DNA from: Syntrophobacterales bacterium
GTDB lineage: Bacteria; Desulfobacterota; Desulfobaccia; Desulfobaccales; 0-14-0-80-60-11
Direction of reading: 5' to 3'
Length of the DNA: 62,363 nucleotides
NCBI GenBank assembly: GCA_023512475.1
Contig: JAILZL010000015.1
Span: 1-62,363 of the forward strand
The notes under the pieces are model-generated. The model was not told the DNA's origin and did not search any database. It was given only the letters and a program-made list of their open reading frames with translations. The position numbers and the translations under genes are program-made. Below, piece after piece: positions 1 to 62,363 of this stretch. How positions within the stretch are numbered: position 1 is the first letter of the stretch; each line of letters starts with the position of its first letter.

Positions 1-3004
<3,004 letters not shown>

Positions 3005-3621
3005 CCGTGGCACTCCTTTGGTTGACAAGGCTGCCGGGTCATGCCCGGCGTGAGTTGCCTTGCTTGTGGGGGCGGGGAGCGTCAGCGGTCCCGGACCTTC
3101 CCCCTCTCTCCCCCTTCCCCCGCCCCCGCAGGCCCGGGGAGGGGGTCGGTGCGGGCATCCCATCAAAAAGGCCACACCCGCCCCTGCATGACCGGGGAGT
3201 GGGGGGATGGAGTCCGAGCAGCACCCACCCGCGCCGGCGCAATAAGCGGAGCCCTCGCCCCCCTCCCCCGCTTGGCTGATAGGGAGACCCGGACCCACCC
3301 TCACGGGTGCAGGGGAGGGGTCTCCCGCCTCCCTCGTCCTGGCTGCGATTACCTCACTCGGGGAAAGCTCACGCCCCCGGTTCCGCTCGGGCCGGGCCGC
3401 GCTCCCAAAACACTAACCTTATCGTAAATTCCTCAAAAAAACACAAGGATTTTTAGAAATGGCCCTCAGTCCCGGCCTGGAGGGGCGCACCGAAGCCGGC
3501 CGGGGTGCCGTCCGGCGCCTTGAAGGAAGGTCGGCCAGGCCGCCTCGGTCGGCCACCAGAAATGCCGGCCCGGCGCCTCGGGGAGGGGAAAACTCAGGGA
3601 GCAGAGCTGGGGGGCGGCCCC
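3005..3621. other. 617-bp non-coding gap between panD and metK
   Basis: No reading frame here looks like a protein; the open frames are a by-product of high GC. Most of it is G/C-rich with short inverted repeats. The only AT-rich patch is at 3413-3460. Read on the minus strand it contains TTGTGT and TACGAT about 15 bases apart, a weak match to a sigma-70 promoter that could serve metK with a ~400-base leader. I looked for SAM-I and SAM-II riboswitch motifs in that leader and did not see them. The first ~120 bases past panD hold several GGCC-type inverted repeats but no clear terminator with a T-tract. Confidence 0.4.
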
Positions 3622-3996
3622 TCAGGAGACCTTTGTGATGGTCAGGTGCTCCTGGATGCGGTTCTGCCCGTCCACCAGGATGATCCGGGGCTGGTGCCGG
3701 CGGGCCTCCTCGGCCTCATACACCGCGAAGGTGGCGATGATGAGGGGATCCCCCACCTGGCCCTTGCGCGCCGCGGCCCCGTTGAGGCAGATGACCCCGC
3801 TCCCCGCCTCGCCTTCCATGGCATAGGTCTGGAAGCGCTCGCCGTTGGCCACGTTGAAGACGTGCACCATTTCATAGGGGAGGATATCCGCCGCCCGCAT
3901 GAGCTGGGCGTCAATGGTGAGGGAGCCCTCGTAGGCCAGATTGGCCTCGGTGACCGTGGCCCGGTGGATTTTGGACTTGAGCAGGGTGCGCTGCAT
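3622..3996 (-). CDS. panD: Aspartate 1-decarboxylase
   Basis: PanD makes beta-alanine from aspartate for pantothenate and coenzyme A synthesis. It is made as a proenzyme that cuts itself between Gly24 and Ser25, turning Ser25 into the catalytic pyruvoyl group. Both residues are present in AYEGSLTID at the right position. The 124-residue length is normal. The ATG at 3996 is one base after the panC stop codon, and the Shine-Dalgarno AAGGAG lies in the last panC codons, so the two genes are translationally coupled and share the leader upstream of panC. Confidence 0.97.
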
Positions 3997-3997
3997 C

Positions 3998-4849
3998 TTA
4001 AGGGCTCTCCTTGAGGAGCAGATTGTCAATGAGGCGGGTGGAGCCCACCCAGACGGCCCCCAGCAGCCGGGCGGCGCCTTTCAGCACCTCCACCGCCTCC
4101 AGGGTGTCGGGATCCACCAGGCCGAGGTAGTCCAGGCGGGTGCCGGGGGTGGCGGTGATGATCTCCCGGGCCGCGGCCACCAGAGGCGCGGCCCGGCGCT
4201 CGCCCGTGGCGGCCAGGTCCCGGGCGGCGCACAGGCCGCGGTAGAGGCACAGGGCACGGGCCCGTTCCTCCGGGCTGAGGTAGGAGTTGCGGGAACTCAT
4301 GGCCAGGCCGTCAGGCTCCCGGACGATGGGCCGCCCCACCACCTCCACCTCCAGGTCCAGATCCCGGACCAGGCGGCGGATGAGGGCGAGCTGCTGGTAG
4401 TCCTTCTCCCCGAAGACGGCCACCTGGGGCTGGACCTGATGGAAGAGCTTCAGGACCACGGTGGCCACCCCCCGGAAGTGGCCGGGCCGGGAGGCGCCGC
4501 ACCAGCCCCGGCTCAGCTCCTCCACCGTGACATAGGTCTGATACCCGGGGGGATACATCTCCGCGGCGGTGGGGGTGTAGAGCACATCCACCCCCACCTG
4601 CCGGGCCAGCTCCGTGTCCCGGGCGAGATCCCGGGGGTAGCGGTCCAGATCCTCGCTGGGCCCGAACTGGGTGGGATTGACGAAGAGGCTCACCACCAGC
4701 CGGTCCCCCCGGGTGCGGCCGTATTCCATCAGGCTTAAGTGGCCCGGGTGGAAGTAGCCCATGGTGGGCACGAAGGCAATGATGCGGCCTTCCCGCCGCC
4801 ACTGGCGGGCCAGGTCCTGCATCTCCCGGGGGCTGACGATGAGATCCAT
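3998..4849 (-). CDS. panC: Pantothenate synthetase (pantoate--beta-alanine ligase)
   Basis: PanC joins pantoate and beta-alanine, using ATP, to give pantothenate. The 283-residue protein has the nucleotidyltransferase signature [14 protein letters not shown] (residues ~30-45, with the HxGH), [22 protein letters not shown] and MSSRNSYLS, all near their usual positions. The start is the ATG at 4849, the only one giving a normal N-terminus. No Shine-Dalgarno lies at the right distance: the nearest, CGGAG, is about 20 bases upstream and buried in a terminator-like hairpin, so expression is probably set by that leader. panD follows with a one-base gap. Confidence 0.96.
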
Positions 4850-4874
4850 AAAAAAACCCGGACTGGTCTCCGGG
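4850..4874 (-). terminator. Intrinsic terminator directly abutting the panC start codon (candidate attenuator)
   Basis: On the minus strand a 6-bp stem CCCGGA/TCCGGG with a 6-base loop is followed at once by seven T residues, and the next base is the A of the panC ATG. This is a complete intrinsic terminator inside what must be the 5' leader of panCD, so some transcripts should stop before panC. An upstream segment at 4900-4906 (CGGACTG) is fully complementary to CAGTCCG spanning the loop and 3' arm (4859-4865), a plausible antiterminator. Confidence 0.65.
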
Positions 4875-4931
4875 TGAGGGTCTCGCGCCGTGAGAGTCTC
4901 AGTCCGCCTGCTGCAGATCCAAGCTCTGTTT
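4850..4931 (-). promoter_or_regulatory. panCD leader RNA with mutually exclusive structures
   Basis: About 80 bases separate the predicted start of transcription (~4931) from panC. Read 5' to 3' on the minus strand the leader holds an A-rich start, the CGGACTG antiterminator arm, a small TCTC/GAGA hairpin, and the terminator. The two long-range pairings cannot form together, which is the layout of a transcription-attenuation switch. A conserved RNA called the pan motif is known upstream of panBCD in Firmicutes, Chloroflexi and Deltaproteobacteria; I cannot confirm by eye whether this leader belongs to it. Confidence 0.5.
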
Positions 4932-4937
4932 TTTTTT

Positions 4938-4966
4938 CTTCTACCACAGGGACGGAGGGCTGTCAA
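4938..4966 (-). promoter_or_regulatory. Probable sigma-70 promoter for panC-panD
   Basis: The minus strand shows a perfect TTGACA at 4966-4961, a 17-base spacer, and TAGAAG (4 of 6 matches to TATAAT) at 4943-4938. Transcription would start near 4931, just before the leader and attenuator. It is the best promoter match in this gap. Confidence 0.6.
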
Positions 4967-5120
4967 CGAAAACCAGGTGGGAGCCGCGGTCTGATTCTGG
5001 CGAGAGGGGGCCAGGGCTTCCTTTTGTCCGACTTCACCCACACCCGAGACGAGCCCTTCAAGTTGTTTTCTTTCCTGCCGAAGAAGCGGTCACGAGGGAG
5101 CACCGGAGGAAACCCCGGTC

Positions 5121-6302
5121 ATGCTGCTGTGCCGCCGCCCCATCTTTGATGCCCGCCTGAAGGTGTGGGCCTATGAACTCCTGGGGAGTGAGGGGGCGCT
5201 GACCAGCCCGGCGCAGGCCCAAGAGGTGCACCCGCTTTGGGCGCCGGAGACCGGGCGGCCGGGAACACCCCTGTGGCTGCAGGTGGCCGGAGAGTTTTTC
5301 CGGGGAGGCCCGGCCGGCGACCTGCCGGCGGCGCGCCTCATCCTGGAGCTGGACCCGCCGGCGGCCCGGAATCCGGAAGTGCGGCGGAGCCTGGCGGCCT
5401 GGACCGCCGCCGGCTACCGGCTGGCCCTGAGCTGGCCGCCGCCCTCGCCGGAGGCCGGGTGGGAGGACCTGCCCGTCTCCCTCCTTAAGGTGGACGGGGC
5501 GGCCCTTTCCGGGGCGGACCGGACCACCTTCGCCGCCGGGGCCGGGAGCCGGCCATGGGCGCTGGTGGCCGCCGGTCTCACGCATCCCCGGCAGTTCCGG
5601 GAGGCCGTGGCCGCCGGCTGCACCTATGCCCAGGGCAGCTTTTACCGCCGGCGGGAGGAGGGGGCCCCGTCTCCCGCCCGGCGCTTCGCGGTCAATTATG
5701 TGACAATCCTCAACGAACTGGGGCAGGCGACCCTGAACTTCCCCCGCTTCGCCGCCCTCATCCAGAGCAATCCCCCCCTGGTGCACCGGCTGCTGCATTA
5801 CCTCAACTCGGCCTTTTTCGGCCTGCCCTGCCGGGTGCACTCCGTGGAGCAGGCGCTGTTGCTTCTGGGGGAGGAGGAGCTGCGTAAGTGGGCCGCCTTG
5901 GTGATCATCCACCACCTGGGGGAGGGGCATCCGGAGGAACTTTTTCTCCTGTCCCTTATCCGGGCCCGGCTGGCCGAACGCCTGGCGGAGCTGGCCCGGG
6001 TGGATTCCGGCCCCGAAATGTTCCTTACCGGGCTCCTGTCCCTCCTGGATGTCTATCTCGGGCGGCCCCTGGAGGCCCTGCTGACGGAGCTGCCCCTGTG
6101 TCCGGTCATCCTGGACGCGCTCAAGGGGGTTCCCGGACCCCAGCGCCGGGTGCTGGACCTGGTTATGGCCCTGGAAGAGGCTCACTGGCAGGAAACCCGG
6201 GAGCTGGCCGCCCCGTTGGGGATCCCTGAGGCGGAGCTCACTGCCGCCTATCTGGACGCCCTGCGCACCGCGGAGGCCGCCCGGTCGCACTGGCTAGGCT
6301 GA
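5121..6302 (+). CDS. EAL-like/HDOD signalling protein with degenerate EAL domain
   Basis: The 393-residue protein has the two-part design of YuxH-type proteins: a phosphodiesterase-like EAL barrel (residues ~1-180) followed by an HDOD domain (~190-380). It starts MLLCRRPIFDARLKVWAYELL, the usual opening of this family. The true EAL catalytic signature and its metal-binding acidic residues are not recognisable, so cyclic-di-GMP hydrolysis is unlikely. The HDOD part carries NPPLVHRLLHYLNSAFFGLP, a well-kept HDOD core. HDOD proteins are generally signalling or scaffold proteins in motility and stress responses. A Shine-Dalgarno-like GAGGAAA precedes the ATG. It is transcribed divergently from panC. 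Confidence 0.85.
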   Translation: MLLCRRPIFDARLKVWAYELLGSEGALTSPAQAQEVHPLWAPETGRPGTPLWLQVAGEFFRGGPAGDLPAARLILELDPPAARNPEVRRSLAAWTAAGYRLALSWPPPSPEAGWEDLPVSLLKVDGAALSGADRTTFAAGAGSRPWALVAAGLTHPRQFREAVAAGCTYAQGSFYRRREEGAPSPARRFAVNYVTILNELGQATLNFPRFAALIQSNPPLVHRLLHYLNSAFFGLPCRVHSVEQALLLLGEEELRKWAALVIIHHLGEGHPEELFLLSLIRARLAERLAELARVDSGPEMFLTGLLSLLDVYLGRPLEALLTELPLCPVILDALKGVPGPQRRVLDLVMALEEAHWQETRELAAPLGIPEAELTAAYLDALRTAEAARSHWLG

Positions 6303-6611
6303 AGCGGCTGGGGAAAGGAGCCCGGACGGGGACGCTTGAGCCCCTCTGCGCCGGGGACCGGAAAAAGGTGGGGGGAGGGGCGAGGGGGGCGAGAGGGGGA
6401 GGGGGGATGGTTCCAAGCAAGGCCCCCACCTAGAGCCCCCCTGCGGGGTGGCCAGGCGGGTGGCTGGGAAGGGCATGACTTGGGGTATCGGATGCATGAG
6501 GGGGCCAGACAACCCTGGGGGTCCCTTCTGACCCCCTCCGTCTTCCGGGGCAGGCTTCCATCCTCTGGATGACCGGCGCACCAGCCGGCTTTCAGGTCGG
6601 GAACCCCGGCA
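6303..6611. other. 309-bp gap without recognisable genes
   Basis: This lies between the convergent ends of the EAL-HDOD gene and hyuB. It contains a purine-rich G/A tract (about 6360-6415) but no clear hairpin with a T-tract, no promoter and no convincing open reading frame. I see nothing functional in it. Confidence 0.5.
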
Positions 6612-8285
6612 TCAATCCGTTTTCCCCCCTCCCTGTGGCTCCCCCCAGCCGCCGCCCCCCGGAGTCCGCACCGTCAGGCGGCTCCCCGCCGGCAGGGCCA
6701 GGTTGATCTTGCCGGGGAGCACCTCCTCCCGGCCGTCGGGGTACCTCACCACATTCTCCCCCGGGGCCCCGGGCCTTCCCCCCGCCAGGGCGTAGGGCCG
6801 GTGGCGCCGCCGCTCCGTCAGCAGACTCACCTCTACCGGGCTGAGAAAAAGAAACTCCCGCACCAGCCCCAGGCCGCCCGGATGCCGGCCCGCCCCGCCG
6901 GAGCCCTCCCGCAGGGCATAGCGCTCCACCCGCACGGGATAGTCATGCTCCAGCACCTCGATGGGGGTGTTCCGGGTGTTGGTCATGTGGGAGTGGGTGC
7001 CGGAAAGCCCCGGGCCCTCCGGCCCGCCCCCCAGCCCTCCGGCAATGGTCTCATAATAGGTGAATTCCCGGCCCTGGAGGTCCCGGCCCCCGAAGGCCAG
7101 ATTGTTCATGGTGCCCTGGGAGGCGGCGGGCAGGCGCGCCGGCAGGGCCTGGGCCAGAGCCCCGAAGACCACATCCACCAGGCGCTGGGAGGTCTCCACA
7201 TTGCCGGCGGCCACCGGCGCCGGAAAGACCGGATCCAAAAGACTGCCCCGCCGGGTGAGGATCCTGAGGGGCCGAAAACAGCCCTGGTTGATGGGATACT
7301 CCTCCGCCAGGAGGCAGAGAAAGGCATAATAACAGGCGGCCTGCACCACCGGCGGCACTGCGTTGACCCCGCCCTGGGCCTGATCACAGGTGGCAGTGAA
7401 ATCCAGCACCGCCTCCGAGCCCCGGAGGGTGAGGGTGAGGCGGATGGCCAGATCCCGGTGGCCCCAGCCGTCATCGTCCAGATAATCCTCAAAGCGGTAC
7501 TCTCCGTCCGGGAGGGCGGCGATGAGCTCCCGCATGGCCCGCTCGGAGTAGGTGAGAAGCGCCTCCGCCATATCCGCCAGCCGCGGGCGGCCATAGCGGT
7601 ACAAAAGCTCCTGCAGGCGCGCCTGGCCCCGGTGCAGGGCCGCCAGCTGGGCCGCCAGATCCCCCCGGCGCTCCTCCGGCGAGCGCATCTGTGCCAGCAG
7701 CGCGGCCAGAAGCTCCTCATCGAGCACCCCCGCCCGGCAGAGATAGGAGGGGGGGATGATCACCCCTTCCTCCCGCAGGTCCCGGGCCAGGGGCATGGAG
7801 CCGGGGTGGGTTCCCCCCACATCGGCGTGGTGGGCCCGCACCGCCAGGTAGAAGGCCGGCCCGGGGCGGGACTGCGTCGATCCCTGCCCCGGAGCCCCCG
7901 CCCGGGGCCCGGGGGAGGACGCCGGGTCCGCCGCCTCTTCGCCCTCCTCCTCTGCAAAGACCGCCGCCACCAGAGTGAGGTCCGGCAAATGGGTGCCCCC
8001 CTGGTACGGGTCGTTGAGGAGGAGCACCTCCCCAGGGCCCAGGGGATGGCGGGGCAGGAGGTGGGCCAGGGTGGCGGGCAGGGCCCCCAGATGCACCGGG
8101 ATGTGGGCCGCCTGGGCCAGAAGTTCGCCCCGGGCGGTGAAGAGGGCGCAGGAATAGTCCCGGCGCTCCCTGATGTTGGGGGAAAAGGCGCTCTTGCGGA
8201 GAACGATGCCCATCTCTTCGGCCACCGCGGCGAAGAGTTTGGCGAAGATGCTGAGCTCCAGGGCCAGGTGAGGGGTAAAGGACAC
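6612..8285 (-). CDS. Hydantoinase B/oxoprolinase (HyuB) family protein
   Basis: The 557-residue product belongs to the HyuB/acetophenone carboxylase/5-oxoprolinase beta family, whose members work with an HyuA partner in ATP-dependent opening of hydantoin or lactam rings or in ketone carboxylation. Family motifs include ERRDYSCALF, the metal-binding-like LLNDPYQGGTHLPD, RAHHADVGGTHPGSM, ASQGTMNN and the C-terminal TPGGGGWG. The start is GTG at 8285 with GGAGG about 11 bases upstream. A low-complexity, Pro/Gly/Ala-rich insert of ~35 residues (about residues 113-147) splits two conserved blocks. No hyuA is in the window, so the substrate cannot be inferred. Confidence 0.88.
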   Translation of the reverse strand: MSFTPHLALELSIFAKLFAAVAEEMGIVLRKSAFSPNIRERRDYSCALFTARGELLAQAAHIPVHLGALPATLAHLLPRHPLGPGEVLLLNDPYQGGTHLPDLTLVAAVFAEEEGEEAADPASSPGPRAGAPGQGSTQSRPGPAFYLAVRAHHADVGGTHPGSMPLARDLREEGVIIPPSYLCRAGVLDEELLAALLAQMRSPEERRGDLAAQLAALHRGQARLQELLYRYGRPRLADMAEALLTYSERAMRELIAALPDGEYRFEDYLDDDGWGHRDLAIRLTLTLRGSEAVLDFTATCDQAQGGVNAVPPVVQAACYYAFLCLLAEEYPINQGCFRPLRILTRRGSLLDPVFPAPVAAGNVETSQRLVDVVFGALAQALPARLPAASQGTMNNLAFGGRDLQGREFTYYETIAGGLGGGPEGPGLSGTHSHMTNTRNTPIEVLEHDYPVRVERYALREGSGGAGRHPGGLGLVREFLFLSPVEVSLLTERRRHRPYALAGGRPGAPGENVVRYPDGREEVLPGKINLALPAGSRLTVRTPGGGGWGEPQGGGKTD

Positions 8286-8515
8286 TGCGGAGCCGCCTCC
8301 GGGGACAGATGTGCCGCGTCTATCCTATCCCAGGGAGGGCCGCAAAGAAAAGGGGGGCGGGCAGATGCGGAAACCCCTGGGAGGCGCCGGCTGCCTTTTT
8401 CCTGGCGAGTCCTGCCCCAGCCCCTGGAATTGGGCCGGCCTCCCTGATATAAGAAAACTTTACGGCCGGGCAACCGGACCCGGCGAAGCCACCAGGCAGC
8501 AGAGGAGACCGGCAC

Positions 8516-10033
8516 ATGGACACCGTCCGCATCGGCTATGTGGGGACCGACGGCCGCAGCTTCCTGGCGGCCCTGGAGACCGGCCGGGCCACCAGCGAGC
8601 TTTATCCCGGAAGCTACCGGGGGGTGGTGGTGCGGGGCACCCCGGCCATGCCCCCCTTTGCCGCCCGCATGGGCTGGCCGGTGGAGTTCCTGCCGGTGTC
8701 CGAACATGCGGTCCCCGCCTATGCCGAGGCCCTGACCGGGGCCTTTCGGGAGGGCCGCCTGGACTATGCCCTCATCATGCCCGAGGCCCTGGTCTTCGAC
8801 GGCCTGGTGGACCAAGTGGCGGAGGCCGGGTTCGGCGACCGCCTCATCGGCCTCACCCAGGCGGGGGCGTTTCTGGAGGCGGACAAGATCGCCGCCAAAC
8901 ACCTCTGCCGGGAGGCGGGCATCCCCGTGGCCCCGGACTGGCGGGAGCTGGACGCCCGGGATTACCGAAGCGTGCTCACCGCCTGCCTGGAGTACCTCCA
9001 CGCCTTCGGGGGGGCGGTGCTGAAATACCCCTACAGCGCCGGCGGCAAGGGGGCCCGCATCATTCTGGACGCCTGGCAGATCCGGGAGGTCTATGACGGC
9101 CTGATCGCCGATTACAAGCAGGATTACATCCGGCTGTGCGGCAAGAAGGGCCCCTGGCCCCTGCTCCTGGAGGCCCGCATGAGCGGGGTGGAGATCAGCT
9201 TCACCATTCTGGTGGACCGGGCCGGCCACCACCGGATTCTGCCCACCGCCCTGGACTATCCGGAGCGCTTCGCGGCCCCGCCGGGACCGGACAACCCCAT
9301 CACCGGCGGCATGGGCTCCATCTCCCCCCACCCTCTGGAGTCCCCGGAGCTGCTGGAGCTGGCCGACCGGGAGCTGGCCCGGCCCCTGGTGGCGGCCCTG
9401 AAGGCCCGGGGCATTCTCCGACCCTGCGTCCTCTATCCCGGGTGCTTCGTCTCCTTCGGGGCCGATTTCCGGCCCACCGCCATCCGGGTGTGCGAGATCA
9501 ACATCCGCCCCGGGGAGCCGGAGTTCCAGCCGGTGGTGCGCCGCCTGCGCAACCTGGGAGCCCTGGTGACCGCCATGGCCGAGGGCCGGTTGCAGGAGGT
9601 GGCCCCCGAGGTGCGCCAGGATCAGATCTCCCTCTGCGTGGCCCTGGTCACCGGCCCCGGCGGCCCCAAACAGCAGAAGGGCTACCCCTGGTCCCTCACC
9701 AAAGGGGAGCCTCTGGACATCGACTTTGAATATTTCGAGAAGAAACGGATCCTGGTGGTGCCCTCGGCCATGGACTTTGAGGAAGGGCGCTTCAAATCCG
9801 ACGGCTCCCGGGTGGCGTATCTTTTGGCCAACGGTACGGTCAAGCCCGGGGAGTCCCCGGCCCGGGTGGCGGAGACCCTGCGGCAGCGGCTCCTTACCGC
9901 CTTTGACGGCGGCAGGATCCGGGTCATTCCCCGGGAGAATCCGGCCGGCAACCGCCTGGATCTCCGGCGGGACATCGGCCTGCACTATCTCAAGGCGGAA
10001 CACCTCCGGGCAGGGCTGACGCCCCGGGGCTGA
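8516..10033 (+). CDS. PurD-like ATP-grasp ligase (phosphoribosylamine--glycine ligase family)
   Basis: The 505-residue protein has the PurD layout: an N-terminal Rossmann-like part, then an ATP-grasp core with SAGGKGARI (nucleotide loop, residues ~180), EARMSGVEISFTI, NPITGGMGSISPHPLESPEL and the metal-binding EINIRPGEPEFQ. PurD adds glycine to phosphoribosylamine in purine synthesis. It is ~80 residues longer than typical PurD and fairly divergent (ITGGMGSIS where TGGMGAYSP is usual), so a related ligase activity cannot be ruled out. The start ATG has GAGGAG 9 bases upstream. It converges on the IMP cyclohydrolase gene; purC is 33 kb away in the same window. Confidence 0.78.
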   Translation: MDTVRIGYVGTDGRSFLAALETGRATSELYPGSYRGVVVRGTPAMPPFAARMGWPVEFLPVSEHAVPAYAEALTGAFREGRLDYALIMPEALVFDGLVDQVAEAGFGDRLIGLTQAGAFLEADKIAAKHLCREAGIPVAPDWRELDARDYRSVLTACLEYLHAFGGAVLKYPYSAGGKGARIILDAWQIREVYDGLIADYKQDYIRLCGKKGPWPLLLEARMSGVEISFTILVDRAGHHRILPTALDYPERFAAPPGPDNPITGGMGSISPHPLESPELLELADRELARPLVAALKARGILRPCVLYPGCFVSFGADFRPTAIRVCEINIRPGEPEFQPVVRRLRNLGALVTAMAEGRLQEVAPEVRQDQISLCVALVTGPGGPKQQKGYPWSLTKGEPLDIDFEYFEKKRILVVPSAMDFEEGRFKSDGSRVAYLLANGTVKPGESPARVAETLRQRLLTAFDGGRIRVIPRENPAGNRLDLRRDIGLHYLKAEHLRAGLTPRG

Positions 10034-10135
10034 CCTTCCCTCCCCCGCGGTCGCCCCCTCAGGCCCCCCGGGGCCGGCAGGGGAGGGAAAGCCGGTCTGG
10101 CCGCTGCGCCCTGGGATCCCGCCCCTGGACGGGGG

Positions 10136-10492
10136 TCATTGCACCGGGGGCCCGTCCTCCTCCGCGAATTTGAACATTTCCGGCCGACTGGTGGCCTCCA
10201 TGAGGCGGTTCCAGATATCCCGGAGGTCCTGGATGGCCTCCTTTACCGCCAGGTGCACCCCCCGGGCCCTCAGCTGGCCCAGGCAGTAATACAGTTCGTT
10301 GAGGAGGCGGATCTGGGTGATGCCCACCACCTGGTTCCCGGCGTCGGGGCCCAGCTTGCGCCAGTCCGCCTGCTCCAGCTCCGCCAGCTCCCGGGAGATC
10401 TCCTCCGCCAGGCCGGTGAGGAGGCTTTCATAGGACTGGGGGCCGGCCCACAGAAGGCACCGGCCCCGGCTGAGATAGACCTCAAAGGACAT
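10136..10492 (-). CDS. Small conserved-looking protein coupled to IMP cyclohydrolase
   Basis: I do not recognise this 118-residue protein. It is mostly predicted helical, with alternating charged and hydrophobic residues and two aromatic patches, and no signal peptide or membrane segment. Its ATG overlaps the stop codon of the upstream purH-type gene by one base (TGATG), so the two are translationally coupled and probably function together or are co-regulated. Codon use matches its neighbours and the frame is clean, which supports a real gene. Confidence 0.7.
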   Translation of the reverse strand: MSFEVYLSRGRCLLWAGPQSYESLLTGLAEEISRELAELEQADWRKLGPDAGNQVVGITQIRLLNELYYCLGQLRARGVHLAVKEAIQDLRDIWNRLMEATSRPEMFKFAEEDGPPVQ

Positions 10493-11088
10493 CAGCAGGC
10501 CAGCTTGTCCCGGAGATACTGGGCGATGGCGGCATCGTAGCGGGAGGTGACCTCGAAGACCTTGCGGGCCAGCCGGAAGCGGGTGGCCAGATTGGTGTTG
10601 CCGTGGGCCTTCATCTCCTTGAGGACCTCCGCATAATCCGCCGGGTCCACCACCACCGTCACTGCGGCGTAGTTCTTGGCCGCCGCCCTAAGAAGCGTGG
10701 GCCCGCCGATGTCGATCTGCTCGATGGCGTCCTCCAGGGTGCACCCGGGCTTGGCCACCGCCTCCTCAAACCGGTAAAGGTTCACCACCACCAGATCAAT
10801 GGGCTCAATGCCCTGGGCCCGCATCTGCTCCAGATGCTCGGGCCGGTCCCGGCGCCCCAGAATGCCGCCGTGGATCTTGGGATGCAGGGTCTTCACCCGA
10901 CCGTCCAGCATCTCCGGAAAGCCGGTGTAGTCCGAGACCTCCACCACGGGCACGCCGTTGTCCCGCAGAAGTTTGGCGGTGCCCCCGGTGGAGAGGATCT
11001 CCACCCCCAGAGCCGCCACTCCCTTGGCGAACTCGGCCAGCCCGCTCTTGTCCGTGACACTCATCAATGCCCGGCGGATGCGGATCAT
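10492..11088 (-). CDS. purH: IMP cyclohydrolase, stand-alone PurH N-terminal domain
   Basis: This domain closes FAICAR to IMP, the last step of purine synthesis. The 198-residue protein matches only the N-terminal half of bifunctional Pur[49 protein letters not shown]-type motif ([18 protein letters not shown]), [11 protein letters not shown] and [15 protein letters not shown]. The AICAR transformylase half is missing and is not in the window, so a separate enzyme (a detached C-terminal domain or a PurP-type enzyme) must do that step. The ATG at 11088 has AAGGAGG at good spacing; a GTG one codon earlier is too close. The split form is known in Deltaproteobacteria. Confidence 0.93.
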
Positions 11089-11173
11089 CACGTCCTCCTT
11101 GCCATGCGTGTGGCTTATGTCCTACTATACCCCCGGGGGAAAAGCAAGGGCCGGCGGGGGGATCTTCTTTACC

Positions 11174-11215
11174 GGGAGAGGGGGCCAGGGATCGAGGACC
11201 CCTGCCCCCTCTCCC
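11174..11215. repeat. Strong inverted repeat in the purH/oxidoreductase divergent gap
   Basis: GGGAGAGGGGGC at 11174-11185 is perfectly complementary to GCCCCCTCTCCC at 11204-11215, giving a 12-bp stem with a loop of about 18 bases. No T-tract follows on either strand, so it is not a classic terminator. A related block with GGGAGAGGG and CAGGGATC lies after purC (43961-43998). Confidence 0.5.
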
Positions 11216-11257
11216 AGACCCCCTCCCCCCACCCTTGACAAGGCTGGGAGAAAATCC

Positions 11258-11286
11258 TTTGCATGCCCCGGGCAATCCACTAAAAT
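11258..11286 (+). promoter_or_regulatory. Candidate promoter placing transcription start at the oxidoreductase ATG
   Basis: TTTGCA at 11258-11263, a 17-base spacer and TAAAAT at 11281-11286 match sigma-70 boxes 4/6 and 5/6. Transcription would begin at about 11293, which is the A of the start codon, and no Shine-Dalgarno is present. A second -35-like TTGACA lies at 11235-11240 without a good -10. Confidence 0.4.
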
Positions 11287-11292
11287 GGCCCC

Positions 11293-12543
11293 ATGACGTA
11301 TGTGATCATCGGCACCAGCGCCGCAGGACTGGCCGGGGCCGAGACTCTCCGCCGCCTCGACCCGAAGGCCCGCATCACCCTCATCAGCGACGAAAGCCAC
11401 CTGCCATACAGCCGGCCCCTGCTCACGTATCTTCTGGGCCGGGAGACCACCCGGGAGAAACTGTTTCTCCGCTCCCTGGATTACTTCCGGGAGTGGGGCT
11501 TTGAGACCCTCCTGGGCACCCCCGTCACCCGGGTGGATCCCGGAGCCCATGAGGTGCACCTGGCGGACGGCCGGGCCCTTCCCTATGACCGCCTCCTCAT
11601 CGCCTCCGGGGCCAAACCCAGGCTGCCGCCGATTCCCGGCCTGGAGCTTTCCGGGGTCTTCACCCTCCGTCATCTGGCGGATGTGGAGCGGCTGGAGCGC
11701 CATCTGGCCCACGCCCGGCGGGTAGCGGTGGTGGGGGCCGGCGCGGTGGGTCTCAAGGCCGCGGATGCCCTGGCCCACCGGGGGCTGGCGGTGGACCTCC
11801 TGGCCCGGGGGGCCCAGCCCCTCTCCAAAGTCCTGGACCAGGTGAGCGCCCGGCTGCTGATGGAGGCCATCGCCCGGCTGGGGATCAGCCTGCACCTGAA
11901 TTCCTGGCCCACCGCGGTGGTGGGGAACGGCGGCCGGGTCACCGCGATGGCCCTGAATGACGGCCGGGAACTGCCCACGGACGCCGTCCTCTTCTCCGTG
12001 GGGGTGGCCCCTCGGGTGGAATTCCTGGCCGGCACGACCCTCGCCGCCCCGGAGGGCATCCCGGTGGATGAGCATCTCCAGACCGGAGATCCGGACATCT
12101 TCGCCGCCGGGGATTGCGTCCTGCCCCGGCATCTCCTCACCGGCGCACCCGCGGCCTTTCATATCTGGCCCGCGGCGGTGGCCCAGGGGGAGGTGGCGGG
12201 CGCCAACCTGGCCGGCGCCGCCCGCCGCTACGACGGCATCCTCCCCATGAACAGCATCTCCCTGAGGGGATGCCGGATCATCACCGGCGGCCACCTCACC
12301 CCCGACACCCCGGAGGGGGAGATCTTTGAGGAGCTGGACGCCACCACCGGCCGCTTCAAGCGCCTGGTCTTCGATCAGGGCCGCCTGGTGGGCGCCACCC
12401 TGGTGGGGGAGGTGCGCCACGCCGGCATCTACTTCCGGCTCATCGCCAACCGGACGCCGGTGAAGGACCTGCCCGTGGATCCCCGCTCGCCCCACTTTCA
12501 CCCGGGGCGCTTGTGGGCCCGGCCCCTGCCCGGGGCGGCCTGA
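11293..12543 (+). CDS. NAD(P)/FAD-dependent oxidoreductase (FNOR type)
   Basis: The 416-residue flavoprotein has two nucleotide-binding folds: the FAD site YVIIGTSAAGLAGAETLRR at the N-terminus and the NAD site RVAVVGAGAVGLKAADAL at about residue 145, followed by DIFAAGDCV, the second FAD contact. It resembles NADH:rubredoxin oxidoreductases and the FNOR proteins found beside CooF-type ferredoxins. It most likely passes electrons between NAD(P)H and the iron-sulfur protein encoded 47 bases downstream. There is no Shine-Dalgarno; a -10 box 6 bases upstream suggests a leaderless message. Confidence 0.9.
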   Translation: MTYVIIGTSAAGLAGAETLRRLDPKARITLISDESHLPYSRPLLTYLLGRETTREKLFLRSLDYFREWGFETLLGTPVTRVDPGAHEVHLADGRALPYDRLLIASGAKPRLPPIPGLELSGVFTLRHLADVERLERHLAHARRVAVVGAGAVGLKAADALAHRGLAVDLLARGAQPLSKVLDQVSARLLMEAIARLGISLHLNSWPTAVVGNGGRVTAMALNDGRELPTDAVLFSVGVAPRVEFLAGTTLAAPEGIPVDEHLQTGDPDIFAAGDCVLPRHLLTGAPAAFHIWPAAVAQGEVAGANLAGAARRYDGILPMNSISLRGCRIITGGHLTPDTPEGEIFEELDATTGRFKRLVFDQGRLVGATLVGEVRHAGIYFRLIANRTPVKDLPVDPRSPHFHPGRLWARPLPGAA

Positions 12544-12590
12544 CGGACACGGGGCGGGGTCCCCCCGTCCCCCGTTAAGGAGGAAACCGC

Positions 12591-13172
12591 ATGAAGACCG
12601 TCATCGTCCGGCCGGAGCGCTGTGTGGGCTGCCTGCAGTGCCGCCTGGCCTGTGCGGTGGAACATTCCCAGAGCAAAGACCTGGTCGCTGCCTTGGGGGA
12701 GGCCTGGCGCCCCGTGGCCCGCATTGCCGTCTATCCCGGGGGCCGGCACCTCTCCTTTCCCAACAAGTGCCGGCACTGCGATCCGGCCCCCTGTGAGGCG
12801 GTGTGCATTGCCGGGGCCATCCGCCGCAACCCCGCCCGGGGTACCACCGACATCGACCCGGTCCGCTGCATCAACTGCGGCATGTGCGCCATGGCCTGCC
12901 TCTTCGGGGTGCTCACCTTTGCCCCCACGCCCCAGGCCCCGGAGCGCCGGGCCGTGGCCCTGAAGTGCGACCACTGCCCGGACCGGCAGGCCCAGGGCCG
13001 TCCGCCCGCCTGCGTGGAGGCCTGCAAGGTGGGGGCCCTGAATTATGGCGAGCCGGCCGCGGAGATGGCCGCCAAAGGGCGGTTTCTGGCCCAGGCCTTT
13101 TTTGCCGCCTCCCAGGGCGCCAGCGAAAGTCCGGTGCCGGATAGCATTCGTCTCTGGCGCCAGCTGGGGTAA
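12591..13172 (+). CDS. CooF-like 4Fe-4S ferredoxin subunit
   Basis: The 193-residue protein carries four cysteine clusters typical of the CooF/HycB family of multi-cluster electron carriers: CVGCLQCRLAC (residues ~11-21), CRHCDPAPCEAVC, CINCGMCAMAC and CDHCPDR...PACVEAC. It starts at an ATG with a strong AAGGAGG. CooF normally wires a CO dehydrogenase (CooS) to a hydrogenase or to an FNOR flavoprotein. Here the flavoprotein is immediately upstream but no cooS is present on either side, so the electron donor is unknown. No signal peptide, so it is cytoplasmic. Confidence 0.9.
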   Translation: MKTVIVRPERCVGCLQCRLACAVEHSQSKDLVAALGEAWRPVARIAVYPGGRHLSFPNKCRHCDPAPCEAVCIAGAIRRNPARGTTDIDPVRCINCGMCAMACLFGVLTFAPTPQAPERRAVALKCDHCPDRQAQGRPPACVEACKVGALNYGEPAAEMAAKGRFLAQAFFAASQGASESPVPDSIRLWRQLG

Positions 13173-13189
13173 TGGGGTATAATCGAGTG

Positions 13190-13513
13190 TAAGTCGCGGT
13201 TCCCGGGAAAAGACCGCCGCGGCATGTGAGCTTCCACCGCTACCAACGCCCGCGGGCGTTCGGCCATCGGCCCCCGGAGACGGCCGGCACCGCCGGTCAG
13301 ACGGGGAGGCCGAAATCTCGGGAGGAAGGAGGTACCTGCTGCATGACACACAACCAACCGAGGTGTACCGGGTAGGACGCGGTCTCGTGGATCGGTAGCC
13401 GCAGCCGGCTCCCTGGCGGAGCCCGCAGGCGGCCGCCGGTCGGGATGAACTCTCATCCGCATGCGACAATGTCATCGGGACAGCCGGCGGGTACCTCCCC
13501 GCCGGTTGTTTTT
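13190..13513 (+). ncRNA. Candidate free-standing structured RNA, family not recognised
   Basis: A perfect TATAAT lies at 13178-13183 and an intrinsic terminator at 13484-13513, framing ~320 bases with no credible protein. The interior is rich in inverted repeats: CGGTT/GACCG (about 13196-13216), AACGCCCGCGGGCGTT (a perfect palindrome near 13247), and GGATGA/TCATCC (about 13443-13458). GTCGC at the 5' end (13193-13197) can pair with GCGAC at 13463-13467, closing the whole molecule. I checked by eye for RNase P (GAGGAAAGTCC, ACAGAA), tmRNA ends, SRP RNA apical loop, 6S and common riboswitch cores and found none. Several GGA triplets suggest a CsrA-binding RNA as one alternative. It could also be an extended rng leader, but the terminator argues against that. 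Confidence 0.5.
13484..13513 (+). terminator. Intrinsic terminator ending the candidate RNA
   Basis: CCGGCGGG and CCCGCCGG form an 8-bp stem around a short loop (13484-13505), followed by TTGTTTTT. It is one of the clearest terminators in the window. Confidence 0.8.
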
Positions 13514-13590
13514 GCCGAGTCTCCCCAGGCTCCGTCTCCCTCCTCTTTTTCCTGATGACCGCCTCAGGTTCTGCCAGGGGGAAACAATCC

Positions 13591-13619
13591 TTGACATTGA
13601 ACGGCAAAAATGCTAAACA
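13591..13619 (+). promoter_or_regulatory. Sigma-70-type promoter for the RNase E/G gene
   Basis: A perfect TTGACA at 13591-13596 is followed after exactly 17 bases by TAAACA at 13614-13619. The flanking sequence is AT-rich in an otherwise GC-rich region. The transcript would have a ~195-base leader before the gene start at 13822, a feature often used for RNase E autoregulation. Confidence 0.6.
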
Positions 13620-13821
13620 GAAGGGGTAAGATATTAAAAACAATAAAAATTTTTCTCAGAGGGGCTATGCCGGCACCTGCGCTGCGACCCCCCGTCCTGC
13701 ACCCCCCGCCTCAGCCCGCCCTTTGTTGTGTGTCATCGGTTCTGTCAATGAGCATGAGGTCGCCGGCTCCCCGCGGCCCGGCGACCCATCCGGAGCAGAC
13801 CTCTGGCTCCCCGGGGGACTC

Positions 13822-15525
13822 ATGAGCCCGACCCGCAAGATGCTCATCAATGCCGCCGATCCGGAGGAGTTCCGGGTGGCCATCCTGGAGGAAGGCGTCC
13901 TGACGGATTTCGCCCTCGAGGCCTCCCAGCGGGAATCCACCAAGGGCAACATCTACAAGGGGGTGGTGGCCAACATCGAGCCCAGCCTGCAGGCCGCCTT
14001 CGTCAATTACGGCGGGGCCCGCCACGGCTTTCTGCCCCTGTCGGAGGTCCACCCGGACTACTACCAGCAAAAAGGGCCGGACAAGGGCAAGATCCGCATT
14101 CAGCAGGCCCTGCGCAAGGGCCAGGAGCTCATCGTCCAGGTGGTGAAGGAGGAGAGCGCCACCAAGGGGGCCTACCTCACCACCTACATCTCCCTCCCCG
14201 GCCGCTATCTGGTGCTTTTGGTGAAGCAGAGCCACCTGGGCATCTCCCGCAAGATCGACAAGGAGGAGGAGCGCCAGCGCCTCAAGGAGCTGGCCCAGGA
14301 GCTGGGGCTGCCGCCGGACATGGGCCTCATTGTCCGCACCGTGGGCACCGAGGGCGGCAAGCGCAACCTGGCCAAAGACCTGAACTACCTCCTCAAGCTG
14401 TGGGCCGACATCCAGGAGGCGGCCAGGCAGCCGGCCCCCTGTCTGCTGCACAAGGATCTGGACCTCATCACCCGTACCGTGCGGGACTATTTCACCACCG
14501 ATGTCAAGACCATCCTGGTGGACGACAAGGAGGTCTATCAGCAGCTCAAGGATTTCCTCAAGGTCATCGCGCCCCACCAGGTGTCGGTGCTCAAGCTCTA
14601 TCAGGACAAAAAGCCGCTGTTTGTGCGCTATCAGATCGAGGACCAGATCGAGCGCCTCTACGCCGAGCGGGTGCCGCTCAAGTCCGGGGGCTCCATCGTC
14701 ATCAACCAGACGGAGGCCCTGGTGGCCATAGACGTGAACTCCGGCCGCTGTCTGGGGCAGAAGGAGCTGGAGGAGACGGCCTTCAAGACCAATCTGGAGG
14801 CGGCGGAGGAGATCGCCCGGCAACTGAGGCTGCGGGACCTGGGGGGGCTGATTGTCATTGATTTCATCGACATGCGGGACAAGAAGCATGCCAAGGAGGT
14901 GGAGCGGGCCCTGCGCCAGGCCATGAAGAGCGACAAGGCCCGGGTGACCGTGGGCCACCTCTCCAAGTTCGGCCTCCTGGAGCTCTCCCGGCAGCGCATC
15001 AAGCCCGCGGCGGAGACCACCGCCTTCGTGCCCTGCAGCGCCTGCCAGGGGAAGGGCCGGGTGCGCTCGGTCCCCTCCCTGGCGGCGGGCCTGCTCAGGC
15101 AGCTCAGCCGGGATCTGCCCGGCCAGCCGCTGCAGGAGGTGCGCATCACCGCGCCCGAGGAGGTGGCCGCCTTCCTCCTCAACCGCAAACGCCGGGAGCT
15201 GGTGGCCCTGGAGGAGGAGCACCACCTGCACCTGGTCATCACCCCCCGGCAGGGCGGGCCCCTGGATGAGATCCAGGTGGAGTACCTCCGCCGGGAGACG
15301 CCGGAGGCCCCGGCCCCCAAGGCGGAGCGCCCGGAGGAGGCCCCGGAGAAGGCGGCGGGGGAGGAGGCGGCCGAGACGTCCGCCCCGAAAGCCCGGAAGA
15401 GCTCCCGGCGCCGCCGCCGGAGAAGCGACAAAAAGGAGCAGAAAAGTGCGCAGTCAGCTGATGAAAGCGGGATTGGAGAAGTATCCCCACCGCTCCCTGC
15501 TGAAAGCCATGGGGCTGACGGATGA
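13822..15525 (+). CDS. rng: Ribonuclease E/G family endoribonuclease
   Basis: The enzyme cuts single-stranded RNA in mRNA turnover and rRNA maturation. The 567-residue protein has an S1 RNA-binding domain (residues ~35-125), the DNase I-like catalytic core with the two metal-binding motifs [11 protein letters not shown] and [11 protein letters not shown], and the zinc-link cysteines in CSACQGKGR (~415). The C-terminal ~70 residues are Ala/Glu-rich then strongly basic ([12 protein letters not shown]), probably an RNA- or membrane-contacting tail; there is no long RNase E scaffold. The ATG at 13822 follows GGGGGA; earlier in-frame codons do not look like the family. Its last 80 bases overlap the start of ilvD in another frame. 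Confidence 0.93.
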
Positions 15526-17104
15526 GGAGATCGACCGGCCCCTCATCGGGATTGCCAATTCCTTCAACGAACTCATTCCCGGCCACATCCATCTGGACAA
15601 GATCACCCAGGCGGTGGCCGCGGGGGTGCGTCTGGCCGGGGGCACGCCCCTGCAGTTCGGGGTCATCGGGGTGTGCGACGGCCTGGCCATGCACCATGAG
15701 GGGATGAAATACTCCCTGGCCTCCCGGGAACTCATCGCCGACTCCATCGAAATCATGGCCATGGCCCATCCCTTTGACGGCCTGGTGCTGGTGGCCAACT
15801 GCGACAAGATCGTGCCGGGCATGCTCATGGCCGCCCTGCGCCTGAACCTCCCCGCCCTGCTGGTGAGCGGCGGCCCCATGCTGGCGGGCCGCTTCCAGGG
15901 CCGGGCGGTGGACCTCATCAGCGTCTTTGAGGGCGTGGGCGCGGTCAAGGCGGGGCGCCTGAGCGAGGCGGAATTGGCGGAGCTGGCGGAGGCGGCCTGC
16001 CCGGGCTGCGGCTCCTGCGCCGGCATGTTCACCGCCAATTCCATGAACTGCCTGTCGGAGGCCATCGGCCTGGCCCTGCCGGGAAACGGCACCCTGATGG
16101 CGGTCTCCGCCGCCCGCTACCGCCTGGCCAAACGGGCGGGGCTGACCATCATGCAGCTGGTGGAGAAAGGCCTCACCCCCCGGCAGATCGCCACCCGTGC
16201 GGCCTTTGAGAACGCCATCGCGGTGGACATGGCCCTGGGCTGCTCCACCAACACGGTGCTGCACGTGCCGGCCATCGCCCACGAGGCGGGAATTGAGCTC
16301 CCCCTGTCCCTGTTCAACGAGATCAGCGCCCGCACCCCGCATTTGGCCCACCTGAGCCCCAGCGGCCCCCACCACCTGGAGGATCTGGACGCGGCCGGGG
16401 GCGTGCCGGCGGTGCTGAAGCAGCTGCTGGACGCCGGCTTGGTCGCCGGCACCCCCCTGACCTGCACCGGCAAAACCGTGGCCGAGAATCTGGCAGGGGT
16501 GACGGTCAGGGATCCGGAAGTCATCCGGCCCCTTTCCCGGCCCTACCACCGGGAGGGCGGCATTGCCATCCTCTCCGGCAACCTGTCCCCCGAGGGCGCG
16601 GTGGTGAAGCAGTCGGCGGTGGCCCCGGAGATGCTGGTGAATGAAGGCCCGGCCCGGGTCTTCGACAGCGAGGAGGCGGCCACCCAGGCCATCCTGGGCG
16701 GGGCCATCCGACCCGGGGACATCGTGGTCATCCGGTATGAAGGCCCCAAAGGCGGGCCCGGAATGCGGGAGATGCTCACCCCGACGAGCGCCATCGCTGG
16801 CATGGGCCTGGACAAAAAGGTGGCCCTGCTCACCGACGGGCGCTTCAGCGGCGGCACCCGGGGCGCGGCCATCGGGCATATCTCCCCGGAGGCGGCGGAG
16901 GGCGGCCCCATCGCCCTGGTTGAGGAGGGGGACCGCATCCGCATCGACATCCCGGGAAAGACCCTGACCCTCCTGGTGGACGAGACCGAACTGGCCGCCC
17001 GCCGGGCCCGCTGGCAGCCGCCGGAGCCCAAGATCAGCCACGGCTACCTGGCCCGCTACGCCCGGCTGGTGAGCTCCGGCAGCACCGGGGCGGTCTGCCG
17101 CTGA
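15446..17104 (+). CDS. ilvD: Dihydroxy-acid dehydratase
   Basis: IlvD dehydrates dihydroxy acids to 2-keto acids in valine, leucine and isoleucine synthesis, using an iron-sulfur cluster. The 552-residue protein has the cluster and catalytic motifs [28 protein letters not shown] and [20 protein letters not shown]. The start is GTG at 15446: AAGGAG lies 8 bases upstream, and the resulting N-terminus ([18 protein letters not shown]) matches the family, whereas the next ATG (15461) has no ribosome site. That puts the start 80 bases inside the RNase E/G gene, so the two are probably co-transcribed. Confidence 0.95.
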
Positions 17105-17362
17105 CCAGCCGGCCCCCGGGGGAGTGTCGCGCCGCCTTCAACCGCCATCTTGGGTTATCGACGGCACCCCCCGGGCACATGGGAGCACGGGACAGAAAGC
17201 CTGGGGGCGGTCGAGACGCCACCGGCGCCGTGACGATAAAAAAGTCTGCTGAATCAATATGTTAACCTACTTATCGACGGACCGCGGCTCCTTTATGAAC
17301 ACCATCACCTTTTTTCTGAACGAACATAGACACGCCATTCAGAGACGCAGGGGAAATCGACC
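17105..17362. other. Origin-like gap with DnaA-box-like sites upstream of dnaN
   Basis: TTATCGACG occurs twice on the plus strand (17155-17163 and 17271-17279, each followed by G and ACC), and TTATCGTCA once on the minus strand (17239-17231). All differ from the DnaA box TTATCCACA at two or three bases. Between them lies an AT-rich stretch (about 17234-17270) unlike the surrounding GC-rich DNA, and another one (17290-17330) precedes dnaN. Because dnaN and gyrB follow directly, this could be part of the replication origin; dnaA and recF are absent, so it may be only a dnaN promoter region. Confidence 0.35.
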
Positions 17363-20946
<3,584 letters not shown>

Positions 20947-21072
20947 CATGAGACTGGCACCTGAAGCCGCCGGGGAAGGGGTCGGGGAGCGATGGCCCCT
21001 CCCCCCTCCGGGGGGACCGGGGCAAGGCGGGCTCCCGCGAGCCCCCTCACATATCAGAAAGGAGCACACGCC

Positions 21073-21534
21073 ATGGCTGCCCAACGGAAAGCGAAATTCA
21101 AAATTTATGTGACCCGCCGGGAGATGCTCTATGTGGGCGACCAGCCGGATCATACCCTGATGCTCACGGAAATGGAGGGGGAACCCCTGGAATACAGCCC
21201 CGGGGTGGCCGGAGAGTTCGTCTCCCGCCGCAGCGTCGGCTTCCATGACCGCGTCAAGGGGGAGGGCCCCATGCAGGGCTATGCCGTCACCCACTATGAA
21301 TACGGGGCGGTCTTCTCCCGCTTTGAAGGCGAGCGCAAGGGCGGGGTCACCTCCGGCACCTGGCGGGCTTACAAGGGCACCGGCAAGCTGGCGGGCATCA
21401 CCGGCACCGGCACCTTTACGGTCAAACCCTCGGACCGGCCCAATGAATACATCCTGGAGATGGAGGGCACCTACGACCTGTCCGGCGCCGGACAGCCGGC
21501 GGCGCCGGCGGGCGGCCATGGCCACGGCCACTGA
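21073..21534 (+). CDS. Small beta-barrel-like protein with histidine-rich tail
   Basis: I do not recognise a specific function. The 153-residue protein is rich in predicted beta strands and ends with a metal-binding-looking GGHGHGH. The pattern (GTWRAYKGTGKLAGITGTGTF) resembles DUF3224/allene-oxide-cyclase-like barrel proteins, which are eight-stranded binding barrels, but that is a weak guess. There is no signal peptide. AAAGGAG precedes the ATG at good spacing. It lies 126 bases after gyrB and 15 bases before a zinc-ribbon protein. Confidence 0.75.
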   Translation: MAAQRKAKFKIYVTRREMLYVGDQPDHTLMLTEMEGEPLEYSPGVAGEFVSRRSVGFHDRVKGEGPMQGYAVTHYEYGAVFSRFEGERKGGVTSGTWRAYKGTGKLAGITGTGTFTVKPSDRPNEYILEMEGTYDLSGAGQPAAPAGGHGHGH

Positions 21535-21549
21535 AGGAGGTGATGGGAC

Positions 21550-21906
21550 GTGGGGCGCTGTGAGCGCTGCGGCAGTGCCTGCGAGCCCGAGGAACTTCGG
21601 GAGCGGGGCGGGCAGCACCTCTGCGAGGACTGCTTCCTCGAGGTCGCCAGCGAGGTGAAGACCTGCGACCCCTGGGCGGTGCACCTGGCCAAAAGCGACA
21701 AGGGCCGGGGCGCCATGACCCTCACGCCCCTGCAGGAGCGGCTCTATGAGCTGGTGAAATCTCAGGGGGAGATCAGCATTCCGGAGGCCTGCCGACAGTT
21801 GGGCCTGGAAGAGGCGGCCCTGCGCCGGGAGTTTGCCACCTTGCGCCACCTGGAGCTGCTGCGGGCCACCAAACGCGGCACCGAGGTGCATCTGACCCTC
21901 TTCTGA
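21550..21906 (+). CDS. Zinc-ribbon/winged-helix small protein
   Basis: The 118-residue protein has an N-terminal zinc ribbon with two CxxC pairs (CERCGSAC and CEDC, residues ~4-28) and a C-terminal winged-helix-like segment (about 55-118: LTPLQERLYELVKSQGEISIPEACRQLGL). It starts with GTG at 21550, preceded by a perfect AAGGAGGTGA. This suggests a small DNA-binding regulator; its target is unknown. It sits 15 bases after the histidine-tailed protein, so the two are probably co-expressed. Confidence 0.82.
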   Translation: MGRCERCGSACEPEELRERGGQHLCEDCFLEVASEVKTCDPWAVHLAKSDKGRGAMTLTPLQERLYELVKSQGEISIPEACRQLGLEEAALRREFATLRHLELLRATKRGTEVHLTLF

Positions 21907-22030
21907 GGCGGGGGAGGAAATGCCCTTTCCCCGCCGCTGACTGTGCTCTCCTGCCCGTTTCCGGAGGTGAGGACCTGGGGGAGGAGGTGGGGGCCGCCGG
22001 CTCCTGACCCCTCCCCCTCCTTCTTGATCC

Positions 22031-22585
22031 ATGGGCACCGCTCCTCAGGATCTGGATTATGCCCTCCTCCGGCGGGTGGCGAAGGGAGAGGAGGCGGCGT
22101 TGGCGGAGCTCTTCCGGCGGCACCAGGGGCGGCTCTACACCGTGGCCTATCGCCTGCTCCGGGACCCCCAGGAAGCGGAGGACGCCCTGCAGGAAGTGAT
22201 GCTCAAGGTCTATCAGCATGCCGCCTCCTTTGAACCCAAGGCCACGGTGGCGGCCTGGCTGAGCCGCATCACCGCCAACCATTGTCTGAACCGCCTGCGG
22301 GGGCGGCCCAGCCTGGAGTCCCTGGATGAGGAGGGGGCGCCCCTGGCGCAGGATCCCGGCCCCACCCCCTTGCAGGCCCTGGAGGAGGCGGATCTCTCCC
22401 GGCGGCTGGAGGAGCTCCTGGACGCCCTGCCGGAAAACCAGCGCCGGGCCCTGGTGCTGAAGCAGTTCGGCGGCCTTACCTATGCCGAGATCGGCGAGGT
22501 CCTGGGGGTGAGCGCCCAGGCGGTGGACGGCCTCATCAAACGGGCCCGGCAGAGCCTGAGAAAGGCCCTGGCGGATTATCTCTAA
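22031..22585 (+). CDS. ECF-type RNA polymerase sigma factor
   Basis: The 184-residue protein is a sigma-70 family factor of the extracytoplasmic-function type, with region 2 (ELFRRHQGRLYTVAYRLLRD ... AEDALQEVMLKVY, residues ~25-75) and region 4 (LPENQRRALVLKQFGGLTYAEIGEVLGVS, ~125-165). It would direct RNA polymerase to a specific set of promoters. No anti-sigma gene follows: the next gene, 142 bases on, is an ABC permease. No clear Shine-Dalgarno precedes the ATG. Confidence 0.93.
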   Translation: MGTAPQDLDYALLRRVAKGEEAALAELFRRHQGRLYTVAYRLLRDPQEAEDALQEVMLKVYQHAASFEPKATVAAWLSRITANHCLNRLRGRPSLESLDEEGAPLAQDPGPTPLQALEEADLSRRLEELLDALPENQRRALVLKQFGGLTYAEIGEVLGVSAQAVDGLIKRARQSLRKALADYL

Positions 22586-22727
22586 GGGTGCAGGGCCGCC
22601 GGGGACCGCCATCCCGGCGCTGCGGCCTCCAGGACGCCGGACTCCGCCCCCGGCTCCCCCGTCGGCCCGAGGTCCGGGGCAGAGCCTCCCCAGGTGGATT
22701 TTGCCTCCCCGAGAGGTACGTGCGGCC

Positions 22728-23894
22728 ATGGCCATCCCCTTGTCTTACAGCTACCGCAATCTCTTGGCCCGGCGGCTCACCAGCTTTCTCACCGCCGCCG
22801 GCATGGCGCTGGTGGTCTTTGTCTTTGCCGCCGCCCTGATGCTCACCGAAGGGCTCCGGCGGACCCTGGTGGCCACCGGCTCCCGGGACAACGCCGTGGT
22901 GCTTCGGGCCGGAAGCGAAACCGAGGTACAAAGCGTCATTGACCGCACCCAGGCGGGCATCGTCCTGGCGAGCCCGGAGATCGCCACCGGCGCCGCCGGC
23001 CGCCTGGGGGCGGCGGAGGCCATCGTGCTCATCAATCTGCCCAAGCGCCTCACCGGCCGGCCGGCCAACGTCATGATCCGGGGGGCCCAGCTCCCGGCGT
23101 CGCTGGCGGTGCGCCGGGAGGTGAAGCTGAGGGACGGGCGCTGGTTTCGGCCCGGCAGCAACGAACTGGTGGTGGGTCAGCAGGTGGCCGAACGCTTCCA
23201 GAACGCCGCCCTGGGGGGCGTGCTGCGCTTTGCCATGCGGGACTGGCAGGTGGTGGGGGTGTTCGACGCCGGCAACACCGGCTTCGCCTCGGAGATCTGG
23301 GGCGACGGGGAGCAGCTCCTCCAGGCCTTCCGGCGCACCGCCTTTTCCAGTGTCATCGTGCGCCTGCGGCAGCCCGGGGACTTTGAGGCCCTCAAAACCC
23401 GGCTGGAAACCGACCCCCGCCTGCCGGTGCAGGTGCGGCGGGAGGTGGAGTTTTACGAAGCCCAGTCCCGGCGGCTGGCGGACTTCATCCGGCTCCTGGG
23501 CCTGGTCCTCACCGCCATCTTCGGGCTGGGCGCAGTCCTGGGGGCCATGGTTACCATGTACGCCCAGGTGGGCACCCGGGTGAGCGAGATCGGCACCCTC
23601 AGGGCCCTGGGTTTTCTGCGGCGGGACATCCTCCTGGCCTTCCTGGTGGAATCCGCCCTCCTGGGGCTCTCGGGCTGGCTTCTGGGCCTGCTCCCCGCCT
23701 CCCTCCTCAACTTCTATACCCTCTCCACCGTCAACTGGGCCAGCTTCGCCGAGCTCACCTTCCGCTTCACCCTCACCGGGGGCATCGTCCTGAAAAGTCT
23801 GGCCTTTGGAGTGGGGATGGGACTGCTGGGGGGGCTTCTCCCCGCCATCAAGGCGGCCCGTCTGCCCCTGATCGAGGCCCTGCGGGCGCAATGA
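22728..23894 (+). CDS. ABC transporter permease, FtsX/MacB type
   Basis: The 388-residue inner-membrane protein has the MacB/LolC layout: one N-terminal membrane segment (residues ~15-45), a ~220-residue periplasmic domain, and three C-terminal membrane segments in the FtsX-like domain (about 260-385, with GTLRALGFLRRDILLAFLVESALLG). Such permeases need an ATPase partner for lipoprotein export or mechanotransmission. No ATP-binding gene or second permease lies beside it, which is unusual. I chose the ATG at 22728; a TTG nine codons earlier is possible. It may share a transcript with the sigma factor. Confidence 0.88.
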   Translation: MAIPLSYSYRNLLARRLTSFLTAAGMALVVFVFAAALMLTEGLRRTLVATGSRDNAVVLRAGSETEVQSVIDRTQAGIVLASPEIATGAAGRLGAAEAIVLINLPKRLTGRPANVMIRGAQLPASLAVRREVKLRDGRWFRPGSNELVVGQQVAERFQNAALGGVLRFAMRDWQVVGVFDAGNTGFASEIWGDGEQLLQAFRRTAFSSVIVRLRQPGDFEALKTRLETDPRLPVQVRREVEFYEAQSRRLADFIRLLGLVLTAIFGLGAVLGAMVTMYAQVGTRVSEIGTLRALGFLRRDILLAFLVESALLGLSGWLLGLLPASLLNFYTLSTVNWASFAELTFRFTLTGGIVLKSLAFGVGMGLLGGLLPAIKAARLPLIEALRAQ

Positions 23895-24010
23895 CCCGGT
23901 TCGGGAAGGGGGGCCTGCTTCCTCCCCCACCCTCTTTATGGGGTTAGGGGAGGGAGCATGGGTCTGGGACCATTGGCCCCCTTCCCCGGGTCACCTTTTT
24001 CCACCACCTG

Positions 24011-24583
24011 TCAGGGCGGCCCCTGGCGCCGATATCCGGGGGGCAGCTCAAAGAGGCGGTCCGGCGGCGGCTCCTCCCGGATGTCCTGATATTCCACCAC
24101 AATCTGTTTTTCCGGGCAGCTCATCTTCACCGGCCACCCCAGTTTGGGGGAGACCCAGAAGAATTGCTTCAGGGAGCCCCGCTCGCCCCCGGGGAGGAGC
24201 ACCTCGTATTTCTCCGCCTCCAGCCCGGCCACGGTCTCCTGCCCCACCTTGCGGCGGTGCAGGGCCTCCGGCGGCAGGTGCAGGAACTGGCCGGGGAGGC
24301 GGGTGCTGAGGCGCAGAGGGATCTCCGTGTAAGTGCGTTCCTGGGGCAGGAGGACCCACAGCAGTTTCTTGTCCCGGCGCACGATGGTGACGGTGTGGCC
24401 CTCGGCGTCCAGGAACTCGTGGCGCATTTTGTCGCCTTTGATGAACACCCGCCCCCGGGTGGTGGCGAGGCCGTCTTTCAGGACCATGTGGGCCGAGAAT
24501 TCCGCGGCGTCCGGGACGGCGGGGACTATGGCCAGGGACGCCACCAAAAGACAGCCCAGGCGCAGTGCCGAAACCAAGGACAT
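24011..24583 (-). CDS. Secreted outer-membrane-lipoprotein-sorting-like protein (LolA/DUF4412-like fold)
   Basis: The 190-residue protein begins with a Sec signal peptide (MSLVSALRLGCLLVASLAIV, likely cut near VPDA-AEF) and continues as a beta-rich periplasmic domain. Motifs such as GRVFIKGDKMRHEF and a C-terminal segment RLFELPPGYR resemble DUF4412/LolA-like proteins, which bind hydrophobic ligands such as lipid tails. The exact role is unknown. Its ATG follows AAGGGGGT. The FtsX-type permease converges on it from the other side. Confidence 0.8.
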   Translation of the reverse strand: MSLVSALRLGCLLVASLAIVPAVPDAAEFSAHMVLKDGLATTRGRVFIKGDKMRHEFLDAEGHTVTIVRRDKKLLWVLLPQERTYTEIPLRLSTRLPGQFLHLPPEALHRRKVGQETVAGLEAEKYEVLLPGGERGSLKQFFWVSPKLGWPVKMSCPEKQIVVEYQDIREEPPPDRLFELPPGYRRQGPP

Positions 24584-24708
24584 CTCAGACCCCCTTGGGT
24601 GAACCTGTGGCAGCCCTTCCCCCCGGAGGTCGCTTCCGGCCGCCGGAGGCAGGCAGTCTGAGGAACCGACCCCGGGCGCCGGAAAACCAGGGGGAAGGCC
24701 GGCGGCCC

Positions 24709-25413
24709 TCAGCCCGCTCCCCCACAGCTGATCCCCTGACCGGTCAGCATGTGCACCGGCCGGCCGGCGCAGGTGAGGCAGGTGGGGCGGCCGTCCACCT
24801 CGATGCTGCGGGGGGCCATCACCCCTTCCCCGCAGCGGTGGCAGATGACGGTCTGAAAGATCCGGGCATACTCCGGCGCGGCCTGGGTCAGCGGAGTCAC
24901 CTGCATCTGACTGTCCAGGGGCGCCCTCAGCTCCCGGCGGGCCATGGCCTCCCAGATGTGCTGGAAGCGGTGCTCCTCCTCCGGGGTGGCCTGGCGGTGG
25001 ATCACCACCTTGTCGAACAAGGGGCCGGCGGCCGGGTATTTGTCGAACAGATACTCCCGGAAGTCCGGCCGGACCACCAGGCGCACCGCCCGGCCGTCCC
25101 GGCGGCGGATGACGGTCACCGCGGTCTTGCCCAGGTCCTTGAAGATCAGGGCGTTGTTGCCGAAGGTGCAGCCGGTCACCGCCTGGATGCCGTCGGTGAA
25201 GCAGTTGTTGCACTCCACCACCGCCACGATCTCCTCCATGCCGGTGTTGGGGTCCTCCAGGTATTTCATGGCGTAGTGGCCGGCCTTGACCCCCAGGGTC
25301 ACCATGGGGCAGAGGTGACCGTGCAGGGCCTGGGCGTGCTGCAGCAGACCCTCCAGGTTGTCGCTTCGGATCATGGCCTCAATGGCCTTGCGGGCTTCGC
25401 CGAATTCATGCAT
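24709..25413 (-). CDS. FmdE-family protein with C-terminal zinc ribbon
   Basis: The 234-residue protein matches FmdE, first seen in molybdenum formylmethanofuran dehydrogenase operons and common in anaerobes. The core has LHGHLCPMVTLGVKAG (residues ~30-45, with the conserved His-Gly-His-x-Cys-Pro) and VVECNNCFTDGIQAVTGCTFGN (~65-87). A C-terminal zinc-ribbon-like part has CHRCGEG and CLTCAG pairs. No formylmethanofuran dehydrogenase or molybdenum genes are nearby, so its partner is unknown. The ATG has GGAAAGGA upstream. It is divergent from the DnaQ-like exonuclease. Confidence 0.9.
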   Translation of the reverse strand: MHEFGEARKAIEAMIRSDNLEGLLQHAQALHGHLCPMVTLGVKAGHYAMKYLEDPNTGMEEIVAVVECNNCFTDGIQAVTGCTFGNNALIFKDLGKTAVTVIRRRDGRAVRLVVRPDFREYLFDKYPAAGPLFDKVVIHRQATPEEEHRFQHIWEAMARRELRAPLDSQMQVTPLTQAAPEYARIFQTVICHRCGEGVMAPRSIEVDGRPTCLTCAGRPVHMLTGQGISCGGAG

Positions 25414-25458
25414 GGGGCGTCCTTTCCGTGGGCGCGCTTTTTCCCTGCATGTACATTA

Positions 25459-25511
25459 TTTGGCCAAAAATGTCGAATGCTCTTGTCAATTCCGCCGCCT
25501 TTGGATACCTT
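25459..25511. promoter_or_regulatory. Divergent promoter region with a TTTGGCCAAA palindrome
   Basis: On the plus strand TTGTCA (25483-25488), a 17-base spacer and TACCTT (25506-25511) form a promoter for the exonuclease gene. The complement of the same bases gives TTGACA for leftward transcription towards fmdE. A near-perfect palindrome ATTTGGCCAAAAAT (25459-25472) lies just beyond, where a regulator of the fmdE side could bind. Confidence 0.4.
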
Positions 25512-25550
25512 GCTTGCAGGGGGACAGGACCCCGGCAGGGAGGCTGGCCG

Positions 25551-26075
25551 ATGCCCATGGCAGTGGAGCTGCACCCGGAATCGGTGTTTGTGGCCCTGGA
25601 CTTTGAGACCGCGGACCCGGGCCTGGACAGCGCCTGCGCCCTGGCGATGGTGCGGGTGGAAGGGGGGGAGGTGACCGCCCGGCGCTTCTGCCTGATCCGG
25701 CCGCCCCGGCGCCGCTTCGTGTTTTCCTTCCTGCACGGCATCACCTGGGAGGATGTGGCCGGCCAGCCCCATTTCGGCGAGCTCTGGCCCGAGATGGAGC
25801 CCCTCCTGCAGGGGGCGCACTTTCTGGCGGCCCACAACGCCAGCTTCGACCGGGGGGTGCTGGCGGCCTGCTGCCGTCTCTACGGCCTGACCCCGCCGGT
25901 CCTGCCGTTTCTGTGCACCGTGCAGCTGGCCCGCCACACCTGGAAGCTCTACCCCACCAAACTCCCCCACGTCTGCCGTTTTCTGGGCATTCCCTTGAAC
26001 CACCACGACGCCGCCTCCGACGCCGAGGCCTGCGCCCGCATCGTCCTGGCCGCCCTGGAGGCCCGGCGCTGCTAA
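25551..26075 (+). CDS. DnaQ-like 3'-5' exonuclease (DEDDh)
   Basis: The 174-residue protein is a single exonuclease domain with all metal-binding positions of the DEDDh group: ALDFETAD (Asp, Glu), AHNASFDRGVL (Asp) and HHDAASDAEACARI (His, Asp). It resembles the proofreading epsilon subunit of DNA polymerase III and related stand-alone nucleases. The start ATG at 25551 follows GGGAGG at good spacing; readings further upstream cross the promoter and do not look like the family. It ends 14 bases from the convergent metalloprotease gene. Confidence 0.9.
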   Translation: MPMAVELHPESVFVALDFETADPGLDSACALAMVRVEGGEVTARRFCLIRPPRRRFVFSFLHGITWEDVAGQPHFGELWPEMEPLLQGAHFLAAHNASFDRGVLAACCRLYGLTPPVLPFLCTVQLARHTWKLYPTKLPHVCRFLGIPLNHHDAASDAEACARIVLAALEARRC

Positions 26076-26089
26076 GCCCCCGGGGCCCT

Positions 26090-26803
26090 CTAAAGCTGCA
26101 GCCGCCAGTGCAGGAAAGGCGCGGCTTCGCCGTTGAGACGCCGCCGCCGGTCCTGCCAGTCCGGGAGGATCCCCGCCACGGCGGCCCAGAAGCGGGGCGG
26201 GTGGCCCGGGACCGTGAGGTGCGCCAGTTCATGCACCACCACGTAATCCACCAGCGGGGGCGGAAGGAGGATGAGGCGCCAGTGGAAGCGCAGCAGCCCC
26301 TGGGCCGGGCGGCACTCCCCCCAGCGGCTCCGCCAGTCCCGCAGCTCCACCGCACCCACCTTCTTTCCCAGGCGGGGGGCGAAGTGCGCCGCCCGCGCCT
26401 GAAGATACGGCAAGGCCATCTGCCGATACCAACGCACCAGCGGGGGCCAGGGGTCGGCCCCGGACGCCGGCAGGCGCACCTCCAGATGGTCCCCCGCCCG
26501 GACCACGGCGGGAGGCGCCCCCACCTGCAGGCGGACCGGCAGGGGCTCCCCCAGATAGTAGGCGCAACCCGGTATGACCGCCGCCAGGGCGGCCTGGCGG
26601 GCAGCCACCTTGCGGGCCAGCCAGGGGTGGTGGCGGGCCAGGACCTGGCGGATGGCCGCCTCGGGGGTTCCTGCCGGCGCGTGCACCACCACCTCCCCGG
26701 TGAGGGTGACGGCCAGGGCGAGGGTGCGGCGCCGCCGGCTGAAGCGCACCGTATAGGGCAGGGGCGCCCCCGATTCCTGGGCACTTTGCCTTTTAGAGGG
26801 CAT
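26090..26803 (-). CDS. YgjP-type zinc metallopeptidase (DUF45)
   Basis: The 237-residue protein has the family's zinc-protease motif VVVHELAHLTVPGH (HExxH plus downstream His), preceded by the characteristic KVGAVELRDWRSRWGECRP that places RWG ahead of the active site. These proteins are related to the SprT/WLM metalloprotease group; the substrate is unknown. The N-terminus begins with basic residues from the ATG at 26803. Longer in-frame starts would run over the promoter of the liv operon and are unlikely. No clear Shine-Dalgarno. Confidence 0.88.
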   Translation of the reverse strand: MPSKRQSAQESGAPLPYTVRFSRRRRTLALAVTLTGEVVVHAPAGTPEAAIRQVLARHHPWLARKVAARQAALAAVIPGCAYYLGEPLPVRLQVGAPPAVVRAGDHLEVRLPASGADPWPPLVRWYRQMALPYLQARAAHFAPRLGKKVGAVELRDWRSRWGECRPAQGLLRFHWRLILLPPPLVDYVVVHELAHLTVPGHPPRFWAAVAGILPDWQDRRRRLNGEAAPFLHWRLQL

Positions 26804-26838
26804 GATGTCCAGAAAATCGGTGTCTTGGCCGGTTAGGG

Positions 26839-26867
26839 TTGAAATTTCTCCTGATTCCATGCATAAT
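26839..26867 (+). promoter_or_regulatory. Sigma-70-type promoter for the liv operon
   Basis: TTGAAA at 26839-26844, a 17-base spacer and CATAAT at 26862-26867 match the consensus 5/6 and 5/6. Transcription would start near 26874, giving a ~54-base leader before livK, whose ATG has AGGAGGAGG. Confidence 0.65.
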
Positions 26868-26927
26868 GATGCGACCTCGGCTTCAGGGCCTCCCTGAGGG
26901 GACCATTCCATTGCCAAGGAGGAGGAG

Positions 26928-28178
26928 ATGCGCAGACTCCTGTATCTGATCGGCGCGTTGGCAGTTGCGGGACTCCTGGCCGGTGCGCCGGCGTCCGCCG
27001 CCACCAAAAACGTGGTCATCGGTTTCACCGCTTCGCAGACCGGCAAACTGAACGTGGAGGCCATCCGGCAGATCAACGGCCTCAATCTCTGGATTGAGCA
27101 GGTCAACGAAGCCGGCGGGGTGAAGCTGCCGGACGGCACCGTGCTCAAATTCCAGGCCAAATTTTATGACGACGAAAGCAAAAAGGAGCGCGTCCAGGAA
27201 CTCTACACCAAACTGATCAACCAGGACAAGGCGGATTTCCTCATCAGCCCCTACTCCAGCGGCCTGGCGGACGCCGCCGCGGTCATCGCCCAGCAGTACA
27301 ACAAGATCCTCATCTCCGCCGGGGCCGCCTCGGATTCCACCTACAAGAAGGGCTACACCCTCATTTTCCAGGTGTACACACCGGCCAGCCGCTACCTCAC
27401 CGGGGCCCTGGACCTTCTGGCCAAGATGGATCCGGCGGCCAAAAAGCTGGCCGTCATCCACGAGAAGGACAAGTTTTCCACCGACGTGGTGGAGGCCCTG
27501 AAGAAGTACGCCGAGGGCAAGGGCTATCAGGTGGCCCTGTATGAGGGCTATGAGCCCGGCACCACCGATTTCGCCCCCTTCATCAACAAGATCCCCGCCG
27601 GCACCGACGCCATCCTGGGGGGCGGCCACTTCGCCGACACCAGCACCTTCGCCAAACAGCTGCATGAAAAAGGCGTCAAGGCCAAGATGGTGGCCCTCCT
27701 GGTGGCCCCGCCGGAACCCAAGTTCGCCGAGCTGGGGGAGGCGGCGGTGGGAGTCATCGGGCCCAGCCAGTGGGAGCCCCTGGCCACCACCTACAACCAG
27801 GAGACGGCCCAGAAACTGAACCTGCCCTTTGTGGGTCCCTCGGTGGCGCAGTTCACCCAGGCCTATCAGACCAAATACAAGGAAGTGCCCTCCTATCACA
27901 GCGCCGGCGGCTATGTGGCCGGGCTGCTCTTGGGGGAGGCCATCAGGCAGGCCGGATCCACGGACACCGCCAAGGTGAAGGAGGCTTTGGACAAGATGGA
28001 CCTCCTCACTTTCTACGGCCGCATCAAGTTTGACACCGCCAAGGAGCATGGCCTGCAGATCGGCCACGAGATGATCTACACCCAGTGGCAGAAGGACGCC
28101 CAGGGCAAGCTGGTGAACCAGCTCGTGTGGCCCGAAGCCTTCAAAACCGCCGACGTCCAACCCTACCGGGTGAAATAA
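26928..28178 (+). CDS. livK: Branched-chain amino acid-type ABC transporter, substrate-binding protein
   Basis: The 416-residue periplasmic binding protein begins with a clear Sec signal peptide (hydrophobic core to residue ~22, cut after ASA) and has the type I fold of the LivJ/LivK family (IGFTASQTGKLNVEA..., DDESKKERVQELYTKLI). It captures a ligand and hands it to the LivHM permease. The family also binds amides, urea and aromatic acids, so the substrate cannot be fixed. It leads a five-gene operon and is separated from livH by a strong hairpin, as expected for a protein made in excess. Confidence 0.93.
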   Translation: MRRLLYLIGALAVAGLLAGAPASAATKNVVIGFTASQTGKLNVEAIRQINGLNLWIEQVNEAGGVKLPDGTVLKFQAKFYDDESKKERVQELYTKLINQDKADFLISPYSSGLADAAAVIAQQYNKILISAGAASDSTYKKGYTLIFQVYTPASRYLTGALDLLAKMDPAAKKLAVIHEKDKFSTDVVEALKKYAEGKGYQVALYEGYEPGTTDFAPFINKIPAGTDAILGGGHFADTSTFAKQLHEKGVKAKMVALLVAPPEPKFAELGEAAVGVIGPSQWEPLATTYNQETAQKLNLPFVGPSVAQFTQAYQTKYKEVPSYHSAGGYVAGLLLGEAIRQAGSTDTAKVKEALDKMDLLTFYGRIKFDTAKEHGLQIGHEMIYTQWQKDAQGKLVNQLVWPEAFKTADVQPYRVK

Positions 28179-28186
28179 TTTCTCTG

Positions 28187-28224
28187 GGGCCGGCCGTCCG
28201 CTGCACCCCCGGGGCGGCCGGCCC
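28187..28224 (+). terminator. Strong hairpin between livK and livH (partial terminator or mRNA stabiliser)
   Basis: GGGCCGGCCG (28187-28196) is perfectly complementary to CGGCCGGCCC (28215-28224), giving a 10-bp all-G/C stem with an 18-base loop. No T-tract follows, so it more likely blocks 3' exonucleases and raises livK mRNA over the permease genes than ends transcription outright. livH starts 14 bases later. Confidence 0.65.
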
Positions 28225-28238
28225 GGTTGAGGTTTCTC

Positions 28239-29096
28239 GTGTTCGGGCAACTTCTCTCCTCCCTTGCTGACGGCCTGTTGTTGGGCTTTGTCTATGGTCT
28301 GGCCGCCATGGGCCTCTCCCTCATCTGGGGGGTGATGACGGTCATCAACCTGGCCCATGGGCCGGTGATCGCCCTGGGGATGTTTACCGCTTACCTGCTC
28401 TTCACCCAGGCCGGGGTCAATCCCTACCTGGCCCTGCTGCCGGTGGCCGTCCTGGGGATGGCGCTGGGGCTGGTGATTTACGGGGCCGCGGTGCACCGGG
28501 TGCTGAACGCCCCCCACCTCTCCACCCTGCTGGCCACCTTCGCGGTGAACATGATCATCATCGGGGTGGGCACCGCGGTGTTCACCACCTCGCCCCATAA
28601 CATCGACTTTTCCCTGGGCTCCTTCAGCCTCGGTCCCCTCACCGTGCCCTTCACCCGGGTGGTGGCGGCATTTGCCGCCTTGGCGGCCACGGCGCTTTTG
28701 TATCTCTTCCTTTATTTCACCCGACCAGGGAAGGCCATCCGGGCGGTGGCCAACAACCGCATGGCCGCGGAGCTCATGGGCATCTCCTCCACCACCATGC
28801 TGGCTTTGAGCTTCGGCCTGGGGACGCTGCTGGCCTGTCTGGCGGGGGGGCTCATTGCCACCTTCTTCCCCTTCACCATCTTAAGCGGCGGCCCCTATGA
28901 GCTGAAAAGCTTCGTCATCTGCGTGTTGGGCGGCCTGGGGAACCCCCTGGGGGCGCTGCTGGGCGGTCTCCTGTTGGGCGGTCTGGAGGGCCTGGTGCCG
29001 GCCTTCATGCCGGTGAGCTGGGTGCCGGTGGTGGAGTTCGGGCTCTTCGTCCTGGTGCTGCTCCTCAGGCCCCAGGGACTGTTGGGGGCCAAGTGA
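28239..29096 (+). CDS. livH: Branched-chain amino acid-type ABC transporter, permease LivH
   Basis: The 285-residue inner-membrane permease has about eight hydrophobic segments and the family opening LADGLLLGFVYGLAAMGLSL, with GVMTVINLAHGPVIALGMF and the coupling region near GKAIRAVANNRMAAELMGI that contacts the ATPases. I prefer the GTG at 28239 (GAGG six bases upstream) over a TTG four codons earlier without a ribosome site. Its TGA overlaps the livM ATG by one base. Confidence 0.93.
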   Translation: MFGQLLSSLADGLLLGFVYGLAAMGLSLIWGVMTVINLAHGPVIALGMFTAYLLFTQAGVNPYLALLPVAVLGMALGLVIYGAAVHRVLNAPHLSTLLATFAVNMIIIGVGTAVFTTSPHNIDFSLGSFSLGPLTVPFTRVVAAFAALAATALLYLFLYFTRPGKAIRAVANNRMAAELMGISSTTMLALSFGLGTLLACLAGGLIATFFPFTILSGGPYELKSFVICVLGGLGNPLGALLGGLLLGGLEGLVPAFMPVSWVPVVEFGLFVLVLLLRPQGLLGAK

Positions 29097-30064
29097 TGCG
29101 TCCCTGGGCCCGCCTCGGTTTCTGGCTGCCCCTGGGGGCGGTCTTTGTCTGGGGGCTGGTGGTCCTCCTCCTGCGGGAGGACACCTTGCGGGAGACCACC
29201 TTCACCCTGATGATGTTCGTGGGCATGGCCTCCAGCCTCAACATCCTGTTGGGCTACACCGGCTATGTCAGTTTCGGCCACATCGTCTTTTTCGGCCTGG
29301 GGGGCTATTTCGGTTTTTATCTCTTAAGCCAGCAGGGCCTGTGGCTGTTGCCGGCGGCGGTGGGGGGCGGGATCCTCTCCGGGGTGCTGGCGGGGCTCCT
29401 GGGCCTGGCGGTCCTGCGCCTGAGGGGGGCCTATTTCGCCCTGGCCACCATCGGCATCAATGAGGCGGCCCGGGCCTTTGTCAGCAATTTCGGCCCCTTC
29501 GGCGGCGCCACCGGGCTGTTTGTCAATTTCCAGGCCTACCAGGCCTACGGCGGCGCCGGTCCGGCTTTGTGGACCACCTTCATGTACCTGTGGCTGGTGA
29601 CCCTGGCGGTGCTGCTGGTGAGCGCCTTGGTCCAGGGCTCCCGTTTCGGGTTGGGACTCATGGCCATCCGGGAAGATGAGGACGCCGCCATGGTCATGGG
29701 GGTGGCCGCCCCCCGGGCCAAGACCATCGCCTTCATGCTGTCCGCCTTCTTCCCGGGCATCATCGGCACCCTCTACTTTTTCAAGAACGGCAATGTGGAG
29801 CCGGGGGACGCCTTCCAGCTGCACATGTCCATCGAAGCCCTGGTGATGATCATGCTGGGGGGGCAGGGCACGGTGGTGGGCCCGGCCCTGGGCGCGGTGG
29901 TCTATCAGGGGCTGCGGGGCTATCTCCTCACCAGCCCCCTCTTCAAGAGCCTGCATCTGGCCATGGCCGGGCTTTTCCTGCTGCTCATCGTGCTTTTTGT
30001 GCCCGCGGGGGCGGTGGGGTGGCTGAGGCATCGCTTCCCCCGCCTGCGGAAGGTGCTGACATGA
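29096..30064 (+). CDS. livM: Branched-chain amino acid-type ABC transporter, permease LivM
   Basis: The 322-residue permease is LivH's partner, with nine or so hydrophobic segments and the family signature GYVSFGHIVFFGLGGY near residue 60, then SRFGLGLMAIREDEDAAMVMGV, the ATPase-contact loop, and LGGQGTVVGPALGA. The ATG at 29096 overlaps the livH stop (TGATG); a GTG one codon upstream is possible. Its own stop overlaps livG by four bases (ATGA). The five genes thus form a tightly coupled operon. Confidence 0.93.
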   Translation: MRPWARLGFWLPLGAVFVWGLVVLLLREDTLRETTFTLMMFVGMASSLNILLGYTGYVSFGHIVFFGLGGYFGFYLLSQQGLWLLPAAVGGGILSGVLAGLLGLAVLRLRGAYFALATIGINEAARAFVSNFGPFGGATGLFVNFQAYQAYGGAGPALWTTFMYLWLVTLAVLLVSALVQGSRFGLGLMAIREDEDAAMVMGVAAPRAKTIAFMLSAFFPGIIGTLYFFKNGNVEPGDAFQLHMSIEALVMIMLGGQGTVVGPALGAVVYQGLRGYLLTSPLFKSLHLAMAGLFLLLIVLFVPAGAVGWLRHRFPRLRKVLT

Positions 30065-30804
30065 TCCTTGAGGTGCACCACATCACCAAGCGCTTCGGCG
30101 GCTTGCAGGCCCTGACGGACGTCTCCTTCGGCCTGAAGGAGGGGGAGATCCTGGGGCTCATCGGGCCCAACGGCGCCGGCAAGACCACCCTGTTCAACGT
30201 GCTCAACGGGGTCTTTCCGCCCAACCGGGGGCAGGTGATCTTCCGGGGGGAGGACATCACCGGCCTGCCCCCCTATGAGGTGGCCCGCCGGGGCATCGCC
30301 CGGGCCTATCAGGTGGTGCGGCCCTTAAATGAGCTCACCGTGCGGGAGAATGTCATGGTGGGGGCCTGCTACGGCCGGGAGGCCCTGCCTTTGGCCCAGG
30401 CGGCCCGGGTGGCGGACGAGGTTCTGGCCACCGTGGGGCTGGCGGGGCGGGCCGAGCAGCTGGCCGGGAGCCTCAACGTGGCCCAGAAAAAGCGGCTGGA
30501 AATGGCCCGGGCCCTGGGCTCCCGGCCCTATCTCCTCCTTCTGGATGAGGTGCTGGCGGGCCTCAACCCCTCGGAAATCGCCGCCATGCTGGACACCATC
30601 CGGGCCATCCGGGAGGGCGGCGTCACCATCCTGATGATCGAGCACGTCATGCAGGCGGTGATGAGCGTCTCGGACCGGGTCATCGTCCTGGATTACGGCC
30701 AGCTCATCGCCGAGGGCTCTCCCGAGGAGGTAGTGAACAACCCCCAGGTGATCGAGGCGTATCTGGGGGATCCGCAGATGACCGCCCGGCTGATGGGAGA
30801 GTGA
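30061..30804 (+). CDS. livG: Branched-chain amino acid-type ABC transporter, ATPase LivG
   Basis: The 247-residue ATPase powers the transporter. It has the Walker A motif GPNGAGKTT (~residue 36), the family-specific RAYQVVRPLNELTVRENV, a signature motif reading LNVAQKKRLEMARAL in place of the usual LSxGQQ-type LSGGQ, and Walker B LLLLDEVLAGLNPSE. The serine-glycine-glycine core of the signature is replaced by NVAQ, as seen in some LivG proteins. The ATG overlaps the livM stop. livF follows after 51 bases. Confidence 0.93.
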   Translation: MILEVHHITKRFGGLQALTDVSFGLKEGEILGLIGPNGAGKTTLFNVLNGVFPPNRGQVIFRGEDITGLPPYEVARRGIARAYQVVRPLNELTVRENVMVGACYGREALPLAQAARVADEVLATVGLAGRAEQLAGSLNVAQKKRLEMARALGSRPYLLLLDEVLAGLNPSEIAAMLDTIRAIREGGVTILMIEHVMQAVMSVSDRVIVLDYGQLIAEGSPEEVVNNPQVIEAYLGDPQMTARLMGE

Positions 30805-30855
30805 GACAAGCAACGGGAGAGGGCGGGATAGTCCTGGCCTGGACACGGGAATACC

Positions 30856-31572
30856 ATGGCATTGCTGGAAGTGACGGATGTGGCCTCGGGGTATGGGGAG
30901 GTGCAGATCCTCTGGGGGGCCTCCCTGAAGCTCTACCGGGGGCAGCTCACCACCCTGGTGGGCAGCAACGGGGTGGGCAAGACCACCCTCCTGCGCACGG
31001 TGATGGGATTGTTGCGACCCTGGCAGGGAACCATCGTCTTTGACGGCCAGGACCTGACCCGGGCCCCGGCCCACGCCCGGGCCAAGGCGGGGCTGGTGCT
31101 GGTCCCGGAGGGGCGCCAGCTGTTCACCGACATGACGGTTCTGGAAAACCTGGAGATGGGGGCCTTTTCCCCCCGGGCCCGGGCCCATTTCCAGGAGAAC
31201 CTGGACAAGGTCTTCGCCCTCTTCCCCCGGCTGGCGGAGCGCCGGGGCCAGAAATCCGGTTTGATGAGCGGCGGGGAGCAGCAGATGCTGGCCGTGGCCC
31301 GGGGGCTCATGGCCCAGCCGGAGCTCCTCATCATCGACGAGCTCTCCCTGGGGCTGTCGCCCCTGTTGGCCCTGACCCTCTTTGAGTCCCTCACCCAGCT
31401 CAAGAAATCGGGCCTCACCATGCTCCTGGTGGAGCAAAACGTCAGCCTGGCCCTGGCGGTGAGCGATTACGCCTACGTCATGGCGGAGGGCCGGGTGGTG
31501 ATGGAGGGCGAGGCCCGGGCCCTCCTCAAGAATGACGACATCCGCCGCACCTACCTGGGGGTGGCCCACTGA
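30856..31572 (+). CDS. livF: Branched-chain amino acid-type ABC transporter, ATPase LivF
   Basis: The 238-residue ATPase is the second motor subunit. It has Walker A VGSNGVGKTTLLRTVMGL, the LivF hallmark LVPEGRQLFTDMTVLENLEMG, a canonical signature MSGGEQQMLAVARGLM and Walker B LLIIDELSLGLSPLLA. Unlike LivG its signature motif is intact, so the heterodimer probably has one standard and one altered ATP site. It ends the operon; a terminator lies ~240 bases downstream. Confidence 0.94.
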   Translation: MALLEVTDVASGYGEVQILWGASLKLYRGQLTTLVGSNGVGKTTLLRTVMGLLRPWQGTIVFDGQDLTRAPAHARAKAGLVLVPEGRQLFTDMTVLENLEMGAFSPRARAHFQENLDKVFALFPRLAERRGQKSGLMSGGEQQMLAVARGLMAQPELLIIDELSLGLSPLLALTLFESLTQLKKSGLTMLLVEQNVSLALAVSDYAYVMAEGRVVMEGEARALLKNDDIRRTYLGVAH

Positions 31573-31650
31573 GGCGGAGCCGGGACCGGGAGGGGGGCCG
31601 GGAACCGCGCCCTTTTCCCTAAACGGCGGGTGACAAACACCCCTCCTCCC

Positions 31651-31730
31651 AATCTGGTGGGATGAGGCCGGCCGATAGTGCCGGTGGGGCGACGCCACCT
31701 CCCTTTCAGGGGATGGGGGAGGGGGATCGA
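31651..31730 (+). repeat. Dispersed ~85-bp hairpin repeat, copy A
   Basis: It begins AATCTGGTGGGATGAGGCCG and continues through GCCGG...GCCACC to a G-rich tail (GGGGGAGGGGG). The 5' GGTGG and the 3' CCACC pair, enclosing CCGGC/GCCGG-like inner pairing. Three further copies of the same design occur at 50171-50260, 56198-56288 and 57969-58054. This copy lies after the liv operon. Confidence 0.65.
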
Positions 31731-31813
31731 GCAGGGGGCAGGGGTGGGGAGGGCGGCCCGTGGAAAGCCGGAGGAAGCCGCGGCGCCGCCGGCCCGGCCC
31801 GCACCAACTAGCT

Positions 31814-31859
31814 GGGAGCCGACTTAAGACGAAACTTCGGGCCGGCTCCCGCCTTTTTT
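31814..31859 (+). terminator. Intrinsic terminator downstream of the liv operon
   Basis: GGGAGCCG (31814-31821) pairs with CGGCTCCC (31843-31850) around a 21-base loop holding a small GAA/TTC pair, followed by GCC and six T residues. It ends the 391-base gap's transcript from livF; the rest of the gap (31573-31963) holds repeat copy A and nothing else I can identify. Confidence 0.75.
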
Positions 31860-31963
31860 GATACAATAACGGCCAAGGCTGGGGGACCCCGCCCCGGCCT
31901 TTTCTTTCCCGGGGTGGGGGCAGCCTGAGGAGGCAGCCGACCCCGGCGGTTGCGTGAGGTGGG

Positions 31964-32398
31964 ATGATGTCTGCCACGGAAGGGGTGGCTCCGCCCGCCG
32001 TCCAGACCTTCCGGCCCTGCGGGCGGGCCTTTTACCTCTATTATGTCGCCATGTTCATCTGTTTTGTGGGGCCGGTGATCAACCCCCAGGTGGGCCTGCC
32101 GGTGTGGCTGGGGTGGCTGTTGGGGGCGCTCCTGGTGGCCGCGGTGCTCTATCAGATGCACCAGGAATACCAGATCACCCCGACCGGGGTGCGGAAGGTC
32201 ATCAAATGGCCCGCGGGCTTTCAGGAAATTCCCTGGGAACGCCTGGGGGAGGTGAAGGTGATGCGGGGTTTCACCCAGACCATGCTCCGGGTGGGCAATC
32301 TGCGCTTTGAGGACAAAAGCGGCGGTCCGCCCCTGTTCTGGTTCGGCCTGAGCGATCCCAAGGCGGTGCGGGAGGCGGTGGAGGCGCGGCGGCCATGA
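31964..32398 (+). CDS. Small membrane protein with PH-like domain
   Basis: The 144-residue protein has two membrane segments near the N-terminus (about residues 25-45 and 48-65) followed by a ~75-residue beta-rich domain with ITPTGVRKVIKWP...QEIPWERLGEVKV, the pattern of bacterial PH-like (YdbT/DUF304-type) domains. The function is unknown; a peripheral membrane role is likely. It is coupled by an ATGA overlap to the next membrane gene, so the pair forms a unit. Either of two adjacent ATGs may be used. Confidence 0.75.
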   Translation: MMSATEGVAPPAVQTFRPCGRAFYLYYVAMFICFVGPVINPQVGLPVWLGWLLGALLVAAVLYQMHQEYQITPTGVRKVIKWPAGFQEIPWERLGEVKVMRGFTQTMLRVGNLRFEDKSGGPPLFWFGLSDPKAVREAVEARRP

Positions 32399-33045
32399 GC
32401 CTGCCCCCGGCGCATGTGGCGTTTCCCCTGGGCCTGGAGGCGGACCTGCCCTGGGAAGACCCGGGCCAGTCCCGGCTGCCGGCCCTGCTCCGCACCGTGT
32501 GGGCCTTTCTGCGCCGCCCCGGCCCCAGTTTCCGGGCCATGCACCCCGGGGGGGTGGGCCCGGCCCTGGGTTTCGGGCTCCTCACCGGCACCTTCGGGAT
32601 GGCGGCAGCCCTGTACAGCCAGCTCCTCATGTCCGTGGCCCTGGACCTGCCCCTGCTGCGGTGGACCGGCTCCGAATTTTCCTGGCCCGTCCTTTTCACC
32701 CTGCTCCTGTGTCTGCCCCTTCTGGTCCTCATCGGGCTGGTGCTGGGGAGCTTCTCCCTGTATCTGGTGACCTGGCCCTGGCGCCGGCCGGGCCTGGGGG
32801 CCGCCTTCCGGGTGACGGGGTATGCCCAGGCGGGGCTGGTGACGGGCCTCGTCCCGGTGGTGGGGGGCATGCTGGCTCTGAGTCTCAGCCTCTACCTGCG
32901 GGTCCGGGGGGTGCAGGAGGTCTTTCGCCTCCCGGGCTGGCGGGCCTGGCTGGCGGTGGCCGGCGCCCTGCTGCTGGAGAGTCTCTTTCTGGTGGCGGGG
33001 GGGCTGGTGCTGCTGCTGCCGCTGGCTTATCTGGCCCTCCGCTGA
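32395..33045 (+). CDS. Yip1-domain integral membrane protein
   Basis: The 216-residue protein has about five membrane segments after a ~45-residue cytoplasmic start. The arrangement PALLRTVWAFLRRPGPSFRAM (the family's typical RxPxxxFRxM entry) followed by paired hydrophobic helices and GYAQAGLVTGLVPVVGG fits the bacterial Yip1/DUF1282 family. Function is unknown. It overlaps the upstream PH-like gene by four bases and is probably made with it. Confidence 0.8.
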   Translation: MSLPPAHVAFPLGLEADLPWEDPGQSRLPALLRTVWAFLRRPGPSFRAMHPGGVGPALGFGLLTGTFGMAAALYSQLLMSVALDLPLLRWTGSEFSWPVLFTLLLCLPLLVLIGLVLGSFSLYLVTWPWRRPGLGAAFRVTGYAQAGLVTGLVPVVGGMLALSLSLYLRVRGVQEVFRLPGWRAWLAVAGALLLESLFLVAGGLVLLLPLAYLALR

Positions 33046-33168
33046 GGCCCGGGGGGAGGGAGGCGGCCTTCGCAGCGCCCGGCCGGGAGCGGCAGCGGGA
33101 GGTCTCCCGGGGGCGGAACGCCGGGGGCTCCAGGGGCTGAGCACCGCCGGCGGGGCGGACCCGGAACC

Positions 33169-33525
33169 TCAGTCCTTGAGATACCGTTTCACCGTGGCCC
33201 TGAGATCCTCCAGGTCGGAGGACTTCACCAGGTATTCATCCGAAGCCCAGGTGGCGAAATCCTGCTTGTACTCCCCGTAGGCGGTGCTGAGGACCACCGG
33301 CAGGTGGGGGTGACGCTCCTTGATCTGCCGCAAGGCTTCGATGCCGTCCATCTCCGGCATCTTGATGTCGAGGATCACCAGATCCAGGGGGACCTTCTCC
33401 ACGATCTCCAGGGCTTCCCGGCCGTTGCTGGCGGTATAGACTTCGTAGCCTTCCTCTTTCAGCTCCTCGCTGTACAGGAGGCGGATGGCCATTTCGTCAT
33501 CGGCAACCAGGATTTTCTTCATCAT
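33169..33525 (-). CDS. Single-domain response regulator
   Basis: The protein is a receiver domain only (~118 residues): acidic pair ADDE at the N-terminus, phospho-acceptor Asp in LVILDIKMPEMDG, and conserved Lys in YLVKSSDL. It has no output domain, so it would act by protein contact or as a phosphate relay. Its ATG overlaps the stop of the sensor kinase gene (ATGATGA), with GGAGG just upstream, so the kinase is its obvious partner. A second ATG three bases later is equally possible. Confidence 0.92.
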   Translation of the reverse strand: MMKKILVADDEMAIRLLYSEELKEEGYEVYTASNGREALEIVEKVPLDLVILDIKMPEMDGIEALRQIKERHPHLPVVLSTAYGEYKQDFATWASDEYLVKSSDLEDLRATVKRYLKD

Positions 33526-35870
33526 CGACCTCCGGTGGGCACATGCAGGGCTCCGGCCGGCGCCGCCTGGCGGCCGGCATCCTTCACCAGACAATATTTG
33601 GCGATGGGCAGGGTGACGATGAAGGTGACGCCCTTGCCCAGCTCATTTTTGACCTCGATCTGGCCGTAATGCCGGGACACGATGCGCTGGGCGATGGACA
33701 GCCCCAGGCCCGTGCCGTAATCCTTGGTGGAGAAGAAGGGGTTGAAGATATTGTGCAGGACCTCCAGGGGGATGCCCCCGCCGGTGTCGCTCACCTCGGC
33801 GGCGGCATAGAGGCCGTCCTCCCGCTCCACCGGATAGGTGCGGATGGTAAGGGTGCCCCCCTGGCTCATGGCCTGGCGGGCGTTGGTGAACAGATTGTAA
33901 AACACCTGCTTGAGCTGGCGGTCGTCGCAGTGCAGCCGGGGCAGGGGGGCCAGCTCCTTCACCACCTTGATGTTGTGGGCGTCCAGGTCCCGTTGCACCA
34001 GGACCAGGGTGTCCTCGATGATCTGGTCCAGGTCGTGGTCCCCGAAGTAGCTGAGGTTCTCCCCGGTGAAATCCAGGATCTCCTTGAGGAGTTTCTCCAG
34101 CCGGGAGACCTCTTCCTGGATGACCTCCACATACCCCCGCAAGGGGGAATCCTTCTCCACCAGCTTGCCGATGCGCCGGGCAAAGCCGCCGATGGACACC
34201 AGGGGGTTGCGGATTTCGTGGGCCATGCCCGAGGCCAGGCTGCTTAAGGCGGCCAGGCGGTCGGATTCGAGCATGCGCTCCCGGATGAGCATCAGCTCCC
34301 GGTTGTTGGCCTCGATGGCGGAGTAGAGGCGGGCGTTCTCCAGCACCAGGGCCGCCTGGGTGGCCAGCATCTGGAGCACGTGGAGAGGCTCGGGCTCCAG
34401 AGGCCGGCCGGAGTCCTGGTTGTCCACCAGGATGACCCCGATGGCCCGGTCCTTCACCACCAGGGGGGTAATGAAATATTCCTGGGCGTCCAGGGCGGCG
34501 GGGGTGCCCGTCTCCCGCTGATGGATGTGGAAGGCGCGCTGCTGCAGCACCGCCAGGGCCAGGGAGCCGCAGTCGGGCCTAAGGGGAATCTGCCAGTCCG
34601 CCACCGGCAGGGGGCGGCCCGGGGGCCGGGCCAGGGCCTCGGAGAGGGTGAGTTCTGCCGCCTCCTCCGGCGGGCGCTGGGCCCCCTTGACCCCGTGCAG
34701 GGTCTGGCCGGCCTCATCCACCATGAGGACCACCGCCCGGTCGAAGCCCAAACCCTGGGGGTGGATGAGGCCCTGGAGGAGAATCTCCAGCAGCCGGTCC
34801 CGGTTCACGGTGGTGAGGAGGGCCCGGGAGATCTCCTGCAGGGCGGTGAGGTTGCGCACCATGCGCTCGTTGCGCTCCGCCAGGGACTCCACCTGCTGGT
34901 AGGTGAGGGCGTTTTCCAGGGCGTTGACAATCAGCCCCGCCATGGTGAACAGCAGCTGCCGGTTTTCCGGATCAAAGGGCTGGAATTCCCCCTCCGGGGT
35001 GATCTTGTCAAAGACGCACAGAGAGCCTTCCAGGTGCCCCTTGAAGGTGAGGGGCACGATGAGGTAGTAGTGGGTGCGGCCTTCGGCGTCCTGGGTCTGA
35101 CCCTGGATAAAGGGCGGTTCCAGGGCGCCACCGGGCGCCGGCACCGGCATGATGGGGCAGAGCTGGGCCGGCGGCACCTGGCCGTACTGGGAGGAGACCT
35201 TGGTCTGGCCGGTGGCCCGGTCCACGATGTGCAGGCCCGCGCCCCGGGCGCTGATCACCTTGGCGGTGGTGGAGACCACCCGCTCCAGGAGCTCGTCCAG
35301 CTCCATGGTGGCGCTCAGGGCCTTGCCCACCTCGAAGAGCACCGAGAGCTCGGCAATGCGCTTTTTGGAGTCCTCCTGCAGCAGGGCCTGACGCACGGTG
35401 CCGGCCAGCATCAGGGTGACCAGATGGATGGTCTGGCGCTCGGCGGGGCCAAAGGTCCGCTCCCGATGGTCCGCCAGGAGCAGCACCCCGTAGAGGAAGT
35501 TGTCGTCTGCCACCGGGAAGGCGGCCAGGGTCTCGTACTCCGGCAGGAGGCGCTCCAGGCCGGCGTTGGCGGCCACCACCCCCTCCTGGTAGCGGTAAGC
35601 CAGCCGGATCTGGCGGGTGGCGGCGGCCTCCCCCACCACCCCCTGCCCCAGGCGGAACTCCAGGCGGCCGCTCACCGGCACCGGCCCCTGGCTGCTCACC
35701 TGCAGGCCCAGCACCTCCTTGCTCTTGTCCAGGCCGAAGTAGAGGGCCAGATCCACCTTCAGGTGCCGGGCCAGAAGGTGCACCAGGTTGCTGAGCCGTT
35801 CCCCGAAGCTGATGGTGGAGGTGCTGATCTCCACCATCTGGGTGAGGAATGCCGTGCGATCCGACGCCAT
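33522..35870 (-). CDS. GAF-domain sensor histidine kinase
   Basis: The 782-residue kinase is soluble and has three GAF-like sensing domains (about residues 20-165, 180-330 and 350-525), a coiled linker, a HisKA dimerisation domain with the phospho-His in SSLASGMAHEIRNPLVSIGG (~550) and a HATPase domain with N-box FYNLFTNARQAM and G-boxes DTGGGIP and GTGLGLSI (~660-760). No membrane segment is visible, so it senses cytoplasmic signals. It lies six bases after glgA and is coupled to a receiver-only regulator, suggesting a link to glycogen or energy state. Confidence 0.93.
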   Translation of the reverse strand: MASDRTAFLTQMVEISTSTISFGERLSNLVHLLARHLKVDLALYFGLDKSKEVLGLQVSSQGPVPVSGRLEFRLGQGVVGEAAATRQIRLAYRYQEGVVAANAGLERLLPEYETLAAFPVADDNFLYGVLLLADHRERTFGPAERQTIHLVTLMLAGTVRQALLQEDSKKRIAELSVLFEVGKALSATMELDELLERVVSTTAKVISARGAGLHIVDRATGQTKVSSQYGQVPPAQLCPIMPVPAPGGALEPPFIQGQTQDAEGRTHYYLIVPLTFKGHLEGSLCVFDKITPEGEFQPFDPENRQLLFTMAGLIVNALENALTYQQVESLAERNERMVRNLTALQEISRALLTTVNRDRLLEILLQGLIHPQGLGFDRAVVLMVDEAGQTLHGVKGAQRPPEEAAELTLSEALARPPGRPLPVADWQIPLRPDCGSLALAVLQQRAFHIHQRETGTPAALDAQEYFITPLVVKDRAIGVILVDNQDSGRPLEPEPLHVLQMLATQAALVLENARLYSAIEANNRELMLIRERMLESDRLAALSSLASGMAHEIRNPLVSIGGFARRIGKLVEKDSPLRGYVEVIQEEVSRLEKLLKEILDFTGENLSYFGDHDLDQIIEDTLVLVQRDLDAHNIKVVKELAPLPRLHCDDRQLKQVFYNLFTNARQAMSQGGTLTIRTYPVEREDGLYAAAEVSDTGGGIPLEVLHNIFNPFFSTKDYGTGLGLSIAQRIVSRHYGQIEVKNELGKGVTFIVTLPIAKYCLVKDAGRQAAPAGALHVPTGGR

Positions 35871-35876
35871 ACCGCC

Positions 35877-37346
35877 TTACCCCCCCAGGGCCTGGCGGCG
35901 CTTGTCCTGGGCCAGGCGATAGAGGTCTTCGTATTGGGGGGCCACCCGTTCCCAGGAGAAATCCAGGGCCATGTTGCGGCGCATCAGGGCCTGCCAGGCG
36001 GGCCGGTCCTCATAGAGGGCCAGGGCCTGGCGGATGGCTCCCAGAAAGGCCTCAGGGGTATAGTCCCGGAACGTGAAGCCGCTGCCCTCCCCGGTCTCCG
36101 GATGGTAGGCCTGAATGGTCTCCTCCAGGCCGCCGGTGGCCCGGACCACCGGGATGGTGCCGTAGCGCAGGCAGTAGAGCTGGTCCAGGCCGCAGGGCTC
36201 ATACCGGGAGGGCATGAGGAAGATGTCGGAGCCGGCGATGATCTGATGGGCCAAAGCCTCGCTGAATTCCAGAGACAGCCCGAAGCGGCCGGGAAATTTC
36301 AGGGCCTGCTCCTGCAGGAGATACTGGTGCCGCTCTTCCCCGGTGCCCTGCAGCACCAGCCCCACCCCCAGGCCGAAGAGTTCCGGCAGGATCGCCTCCA
36401 GCAGGTCGATGCCCTTGCGCTCATAGAGGCGGGTGGTCAGGCCCAGCAGCGGCGCCTCCGGGGAGAGGGTGAGGCCGAACTGCTTCAGCAGGGCCTCTTT
36501 GCAGCGGCTTTTGCCGCTCAGGTCCTCCGGCGTGTAGGAGGCCGGCAAGAAAGGATCCCGGGCCGGATCCCAGCGCTCGTAATCCACCCCCACCAGGATG
36601 CCGAAGAGGTCCTGGGCCCGCTCCTGGAAGACGCCCTCCAGCCCGAAGCCCTGTTCCGGGGTGAGGATCTCCTCCCGGTATTTGTTGCTCACGGTGCTGA
36701 GCAGGTCGGCGAAGACCAGCCCGCCTTTCATGAGATTGATGCGGCCGAAGAACTCCAGGGCCTTGGGGGACAAGAGCTCCCACCCCAGGCCGGTGAGGGG
36801 CAGGTCAAAGGCGGAAAAGATGCCCTGAAACCCCACGTTGTGCACGGTATAGACAATGGGCAGGCGCTGCAGCCGGGGGCGCTCCCGGTAAAGGGTGCGG
36901 CAGTAGACCGGCACCAGGCCGCTTTGCCATTCGTGGCAATGGCAGACTTCCAGTTCCAGCTCCAGGGCCTCCATCATCTCCACCACCGCCCGGCTGAAGA
37001 AGATGAAGCGCTCGGCGTTGTCCTCGAAATCCCCATAGGCCGTGCCGTACAGCCCCTCCCGATGGTAGAGGGCGTCCTGGCCGATGAAGTAGAACTGCAC
37101 CCCCGAGGGGAGCCGGGTCTCGAAGATCTCGGCGGTCAGGGTCTTGAAGGACAGCGGGATGGGCAGGCTTTTGCCCGTGAAGGTGAGGGGGTGGCCCGAT
37201 TCCCGCACCTGGCGGTAAAGGGGCAGGACCACCGCCACCTGGTGCCCCCGGCGCACGAGGGAGTGAGACAGGGCGGAGATGACCTCGGCCAGGCCGCCGC
37301 TGCGGGCGAAAGGATTGGCTTCGGGGGTGACCATCAGGATGCGCAT
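35877..37346 (-). CDS. glgA: Glycogen synthase (GT5)
   Basis: GlgA adds glucose from ADP-glucose to glycogen. The 489-residue protein has the GT-B fold with the N-terminal PFARSGGLAEVISALSHSL and the C-terminal SRYEPCGLDQLYCLRYGTIPV that holds the catalytic Glu. The ADP-glucose-binding Lys of the usual KTGGLADV motif is Arg here (RSGGLAEV), a conservative change worth noting. It begins 21 bases after galT and runs into the sensor kinase after six bases, so galT-glgA-kinase-regulator look like one transcript. Confidence 0.95.
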   Translation of the reverse strand: MRILMVTPEANPFARSGGLAEVISALSHSLVRRGHQVAVVLPLYRQVRESGHPLTFTGKSLPIPLSFKTLTAEIFETRLPSGVQFYFIGQDALYHREGLYGTAYGDFEDNAERFIFFSRAVVEMMEALELELEVCHCHEWQSGLVPVYCRTLYRERPRLQRLPIVYTVHNVGFQGIFSAFDLPLTGLGWELLSPKALEFFGRINLMKGGLVFADLLSTVSNKYREEILTPEQGFGLEGVFQERAQDLFGILVGVDYERWDPARDPFLPASYTPEDLSGKSRCKEALLKQFGLTLSPEAPLLGLTTRLYERKGIDLLEAILPELFGLGVGLVLQGTGEERHQYLLQEQALKFPGRFGLSLEFSEALAHQIIAGSDIFLMPSRYEPCGLDQLYCLRYGTIPVVRATGGLEETIQAYHPETGEGSGFTFRDYTPEAFLGAIRQALALYEDRPAWQALMRRNMALDFSWERVAPQYEDLYRLAQDKRRQALGG

Positions 37347-37366
37347 GGGGGCCGTCCTTTCGGGGA

Positions 37367-38365
37367 TTACCAGTGCACTTCCCGGAGATAGGTGGCGGCA
37401 TCCTCCGGCGGGGTGGGGTTGATGAAGAACCCGGAGCCCCACTCAAAGCCGGCCATCAGGGTGAGTTTGGGCATGATCTCGAAATGCCAGTGATAATAGG
37501 GGATGGCCGGCTCCCGGACCGGGGCGGTGTGCAGGATGAAATTATAGGGCGCGTTGCGCAAGGCCAGGTGGAGTCGCTTCAGGGTGGTGGAGAAAATGGC
37601 GGCCAGCTGCGCCAGGGAGTCCTCCTGCAGCTCCACATAGGAGGAGTGGTGGGTCTTGGGGAGGATCCAGACCTCAAAGGGAGAGCGGGGGGCAAAGGGG
37701 CAGAGGGCCACAAATTCCTCGTTTTCCTCCACCAGCCGGGAGCCCTGCTGCAGCTCCTGGCGGATCATGTCGCAAAAGACGCAGCGCTCCTTCCAGTTAT
37801 AATAGAACTTGCTGCCGTTGAGCTCCTCCATCACCAGCTCCGGGACGATGGGCAGGCTGATGAGCTGGCTGTGGCTGTGCTCCAGGGAGGCGCCGGCGGC
37901 CCGCCCCTGGTTTTTGAACACCAGCACGTAGCGCATCCGGGGGTCCTGCGCCAGGCTGCGGATGCGCTCCCGGTAGGCCTTGAGCACCAGGATGAAGTGG
38001 TCCACCGGCAGGGTGGCCAGGTTGAGGCGATGATCCGGGCTCTCGATGATGACCTCATGGGTGCCGATGCCGTTCATCTTGTCGAACATGCCCTCGCCCT
38101 GGCGGTCGGGCTCGCCTTGCAGGATCAAGGCGGGGAACTTGTTGTTCACCACCCTAAGCTGCCAGCCCGGCGTATTGGGCTGGGTGCCGGGGTCCCGGAA
38201 GGCGAAGATCTCCGGCGGCGTGGTATGCTCATTGCCGGGGCAGAAAGGGCAGAAGCCCCCCTTCACCACCTCCTCTTCCACCACAAAATCATGGGGCCGC
38301 TTACCCCGCTCGGTGGCGATGATCACCCAGCGACCGATGATGGGGTCTTTACGCAGTTCCGGCAT
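37367..38365 (-). CDS. galT: Galactose-1-phosphate uridylyltransferase
   Basis: GalT swaps UMP between UDP-glucose and galactose-1-phosphate; in many Deltaproteobacteria the same family acts on related hexose phosphates beside glgA. The 332-residue protein has the active-site motif LEHSHSQLISLPIVP with HxHxQ (~residue 160), the zinc pair CPFCPGNE (~38-45) and a second zinc-site region RCVFCDM, and the C-terminal YHWHFEIMP. The ATG at 38365 gives a normal length. It leads the galT-glgA-kinase group. Confidence 0.93.
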   Translation of the reverse strand: MPELRKDPIIGRWVIIATERGKRPHDFVVEEEVVKGGFCPFCPGNEHTTPPEIFAFRDPGTQPNTPGWQLRVVNNKFPALILQGEPDRQGEGMFDKMNGIGTHEVIIESPDHRLNLATLPVDHFILVLKAYRERIRSLAQDPRMRYVLVFKNQGRAAGASLEHSHSQLISLPIVPELVMEELNGSKFYYNWKERCVFCDMIRQELQQGSRLVEENEEFVALCPFAPRSPFEVWILPKTHHSSYVELQEDSLAQLAAIFSTTLKRLHLALRNAPYNFILHTAPVREPAIPYYHWHFEIMPKLTLMAGFEWGSGFFINPTPPEDAATYLREVHW

Positions 38366-38497
38366 GACGCCGCCTCACTTCCGTGCAGGTTCAGGACATG
38401 TCCCGGCGGGGCCTCGCGGTTCCAGTATATCCCCCCAGGGGAAAGTTGCAAGGCGCCCCGCCCGGGCTCTCTTTAGCCCCCCGCCCGGGCCCGGACC

Positions 38498-38713
38498 TCA
38501 GCGCCGGAGCAGATACAGGAGCAGGGTCAACAGGACGCTCAGGAGGATGCTGGTGCCCAGGGGGAAATAGAAGGTGAAGTTGCCCCGGCGCCAGACGATA
38601 TCGCCGGGGAGCTTCCCCAGCCACGGGATTTTGGGGGCCATCACCAGCACCACCCCCACCAGGACCAGCACCACTCCGGTGAGAATGAGAAACCGGCCCA
38701 ACTCCGACAGCAT
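38498..38713 (-). CDS. DUF2905 small membrane protein
   Basis: The 71-residue protein matches DUF2905: an N-terminal membrane helix, the signature KIPWLGKLPGDI followed by VWRRGNFTFYFPLGTSI, and a second membrane helix. Function is unknown; the family is widespread in Desulfobacterota, Firmicutes and Chloroflexi. The ATG at 38713 has GAGG nine bases upstream; a GTG two codons earlier is too close to it. Confidence 0.9.
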   Translation of the reverse strand: MLSELGRFLILTGVVLVLVGVVLVMAPKIPWLGKLPGDIVWRRGNFTFYFPLGTSILLSVLLTLLLYLLRR

Positions 38714-38794
38714 CTCCACTCACCTCTCGGCCGGCCGCCCGGAATTCTTGAGGGTCCCCCAGGCCTTTTGCCGGCCCCCGGGGCCGCGGCCCCC

Positions 38795-39217
38795 TCAGGC
38801 CCCTTCCCGGGCCAGGGCCTCCCTTAGCCTCTGGCCCACCTTTTCCATGTCCCCGGGAAGATAGCGGCCCTGGGGGAAAAAGTGCAGGCCGTCGCTCAAA
38901 AAGCGGGGGATGACATGCAGGTGGGCATGAAACACCACCTGACCGGCGGCCTCGAAATTGTTCATGCCGATATTGAAACCCCGGGCGAAGAGGGCCTCTC
39001 TCAGGGCCTGGGCCACCCGGCGGCAGACCCGGCCCATTTCCAGCCACAGCTCGTCGGGCAGATCCAACAGGGTGTCGTAATGCGCCTTGGGGATCACCAG
39101 GGTATGGCCGTAATGCACCGGGGCGATGTCCAGGAAGGCCAGGACCCGGTCGGTCTCCCAGACCCGGACGCAGGGTTCTTGACCGGCGGCGATGCGGCAG
39201 AAGATGCAGTCCGCCAT
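38795..39217 (-). CDS. HIT-family nucleotide hydrolase/transferase
   Basis: The 140-residue protein has the histidine triad VFHAHLHVIPRF (HxHxH, ~residue 95) and the zinc-binding opening MADCIFCRI, both typical of the Hint branch. These enzymes hydrolyse phosphoramidates or adenylylated compounds. It is nine bases downstream of queD and probably co-transcribed. Nothing unusual is visible. Confidence 0.95.
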   Translation of the reverse strand: MADCIFCRIAAGQEPCVRVWETDRVLAFLDIAPVHYGHTLVIPKAHYDTLLDLPDELWLEMGRVCRRVAQALREALFARGFNIGMNNFEAAGQVVFHAHLHVIPRFLSDGLHFFPQGRYLPGDMEKVGQRLREALAREGA

Positions 39218-39226
39218 CCGCCCTCC

Positions 39227-39598
39227 TCACTCCGGGATGTAGCTGGCGCAGGCGGTGTCCGATTCCCAGACGTTCACCCGGCTCACCTGCACCCCTTTCC
39301 CGTCCAGGCGGTTTTGCAATTGTTCGGCCAGATAGCGGGCCAGGTTCTCCGAGGAGGGGTTCTGGTGGCGGAAGGCGGGATGCTCGTTGAGATAGGTGTG
39401 GTCCAGCTCTTCCAGCACTTCCCGGGTCAGGGCCTTGAGCACGCCGAAATCCAGGACCAGGCCCGCCTCGTCCAGCCGGGTGCCGCGGACCTGCACCTCC
39501 ACCTTCCAGTTGTGGCCGTGGAGGGCCTCGCATTTGCCATAAAAATTCTCCAGCCGGTGGGCGGCGGAGAAGTGGGTGATGATTTTCAGCTCATACAT
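39227..39598 (-). CDS. queD: 6-carboxy-tetrahydropterin synthase (QueD/PTPS family)
   Basis: QueD converts dihydroneopterin triphosphate to 6-carboxy-tetrahydropterin, an early step to queuosine and archaeosine-type deazapurines. The 123-residue protein has the zinc-binding histidines in FSAAHRL and EALHGHNWKVEV, the catalytic Cys in GKCEAL, and LDHTYLNEH and SSENLARYL further on, all standard. Its start overlaps the end of the upstream coiled-coil gene by eight bases. No other queuosine genes are in the window. Confidence 0.93.
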   Translation of the reverse strand: MYELKIITHFSAAHRLENFYGKCEALHGHNWKVEVQVRGTRLDEAGLVLDFGVLKALTREVLEELDHTYLNEHPAFRHQNPSSENLARYLAEQLQNRLDGKGVQVSRVNVWESDTACASYIPE

Positions 39599-39812
39599 GG
39601 CCTGAGGACCGGCCTCCTTTCAGCTGGCGCAGGCGGTTTTCCATGCGGAGGATGAGGTTTTTCAGGTCGGTTTGCAGTCCGGCCAGATCCCGGTGGCGCT
39701 TGGCGTCGATCTTCTTCAGCTCCTCCAGCCAGAATTCCAGGAGGGCCTTCTCCCGCTTCTGCAGCTCCTCTTCCACTTTCTGCTGCAGCTGTCTGATGAG
39801 GGCCAAATCCAT
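39591..39812 (-). CDS. Short coiled-coil protein upstream of queD
   Basis: This 73-residue protein is almost entirely charged helix with heptad spacing (IRQLQQKVEEELQKREKALL…), so a coiled coil is very likely. It has no signal peptide and no recognised family. Its stop overlaps the queD start by eight bases, which indicates coupled translation and supports it as a real gene. Confidence 0.72.
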   Translation of the reverse strand: MDLALIRQLQQKVEEELQKREKALLEFWLEELKKIDAKRHRDLAGLQTDLKNLILRMENRLRQLKGGRSSGHV

Positions 39813-39887
39813 GCGCCTCTCCTGCCGGGTGTGGCCAGGTTGGTTCCTTCTTTACCATAAATCCCCGGGGTGCACCAGGGGAGGGGA

Positions 39888-40520
39888 TCAGAACTGCCGG
39901 ATGGGCCACCGGCGCTGGCGGGCCAGACGCCGCAGGCGGCGGCGGGGATTGACGGCCACCGGGTGGCCCACCAGCTCCAACAGCGGCAGATCGCTGAGAT
40001 GATCGCCATAGGCATAGGAGCGGGACAGGTCCAGGCCGTGGCGGCGGGCCAGCTCCTGGACCAGGATGGCCTTGTTTTTGCCCCGGGGGTGCAGCCCCCG
40101 GATCTCCCCAGTGAAGTGGCCGCCGTTTTCCACCAGCTCGGTGGCGATGAGCCACTCGGCCCCGGCCAGCTCCTGCAGGGGCCGGAGGAGAAAGACGAGG
40201 GAGCCGGTGAGGAGCACGATGGCGTGGCCGGCGGCCTGATGCTCCTTCAGGCATGCCAGGCCCACGGGACTGATCCGGGGCAGGATCTGCTCCCGGAAAC
40301 ACTCCTGGGCCCGGGGCAGGACCCCCTCCACCCGCTGCCCCGCCAGGTAGGATTTGTCGCGATGCCGCTCCGCCGGCGACATGGCCAGGCGGGCCAGATA
40401 GGTCAGGGCGGCCCCGGGGGAGATCAGGCCGCAGCTCACCAGATGCCGGAAAAAGAGGCGCTCGGTATGCCCCTGTACCAGCGTCCGGTCCACATCGAAG
40501 ATGGCTGCCACCCGGGCCAT
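39888..40520 (-). CDS. HAD-IB family phosphatase
   Basis: The 210-residue protein has the HAD motifs in order: FDVDRTLVQG (motif I, nucleophile Asp), LLTGS (motif II), GKNKA (motif III Lys) and YAYGDHLSDLPLL (motif IV). With its cap-like insert between I and II it belongs to the SerB/HAD-IB group, which includes phosphoserine and lysophospholipid phosphatases. It follows a CDP-alcohol phosphotransferase by 61 bases, so a role in removing phosphate from a new phospholipid is possible but unproven. Confidence 0.9.
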   Translation of the reverse strand: MARVAAIFDVDRTLVQGHTERLFFRHLVSCGLISPGAALTYLARLAMSPAERHRDKSYLAGQRVEGVLPRAQECFREQILPRISPVGLACLKEHQAAGHAIVLLTGSLVFLLRPLQELAGAEWLIATELVENGGHFTGEIRGLHPRGKNKAILVQELARRHGLDLSRSYAYGDHLSDLPLLELVGHPVAVNPRRRLRRLARQRRWPIRQF

Positions 40521-40581
40521 CGGCGTTTCCTTGTGGGCTCCCCGGCGGCGCCCCTCGGCGGCGGCCGGCGCCGCTCAGGGG

Positions 40582-41187
40582 CTAGTCCGTCTCTGTCCGG
40601 AAAAAGATGCGGCCGTCCAGGAGCACCGGCACCCCCCGGAGGATACACAACCCGGTGCTTATGAGAATAAGTCCAAAATTGACCGGCTGCAAGGCCGAAA
40701 CGGCGGCGGGATCGTGAAACCGCAAGGCATGCGTCAGCCATAGAAAGCTGAAGGTCACCCCCTTGGCCAGGCCATAAAAAGCCCGCATGAAACGGGAGGC
40801 CACCAGAAAGCGGCCCAGGGGGGAGTGCATCATGGCAAAGCCGGGCTTGCCCTTGGCCAGGGCCACCCCCCGGATGCCGTCCACCACAAAGGAGCGGATG
40901 AGGAAGATCACCGGCACCGCCAGGGGGACCATGTTCAGGGTGAGGAAGGCCACCCAGAGGATGTTTTCCACCGCCCGGTCCAGGGCCACGTCCAGCACCG
41001 CCCCCAGTTCCGTCACTTCCCGCCGGCGGCGGGCCACATACCCGTCCACCCAGTCCAGGAGAAAGAGCACGATGAGGAGGGCAAGCCCCGCCAGCTGCCA
41101 CCCGAAGGAGGGCACCCCGAACAGCAGGGCCAGAAGCAGGAGCAGCAACGGCAGTCGGGCCAGGGTGATGAGATTCGCCAGAGACAT
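40582..41187 (-). CDS. CDP-alcohol phosphatidyltransferase (PgsA-like)
   Basis: The 201-residue integral membrane enzyme has the complete CDP-alcohol phosphotransferase motif DWVDGYVARRRREVTELGAV followed by LDVALD, with all four catalytic/metal Asp residues, and five to six membrane helices. It joins a CDP-linked lipid and an alcohol; its size and the N-terminal ANLITLARL fit the PgsA (phosphatidylglycerophosphate synthase) branch. No Shine-Dalgarno is visible at the ATG. It heads the leftward group ending in the HAD phosphatase. Confidence 0.9.
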   Translation of the reverse strand: MSLANLITLARLPLLLLLLALLFGVPSFGWQLAGLALLIVLFLLDWVDGYVARRRREVTELGAVLDVALDRAVENILWVAFLTLNMVPLAVPVIFLIRSFVVDGIRGVALAKGKPGFAMMHSPLGRFLVASRFMRAFYGLAKGVTFSFLWLTHALRFHDPAAVSALQPVNFGLILISTGLCILRGVPVLLDGRIFFRTETD

Positions 41188-41573
41188 GCAGACACAAACG
41201 GACGGGGCGCCCGCGCCAGTTACCTGGGCGCGGGCCTGGTCCTCCCCCGGGGCTTCTCCTTTCCGGTCGCCAGGCAGACCGGGGCGACATCCTTGGGCGG
41301 TGCGGGCCGCAAGGTCGCAGGGCGCTTCGCCCCCGCCCCGGGACGCGGCTTGGGGCGGGGCGGCGGGGAGCCCGGGCCCCCTTCCCCCACCCCATGTGGT
41401 CGCGACGCTCTCACCTTACCAGAAACCTCCCGGGCATGCCAGGGAATAACGCTCCCCAGGAACTCTCCGCCTTTTCCGGGCGGCGGTTTTATGCTAAGGT
41501 AAACCAGCAAAACTGACGGCCGGCAGGTGCACCCGTTTTGGGCCTCCACCTGCTGCGGGCACGAGGTCGCCTC
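41188..41573. other. 386-bp divergent gap without recognised genes
   Basis: It separates the divergent pgsA-like and pseudokinase genes. A G-rich tail resembling the end of the ~85-bp repeat (…CCACATGGGGTGGGGG on the minus strand, about 41383-41400) may be a remnant. Near 41476-41510 CCGCC/GGCGG with TTTT forms a weak hairpin, and an AT-rich stretch with TATGCT and TAAGGT just downstream could be the pseudokinase promoter. No protein-coding frame is convincing. Confidence 0.4.
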
Positions 41574-43058
41574 ATGCACACCCCGATGGGAAACCGCCCG
41601 GCCCCCGCCAGTCTCGGGCCGCGCTACGCCCTGCTCCGGCTCCTGAGGCCGGAACCCTGGGGAGATGTCTGGCTGGCCCAGGACCGCTTTCTCCATGTGG
41701 AAGTGGCGGTGAAGTTCATGCCCCGGGAGGCCCCGGAATTCCTGCTGGCCCGGGACTTCCTCATGGAGGAGGGCCGCCTGGCCCTGCGCCTGCGCCATCC
41801 CCGGATTCTGGCGGGGTTTTACGCCGGCGAGCTCGAGGAAGGCGTCTTTTTGGTCCTGGAGCCCTTCCCGGGGGAGAGCCTCCTTTCCCGCCTCACCCGC
41901 CTGCCCCGCCTCGTCCTCAGCCAGGCCCTGCATTTCCTGGAGCAGGCCGGCCAGGCCCTGGCCGCGGCCCACGCCCAGGGGATCGTGCACCAAGGGCTCA
42001 CCCCGGTGAGCGTGCTGGTGGAAGGGGAGCGCCTGAAAGTGGCCAATTTCGCCTTCCCGCCCCGCCAGGAAGAGGACCTGAGCCATCTGGAGCTCAAGGC
42101 CTATGTGGCGCCGGAAGTGCTCCGGGGTGAGGAGGTGACGCCCGCGGCCAACATCTTTTCTTTGGGGGTGCTGGGCTTCCGCCTCTGCGTCGGCAGCCTC
42201 CCCTACCCCCTGACCTTCGATGAGCCCTTTCCCTATCGCATGGAGATGCCCCCCGCGGACCTGGCGGAACTGCCGGTGCCCCTGCAGAACCTGTTTCTCC
42301 GCTGTCTGGCCCCGGCCCCGGAGGACCGCCTGCCCGAGGGGGAGGCCTTCCTCAACGCCCTGGCCCAGGCCCGGGAGCTGTGGCGGGCCGCCCCCCGGGA
42401 GGAGCGCCGCGGCTGGGAGACCCCTGAGAGCCGGGCCACGGGGCTCACCGCGGCCCGGAAACTCTGGGAGGAAGGGAAGGCCTGGGGCAGCCGGCTGGGG
42501 GAGGGCCTCCGGCCGGTGGCCACCCGGGCCCGCCAGGCCCCCCGGCGGCTGTGGTACGGCCTGGGTCTGGGACTCCTGGCGGTGCTGCTCCTGTGGGGGG
42601 GCTCCCGCCTGCTGTGGACCAGCCGCCCGGCGGCCCCGCCGCCCCCGGAGGTTCCCGCGGCAGCGGTCAGGCCGCCCGAGGTGGCGGGCCCGCCCCGGGG
42701 TGCGCCCCCGGCCCTGCGGCCCCCGGAGACGCCGCCGGCGCCCTCCCCCGCCGCGCCGCCGGCTTCCGGCAGCCCCGCCCGGGAGGAGAGATTCATCCTC
42801 CTGGTGGCCAGCTACGGCAAGTATGACCAGGCCCGGGCCGTGGCGGAGAAGCTCAAGGCCCGCCAGCTCCCGGCCAGAGTGATGCGTACCACCCCCGGCG
42901 GCAAGCCGGTGTTCCAGGTGCGCCTGGGGCCCTACACCCAGCGGGCCGCGGCGGAAGAGGCCGCCCGGAAGCTCAAGGCCGAGGGCTTCTCCCCCAAGCT
43001 GGCCCGGCTCACACCCGAGACGGCAGGGCCTGCCCCTGCCGGGAGGACCAGACGATGA
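41574..43058 (+). CDS. Membrane-anchored pseudokinase with periplasmic SPOR domain
   Basis: The 494-residue protein has a Ser/Thr-kinase-like domain (about residues 15-270), a basic linker, one membrane helix (about 325-345, [18 protein letters not shown]), a Pro/Ala-rich stretch and a C-terminal SPOR domain (about 405-480). The kinase keeps the VAVK lysine but lacks the rest of the catalytic apparatus: HRDLKPxN reads HQGLTPVSV (no catalytic Asp, no metal-binding Asn), the DFG motif reads NFAF, and the glycine loop is degenerate. SPOR domains bind denuded septal peptidoglycan. It is probably a signal scaffold or ligand sensor at division sites. Its stop overlaps purC by four bases. Confidence 0.88.
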
Positions 43059-43942
43059 CCGTGGTATTTCAGACCGATCTCCCCGAGGTGGGGCCCCGGC
43101 ACCAGGGAAAGGTCCGGGACATCTACGATCTGGGGGACAAGCTGCTGCTGGTGGCTACCGACCGCATCTCCGCCTTTGACGTGGTCATGGCGGACCCCAT
43201 TCCGGACAAGGGCCGCATCCTCACCCGGCTGTCCGCCTTCTGGTTCCGCCACCTGGCGGACGTGGTGGAAAATCACCTCCTCAGCCTGGCGGTGGAGGAT
43301 TTCCCGCCGGCCTGCCACCCCTACCGGGAGATTCTGGCCGGCCGCAGCATGCTGGTGAAAAAATGCCGGCCGCTCCCCATCGAATGCATCGTTCGGGGGT
43401 ATCTGGCGGGCTCGGGCTGGGCGGAATACCAACGGCAGGGCACCGTCTGCGGCCTGGCCCTGCCCCCGGGACTGCGGGAGTCCGACCGCCTGCCGGAACC
43501 CATCTTCACGCCCTCCACCAAGGCCACCTCCGGCCATGACGAAAACATCACCTTCGAGACCGCAGCCCGGCTCATCGGCCCGGAGCTGGCCGCCGAGGTG
43601 CGCCGCCTGAGCCTGGAGCTCTACCGGCGGGCCAGCGCCTGGGCCGAACCCCGGGGCATCATCCTGGCGGACACCAAGTTTGAATTCGGGCTCCTCGACG
43701 GCCGTCTGCTCCTCATTGACGAGGTCCTCACCCCGGATTCCTCCCGCTTCTGGCCCAAGGAGGACTACGCCCCGGGACGGCCCCAGAAAAGCTACGACAA
43801 GCAATACCTGCGGGATTATCTGGAGTCCCTGGGCTGGAACAAACAGCCCCCGCCCCCGCCCCTGCCGCCCGAGATCATTTCCCGGACCCGGGAGAAATAC
43901 CTCCAGGCCCTCCAGGCCCTCACCGGGGAAGAGCTGGATTAG
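43055..43942 (+). CDS. purC: SAICAR synthase
   Basis: PurC couples aspartate to CAIR, using ATP, in purine synthesis. The 295-residue protein has [22 protein letters not shown], the catalytic [15 protein letters not shown]-type motif ([13 protein letters not shown]), LADTKFEFG and [15 protein letters not shown]. The length is that of the longer (eukaryote/actinobacterium-like) PurC type. The ATG overlaps the stop of the pseudokinase gene (ATGA), an odd but clear translational coupling. No other purine gene is adjacent. Confidence 0.96.
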
Positions 43943-43960
43943 GCAGATATATCTGGTGGG

Positions 43961-43998
43961 GGGAGAGGGCAGGGATCACCGCCCCGGACCCTCTCTCC
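43961..43998. repeat. Inverted repeat after purC, similar to the one at 11174
   Basis: GGGAGAGGG (43961-43969) and CCCTCTCTCC (43989-43998) can pair with one bulge. The block GGGAGAGGGCAGGGATC resembles GGGAGAGGGGGCCAGGGATC in the 11174-11215 hairpin. No T-tract follows. It may be a purC terminator without poly-T or a small dispersed repeat. Confidence 0.35.
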
Positions 43999-44169
43999 GG
44001 CCCTCCGCCCCCACCCCACCCAGGGGGTGGAACGGGACGTCCCGCGGCTCCCCGCCCGCCCCCGCCTCGGCGCCAAATTAAAGGGATTCGCCCCAGAGTT
44101 CGAAAAGAAGCGCAGAAGGCTCAGGAATCTTTCTTCGGTCTGCCACATTCACTCAGGAAGGTGCCAGTC

Positions 44170-44466
44170 ATGGAGGTCAGCCGGCGCAACATCATGCTCA
44201 ATATTGATCAGGTCTCCAAGCTGACGGGGGTGCGCAAGTCCACCCTGCGCTACTGGGAGAAATGCTTTCCGGAATTCCTGCGCCCGGAACGCACCCCCTC
44301 CCGGCGCCGGGAATACACCGCCGCGGACCTGGACATCATCGACACCATCAAGCGCCTCCTCACCGAAGAGCACCTCACCAATCAGGGGGTGCGCCTCCAT
44401 CTCAAGCAGACCGTCACCAGGACCTCCCGCCCCCGGGACCCGGAGGCTGCCGAGGCCCGGACCTGA
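44170..44466 (+). CDS. MerR-type HTH regulator, DNA-binding domain only
   Basis: The 98-residue protein is a MerR-family winged helix: LNIDQVSKLTGVRKSTLRYWE (helix-turn-helix) then RRREYTAADLDIIDTIKRLL. The usual C-terminal effector domain is missing; short MerR proteins of this kind are frequent in Deltaproteobacteria. The ATG at 44170 follows AGGAAGG at good spacing; a GTG three codons earlier overlaps the ribosome site. It precedes the large histidine kinase by 194 bases; a regulatory link is possible. Confidence 0.88.
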   Translation: MEVSRRNIMLNIDQVSKLTGVRKSTLRYWEKCFPEFLRPERTPSRRREYTAADLDIIDTIKRLLTEEHLTNQGVRLHLKQTVTRTSRPRDPEAAEART

Positions 44467-44619
44467 GGGCGGCCCCGGGGAAAGGCGGCGGAAGAGAGCA
44501 AGGCGGGCGAAGAAGAGGAGCGCCGGAGGAGACGGGGCCGGGTGACCGGGCGACGGGTGAAGGTGGAAGGGGAGGGACAGGGCCCGGCCGGGCGACGCCG
44601 CCGCTTTTCCCTTCTGTCT

Positions 44620-44648
44620 TTTACTTTCCGTGCGGATCACAGTATAAT
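44620..44648 (+). promoter_or_regulatory. Promoter with a perfect TATAAT just before the histidine kinase
   Basis: TTTACT (44620-44625), a 17-base spacer and TATAAT (44643-44648) form a good promoter. Transcription would start near 44655, only about six bases before the ATG at 44661, and no Shine-Dalgarno is present, so the message may be nearly leaderless unless translation begins further inside. Confidence 0.5.
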
Positions 44649-44660
44649 TCCTTTCCAGGG

Positions 44661-47600
44661 ATGAAAATCCTGTGGCTACCCCCGATAGCCGCCTGCTTCC
44701 TTTATGGGCTCCTCCCACCCACAGCGCCGGAACGACCCGACGGCCGCCTCCAGGAGCAGGAACTGGCCGGGCTGTTGGCCGCGGCCCGGGCAATTTTGCG
44801 CCAGGACACCTTTGCAGAGGTGGCCCGCACCATCTTCCAGCACTGCCGGGAGCTTTTAGGCGCGGCAGGCGGCTATATCTCCCTCAGCACCCCGGACGGC
44901 AGCGCCAACGAGCTCGTGTTCCTGGAGGCCGGCGGCCGCCCCTGCACGGTGGACCACACCCTCCCCATGCCCATCCGGGGCCTGCGGGCGGAAGCCTATG
45001 CCTCCGGCCGGGCGATCTATGACAATCACTTCTCCCTGAGCGAACACCGCCGCTTCCTGCCCCCCGGCCATGTGGAGCTGGACAACGTCCTGTTCGCCCC
45101 GCTCCTGGACGGTGGTCGCACCGTGGGCCTTCTGGGGCTGGCCAACAAACCCGGGGGGTTCACCCCGGCGGACTGCCGCCTGGCCGAGGCCTTCGCCGAG
45201 CTGGCGGCCGTCGCCCTGGCAAAAGCCCGTCATCAGGAGGAACTGCGGCACCACCAGGAGATGCTGGCCCTTATGGCCGACAGCCTGCCGGCCTTCATCG
45301 CCTATGTGGACCGGGAGCAGCACTACCGCCTGGTGAACCGCGCCCTGGCCGGCTATCTGGGCAAAACCCCGGCGGAGATCCTGGGGCGCCCGGTGGCGGA
45401 GATCCTGGGTGACGACTGGTATCGGCAGGTGGAGCCTCATCTCCGCCGGGCCCTGGCGGGAGAGGCGGTGGACTTCCAGATCCTGCAGCCGGGGCCGGAT
45501 ATGGTCCCCCGGTATTTTCAGGTGCGCTACCGCCCCCATCAGGGAGAAGACGGCACCCTCCACGGGTTCTTTGTCCTGGCCGAGGACATCACCCTCCTGA
45601 AGCAGGAGGAACAGGTCCTCCAGGAGCGGGTGGCGGCCCGCACCGCCGAACTGGAGGCCGCCGTCGCCTGGCTGAAGCAGGAGATGGAGCAGCGCTGGCA
45701 GGCCGAGGTGCGGCTTAAGGAGGCTGCGGCCCGCTACCAGGCCCTGTTTCAGGCCGCAGCCAGCTTCGTCATGACCCTGTGCCCCACCGGCCGCATCCTG
45801 GAATTCAACGAGGAGGCGGAGCGCCTCAGCGGCTGGCGGCGGGAGGAGGTCCTCACCCAGGATGTCTTTTCCCTGCTGGTGCCGCCGGAACATCTGGCCT
45901 TTGCCCGGGAGGAGCTGGCCCGGGTGCTCGCCGGCGAGGTTCTCCGGGGGGTGGAGATGCCCCTGCTCCGGAAGGACGGCGGCCGGCGGGTGTTTCTCTG
46001 GAATGCCAACCTGGTGCGGGACGCGGCCGGCCGGCCGGCGGAAATCGTGGTGGTGGGCCAGGACATCACCGACCTGCGCCAGGCCCAGGCCGCAGCGGAC
46101 CGGGAACGCCGCCGCCTCTTTGAACTTCTGGACCGCCTGCCGGCCTACATCTTTCTCCAGCGCCCCGATTATCGGGTGGTCTTTGCCAACCGCTATTTCC
46201 GGGAGCACTTCGGGGAGCCCCGGGGCCGGACCTGCCATGAAATCCTCTGGGGCCGGAAAGAGCCCTGCCGGGAGTGCCCCGCCGCCCGGGTCTTCCATAC
46301 CGGCACGCCCCTGGTCTGGGAATGGACCGGCCCCGACGGCCCTACCTACCAGATTTACGACTATCCCTTCTCCGATGTGGACGGCTCCCCCCTGGTCCTG
46401 GAGATGGGCATCGACATCACCGCCCGCAAACGGGCCGAGGACGCCCTGCGGGAGAAGTCCCGCATCCTGGAGGCCTTTTTTGAGCACACCCTGACGCCCT
46501 TGGTCTTCCTGGACCGGGAGTTCAATTTCCTGCGGGTGAACGAGGCTTATGCCCGGGTCTGCGGGAAGCCGGTGGGGGCCTTTGCAGGCCGCAATCACTT
46601 TGAGCTCTATCCCCACCCCGAAAATGAAGCCATCTTCGCCGGGGTGGTGCACAGCAAGACCCCCTATGTGGCCAAGGCCAAGCCCTTCGTGTTTCCGGAC
46701 CGGCCGGAGTTGGGGGTGACCTATTGGGACTGGATTCTGGCCCCCATCCTGGATGAGACGGGGGAGGTGGATTTTCTGGTGTTTTCCCTGCAGGATGTCA
46801 CCGCGGAGGTGCGGGCCCGGGAGACCCAGCGCCGCCTCACCGCCATCCTGGAGGCCACCCCGGATTTTGTGGGCATCAGCGACACCTCCGGCCGGGTGCT
46901 GTATATCAACGAGGCCGGCCGCCGGATGTTGGGGCTCCTCCCCGGGGAGGACCTGGAGGGGCTGGAGATTTCGGACTGTCACCCGGCCTGGGCCCGGAAG
47001 AAGATCCTGGAGGAGGGCCTGCCCGCGGCCCGGGCCCGGGGCGTCTGGCAGGGGGAGACCGCTCTATTGACCCGGGACGGCCGGGAGATCCCCGTCTCCC
47101 AGGTGATCCTGGTGCATCGGGACCCCGGCGGCCGGGAGCAGTTTTACTCCACCATTGCCCGGGATATCACGGCCATGAAGGAGGCGGAAGAGCAACTGCG
47201 GCACCTTACCTCCCGCCTCCTCACCGCCCAGGAGGAGGAGCGCCGCCGCCTCTCCCGGGAGCTGCACGATGAGGTGGGCCAATCCCTCCTGGTCCTCAAG
47301 CTGCAGCTCCAGTCCCTGGCCCGGCGCCTCACCGGCCCGGAGGCGGAGGAATGCCGCCGCTCTTTGGGGTACCTGGACGCCCTGGTGGAAAACATCCGGC
47401 GCCTCTCCCGGAATCTCAGCCCCGCCCTCCTGGAGGATCTGGGCCTGAGTGCCGCCCTGCGCCATCTGGGGGAGGAGTTCCGGGAGCACCACCGGGACCT
47501 GGCCCTGGAGACCCGGCTGGAGGCGGTGGATCATCTCCTTCCCCCTGCGGCCCACATCAACCTCTACCGCCTCTTTCAGGAGGCCCTCACCAACATCGCC

Positions 47601-47861
47601 AGGCATGCCCAGGCCTCCCGGGTGCGCCTCCGCCTGACGGCCGAGGCGGGGGAACTGGTGGGGGAGATCCAGGACAACGGCCGGGGCTTTGACCCTGCCG
47701 GGACCACCACCTCCCGCCCCATCCCGGGGCTGGGCCTGGCTGCCATGGCCGAGCGCCTGCGCGCCCTGGGCGGCACCCTGGAGATCCACAGTGCGCCGGG
47801 ACAGGGCACCTGCCTCCGTTTCCGCCTGCCCCTCCCCCGGAAGGAGGAGACGGTCCCATGA
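44661..47861 (+). CDS. Multi-PAS NarL-type sensor histidine kinase
   Basis: The ~1066-residue kinase has, in order, a GAF domain (about 40-190), PAS domains at about 195-310, 355-475, 485-600, 605-720 and 725-850, then a HisKA_3 domain (EERRRLSRELHDEVGQSLL, phospho-His ~870) and a HATPase (DNGRGFD, GLGLAAMAERL). A hydrophobic N-terminus (MKILWLPPIAACFLYGLL) is only one short segment, so the protein is probably cytoplasmic or weakly anchored; this start is uncertain. The third PAS carries the cysteines CHEILWGRKEPCRECP, a feature recurring in Deltaproteobacterial PAS kinases. It is coupled (ATGA) to the LuxR-type regulator downstream. Confidence 0.9.
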   Translation: MKILWLPPIAACFLYGLLPPTAPERPDGRLQEQELAGLLAAARAILRQDTFAEVARTIFQHCRELLGAAGGYISLSTPDGSANELVFLEAGGRPCTVDHTLPMPIRGLRAEAYASGRAIYDNHFSLSEHRRFLPPGHVELDNVLFAPLLDGGRTVGLLGLANKPGGFTPADCRLAEAFAELAAVALAKARHQEELRHHQEMLALMADSLPAFIAYVDREQHYRLVNRALAGYLGKTPAEILGRPVAEILGDDWYRQVEPHLRRALAGEAVDFQILQPGPDMVPRYFQVRYRPHQGEDGTLHGFFVLAEDITLLKQEEQVLQERVAARTAELEAAVAWLKQEMEQRWQAEVRLKEAAARYQALFQAAASFVMTLCPTGRILEFNEEAERLSGWRREEVLTQDVFSLLVPPEHLAFAREELARVLAGEVLRGVEMPLLRKDGGRRVFLWNANLVRDAAGRPAEIVVVGQDITDLRQAQAAADRERRRLFELLDRLPAYIFLQRPDYRVVFANRYFREHFGEPRGRTCHEILWGRKEPCRECPAARVFHTGTPLVWEWTGPDGPTYQIYDYPFSDVDGSPLVLEMGIDITARKRAEDALREKSRILEAFFEHTLTPLVFLDREFNFLRVNEAYARVCGKPVGAFAGRNHFELYPHPENEAIFAGVVHSKTPYVAKAKPFVFPDRPELGVTYWDWILAPILDETGEVDFLVFSLQDVTAEVRARETQRRLTAILEATPDFVGISDTSGRVLYINEAGRRMLGLLPGEDLEGLEISDCHPAWARKKILEEGLPAARARGVWQGETALLTRDGREIPVSQVILVHRDPGGREQFYSTIARDITAMKEAEEQLRHLTSRLLTAQEEERRRLSRELHDEVGQSLLVLKLQLQSLARRLTGPEAEECRRSLGYLDALVENIRRLSRNLSPALLEDLGLSAALRHLGEEFREHHRDLALETRLEAVDHLLPPAAHINLYRLFQEALTNIARHAQASRVRLRLTAEAGELVGEIQDNGRGFDPAGTTTSRPIPGLGLAAMAERLRALGGTLEIHSAPGQGTCLRFRLPLPRKEETVP

Positions 47862-48505
47862 GGCCCTTCCGGGTCCTTTTGGCCGATGATCATGCCATGT
47901 TCCGTCAAGGCGTGCGACGCCTGCTGGAGGAGATTCCCGGGGTGGAGGTGGTGGGGGAGGCCGGCGACGGCCTGGAGCTTCTAAAGCTCCTGCAGCGGGT
48001 CACCCCCCACCTGGTGGTGCTGGACCTCTCCATGCCCCGCCTGCGGGGGGTGGAGGCCCTCTATGAACTCAAATCCGCCTGTCCCGCCGCCAAGGTCCTG
48101 GTGCTCACCATGCACAAGGAGCGGGAATATCTGTACCACGCCCTCAAGGCCGGGGTCGCCGGCTTCCTGGTCAAGGAGGATGCGGTGGAGGAGCTTGAGG
48201 CCGCGGTCCAGGCCCTGCGGCAGGGGAAAAAATATTTCTCCCCCCGAATAGCCCCGGAGATGCAGGAGATGCTGGCGGATGAATACCAGGGCCGCGGCGG
48301 CGGGGTCGAGGAGGTGCTGTCTTTGCGGGAAAAGCAGGTGCTGAAACTCATCGCCGAAGGCAGATCCAGCAAGGAGATCGCCGAGCTGCTGTTCATCAGC
48401 CAGCGCACCGTGCACAACCACCGGGCCAACATCCTGCGCAAGCTGCGGCTGAAACGCATCACCGATCTGGTGCGCTACGCGGTGGAAAAGGGCCTTACCG
48501 GCTGA
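47858..48505 (+). CDS. NarL/LuxR-type response regulator
   Basis: The 215-residue protein has a receiver domain (ADDH acidic pair, phospho-Asp in LVVLDLSMPRLRG, Lys in LVKEDA) and a C-terminal LuxR helix-turn-helix (LSLREKQVLKLIAEGRSSKEIAELLFISQRTVHNH, about 150-190). It is the cognate partner of the upstream kinase, with which it overlaps by four bases. Targets are unknown; the two following receiver-type genes, which share an upstream motif, are candidates. Confidence 0.95.
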   Translation: MRPFRVLLADDHAMFRQGVRRLLEEIPGVEVVGEAGDGLELLKLLQRVTPHLVVLDLSMPRLRGVEALYELKSACPAAKVLVLTMHKEREYLYHALKAGVAGFLVKEDAVEELEAAVQALRQGKKYFSPRIAPEMQEMLADEYQGRGGGVEEVLSLREKQVLKLIAEGRSSKEIAELLFISQRTVHNHRANILRKLRLKRITDLVRYAVEKGLTG

Positions 48506-48881
48506 CCTCTTGACCGGCGGCGGTGGGAGCCGGAAGGAACCTCTTCCCCGGCTCCGGACCCCGGGGCCGAAGCCCGCCTTTCCTGCGGCCCGGCAGGTCT
48601 TCCCGGCCTCGCCCTGCCGGCGGCCTCCTGCCCGGGCCACGTTCCATAAGTACTTTTTACCTCCCCCCAATGGTCATTCCTGATCATGGACCGGCGCCGA
48701 CCCTGGGGGTACAGTGAAGGCGTCGCAGCAGGTGTCGGAGCGCGGCGGGCCGGAGGACCAAAGGCCTTCACCCTCCCCGCCCTTCTGGCGGGAGGGGTCG
48801 GCGGCGGTGAGGCCCGGATGAATCACCTGAGCCTCAGGCGGGAATATCCGGAGGCGGGGCGGCAACCCCGGGAGAGCTCAT
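48506..48881. other. 376-bp gap carrying an AT-rich motif shared with the next promoter
   Basis: No coding region is convincing here. An AT-rich island at 48646-48676 reads ATAAGTAC-TTTTTA, then 11 bases, then TGGTCA. The same arrangement recurs at 49403-49434 in front of the next gene (ATAAGTAG-TTTTTA, 12 bases, TGGTCA). AAGTACTT within the first copy is a perfect palindrome. It probably marks a promoter/operator used by both genes. Confidence 0.45.
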
Positions 48882-49343
48882 ATGTCCACCATCGACGACT
48901 CCCCCACGTTTCTCGGGGAGCTGCTGCGCCCCTGCCCCTGCCTCATCGTACTGGCGGAGGATCACGGGCTCTTCCGGAGCATGGTGAAGCAGTGCCTGGA
49001 GAGCACCGACGGACTCAAGGTCGTGGGTGAGGTGGAGGACGGCGCCGCCCTCCTGGAAATCCTGAAGTATTGCCGGCCCCATGTGATCCTCATGGACATC
49101 ACCATGCCCCGGATGTCCGGCCTGGAGGCCACCCGCCGGGTCAAGGAGCTCTGCCCGGAGATCAAGGTGCTCATCCTCACCATGCACCGCTCTCCGGCGT
49201 ATCTTCAGGAGGCCCTGGAGGCCGGGGCCGACGGCTATCTCCTCAAGGAGGATACGGATACCGAGCTCATCGAGGCCATCTGCCGGGTCATGGCAGGGGA
49301 GGTCTATATCCCCCCGGGCCTCACAGAGGGGGAGGCCACCTGA
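48882..49343 (+). CDS. Receiver-only response regulator (NarL-type, no DNA-binding domain)
   Basis: The 153-residue protein has a standard receiver: AEDHGLFRSMVKQCLE, phospho-Asp in VILMDITMPRMSG, and Lys in YLLKEDT. It is most like NarL-type receivers but ends after ~25 more residues, without the LuxR helix-turn-helix. It could act as a phosphate sink for the nearby kinase or work through protein contact. A ribosome site GGGAGAG precedes the ATG. Confidence 0.88.
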   Translation: MSTIDDSPTFLGELLRPCPCLIVLAEDHGLFRSMVKQCLESTDGLKVVGEVEDGAALLEILKYCRPHVILMDITMPRMSGLEATRRVKELCPEIKVLILTMHRSPAYLQEALEAGADGYLLKEDTDTELIEAICRVMAGEVYIPPGLTEGEAT

Positions 49344-49402
49344 ACCGACCGGGAAAACAGATTAATTGCAACTTTTTCACAAAATCCGGCCCCTCCCGCA
49401 GT

Positions 49403-49434
49403 ATAAGTAGTTTTTATTATGGCTATTTTGGTCA
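49403..49434 (+). promoter_or_regulatory. Second copy of the ATAAGTA-TTTTTA-TGGTCA motif
   Basis: ATAAGTAG, TTTTTA and TGGTCA occur in the same order and nearly the same spacing as at 48646-48676. The surrounding 49360-49440 is the most AT-rich stretch of this neighbourhood, fitting a promoter for the gene at 49543, whose ATG has AGGAGGTGG. Confidence 0.45.
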
Positions 49435-49542
49435 GTATTGCGGATGGCGGATGACCTGGGCCACCGGTAACATGACCCGCAAAGCTTTGAACCGTCCCGG
49501 AAACCACGCCCGTCATCGCCCGGCCGTGTCAGGAGGTGGACC

Positions 49543-50202
49543 ATGAGCCGACCGCGTCACCATTCCCCTTCGCCGTGGCTTCGGGAGGAAATCCGAGAGC
49601 CCGCGCCCTCCGGAAAGATGGCGGCCCCCCATATTCTGGCGGCCGCCTCCCCGGGGTTTGAGACACTGCTGGGGGCTCTTGGCACCCAGGGCTACCGGGT
49701 GCATTACCAGCCCAGCCCCGCCCAGGCCCGGAAAGCGCTGGCCCGCCAAAGCTTTGATCTGCTCCTGGTGGAGGCGGACGGCAGCCGTCCGGAGGGCCTG
49801 GCCCTCGCCCGCCTCGCCCTGAGGCGCACGCCCCCGGTCCCGGTCATTCTCCTCAGCCGTCCGGACCGGCCGCTCCCCGCGGCCGCCTTCGCCCTGGAGG
49901 CGGCGGATTACCTCCAGTGGCCGGAACCCCTGCCCGCCGCCATCCGGCGGGTGGACCGCTGCCTGGGCCGGCCGTCCCGCCGCAGCCGGGCCGAGGCGGA
50001 ACGTCGCGTCCGGGCCTTCAATGCCCGGGCCTTCTGCCTTATCCGGGATCTGGCCTCAGTCTGCCACCTCCTCCTTCAGGCGCTCGCCCCGGAGGCAGGA
50101 GCCGAAAAGTGCCCCCGGCCCCCGGGCTTTGAGCACTCGGGGCAGGGTCCAGGGGTCGCAGACCTATGCCCCACCCCCGAACCCCCTCCCCCAGCCCCAT
50201 AA
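49543..50202 (+). CDS. Degenerate receiver-like protein with Glu at the phospho-acceptor position
   Basis: The 219-residue protein has an unstructured start, then a receiver-like fold (about residues 28-145). Aligned by eye with neighbouring receivers, FDLLLVEADGSRPEG puts Glu where the phospho-Asp should be, the N-terminal acidic pair is missing (HILAAASPGF), and the conserved Lys is Trp (ADYLQWPE). It cannot be phosphorylated normally and may mimic the active state. A charged helical segment follows. The last ~11 residues (CPTPEPPPPAP) are encoded by repeat copy B, whose insertion may have replaced the original end. Confidence 0.72.
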   Translation: MSRPRHHSPSPWLREEIREPAPSGKMAAPHILAAASPGFETLLGALGTQGYRVHYQPSPAQARKALARQSFDLLLVEADGSRPEGLALARLALRRTPPVPVILLSRPDRPLPAAAFALEAADYLQWPEPLPAAIRRVDRCLGRPSRRSRAEAERRVRAFNARAFCLIRDLASVCHLLLQALAPEAGAEKCPRPPGFEHSGQGPGVADLCPTPEPPPPAP

Positions 50203-50260
50203 ATGGTTGGTGGCTTCGCCAGACTGGTAAAGTCGGCCAGCCTCCTCCCACCAGATTTCG
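50171..50260 (-). repeat. Dispersed ~85-bp hairpin repeat, copy B
   Basis: On the minus strand it begins AAATCTGGTGGGAGGAGGCT and runs to ATTTATGGGGCTGGGGGAGG. GGTGG and GGCT at the 5' side pair with AGCC and CCACC at the 3' side. It provides the stop codon of the degenerate receiver gene and lies in the 319-base gap before ino1. Nothing else is recognisable in the gap except the promoter-like boxes at 50423-50451. Confidence 0.65.
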
Positions 50261-50422
50261 GGATCCGGGCCGGGACGCCGGCATCCTGGTCCTGGATCTG
50301 TGAGCTTGGCCCCGGGACAGGCCCGCCACCGGAGACTCCTGAGCCCCACCGGTCCCGCAGGCGGGGGCGGGATAATGCCCCGGCCCGTCTGCCGCCCTTT
50401 CCATTTGGGGGCCACAATTATA

Positions 50423-50451
50423 TTTCCATCAGGGAATTTTTTGAGTAATAT
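50423..50451 (+). promoter_or_regulatory. Possible promoter of the inositol-phosphate synthase gene
   Basis: TTTCCA (50423-50428), a 17-base spacer and TAATAT (50446-50451) each match the sigma-70 consensus 4/6 within an AT-rich island (50411-50456) in otherwise GC-rich DNA. Transcription would start near 50458, 64 bases before the GTG start. Confidence 0.4.
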
Positions 50452-50521
50452 TGGGAAATGCTGTGGACCGGCCCCCATGGCTGCTGCGGCCGGCTCATTT
50501 TGTGGGTGAGAAGACGGGGAC

Positions 50522-51622
50522 GTGGGAAAGATCAGGATCGCGCTCGCAGGAGTGGGAAACTGCGCCAGCGCCTTGGTGCAGGGGATTGAGTATTACCGAC
50601 GTCTGGGAACTCCAGAGGCCTGGCCCCCGGGGCTCATGCACCCGGACATCGGCGGCTATGGACCGGCGGATCTGGAAGTGGTGGCCGCCTTTGACATTGA
50701 CGCCCGCAAGGTGGGGCGGCCGGTTTCCGAGGCCATCTTTGCCCCGCCCAACTGCTGTTACCGCATCATTGACGAGGTGCCGGAGATCCCGGTGCCGGTG
50801 CAGATGGCCCCGGTGTTGGACGGGGTCTCCCCCCACATGGCCCACTACCCCCCGGAGCAGACCTTTGTGGTGGCCCAGGCCCCGCCGGTGGACGTGGCGC
50901 AAGTGCTGAAGAATACCGGCGCCGAGGTGCTCCTCAACTACATGCCGGTGGGCTCCGAGGAGGCGGCCCGCTATTACGCCCAGTGCTGCCTGGAGGCCGG
51001 GGTCAGCTTCATCAACTGCATGCCCACCTTCATCGTCTCCGATCCCGGCTGGGCCGCCCGCTTCACCGCCGCCGGCATCCCGGTGGTGGGGGACGACGTC
51101 AAGAGCCAGCTGGGGGCCACCATCCTGCACCGCACCCTGGTACAGCTCTTCCGGAAGCGGGGCCTGACCGTGGACCGCTCCTACCAGCTCAACGTGGGGG
51201 GCAACACCGACTTCCTCAACATGCTGAACCGGGACCGGCTGGCCACCAAAAAGCGCTCCAAGACCGAAGCGGTGAGCTCCCTTCTGCCCCCGGATTTTGA
51301 GCCCAACAACCTGCACGTGGGCCCCTCCGATTACGTGCCCTGGCAGAAGGACAACAAGGTGGCCTTCCTGCGCATCGAGGCCCGGGGGTTCGGCGGCTTC
51401 CCCATGCACCTGGAGATGCGCCTGTCGGTGGAGGACTCCCCCAACAGCGGCGGCTGCATGATCGATGCGGTGCGCTGCGCCAAGCTGGCCCGGGACCGGG
51501 GCATCGCCGGCCCCCTCACCAGTATCTCCGCCTACACCATGAAACACCCCCCCGAACCCATGCCCGATGACGAAGCCGCCCGCCGGGTGGAGGAGTTCAT
51601 CCAGGGCCGGCGGGAGCGGTAA
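50522..51622 (+). CDS. ino1: Myo-inositol-1-phosphate synthase
   Basis: This NAD-dependent enzyme converts glucose-6-phosphate to inositol-phosphate, the committed step to inositol compounds. The 366-residue protein has the Rossmann opening IRIALAGVGNCASALVQGI, NYMPVGSEEAARYYAQCCLEAG, FINCMPTFI, GDDVKSQLGATILHRTL and LNVGGNTDFLNM, all signatures of the prokaryotic/archaeal short form. The start is GTG at 50522 with only a weak ribosome site. It converges on the leftward set of inositol-handling candidates (51728-59935) and a terminator lies between them. Confidence 0.95.
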   Translation: MGKIRIALAGVGNCASALVQGIEYYRRLGTPEAWPPGLMHPDIGGYGPADLEVVAAFDIDARKVGRPVSEAIFAPPNCCYRIIDEVPEIPVPVQMAPVLDGVSPHMAHYPPEQTFVVAQAPPVDVAQVLKNTGAEVLLNYMPVGSEEAARYYAQCCLEAGVSFINCMPTFIVSDPGWAARFTAAGIPVVGDDVKSQLGATILHRTLVQLFRKRGLTVDRSYQLNVGGNTDFLNMLNRDRLATKKRSKTEAVSSLLPPDFEPNNLHVGPSDYVPWQKDNKVAFLRIEARGFGGFPMHLEMRLSVEDSPNSGGCMIDAVRCAKLARDRGIAGPLTSISAYTMKHPPEPMPDDEAARRVEEFIQGRRER

Positions 51623-51678
51623 GGCCCTCCCCCGGCCGACGGCTGCGGGGGCTCGACCGGACCGGGGCCGGGAAACAG

Positions 51679-51701
51679 ACCAGGGAGGCCCCTGGTTTTT
51701 T
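51679..51701 (+). terminator. Intrinsic terminator after ino1
   Basis: ACCAGGG and CCCTGGT form a 7-bp stem with an AGGC loop, followed by a run of six T residues. It separates ino1 from the convergent flippase-like gene; on the minus strand the A-rich side offers only a weak T-tract. Confidence 0.8.
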
Positions 51702-51727
51702 CCTTTCCGGGCCGGGGAGGGCGGGAG

Positions 51728-52723
51728 TCAGGTTTCCGGCGCCGACCGGGGGCTCTCTTCCCGGAAGGTCAGGAGGCAGGCGACCCCCAGGCCGGCCCAG
51801 GTGAGCTCCCTCAGGCGCCGGATGAGGCCGAAGGCCAGACCGGAGACCGGGGAAAGCCCCAGGCTGAGGAAGATGAGCACCTTGCCGCCTTCCTGGGTGC
51901 CCAATTTCCCGGGCACAAAGAAGAGCACCCCATCCACAAAGACGCTCAGGGTCTCAATGGTCACCGCGGTGGCCAGAGTCACCGGCACGCCCAGGAAATG
52001 GCAGATGAGGAGCACCTCCACCGTCCCCAGCCCCCAGGCCAGGCCGAAAAGCAGGACCGACAGCCAGAAGGAGGCCTGATCCTGGGTGAGAAATCCGGCG
52101 ATCTCCCGGTCCAGGGCGGCGGCCTGGTCCACCGGCAGCAGCCCCCGGACGCGGGCCGGGAGCCACCGGAGGAGCAGGCCGGTGAGGCGGGAGAAGAGCC
52201 CCCACCTCAGACCCCCCAGCACCACCCCTAAAAAGAGCAGACAGCCCGCCAGCAGGGCCCACAACACCGGCAACAGCCCCTCCCGGAGGGGCGCGCCGGG
52301 CGCCGCGATCATAAGCCCCAGGCCGATGAACAGGGCCTGTCCCAGCATCTGGGTGAACTTGGCCACGGTGACCGAAGCGGCGGAGGCCGCCAGGGCCATC
52401 TCCCGGCGCAGCAGATGGATGCGCAGCAGCTCCCCCCCGACGGTGGCGCTGGGGATGAGGTAATTGAAGCCGTCCCCGGCCAGCCGCAGGCGCAGCAGGC
52501 GCCCGAAGGGCACCCGGCGCTCTTCCTGGAGGAAGGCGTAGTGCCAGCCCAGGGTGTTGGCCAGGATGGGGAGGATTTCCTGGCCCAGGATGAGGAGCCA
52601 GCCCCAGCCCACCCGGCGCAGCTCCGCCAGCACCTCGGACCACCCCAGGCGATAGAGGAGGAAAGCCAGCACCAGGGCGCCCACCGCCCCGGCCACCAGG
52701 TGCAGGTCGGGGCGCCGCCTCAT
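51728..52723 (-). CDS. Flippase-like/lysylphosphatidylglycerol synthetase-type membrane protein
   Basis: The 331-residue protein has about eight membrane helices and matches the LPG_synthase_TM/AglD-type family (IPSATVGGELLRIHLLRREM; FVDGVLFFVPGKLGTQEGGKVLIF). Members flip or modify lipid-linked compounds. Its ATG overlaps the stop of the Gfo/Idh gene by four bases, so it is coupled to that enzyme. In this setting it could move an inositol-bearing lipid across the membrane; this is inference from position. Confidence 0.88.
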   Translation of the reverse strand: MRRRPDLHLVAGAVGALVLAFLLYRLGWSEVLAELRRVGWGWLLILGQEILPILANTLGWHYAFLQEERRVPFGRLLRLRLAGDGFNYLIPSATVGGELLRIHLLRREMALAASAASVTVAKFTQMLGQALFIGLGLMIAAPGAPLREGLLPVLWALLAGCLLFLGVVLGGLRWGLFSRLTGLLLRWLPARVRGLLPVDQAAALDREIAGFLTQDQASFWLSVLLFGLAWGLGTVEVLLICHFLGVPVTLATAVTIETLSVFVDGVLFFVPGKLGTQEGGKVLIFLSLGLSPVSGLAFGLIRRLRELTWAGLGVACLLTFREESPRSAPET

Positions 52724-53757
52724 GCGGGGGGGTAGGTAAGCCAGGCGCCGCCGCCCTGGTGGGAGCGGTAGGCCAGGGTGATGAGCCGGGCACAGTGGGC
52801 CGCTTCGGCGAGGTTTCGCCCCCGGAGGTCCGGGTTGCGGATTTCGAGGGCGAACTCCTCCCAGGAGCCCCGGGTCCACTCGGGGTGATGGGAGCCGCCG
52901 CTCAGGGGCTCGGGGAAGGCGGCCAGCTCCTCCAGGCGCCCGTCCCGGCGCTTAAGCAGCCGGTCATCCTCCAGGAGGAGCTCTCCGGAAGTGCCCACCA
53001 GACGGCCGGCGTTGCGCCGCCGCTCGGCCCGCCAGGTAAGGAAGAGGCGGGCCCGGGCCCGGGGAAAGCGGAGTTCCACCTCGGCCTCCTGCTCCACCCC
53101 CGCGGGGTTCTCCGGAGCCGGAGCCAACCGGGCCCTAAGAGCCTCAGGCGCTCCCCCGGCCAGGCCTAGGAGGAGATAAAAGGCATGCCAGCCGTGGTCC
53201 ACCAGGATGCCGCCGCCGGCCGCGGCGCCGGTGTGGCGCCAGTCCGTGAGGCCGCCGCCGCTTCCCGGAGTGCGGTGCACCTCCCAGACGATCTCCCGCA
53301 CCTCCCCGATGAGGCCCTGGGCAAGAGCGGTTTGGGCCGCCCGGTACAGGGGCGCAAATTTCCAGTTGTGCACCGTCACCAGGGCCCGCCCCCGGGCCTG
53401 GGCCAGCCGGTGAAGCCCGGCCAGGACCTGGAGATCCAGGGTCAGGGGCTTTTCGCACAGCACCTGACAGCCGGCCTCCAGGCCCTGCCGGGCCAGCTCC
53501 GCATGGGTTTCGGGGGGGGTGGCGATGAGCAGAAAATCCAGGGGCCTCTCCCCGGCCAACAGGGCGCCCTGATGGTCATAGAGCCGCACCTCCGGGAGGA
53601 GCTCCCGGGCGAGGTTCCGGCGCTCCGGCAGGGGATCGGCCACCGCCACCAGGCGGAACTCCGGCAGCCCCTGGAGGGCCGGCAGGTGGGCCCGTTCCGC
53701 CACCTTGCCGAAGCCCACCAGAGCACCCCTCAAGGGACCCTTCTCCGAATAGGGCAT
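52720..53757 (-). CDS. Gfo/Idh/MocA-family dehydrogenase
   Basis: The 345-residue protein has an N-terminal NAD(P)-binding fold (GALVGFGKVAERAHLPALQG), the family motif CEKPLTLDL with the catalytic Lys (~residue 105), and a C-terminal beta-sheet domain with GGGILVDHGWHAFYLL that supplies the usual substrate-site His. The family oxidises sugars and cyclitols, including inositol to inosose. Next to an inositol-phosphate synthase and a transaminase, an inositol dehydrogenase role is attractive but not shown. Confidence 0.88.
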   Translation of the reverse strand: MPYSEKGPLRGALVGFGKVAERAHLPALQGLPEFRLVAVADPLPERRNLARELLPEVRLYDHQGALLAGERPLDFLLIATPPETHAELARQGLEAGCQVLCEKPLTLDLQVLAGLHRLAQARGRALVTVHNWKFAPLYRAAQTALAQGLIGEVREIVWEVHRTPGSGGGLTDWRHTGAAAGGGILVDHGWHAFYLLLGLAGGAPEALRARLAPAPENPAGVEQEAEVELRFPRARARLFLTWRAERRRNAGRLVGTSGELLLEDDRLLKRRDGRLEELAAFPEPLSGGSHHPEWTRGSWEEFALEIRNPDLRGRNLAEAAHCARLITLAYRSHQGGGAWLTYPPA

Positions 53758-53903
53758 GACTTCTCCCTGCCTTTCTCTCCGGCTGTCTTTCCAGGGAGAA
53801 GGGGCCGAAAGTCTTTATCCCTGCCCCCTCCCCCCGGGCCTCTGCCTTTACCCCTGATCGGGGATGGACGCGAGCGCGCCCGGCCTCCCCGGGGGCGGCA
53901 GCC

Positions 53904-55247
53904 TCAGAGGTGGCTCTGCCGGGCCAGCCAGGCGCAGACCTCGTCCAGGATCCCGACCCCCTCTTCGGCCTCGGCCTCCGTCAGGGTGAGGGGCGGGTTG
54001 ATGCGGTACTGGGCGGTGTAATTCATGCTGAGAAGGCCCCGGCGGAGGGACTCCTTAAAGACCTGCTCCATCACCTTGCCGGGGAGCAGCGTCTTGTCCC
54101 GCTCCCGATGGCGCACGAACTCCACCCCGATCATCAGGCCCTTGCCCTGCACCCGGCCGATGAAGGGGTATTTTTCCCGGAGCTCCAGCAGGCGCCGGAG
54201 GAGATAGTCCCCCACCCGGGCGGCGTTCGCCACGATGTTGTCGTTCAGCAGGGTCTCCAGGGTGATCCAGGCGGCGGTGCCGGCCAGGGGGTTGCCGCCG
54301 TAGCTGGAGGAGGCGGCGGAGGGCTTGGAATAGGGCTCGGCCCGCATGATCCCCGGGGTGGAGATGAGGCCGCTTACCGGGAAGCCGCTCCCCATGCCCT
54401 TGCCGATGGTGATGACATCCGGCACCACCCCGTCATGCTCGCAGCCGAAGAGCCTGCCCGTGCGGCCGAAGCCGGTGAGCATCTCGTCGGCGATGAGGAG
54501 GGCGCCGTGCTCCCGGCAGATCTCCTGCACCCCCGGGAGAAACTCCGGCGGCGGCACCACATTGCCGGCGGTCCCCTGGATGGGCTCCACCAGGATGGCG
54601 GCCAGGGAGCCGGTGGTGTTCAGGCGGATGACCTCCCGGGCGAATTCCAGGCAATGCAGGCCGCAGCCCGGGTAGCTCAGGTTGAAGGCGCAGCGCTCGC
54701 AATAGGCATACGGGGTCAGATACAACCCCGGGTGCAGGGGCCCCCAGCCGTGCTTGAAGGTGCTGCCCATGAGGCCCAAAACCCCGCCGGTCTTGCCGTG
54801 GAAGCCGCCCCAGAAGGCCAGCACCTCGAACTTTTTGGTGTAGGATTTGGCCAGGCGCACGGCGGCCTCCACCGCCTCGGCGCCGCCTGAGTACAGCATG
54901 GTCTGGCTCAGGTCGCCGGGGGCCACCTCCGCCAGGCGCCGGAGGAAGCGGCCCCGGTTCACGGTGGCGAAGCTGCCCACCGTCAGCTTGCGGATCTGAT
55001 CGGTCATGGCCGCCACCCAGGCGGGGTGGCTGTAGCCCAGGGAACACACCCCGATGCCCGCCATGAAATCCAGGTAGCGGTGGCCATCCACATCATAGAG
55101 GTAGCGGCCCTCGCCCCGGTCCAGCACCAGTTCGGCCAACAGGGCCACATTCTGGAAGCCCGGGGACAAAAAAGGCAGTTCCGCCCGGAACAGTTCCCGG
55201 GAGCGGGGCCGCTCGTCACGATCCGAGGTGAAAGGCGTCACAGACAT
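53904..55247 (-). CDS. Class III (aspartate aminotransferase-family) PLP-dependent aminotransferase
   Basis: The 447-residue fold-type I aminotransferase has GIGVCSLGYSHP, SGGAEAVEAAVRLAK (PLP phosphate site), LIADEMLTGFGRTGRLF and VITIGKGMGSGFPVSGLI with the PLP-binding Lys. A Cys-rich patch, YCERCAFNLSYPGCGLHC (about residues 185-205), is an uncommon insert that could bind metal. Class III enzymes act on amino groups away from a carboxylate, including amino sugars and cyclitols. The ATG at 55247 lies within the ATP-grasp gene (32-base overlap). Paired with the Gfo/Idh enzyme it could turn a keto-inositol into an amino-inositol. Confidence 0.9.
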   Translation of the reverse strand: MSVTPFTSDRDERPRSRELFRAELPFLSPGFQNVALLAELVLDRGEGRYLYDVDGHRYLDFMAGIGVCSLGYSHPAWVAAMTDQIRKLTVGSFATVNRGRFLRRLAEVAPGDLSQTMLYSGGAEAVEAAVRLAKSYTKKFEVLAFWGGFHGKTGGVLGLMGSTFKHGWGPLHPGLYLTPYAYCERCAFNLSYPGCGLHCLEFAREVIRLNTTGSLAAILVEPIQGTAGNVVPPPEFLPGVQEICREHGALLIADEMLTGFGRTGRLFGCEHDGVVPDVITIGKGMGSGFPVSGLISTPGIMRAEPYSKPSAASSSYGGNPLAGTAAWITLETLLNDNIVANAARVGDYLLRRLLELREKYPFIGRVQGKGLMIGVEFVRHRERDKTLLPGKVMEQVFKESLRRGLLSMNYTAQYRINPPLTLTEAEAEEGVGILDEVCAWLARQSHL

Positions 55248-56058
55248 AATGGACGATCTCCCGGGCCGCAGCCTCCCGGCAGCGGGAAAAGCTGGGCCAG
55301 TCGTTGAGGTCGATGAGCACCGGGCGGCCCTGGGGGAGGAGGATGAGGTCGCCGCCGAAGACACTGAGCCCCACCGCCGCCGCGGCCCGGGCCGCCAGCT
55401 CCGCCAGGGGGGCCGCCATCTCGGGGGGCAGGGGCTCCGGGTCCTTGGGCGTTGCAGCCCAGAAAAACCGGCCCGGCCCCACCCCGTAAAACTTCACCTC
55501 CCGGCCGGGGAGGTGCTCCTGCCAGACCAGGGCCTCAATGCCCCGGCGGCGGAAATCCGCCAACACCAGGAGGGCCGCCGCCGGAGAGTTCACCCGGACC
55601 ACATCCCCGGGGCCCTCGGCGTGGACCTCGGCCCGCTTCAGCCACCCCGGGCCGGGGAAACTCCGGGAAAAGAGGCTTTCGGCCTCCTCCAGGGTATAGA
55701 AACGTGTCCTGGGATAGGGCACCCCGGTGGCGGCCAGGATCTCCGGCAGGAACCGGCGCCAGCAGCGCCTGACCGCCTGCGGGGGGTTGATGAGCCGCGC
55801 CCCGTGGGCCTCCCAGGCCAGGAGCCGAGTCAGCGCCGCCGGCCCCTGGGCCAGATGCACAAACCCGTGGGCCGGGGGCGGTAGGGCGGGCAGGTCCTCC
55901 GCCGCCAGGGTGGCCACCTCACAGCCCATGCCCCGCAGGCCCGCCAGCACCGCCTCCAGGATGGCGGCATCGGCCTCCACCTTGCCGGGGGACAGGGCCT
56001 TCTCCCGGTAAATGCCGTAAATCAGGGGAGGGGCGTAATCGGCCACGGACAGTCGCAT
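55216..56058 (-). CDS. ATP-grasp-like protein
   Basis: The 280-residue protein looks like a small ATP-grasp enzyme: an N-terminal α/β part, RFLPEILAATGVPYPRTRFY, a Lys in the nucleotide site (GWLKRAEVHAEG), EHLPGREVKFYGVG and the metal site LIDLNDWPSFS (Asp/Asn). ATP-grasp enzymes form amide or ester bonds through acyl phosphates; the acceptor is unknown. It overlaps the aminotransferase gene by 32 bases, so the two are co-translated, which would fit acylation of an amine made by the transaminase. The match is moderate; a kinase-like role (as in inositol 1,3,4-trisphosphate 5/6-kinase, an ATP-grasp) is an alternative. Confidence 0.78.
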   Translation of the reverse strand: MRLSVADYAPPLIYGIYREKALSPGKVEADAAILEAVLAGLRGMGCEVATLAAEDLPALPPPAHGFVHLAQGPAALTRLLAWEAHGARLINPPQAVRRCWRRFLPEILAATGVPYPRTRFYTLEEAESLFSRSFPGPGWLKRAEVHAEGPGDVVRVNSPAAALLVLADFRRRGIEALVWQEHLPGREVKFYGVGPGRFFWAATPKDPEPLPPEMAAPLAELAARAAAAVGLSVFGGDLILLPQGRPVLIDLNDWPSFSRCREAAAREIVHYVCDAFHLGS

Positions 56059-56197
56059 CCTCAGGGGTTTACGAGTTGGAGGCGCGGGTGGGGAGAGGGG
56101 CCCAAAGGCCGCGGCTCCCCGGCTTCCTTCCCCCCACCTGAACGCCCCAGGTCAATTTCCCCCCGCCAGCAGTCTGGGGAAAAACTCTCTTCCCCGA

Positions 56198-56288
56198 GCG
56201 TGGTGGGATGAGGCCGGCCGATTTTGCCGGTCCGGCGGGGCCACATCCCATGTATGGGGCTGGGGGAGGGCTTCGGAGGATGGGGCAG
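56198..56288 (+). repeat. Dispersed ~85-bp hairpin repeat, copy C
   Basis: It reads TGGTGGGATGAGGCCGGCC, then GCCGG, GGGGCCACATCCCA and TGTATGGGGCTGGGGGAGG. TGGGATG and CATCCCA pair perfectly around an inner CCGGC/GCCGG stem. It sits in the 357-base gap (56059-56415) between the nucleotidyltransferase and ATP-grasp genes; the rest of the gap has no recognisable gene. Confidence 0.65.
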
Positions 56289-56415
56289 GGCTCTGTGGCC
56301 CCTGGCCGCCTCCCCGAACCACCTGTTTCCAGCACCTGCTGGGCCACAAATGGTGATTTCTATCAGGAACTCTCTGGCTTGTCACCTGAAAAGGCGCTGC
56401 CGGCGGCAAGATGCC

Positions 56416-57111
56416 TCAGCCTTCCGGCCCGCCGGCCAGGAAAGCCGCCGCCCGGGCAATGTCTTCGGGATGATCCACATCCACCGCCGGGCCCACATCC
56501 AGGCCCCACAGGGTCTCCCCCGCCTCCACCAGGAAGGCCAGAAACTGGCGCAGCGCCGTCAGTCCCCGGGCCCGGGCCGCGGCCTCATACTCAAAGACCC
56601 GGGGCAGGAAATAATAGCAGCCCGCCGTGATCCAGGGGCTGGGGCCCGTGCCCAGGCGAAGAATGCGGCCGTCCTCCCCCGGGGTGGCATACAGGGGTTT
56701 GTCATCGTCGAGGTGCCGGGTGAGCCCCAGGGCCCCCAGCCCGGCCAGGCTCCGGGCCCGGGCGGCAAACCCGGCCAAGGCGCCCGGAGCCAGCACCGCA
56801 TCCACAGTGGAGAGGAGGAAGGGTTCATCGAGATACGGTCGCAAGGCCAGGAGGCTGGCCAGGGAATGGGGGCTGTCCCACTCCCGCAGGGACAGAGGCA
56901 GGGGCCAGGGCCGGCTCCTCAGATAGGCGGCCACCTGGGGATGGACCGGGGTGGTGATGATGGCCACGGCGGTGGCGCCGGCCGCCGCCGCCTCCCGGAT
57001 GACCCGGCCGATGAGGGTGTCGCCGGCCACCTCCACCAGGGGTTTGGGCACCCTGATCCCCCCCTGGGCGAGCCGGCTGCCCAGCCCCGCGGCGAGGATG
57101 CCGGCCTTCAC
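56416..57111 (-). CDS. Sugar/inositol-phosphate nucleotidyltransferase
   Basis: The 231-residue protein is a single nucleotidyltransferase domain with the signature GILAAGLGSRLAQGGIRVPKPLVEV (nucleotide loop plus catalytic Lys) and a second-site STVDAVLAP; metal-binding Asp in VDVDHPEDI. It resembles the cytidylyltransferase (IPCT) that makes CDP-inositol in hyperthermophiles. Coupled by ATGA to the HAD phosphatase upstream and near a CDP-alcohol phosphotransferase and ino1, CTP:inositol-phosphate cytidylyltransferase is the best guess; a sugar-phosphate substrate is possible. Confidence 0.85.
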   Translation of the reverse strand: MKAGILAAGLGSRLAQGGIRVPKPLVEVAGDTLIGRVIREAAAAGATAVAIITTPVHPQVAAYLRSRPWPLPLSLREWDSPHSLASLLALRPYLDEPFLLSTVDAVLAPGALAGFAARARSLAGLGALGLTRHLDDDKPLYATPGEDGRILRLGTGPSPWITAGCYYFLPRVFEYEAAARARGLTALRQFLAFLVEAGETLWGLDVGPAVDVDHPEDIARAAAFLAGGPEG

Positions 57112-57836
57112 GGCAGGAGTGCCTCCAGCTCCGGCAGGCTGCGGATGGTGTAGTCGGCCAGGGACAGGTCGGCCTCCGGCGGCAGGGGGGCGTTCATGGC
57201 GTCATTGCGCAGCCACACGGTGATGACCCCCGCCTCTTTGGCCGGCCGGATATCCTGGAGAAAAGAGTCCCCCACATAGGCCACCTCCGCCGGGGGAAAA
57301 CCCAGTTCCCTCGCCGCCAGGCGGAAGATCTCCGGGTCGGGTTTGCGCACCCCCACCCGGGCGGAGTCCACAATCACCGCAAACCAGATGGCGATGGCCT
57401 CGCCGGCCAACAGCCGGGCCGCATTGCCATAGCCGTTGGTCACCACCCCCAGGCGGTAGCGCTGCACCAGGTCCCGCAGCACATAGGCGTTGCGCCGGAT
57501 GATCCGGCGGCAGCCTTCCAGGAATTCCCCCGTCAGCTTCTCCCCGGACCGGGCCTCCCTCCCCAGGGCGGCCATCTGCCGCTCCACGTGGTAGGCCACC
57601 AGGCGGGGCAGGGTGAAGGAGGCCACCCGGGGGTCGCCCAGGCAGTCCGCCTCCGCCTGATAAAAGGCCGCCTTCACCTCCTCAAAACCCAATTCCGGCA
57701 GGTATTTCTGATACAGCAGCCAGAAGCGGTTCAGCCAATGCTCGCCGTCGCCGTCCAGGGTGCCGCCCAGGTCGAAGAGCACCCCCTGCACCCGGCCCAG
57801 ATCCGGCGTCAGGGGGGAAGAGTCAGTTGTGGGCAC
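57108..57836 (-). CDS. HAD-superfamily hydrolase
   Basis: The 242-residue phosphatase has motif I VLFDLGGTLDGD (nucleophile Asp, with Gly instead of the second Asp: DLGGT, as in some HAD subfamily I phosphatases), VVTNGYGN (motif II), RKPDPEIF (motif III Lys) and VAYVGDSFLQDI (motif IV). The DLGGT variant lacks the usual second Asp acid/base at +2, so hydrolysis may be altered. It overlaps the nucleotidyltransferase start by four bases and may dephosphorylate an inositol-phosphate intermediate. Confidence 0.88.
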   Translation of the reverse strand: MPTTDSSPLTPDLGRVQGVLFDLGGTLDGDGEHWLNRFWLLYQKYLPELGFEEVKAAFYQAEADCLGDPRVASFTLPRLVAYHVERQMAALGREARSGEKLTGEFLEGCRRIIRRNAYVLRDLVQRYRLGVVTNGYGNAARLLAGEAIAIWFAVIVDSARVGVRKPDPEIFRLAARELGFPPAEVAYVGDSFLQDIRPAKEAGVITVWLRNDAMNAPLPPEADLSLADYTIRSLPELEALLP

Positions 57837-57968
57837 GGATTATCTCCTGAGGTCCATGATGATGATCTCGTGGTGGCGCCGTTCCGGGAGGCCTGGGGGA
57901 CCGGAAACCCCGGCCCCCGCCCCCCCCAGGCACCCGGCCCTTACCAGGTGGTGGAAGGGAGCCGGCTG

Positions 57969-58054
57969 ACCCCAACCCCTCCCCCACCCCCATAAAGGGG
58001 ATATGGCTATGCCAGACCGGAAAACCGGCCAGCCTCATGCCACCAGATTTCGGG
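57969..58054 (-). repeat. Dispersed ~85-bp hairpin repeat, copy D
   Basis: On the minus strand it reads AAATCTGGTGGCATGAGGCT, then GGCCGGTTTTCCGG, AGCCATATCCCC and TTTATGGGGGTGGGGGAGG. GGCT pairs with AGCC around GGCCGG...CCGG. It lies in the 259-base gap between the HAD gene and the CDP-alcohol phosphotransferase gene, downstream of the latter. Confidence 0.65.
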
Positions 58055-58095
58055 AGGGCTGCTTTTCCACCGCCGGTTAAGCTCTGCAGTCTCCC

Positions 58096-59244
58096 TCACC
58101 CCCCGGCAGCCCGGCCAAAGGGGCGGCCCATGGCCAGAAGCAGGCCCGCAAAGACATAGGTGCCCACCGCCGCGCCCCAGAGAAACCAGTGCAGGCGGTC
58201 CGCCAGGGCCAACAGCAGCACCAGATAGGCGAAGTCCCGGCTGTTGAGGGCTGCGACCAGGCGCGCCGCCAGGGAGTCTGTCCCCGAAGGCTCCTTGTGC
58301 CGTCCCAGAACCAGATAGACCGCCAGGGCACAGAGGGCGAAACCCACCAGCAGCAGGGCCAGGGCGTACAGGTGGCGGGCATCGGGGGCCTGCCGGTGCA
58401 GCCCCGCGGCGATCCCGCCAAAGACCGCCACGTGCACCAGGTTGTCGGTGATGATGTCCAGGTAGTGGCCGAAGCGGCTTTCCCGCAGGCTCAGGCGGGC
58501 CACCTCCCCGTCCACCCCGTCCAGCACCACGGCCGCCAGAAAGAGCAGTGCCCCCGCCAGGTGTGCCGCATATCCCGTCTGGGCCAGCAAGAGCGCCCCC
58601 AGAAGCCCGATGCTGCTCCCCACCATCGTGACGGCGTTGGGGGGCACGCGGCGGGCCGCCAGCCGGGGACTGAGGCAGCGGGACAGAGGCCGGTCCACCC
58701 AGCGGGCCAGCAGGCCGTCGCTCTCCTGGGTGGCCGCGGCCAAGGCCGCCACCAGCCTGGCTTCCGCCGCCGCCGCCTTCCCGGGGCCGGACAGGAGCAC
58801 CGGCAGCCCGGCCTCCCCGGCGGGGGGGCCTGCGGTGAGCCAGCGGGCCAGCACCGCCGGCACCTGGCCCGCCGGCAGGCGCCAAACCGCGCCAGCTTCG
58901 GCCAGAGCCCGGCGGAAGCTGAGGCGGTCCCAGACACTGTGGCCCGGCACCAGCACCACCGGCTCTTCCGGGGACCCGCCCAGGTGGGCCGTGGCCACCG
59001 CCAGGTCCTCCCGGGGGACCAGCCGCCACACCACGAGGCCGGCGTCCCGGGGGCGCCGGCTCAGGGCCAGGCTCAGCTCCGGGGTGAGGAGGACCGTGAC
59101 CGCCGCCCCCTCCGAGGCCGCCAGGCGCACCAGCCGGGACAGGGCGGCCTCCCCGAAGATCGGCAGAAGGGCGGCCGGCTCCCAGGCCGCGATGACCACC
59201 CGGGGCGGGGGCGCCGGGGCGGGTCCGATCGGGGGTGGGGTCAT
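58096..59244 (-). CDS. CDP-alcohol phosphotransferase with degenerate N-terminal nucleotidyltransferase-like domain
   Basis: The C-terminal half (about residues 195-380) is an integral membrane CDP-alcohol phosphotransferase with the full motif DGVDGEVARLSLRESRFGHY followed by LDIITD and five to six helices. The N-terminal ~185 residues look like a worn nucleotidyltransferase fold that has lost the glycine-rich LAAGxGxR loop and catalytic Lys. Fused cytidylyltransferase/phosphotransferases (IPCT/DIPPS) make di-inositol phosphate in hyperthermophiles; here the active cytidylyltransferase seems to be the separate gene at 56416. The ATG at 59244 follows GAAGG. The acceptor could be inositol-phosphate, a lipid or another alcohol. 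Confidence 0.85.
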   Translation of the reverse strand: MTPPPIGPAPAPPPRVVIAAWEPAALLPIFGEAALSRLVRLAASEGAAVTVLLTPELSLALSRRPRDAGLVVWRLVPREDLAVATAHLGGSPEEPVVLVPGHSVWDRLSFRRALAEAGAVWRLPAGQVPAVLARWLTAGPPAGEAGLPVLLSGPGKAAAAEARLVAALAAATQESDGLLARWVDRPLSRCLSPRLAARRVPPNAVTMVGSSIGLLGALLLAQTGYAAHLAGALLFLAAVVLDGVDGEVARLSLRESRFGHYLDIITDNLVHVAVFGGIAAGLHRQAPDARHLYALALLLVGFALCALAVYLVLGRHKEPSGTDSLAARLVAALNSRDFAYLVLLLALADRLHWFLWGAAVGTYVFAGLLLAMGRPFGRAAGG

Positions 59245-59284
59245 AAAGCCTTCTTCCACGGCAGCACCAGCGGGCCCAAGTCCG

Positions 59285-59935
59285 CTAATGGGCCGCCTCC
59301 GGGCGGGGGCTGGCTTCCGGCCAGCCGGGCAGGGGGAAGTCCCTCAGCAGGCGGAACAGGGCCTCTTCCCGGCCCCCGAAAAAGTGGTCCGCCTGGGGCA
59401 CCACGGCGATGGGCACCGGCACCGGGCGCCCCGCCATCAGCCCATACAAGGCCGCCAAGGGGCAGAAATCGTCCCATTCGCCCACCACAATGCCCGCCAG
59501 GGACGGCACCTGGGAGAGGAAATCCAGCCGCATGAGGGCGATGGGCGGGGCAATGAGCACGGCGTCGGCGCCGCCGAGGCCCCGGAGAAAGGCCTGGGCC
59601 GCCACCGCGGCGCCGAAGGAGTAGCCCACCACCAGGTAGGGGGCGGAGGCGTGCTGCACCAGATACTCCAGCGCCGCCCGCAGATCCTCCACCTCCCCCT
59701 CCCCCTGGCCGTAAGTACCGGTGCTCCCCCCTACCCCCCGGAAGTTGAACCGGAGGGTGGAGGCGCCCCGGGCCCCGAAGGCCTGGCGCACGGTCCAGAC
59801 CACATTGTTGTCCATGCTGCCCCCATACAGGGGATGGGGGTGGGCCACCACCACCCCCCCGACCCCCCGGCCGGCCTGGAAGCGTCCTTCCAGGATCACC
59901 TCCGGGCCCGAAATCGCCACCCGTTGCTCCATCAT
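59285..59935 (-). CDS. Alpha/beta hydrolase
   Basis: The 216-residue protein has the serine-hydrolase nucleophile elbow VVGYSFGAAVAAQAF (~residue 100), the family opening HPHPLYGGSMDNNVV, LRFNFRGVGGS and a C-terminal His in ADHFFGG. It belongs to the small dienelactone-hydrolase-like group, substrate unknown. It starts the leftward set, 13 bases after the sensor kinase gene and 40 bases before the CDP-alcohol phosphotransferase gene, so all may be co-transcribed. Confidence 0.92.
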   Translation of the reverse strand: MMEQRVAISGPEVILEGRFQAGRGVGGVVVAHPHPLYGGSMDNNVVWTVRQAFGARGASTLRFNFRGVGGSTGTYGQGEGEVEDLRAALEYLVQHASAPYLVVGYSFGAAVAAQAFLRGLGGADAVLIAPPIALMRLDFLSQVPSLAGIVVGEWDDFCPLAALYGLMAGRPVPVPIAVVPQADHFFGGREEALFRLLRDFPLPGWPEASPRPEAAH

Positions 59936-59947
59936 CCTCTCCCGGCC

Positions 59948-62278
59948 TCACCGGGCCGCCATCTCCCGGAGTTCCAGAGGCACCACCAGAGTGACGGTGG
60001 TCCCTTCCCCGGGTGCGGATTTGATGTCCAGATACCCACCCAGATGGCCCAGGCGCTCCCGGATGCTGAACAGGCCATAGCCGGAAGTGCGGCCGAGGCG
60101 GGGCAGCCCGGCCTGAGGGTCAAACCCCTGGCCGTTGTCGGTGACCTGCACCACCAGGTGCTCCCCTTCCCGGCTGATGGAGAGGTCCACCTGGGAGGCG
60201 TGGGCATGCTTGACGATATTCGTGAGCAACTCCCTCAGCACCCGGAAGACCAGCACACTGGCCGCCTCGCCCAGGGGCTTGGGAAAATCGTCCCGCCGGA
60301 CCTGGAGCTTAAGGCCGTGCTGGTCCTGGAACTGGTCCGCCAGCCACTCCACCGCCGCCTCCAGACCCAGGTCATAGAGCACCGGCAGCCCCAATTCGCT
60401 GGTGAGGGAGCGGGAATACTGGATGGCCTGGCCCAAAAGACCGCGCACTTCCTGCACCATGCGCTCCAGCTCCAGGGACCGGGTCTTGCGTTGCACCTCC
60501 CCCAGCTTGATCTGGGCCAGGGCCAGGATCTGGCCGATATTGTCGTGGAGGTCCACGGCCAGGCGGCGGCGTTCCCGCTCCTCGGTGAGGGAGAGCTCCG
60601 ACGCCAGGGAGCGCAGCTGCTCCTGGTAATCCCGGATTTCATCCTGGATCTGCTTTTCCCGGGTGATGTCCTTGAGCATGATCAGGATAAACTGGGTCTG
60701 ACCCTGGATGTTCCGGATGGGGGAGACGTGGCTCCAGAACCAGAGGTAGGAGCCGTCCCGGCGGCGGCAGCGCCCCTCCCGCTCGTAGTAGGGGCGCTTC
60801 CCCCGGGTGAGTTCCCGGAACAGGGCCTCCTCGATGGCCGCCTCGTCCGGGTGGCTGAGGGCGGGGAAGGTGAGCCCCCGCAATTCCGGCAGACTGTAGC
60901 CCAGGGCCTGGGCCAGGGCCGGATTGCCGGTCAGCAGGCGGCCGGAGAGGTCCGCCAGCCCGATGCCGATGGGCGCATCTTCATAGATGGTGCGGAAGCG
61001 TTCCTCGCTGGCCCTGAGAGCCTGCTCGGTGCGCTGGTGCTCCTGGATCTCCTGCTGCAGGCTGAGGTTGACCTCCATGAGCTCAGCCGTGCGCTCCTTG
61101 ACCAGCTTCTCCAGGTGATCCCGGTACTGGCGCAGTTCCTCCTCCACCCGCTTGCGCTCCCTCAGGTCCACATCGATCCGGAAGAGAAGCGGCTCGGTCT
61201 GCTCCAGGCAGACCACGGTGTGGATGGAATGCACCGGCATGCGGCTGCCGTCCTTGCGGCAGAAATACTGCTCCCCGGCGGGCATGAATTCCCCGCTTTT
61301 GACGGCCCGGGCCCCCCGCTTCAGCCCCTGGCGGAACCAGTCCTTGAGCTCCGGGGGCACGATGAGATCCTCCACTTTGCGGCCCACCGCCTCCTGGACG
61401 GCGTAGCCGTAGATCTCCTCGCTGGCCTTGTTCCAGTAGAGGATGGTGCCCTGGGCGTCATAGCCCTGGATGGCCATGCCGGGGACATAGTCCAGCAGGT
61501 TGCGGAACTTGGCCTCGCTCTTCTTGAGCTCCTCCTGCAAGGTGAGGAGTTCGTCGATTTTCTCCCGGAGCTGCAGGTTCAGGCGGTGAACCTCCTCAAA
61601 CTTGCTCCGGAGCATTTCCTTGTCCTTTTCCAGCTCTTCAATGGTGTAGCGCAGGACCCGCCAGGGGACCAGGAAATTGAGCAGGGTCTCTCTCAGGGAG
61701 AACTTTTTGACCCATTGGATGTGGTATTCACAATAGGGGGCACCCTGGAAATAACATTCGGTCTCTTCCACGATGGCCGGCGGCAGATTCCAGATGGTGG
61801 GGATGCCGGCATAGATGCCCTGGTTGAAGCGGCAGAAATCGATGACCGCGGGGATCTCCGGGAACCAGTGCAGCCGGATAACGGCGCTGTCCCGAGTGGT
61901 CTCCACGATCTCAATGGTCTTGTTGCGGTTGAACTTGTCGTTGATCTTCTGCACCCGCTTCAGGGAGCGCCGGGGGTTTTTGTAGGCCAAAAGGATGATG
62001 CGCTGCACATACCCCAGCTTCTTGCGGGCCGCGGACTCAAAGCCGATCTTGTAGGCGATATCCGGATCCCCCGTGAGCCGCCGGGCATTGGCGAACATCT
62101 GGATCACCGCCCGGCTGTGCACCCAGTTGTTGATCTCCATGAGGAAATCCAGGGGCTGGGGGAGCCGCTCGATTTCCGGCCCCAGGCCGGTGAGGAGCTC
62201 CGGCGCCTTCTCGGGCTGGTGCTCCTGGAAATATTCAATGATGGCCCGGGTGTTCAGGCAACTGTGGTGCTTGTCCAT
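59948..62278 (-). CDS. V4R-like/PAS sensor histidine kinase (NarL type)
   Basis: The 776-residue kinase has an N-terminal sensory domain (about 1-200; NNWVHSRAVIQMF ... CYFQGAPYCEYHI) resembling V4R-type domains, which bind small hydrophobic or heme-like ligands; coiled-coil linkers (about 210-255 and 380-425), two PAS domains (about 258-375 and 430-545), and a HisKA_3/HATPase pair with the phospho-His in RRRLAVDLHDNIGQIL (~570) and DNGQGFDP and GYGLFSIRERL near the end. No membrane helix. No regulator is adjacent in the window; the alpha/beta hydrolase gene follows after 13 bases. A weak ribosome site precedes the ATG. Confidence 0.9.
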   Translation of the reverse strand: MDKHHSCLNTRAIIEYFQEHQPEKAPELLTGLGPEIERLPQPLDFLMEINNWVHSRAVIQMFANARRLTGDPDIAYKIGFESAARKKLGYVQRIILLAYKNPRRSLKRVQKINDKFNRNKTIEIVETTRDSAVIRLHWFPEIPAVIDFCRFNQGIYAGIPTIWNLPPAIVEETECYFQGAPYCEYHIQWVKKFSLRETLLNFLVPWRVLRYTIEELEKDKEMLRSKFEEVHRLNLQLREKIDELLTLQEELKKSEAKFRNLLDYVPGMAIQGYDAQGTILYWNKASEEIYGYAVQEAVGRKVEDLIVPPELKDWFRQGLKRGARAVKSGEFMPAGEQYFCRKDGSRMPVHSIHTVVCLEQTEPLLFRIDVDLRERKRVEEELRQYRDHLEKLVKERTAELMEVNLSLQQEIQEHQRTEQALRASEERFRTIYEDAPIGIGLADLSGRLLTGNPALAQALGYSLPELRGLTFPALSHPDEAAIEEALFRELTRGKRPYYEREGRCRRRDGSYLWFWSHVSPIRNIQGQTQFILIMLKDITREKQIQDEIRDYQEQLRSLASELSLTEERERRRLAVDLHDNIGQILALAQIKLGEVQRKTRSLELERMVQEVRGLLGQAIQYSRSLTSELGLPVLYDLGLEAAVEWLADQFQDQHGLKLQVRRDDFPKPLGEAASVLVFRVLRELLTNIVKHAHASQVDLSISREGEHLVVQVTDNGQGFDPQAGLPRLGRTSGYGLFSIRERLGHLGGYLDIKSAPGEGTTVTLVVPLELREMAAR

Positions 62279-62363
62279 GACAGATGACGAATCCCGCCTT
62301 CTTATCCCGGCCCCCTGAGATCCCCCTCCCCCGGGTCCTCCCGGGGCCTGGTCCTCTTTCCCC

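Follow-up and report, generated by a model that had tools for sequence, protein, structure and literature searches.

A predicted single-hairpin pan RNA before panC and a candidate replacement for PanB under the same motif in panB-less bacteria

In the window (the whole 62,363-nt stretch of DNA analysed here), the panC leader is, as judged from aligned sequences, a single-hairpin pan RNA that would act as an attenuator on panCD, and a second operon led by the same hairpin probably supplies ketopantoate where panB is missing; we put the probability of this combined reading at about 0.75. The single-hairpin form is a variation on an orphan motif described earlier as a stem with two highly conserved bulged A's, mostly arranged in tandem (Weinberg 2010, PMC2864571). 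No proven effector of the pan motif was found in the literature searched, and according to a review no CoA riboswitch has been found (PMC9971707).

Architecture of the panC leader

All parts of the leader lie on the minus strand. The gene panC, encoding a pantoate-beta-alanine ligase of 283 aa, occupies positions 4001..4849 (TIGR00018, 317 bits, E 7e-95; PF02569) and is followed by panD for aspartate 1-decarboxylase at 3622..3996, the start of which is an internal ATG (TIGR00223, 152.6 bits); both identities were confirmed by NCBIfam. The ATG of panC is located at 4849-4847, coordinate 4850 being the end of the T-run and not part of the start codon. Further upstream, direct reading revealed a sigma-70-type promoter at 4938..4966 (TTGACA at 4966-4961, a 17-nt spacer and a weak -10 element TAGAAG at 4943-4938), and nearly all relatives repeat TTGACA at a comparable distance before the hairpin. 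The single pan hairpin itself (4894..4926) reads GAG CUUGG [A] UCUG ... CGGA CUGAG [A] CUC with two bulged A's, and appears in the 5′ part of the leader as GAGCUUGG[A]UCUG...CGGACUGAG[A]CUC; it was matched by the hairpin-only model R2 with 43 bits (E 3.5e-8) and is identical with the MFE helix. It should be added that the intrinsic terminator hairpin ACCCGGAGACCAGUCCGGGU, detected by scan and characterised by a covarying stem, was assigned to 4856..4875 (ACCCGGAGACCAGTCCGGGT at 4875-4856, minus strand, with T7 next), and that a U7 tract (4850..4856, direct reading) touches the start codon.

The TTGACA box, the leader of ~80 nt and the hairpin with seven T's adjoining the panC ATG had all been proposed by a sequence-only reading of the region, and direct reading bore them out, the terminator being found by scan as well. 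Terminator-like sites occur across the region at a chance number (6 found vs 5.5 expected in the scan, the panC terminator among them) and the single-sequence fold of the leader is ordinary (z about -1 to -1.8), so that it is the comparison with relatives that lifts the leader above chance.

The gene divergent from panC (window 5121-6302, plus strand) resembles by eye an EAL/HDOD-type signalling protein. Elsewhere in the window genome, a 35-base stretch next to a folD-like gene (C71:5043-5077) is 86% like the panC terminator and represents an ordinary terminator; as a second copy of the leader it was rejected, since only the terminator resembles and the pan hairpin is absent.

Conservation and identity of the hairpin

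The window genome and its relatives belong to the class Desulfobaccia (Desulfobacca and kin). In the genus-mate G001 some 80 bases of the leader, reaching from AGAGCTT to the T-run at the start codon, are 100% identical, whereas the upstream spacer and flanks and the beginning of the panC coding sequence diverge. The leader covariance model gave matches in 27 of the 29 class genomes with E between 1e-14 and 1e-26; of the remaining two, G002 is devoid of panC and in G013 the contig bearing panC is truncated on the 5′ side. The same order of TTGACA promoter, hairpin, terminator, T-run and ATG was seen in all members of the family with an intact 5′ end, and GGGGU(U)6-8AUG recurs in most relatives within the window's own family; a second family (f2) retains both hairpin and terminator, with a start codon located further downstream. 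Weak R1 matches with E from 1e-3 to 0.1 (for example, L100, L101 and L103-L105) were set aside as chance, the pan core being absent from them.

The stem has the consensus GAG CUUGG [A] UC(C/U)G, a loop and CGGA CUGAG [A] CUC. Among 42 distinct hairpin sequences both bulged A's are invariant, 97.6% of the cells are paired and changes on both sides were recorded at four pairs. The consensus corresponds to the second hairpin of Rfam RF01749, and the pan core CCUGGAUCC..GGACCGGGAC is present, as seen both in the alignment to the Rfam consensus and in the invariant alignment columns. The genomic location agrees as well: the hairpin precedes panC-panD in the window and lies upstream of panB, panC or panD in 58 of the 60 loci read outside the class. 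The tandem arrangement was not found, with exactly one R2 match in each of 67 loci.

The Rfam pan model is a 92-nt tandem model with a gathering score of 36.2 bits, and because the hairpin of the panC leader is single, this model misses it. The covariance search with the pan model, which had been suggested together with the sequence-only reading, had a mixed outcome: the window remained without any match to RF01749 even at E 10, whereas the panC leaders of relatives were repeatedly matched below threshold (16-26.5 bits among the matches listed). One class leader before hxlB (G015) even exceeded the gathering score, with 38.7 vs 36.2 bits. Since the Rfam pan matches lie on the same leaders, a brand-new RNA class was rejected, and with it the "new element" that had been offered as an alternative; the other option offered, an expression platform of the pan motif, is supported by a single pan hairpin that carries both bulged A's and the 3′ strand of which is at the same time the antiterminator strand. 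A TPP-like pocket was also considered, for the CUGAGA of the leader equals the TPP pyrimidine-sensor hexamer; as relatives have CCGAGA or CCGGGA and the TPP family was unmatched, the likeness was taken as chance.

Terminator and competing antiterminator

The strand on the 3′ side of the pan hairpin could also base-pair within the terminator, in its loop and 3′ arm: CGGACUG faces C(A/G)GUC(C/U)G, and CUC faces GAG. In the window, this predicted antiterminator 5′ strand, CGGACUGAGACUC, spans 4894..4906 and would pair with 4859-4865 and with the GAG of the terminator; direct reading places CGGACTG at 4906-4900 and CAGTCCG at 4865-4859. The complementarity of these two heptamers had been foreseen, and it is kept in relatives. 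The competing antiterminator stands, with the correction that CGGACTG is not free-standing and belongs to the pan hairpin itself, on its 3′ side. The sequence-only reading had made its case dependent on relatives, and the 27 class panC leaders examined keep both the terminator and the complementarity.

Over these 27 leaders, 95.6% of the cells of the antiterminator pairing are paired, compared with at most 48.5% in slid controls, and one of its positions shows U-A, U-G and C-G. Covariation of the antiterminator is modest: a two-sided change is seen at a single pair (five cells), and 15 shuffles out of 500 score at least as high. For the terminator stem, four pairs have changes on both sides and the covariation score was reached by 0 of 500 shuffles. 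The conserved GAG..C.GUC falls mostly within the terminator loop, and the function of a terminator requires no conserved loop sequence. Taken by sequence, a terminator and a mutually exclusive antiterminator coexist in the leader, which speaks for the transcription attenuation originally proposed.

In several genera the energies of the two folds lie close together, no more than a few kcal/mol apart. In several leaders, including that of the window, the combination of pan hairpin and terminator is more stable than the antiterminator fold by 3 to 12 kcal/mol, and OFF may therefore be the default. It should also be added that the window's family has no other Shine-Dalgarno-like sequence at normal spacing, GGGGU 6-8 nt before the AUG being the sole candidate; in the window, GGGU in the 3′ strand of the terminator (4856..4859), ~6 nt before the AUG, is a likely weak ribosome-binding site. 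The position of GGGGU in the 3′ arm of the terminator suggests that termination and a block of translation would come together.

Pan hairpins across the phylum

Of the 395 phylum genomes, 106 contain a match to the hairpin-only model. Outside the class, 60 loci from 28 families were read, of which 58 precede panB, panC or both and two, from two families, precede hxlB-HPS-RraA. A terminator was located within 230 nt of the single pan hairpin in 49 of the 60 loci, and in 29 of these 49 the complementarity between the terminator 5′ arm and the 3′ side of the hairpin reaches p<=0.05; attenuation is therefore likely to be the general platform in the phylum.

Two arrangements deviate from the common one. 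In G154 (C291) a single pan hairpin with terminator precedes panD, panC being located elsewhere, which indicates that the hairpin can govern panD alone. In the family f3 (G029, G066) the pan hairpin of panC is positioned ~200 nt upstream of the start and has a GC-rich variant core, CCTGGATCC..GGACCGGGAC. A match in Alteromonas (L115) was discarded as chance, with a pan gene absent nearby.

A second target in genomes without panB

The only other pan hairpin of the class genomes is found, in nearly all of them, directly before hxlB and a gene for an HPS-RraA fusion; in the window genome it precedes hxlB/HPS-RraA at C63:11899-13917, and panB is absent. The product of hxlB is 6-phospho-3-hexuloisomerase, PHI (TIGR03127, 171.9 bits), and the fusion combines 3-hexulose-6-phosphate synthase with an RraA-like domain (NF005442, 585.8 bits; PF03737). 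With the models PF02548/TIGR00222, which detect panB in 11 of 14 control genomes, panB was recorded in 0 of 29 class genomes, among which a panB too divergent for the models may exist.

A close HPS-RraA fusion is present in 25 of the 395 phylum genomes, namely in the class and in families f3, f16 and f61. Outside the class, all eight fusion genomes have panC and lack panB, while panB is present in 31 of 32 comparison genomes (Fisher 1.2e-7, a value to be read as five families versus about thirty, since the genomes are not independent); the lineages behind the association are thus few, five families. The pan hairpin precedes the hxlB operon in the class, f3 and f61. Family f16 (G042, G078, G112 and G140) likewise combines hxlB-HPS-RraA with the loss of panB, but no pan hairpin could be detected upstream of either hxlB or panC, and the control of its hxlB operon must differ from the pan hairpin.

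In many class hxlB leaders a CCUCC-like stretch upstream of the pan hairpin could pair with a downstream AGGAGG, and formation of the hairpin might hide the hxlB ribosome-binding site. This pairing is significant (p<=0.05) in 11 of 26 leaders and appears in the MFE fold of 10 of 26, and sequestration was left as a suggestion. Identical hxlB leaders and gene starts were noticed on G021:C11 and G019:C157, assigned to different genera, which are possibly cross-binned contigs.

Proposed switch and its effector

The hairpin, the terminator, the antiterminator complementarity and their conservation can be read from the alignments; which way the switch turns, what acts as its effector and how translation is involved we infer as follows. 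Transcription would begin a short distance before the pan hairpin. Stabilisation by an effector, either a pantothenate/CoA-pathway metabolite or a protein reporting one, would tie up the 3′ strand GGACUGAGACUC of the hairpin; the terminator would then form and transcription would end before the AUG, with the likely ribosome-binding site buried in the same terminator stem. Without such stabilisation, that strand would pair with GAG..C(A/G)GUC(C/U)G, which lies in the loop and the 3′ arm of the terminator; in this antiterminator state transcription and translation of panC could both proceed. As the 3′ strand of the hairpin doubles as the antiterminator, formation of the hairpin should favour termination.

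The effector may alternatively be a regulatory protein binding the hairpin in place of a metabolite, the leader then being a protein-controlled attenuator of the PyrR or TRAP type. We regard this as quite possible, at a little under an even chance: the hairpin is small, with a stem of 12 bp, two bulged A's and a variable loop, and a dimeric protein-binding motif was proposed from the simple stem and the tandem arrangement (Weinberg 2010, PMC2864571), an argument that loses its dimer part here, where the copies are single, and that has to face the high sequence conservation of the whole stem.

Proposed replacement of PanB

Since panB is absent from every class genome, the simplest reading of the second target is that the operon supplies ketopantoate, and hxlB-HPS-RraA is a good candidate for replacing PanB with a non-homologous route to ketopantoate, with the chemistry as we infer it. 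Running backwards, PHI and HPS would split formaldehyde off fructose 6-phosphate; the RraA domain, of pyruvate-aldolase type, would add the formaldehyde to 2-oxoisovalerate to give ketopantoate, without methylene-tetrahydrofolate. For this specific route, unrelated to PanB and fed by formaldehyde from fructose 6-phosphate in panB-less bacteria, we would accept even odds. The RraA half resembles the HMG/CHA aldolase (PDB 3noj, E 8e-20), and the motif [DE]-X20-R-D, which we take to be the active site of RraA-like aldolases, is kept as WGELAT..(17)..RDxxD in the window genome's copy and in most fusions for which the motif was displayed, L099 departing from it with RAAYD. Some PanB variants use free formaldehyde, according to Sugantino 2003 as cited in PMC7073904. 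A link of HPS/RraA to ketopantoate was not found in the open-licence literature.

HPS and PHI make ribulose 5-phosphate in organisms without transketolase, and the operon may serve pentose supply or formaldehyde handling, its coincidence with the loss of panB being historical. The window genome, G001 and G042 have no full-length Transketolase_N match, as such a role would have it. Full-length transketolase matches were nevertheless obtained in G022, G024, G029, G100 and G154, which keep the operon and lack panB, and the operon should therefore not be needed there for pentoses. Moreover, the pan hairpin is otherwise found solely before pantothenate genes, and neither role explains the fusion to an aldolase-type RraA with [DE]-X20-R-D. 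We consider this explanation conceivable and would rather bet against it.

Back at the panC leader, a plain, unregulated terminator that shields panC against transcripts arriving from upstream would suit the chance number of such sites, the unremarkable single-sequence fold and the favoured pan-plus-terminator fold of the window, and is nonetheless very improbable given a leader identical between species, a conserved upstream promoter, a conserved terminator loop and a near-invariant pan hairpin.

For the preferred reading, a pan-controlled attenuator and a pan-led supply of ketopantoate, the single minimal hairpin with its own terminator offers a compact test object for an effector search, and the conserved overlap shows what to measure. 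The larger interest resides in the metabolic prediction from the second target of the motif: with a pan hairpin before hxlB/HPS-RraA in genomes that lack panB, a gene poorly named as "ribonuclease regulator" becomes a candidate, open to experiment, for a core step in making vitamin B5 and CoA. If true, the PRK07028 fusion may also account for how other organisms without panB make pantothenate, of which methanogens are presumably the ones to examine first.

Comparison with known systems

The fusion of Desulfobaccia matches the full length of NF005442/PRK07028, "bifunctional hexulose-6-phosphate synthase/ribonuclease regulator", with 585.8 bits vs a cut-off of 593; that annotation gives no pantothenate role, whereas the RraA half considered here resembles an aldolase. 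With PanB, ketopantoate hydroxymethyltransferase (PF02548), the operon would share the product, ketopantoate, but its proteins are non-homologous to PanB, which the class genomes lack.

Like the pan RNA RF01749, the panC leader has the two bulged A's (consensus CuGCCUgGAUCc..gGACcGGGACaG vs GAGCUUGGAUCC..GGACUGAGACUC in the leader) and a site before panB/panC/panD operons. It differs in having one hairpin, where known members usually form a tandem pair, in a score below the gathering cut-off and in the overlap of the hairpin 3′ strand with a terminator touching the start codon; furthermore, the main text of Weinberg 2010 (PMC2864571) does not name hxlB-HPS-RraA, the second target. Unlike TPP, SAM-I and other riboswitches with a terminator platform, the sensor of the panC leader is a single irregular hairpin and its binding of a metabolite is putative; in common with them, it uses the 3′ strand of its sensor helix for the antiterminator as well, and product feedback would be the expected logic.
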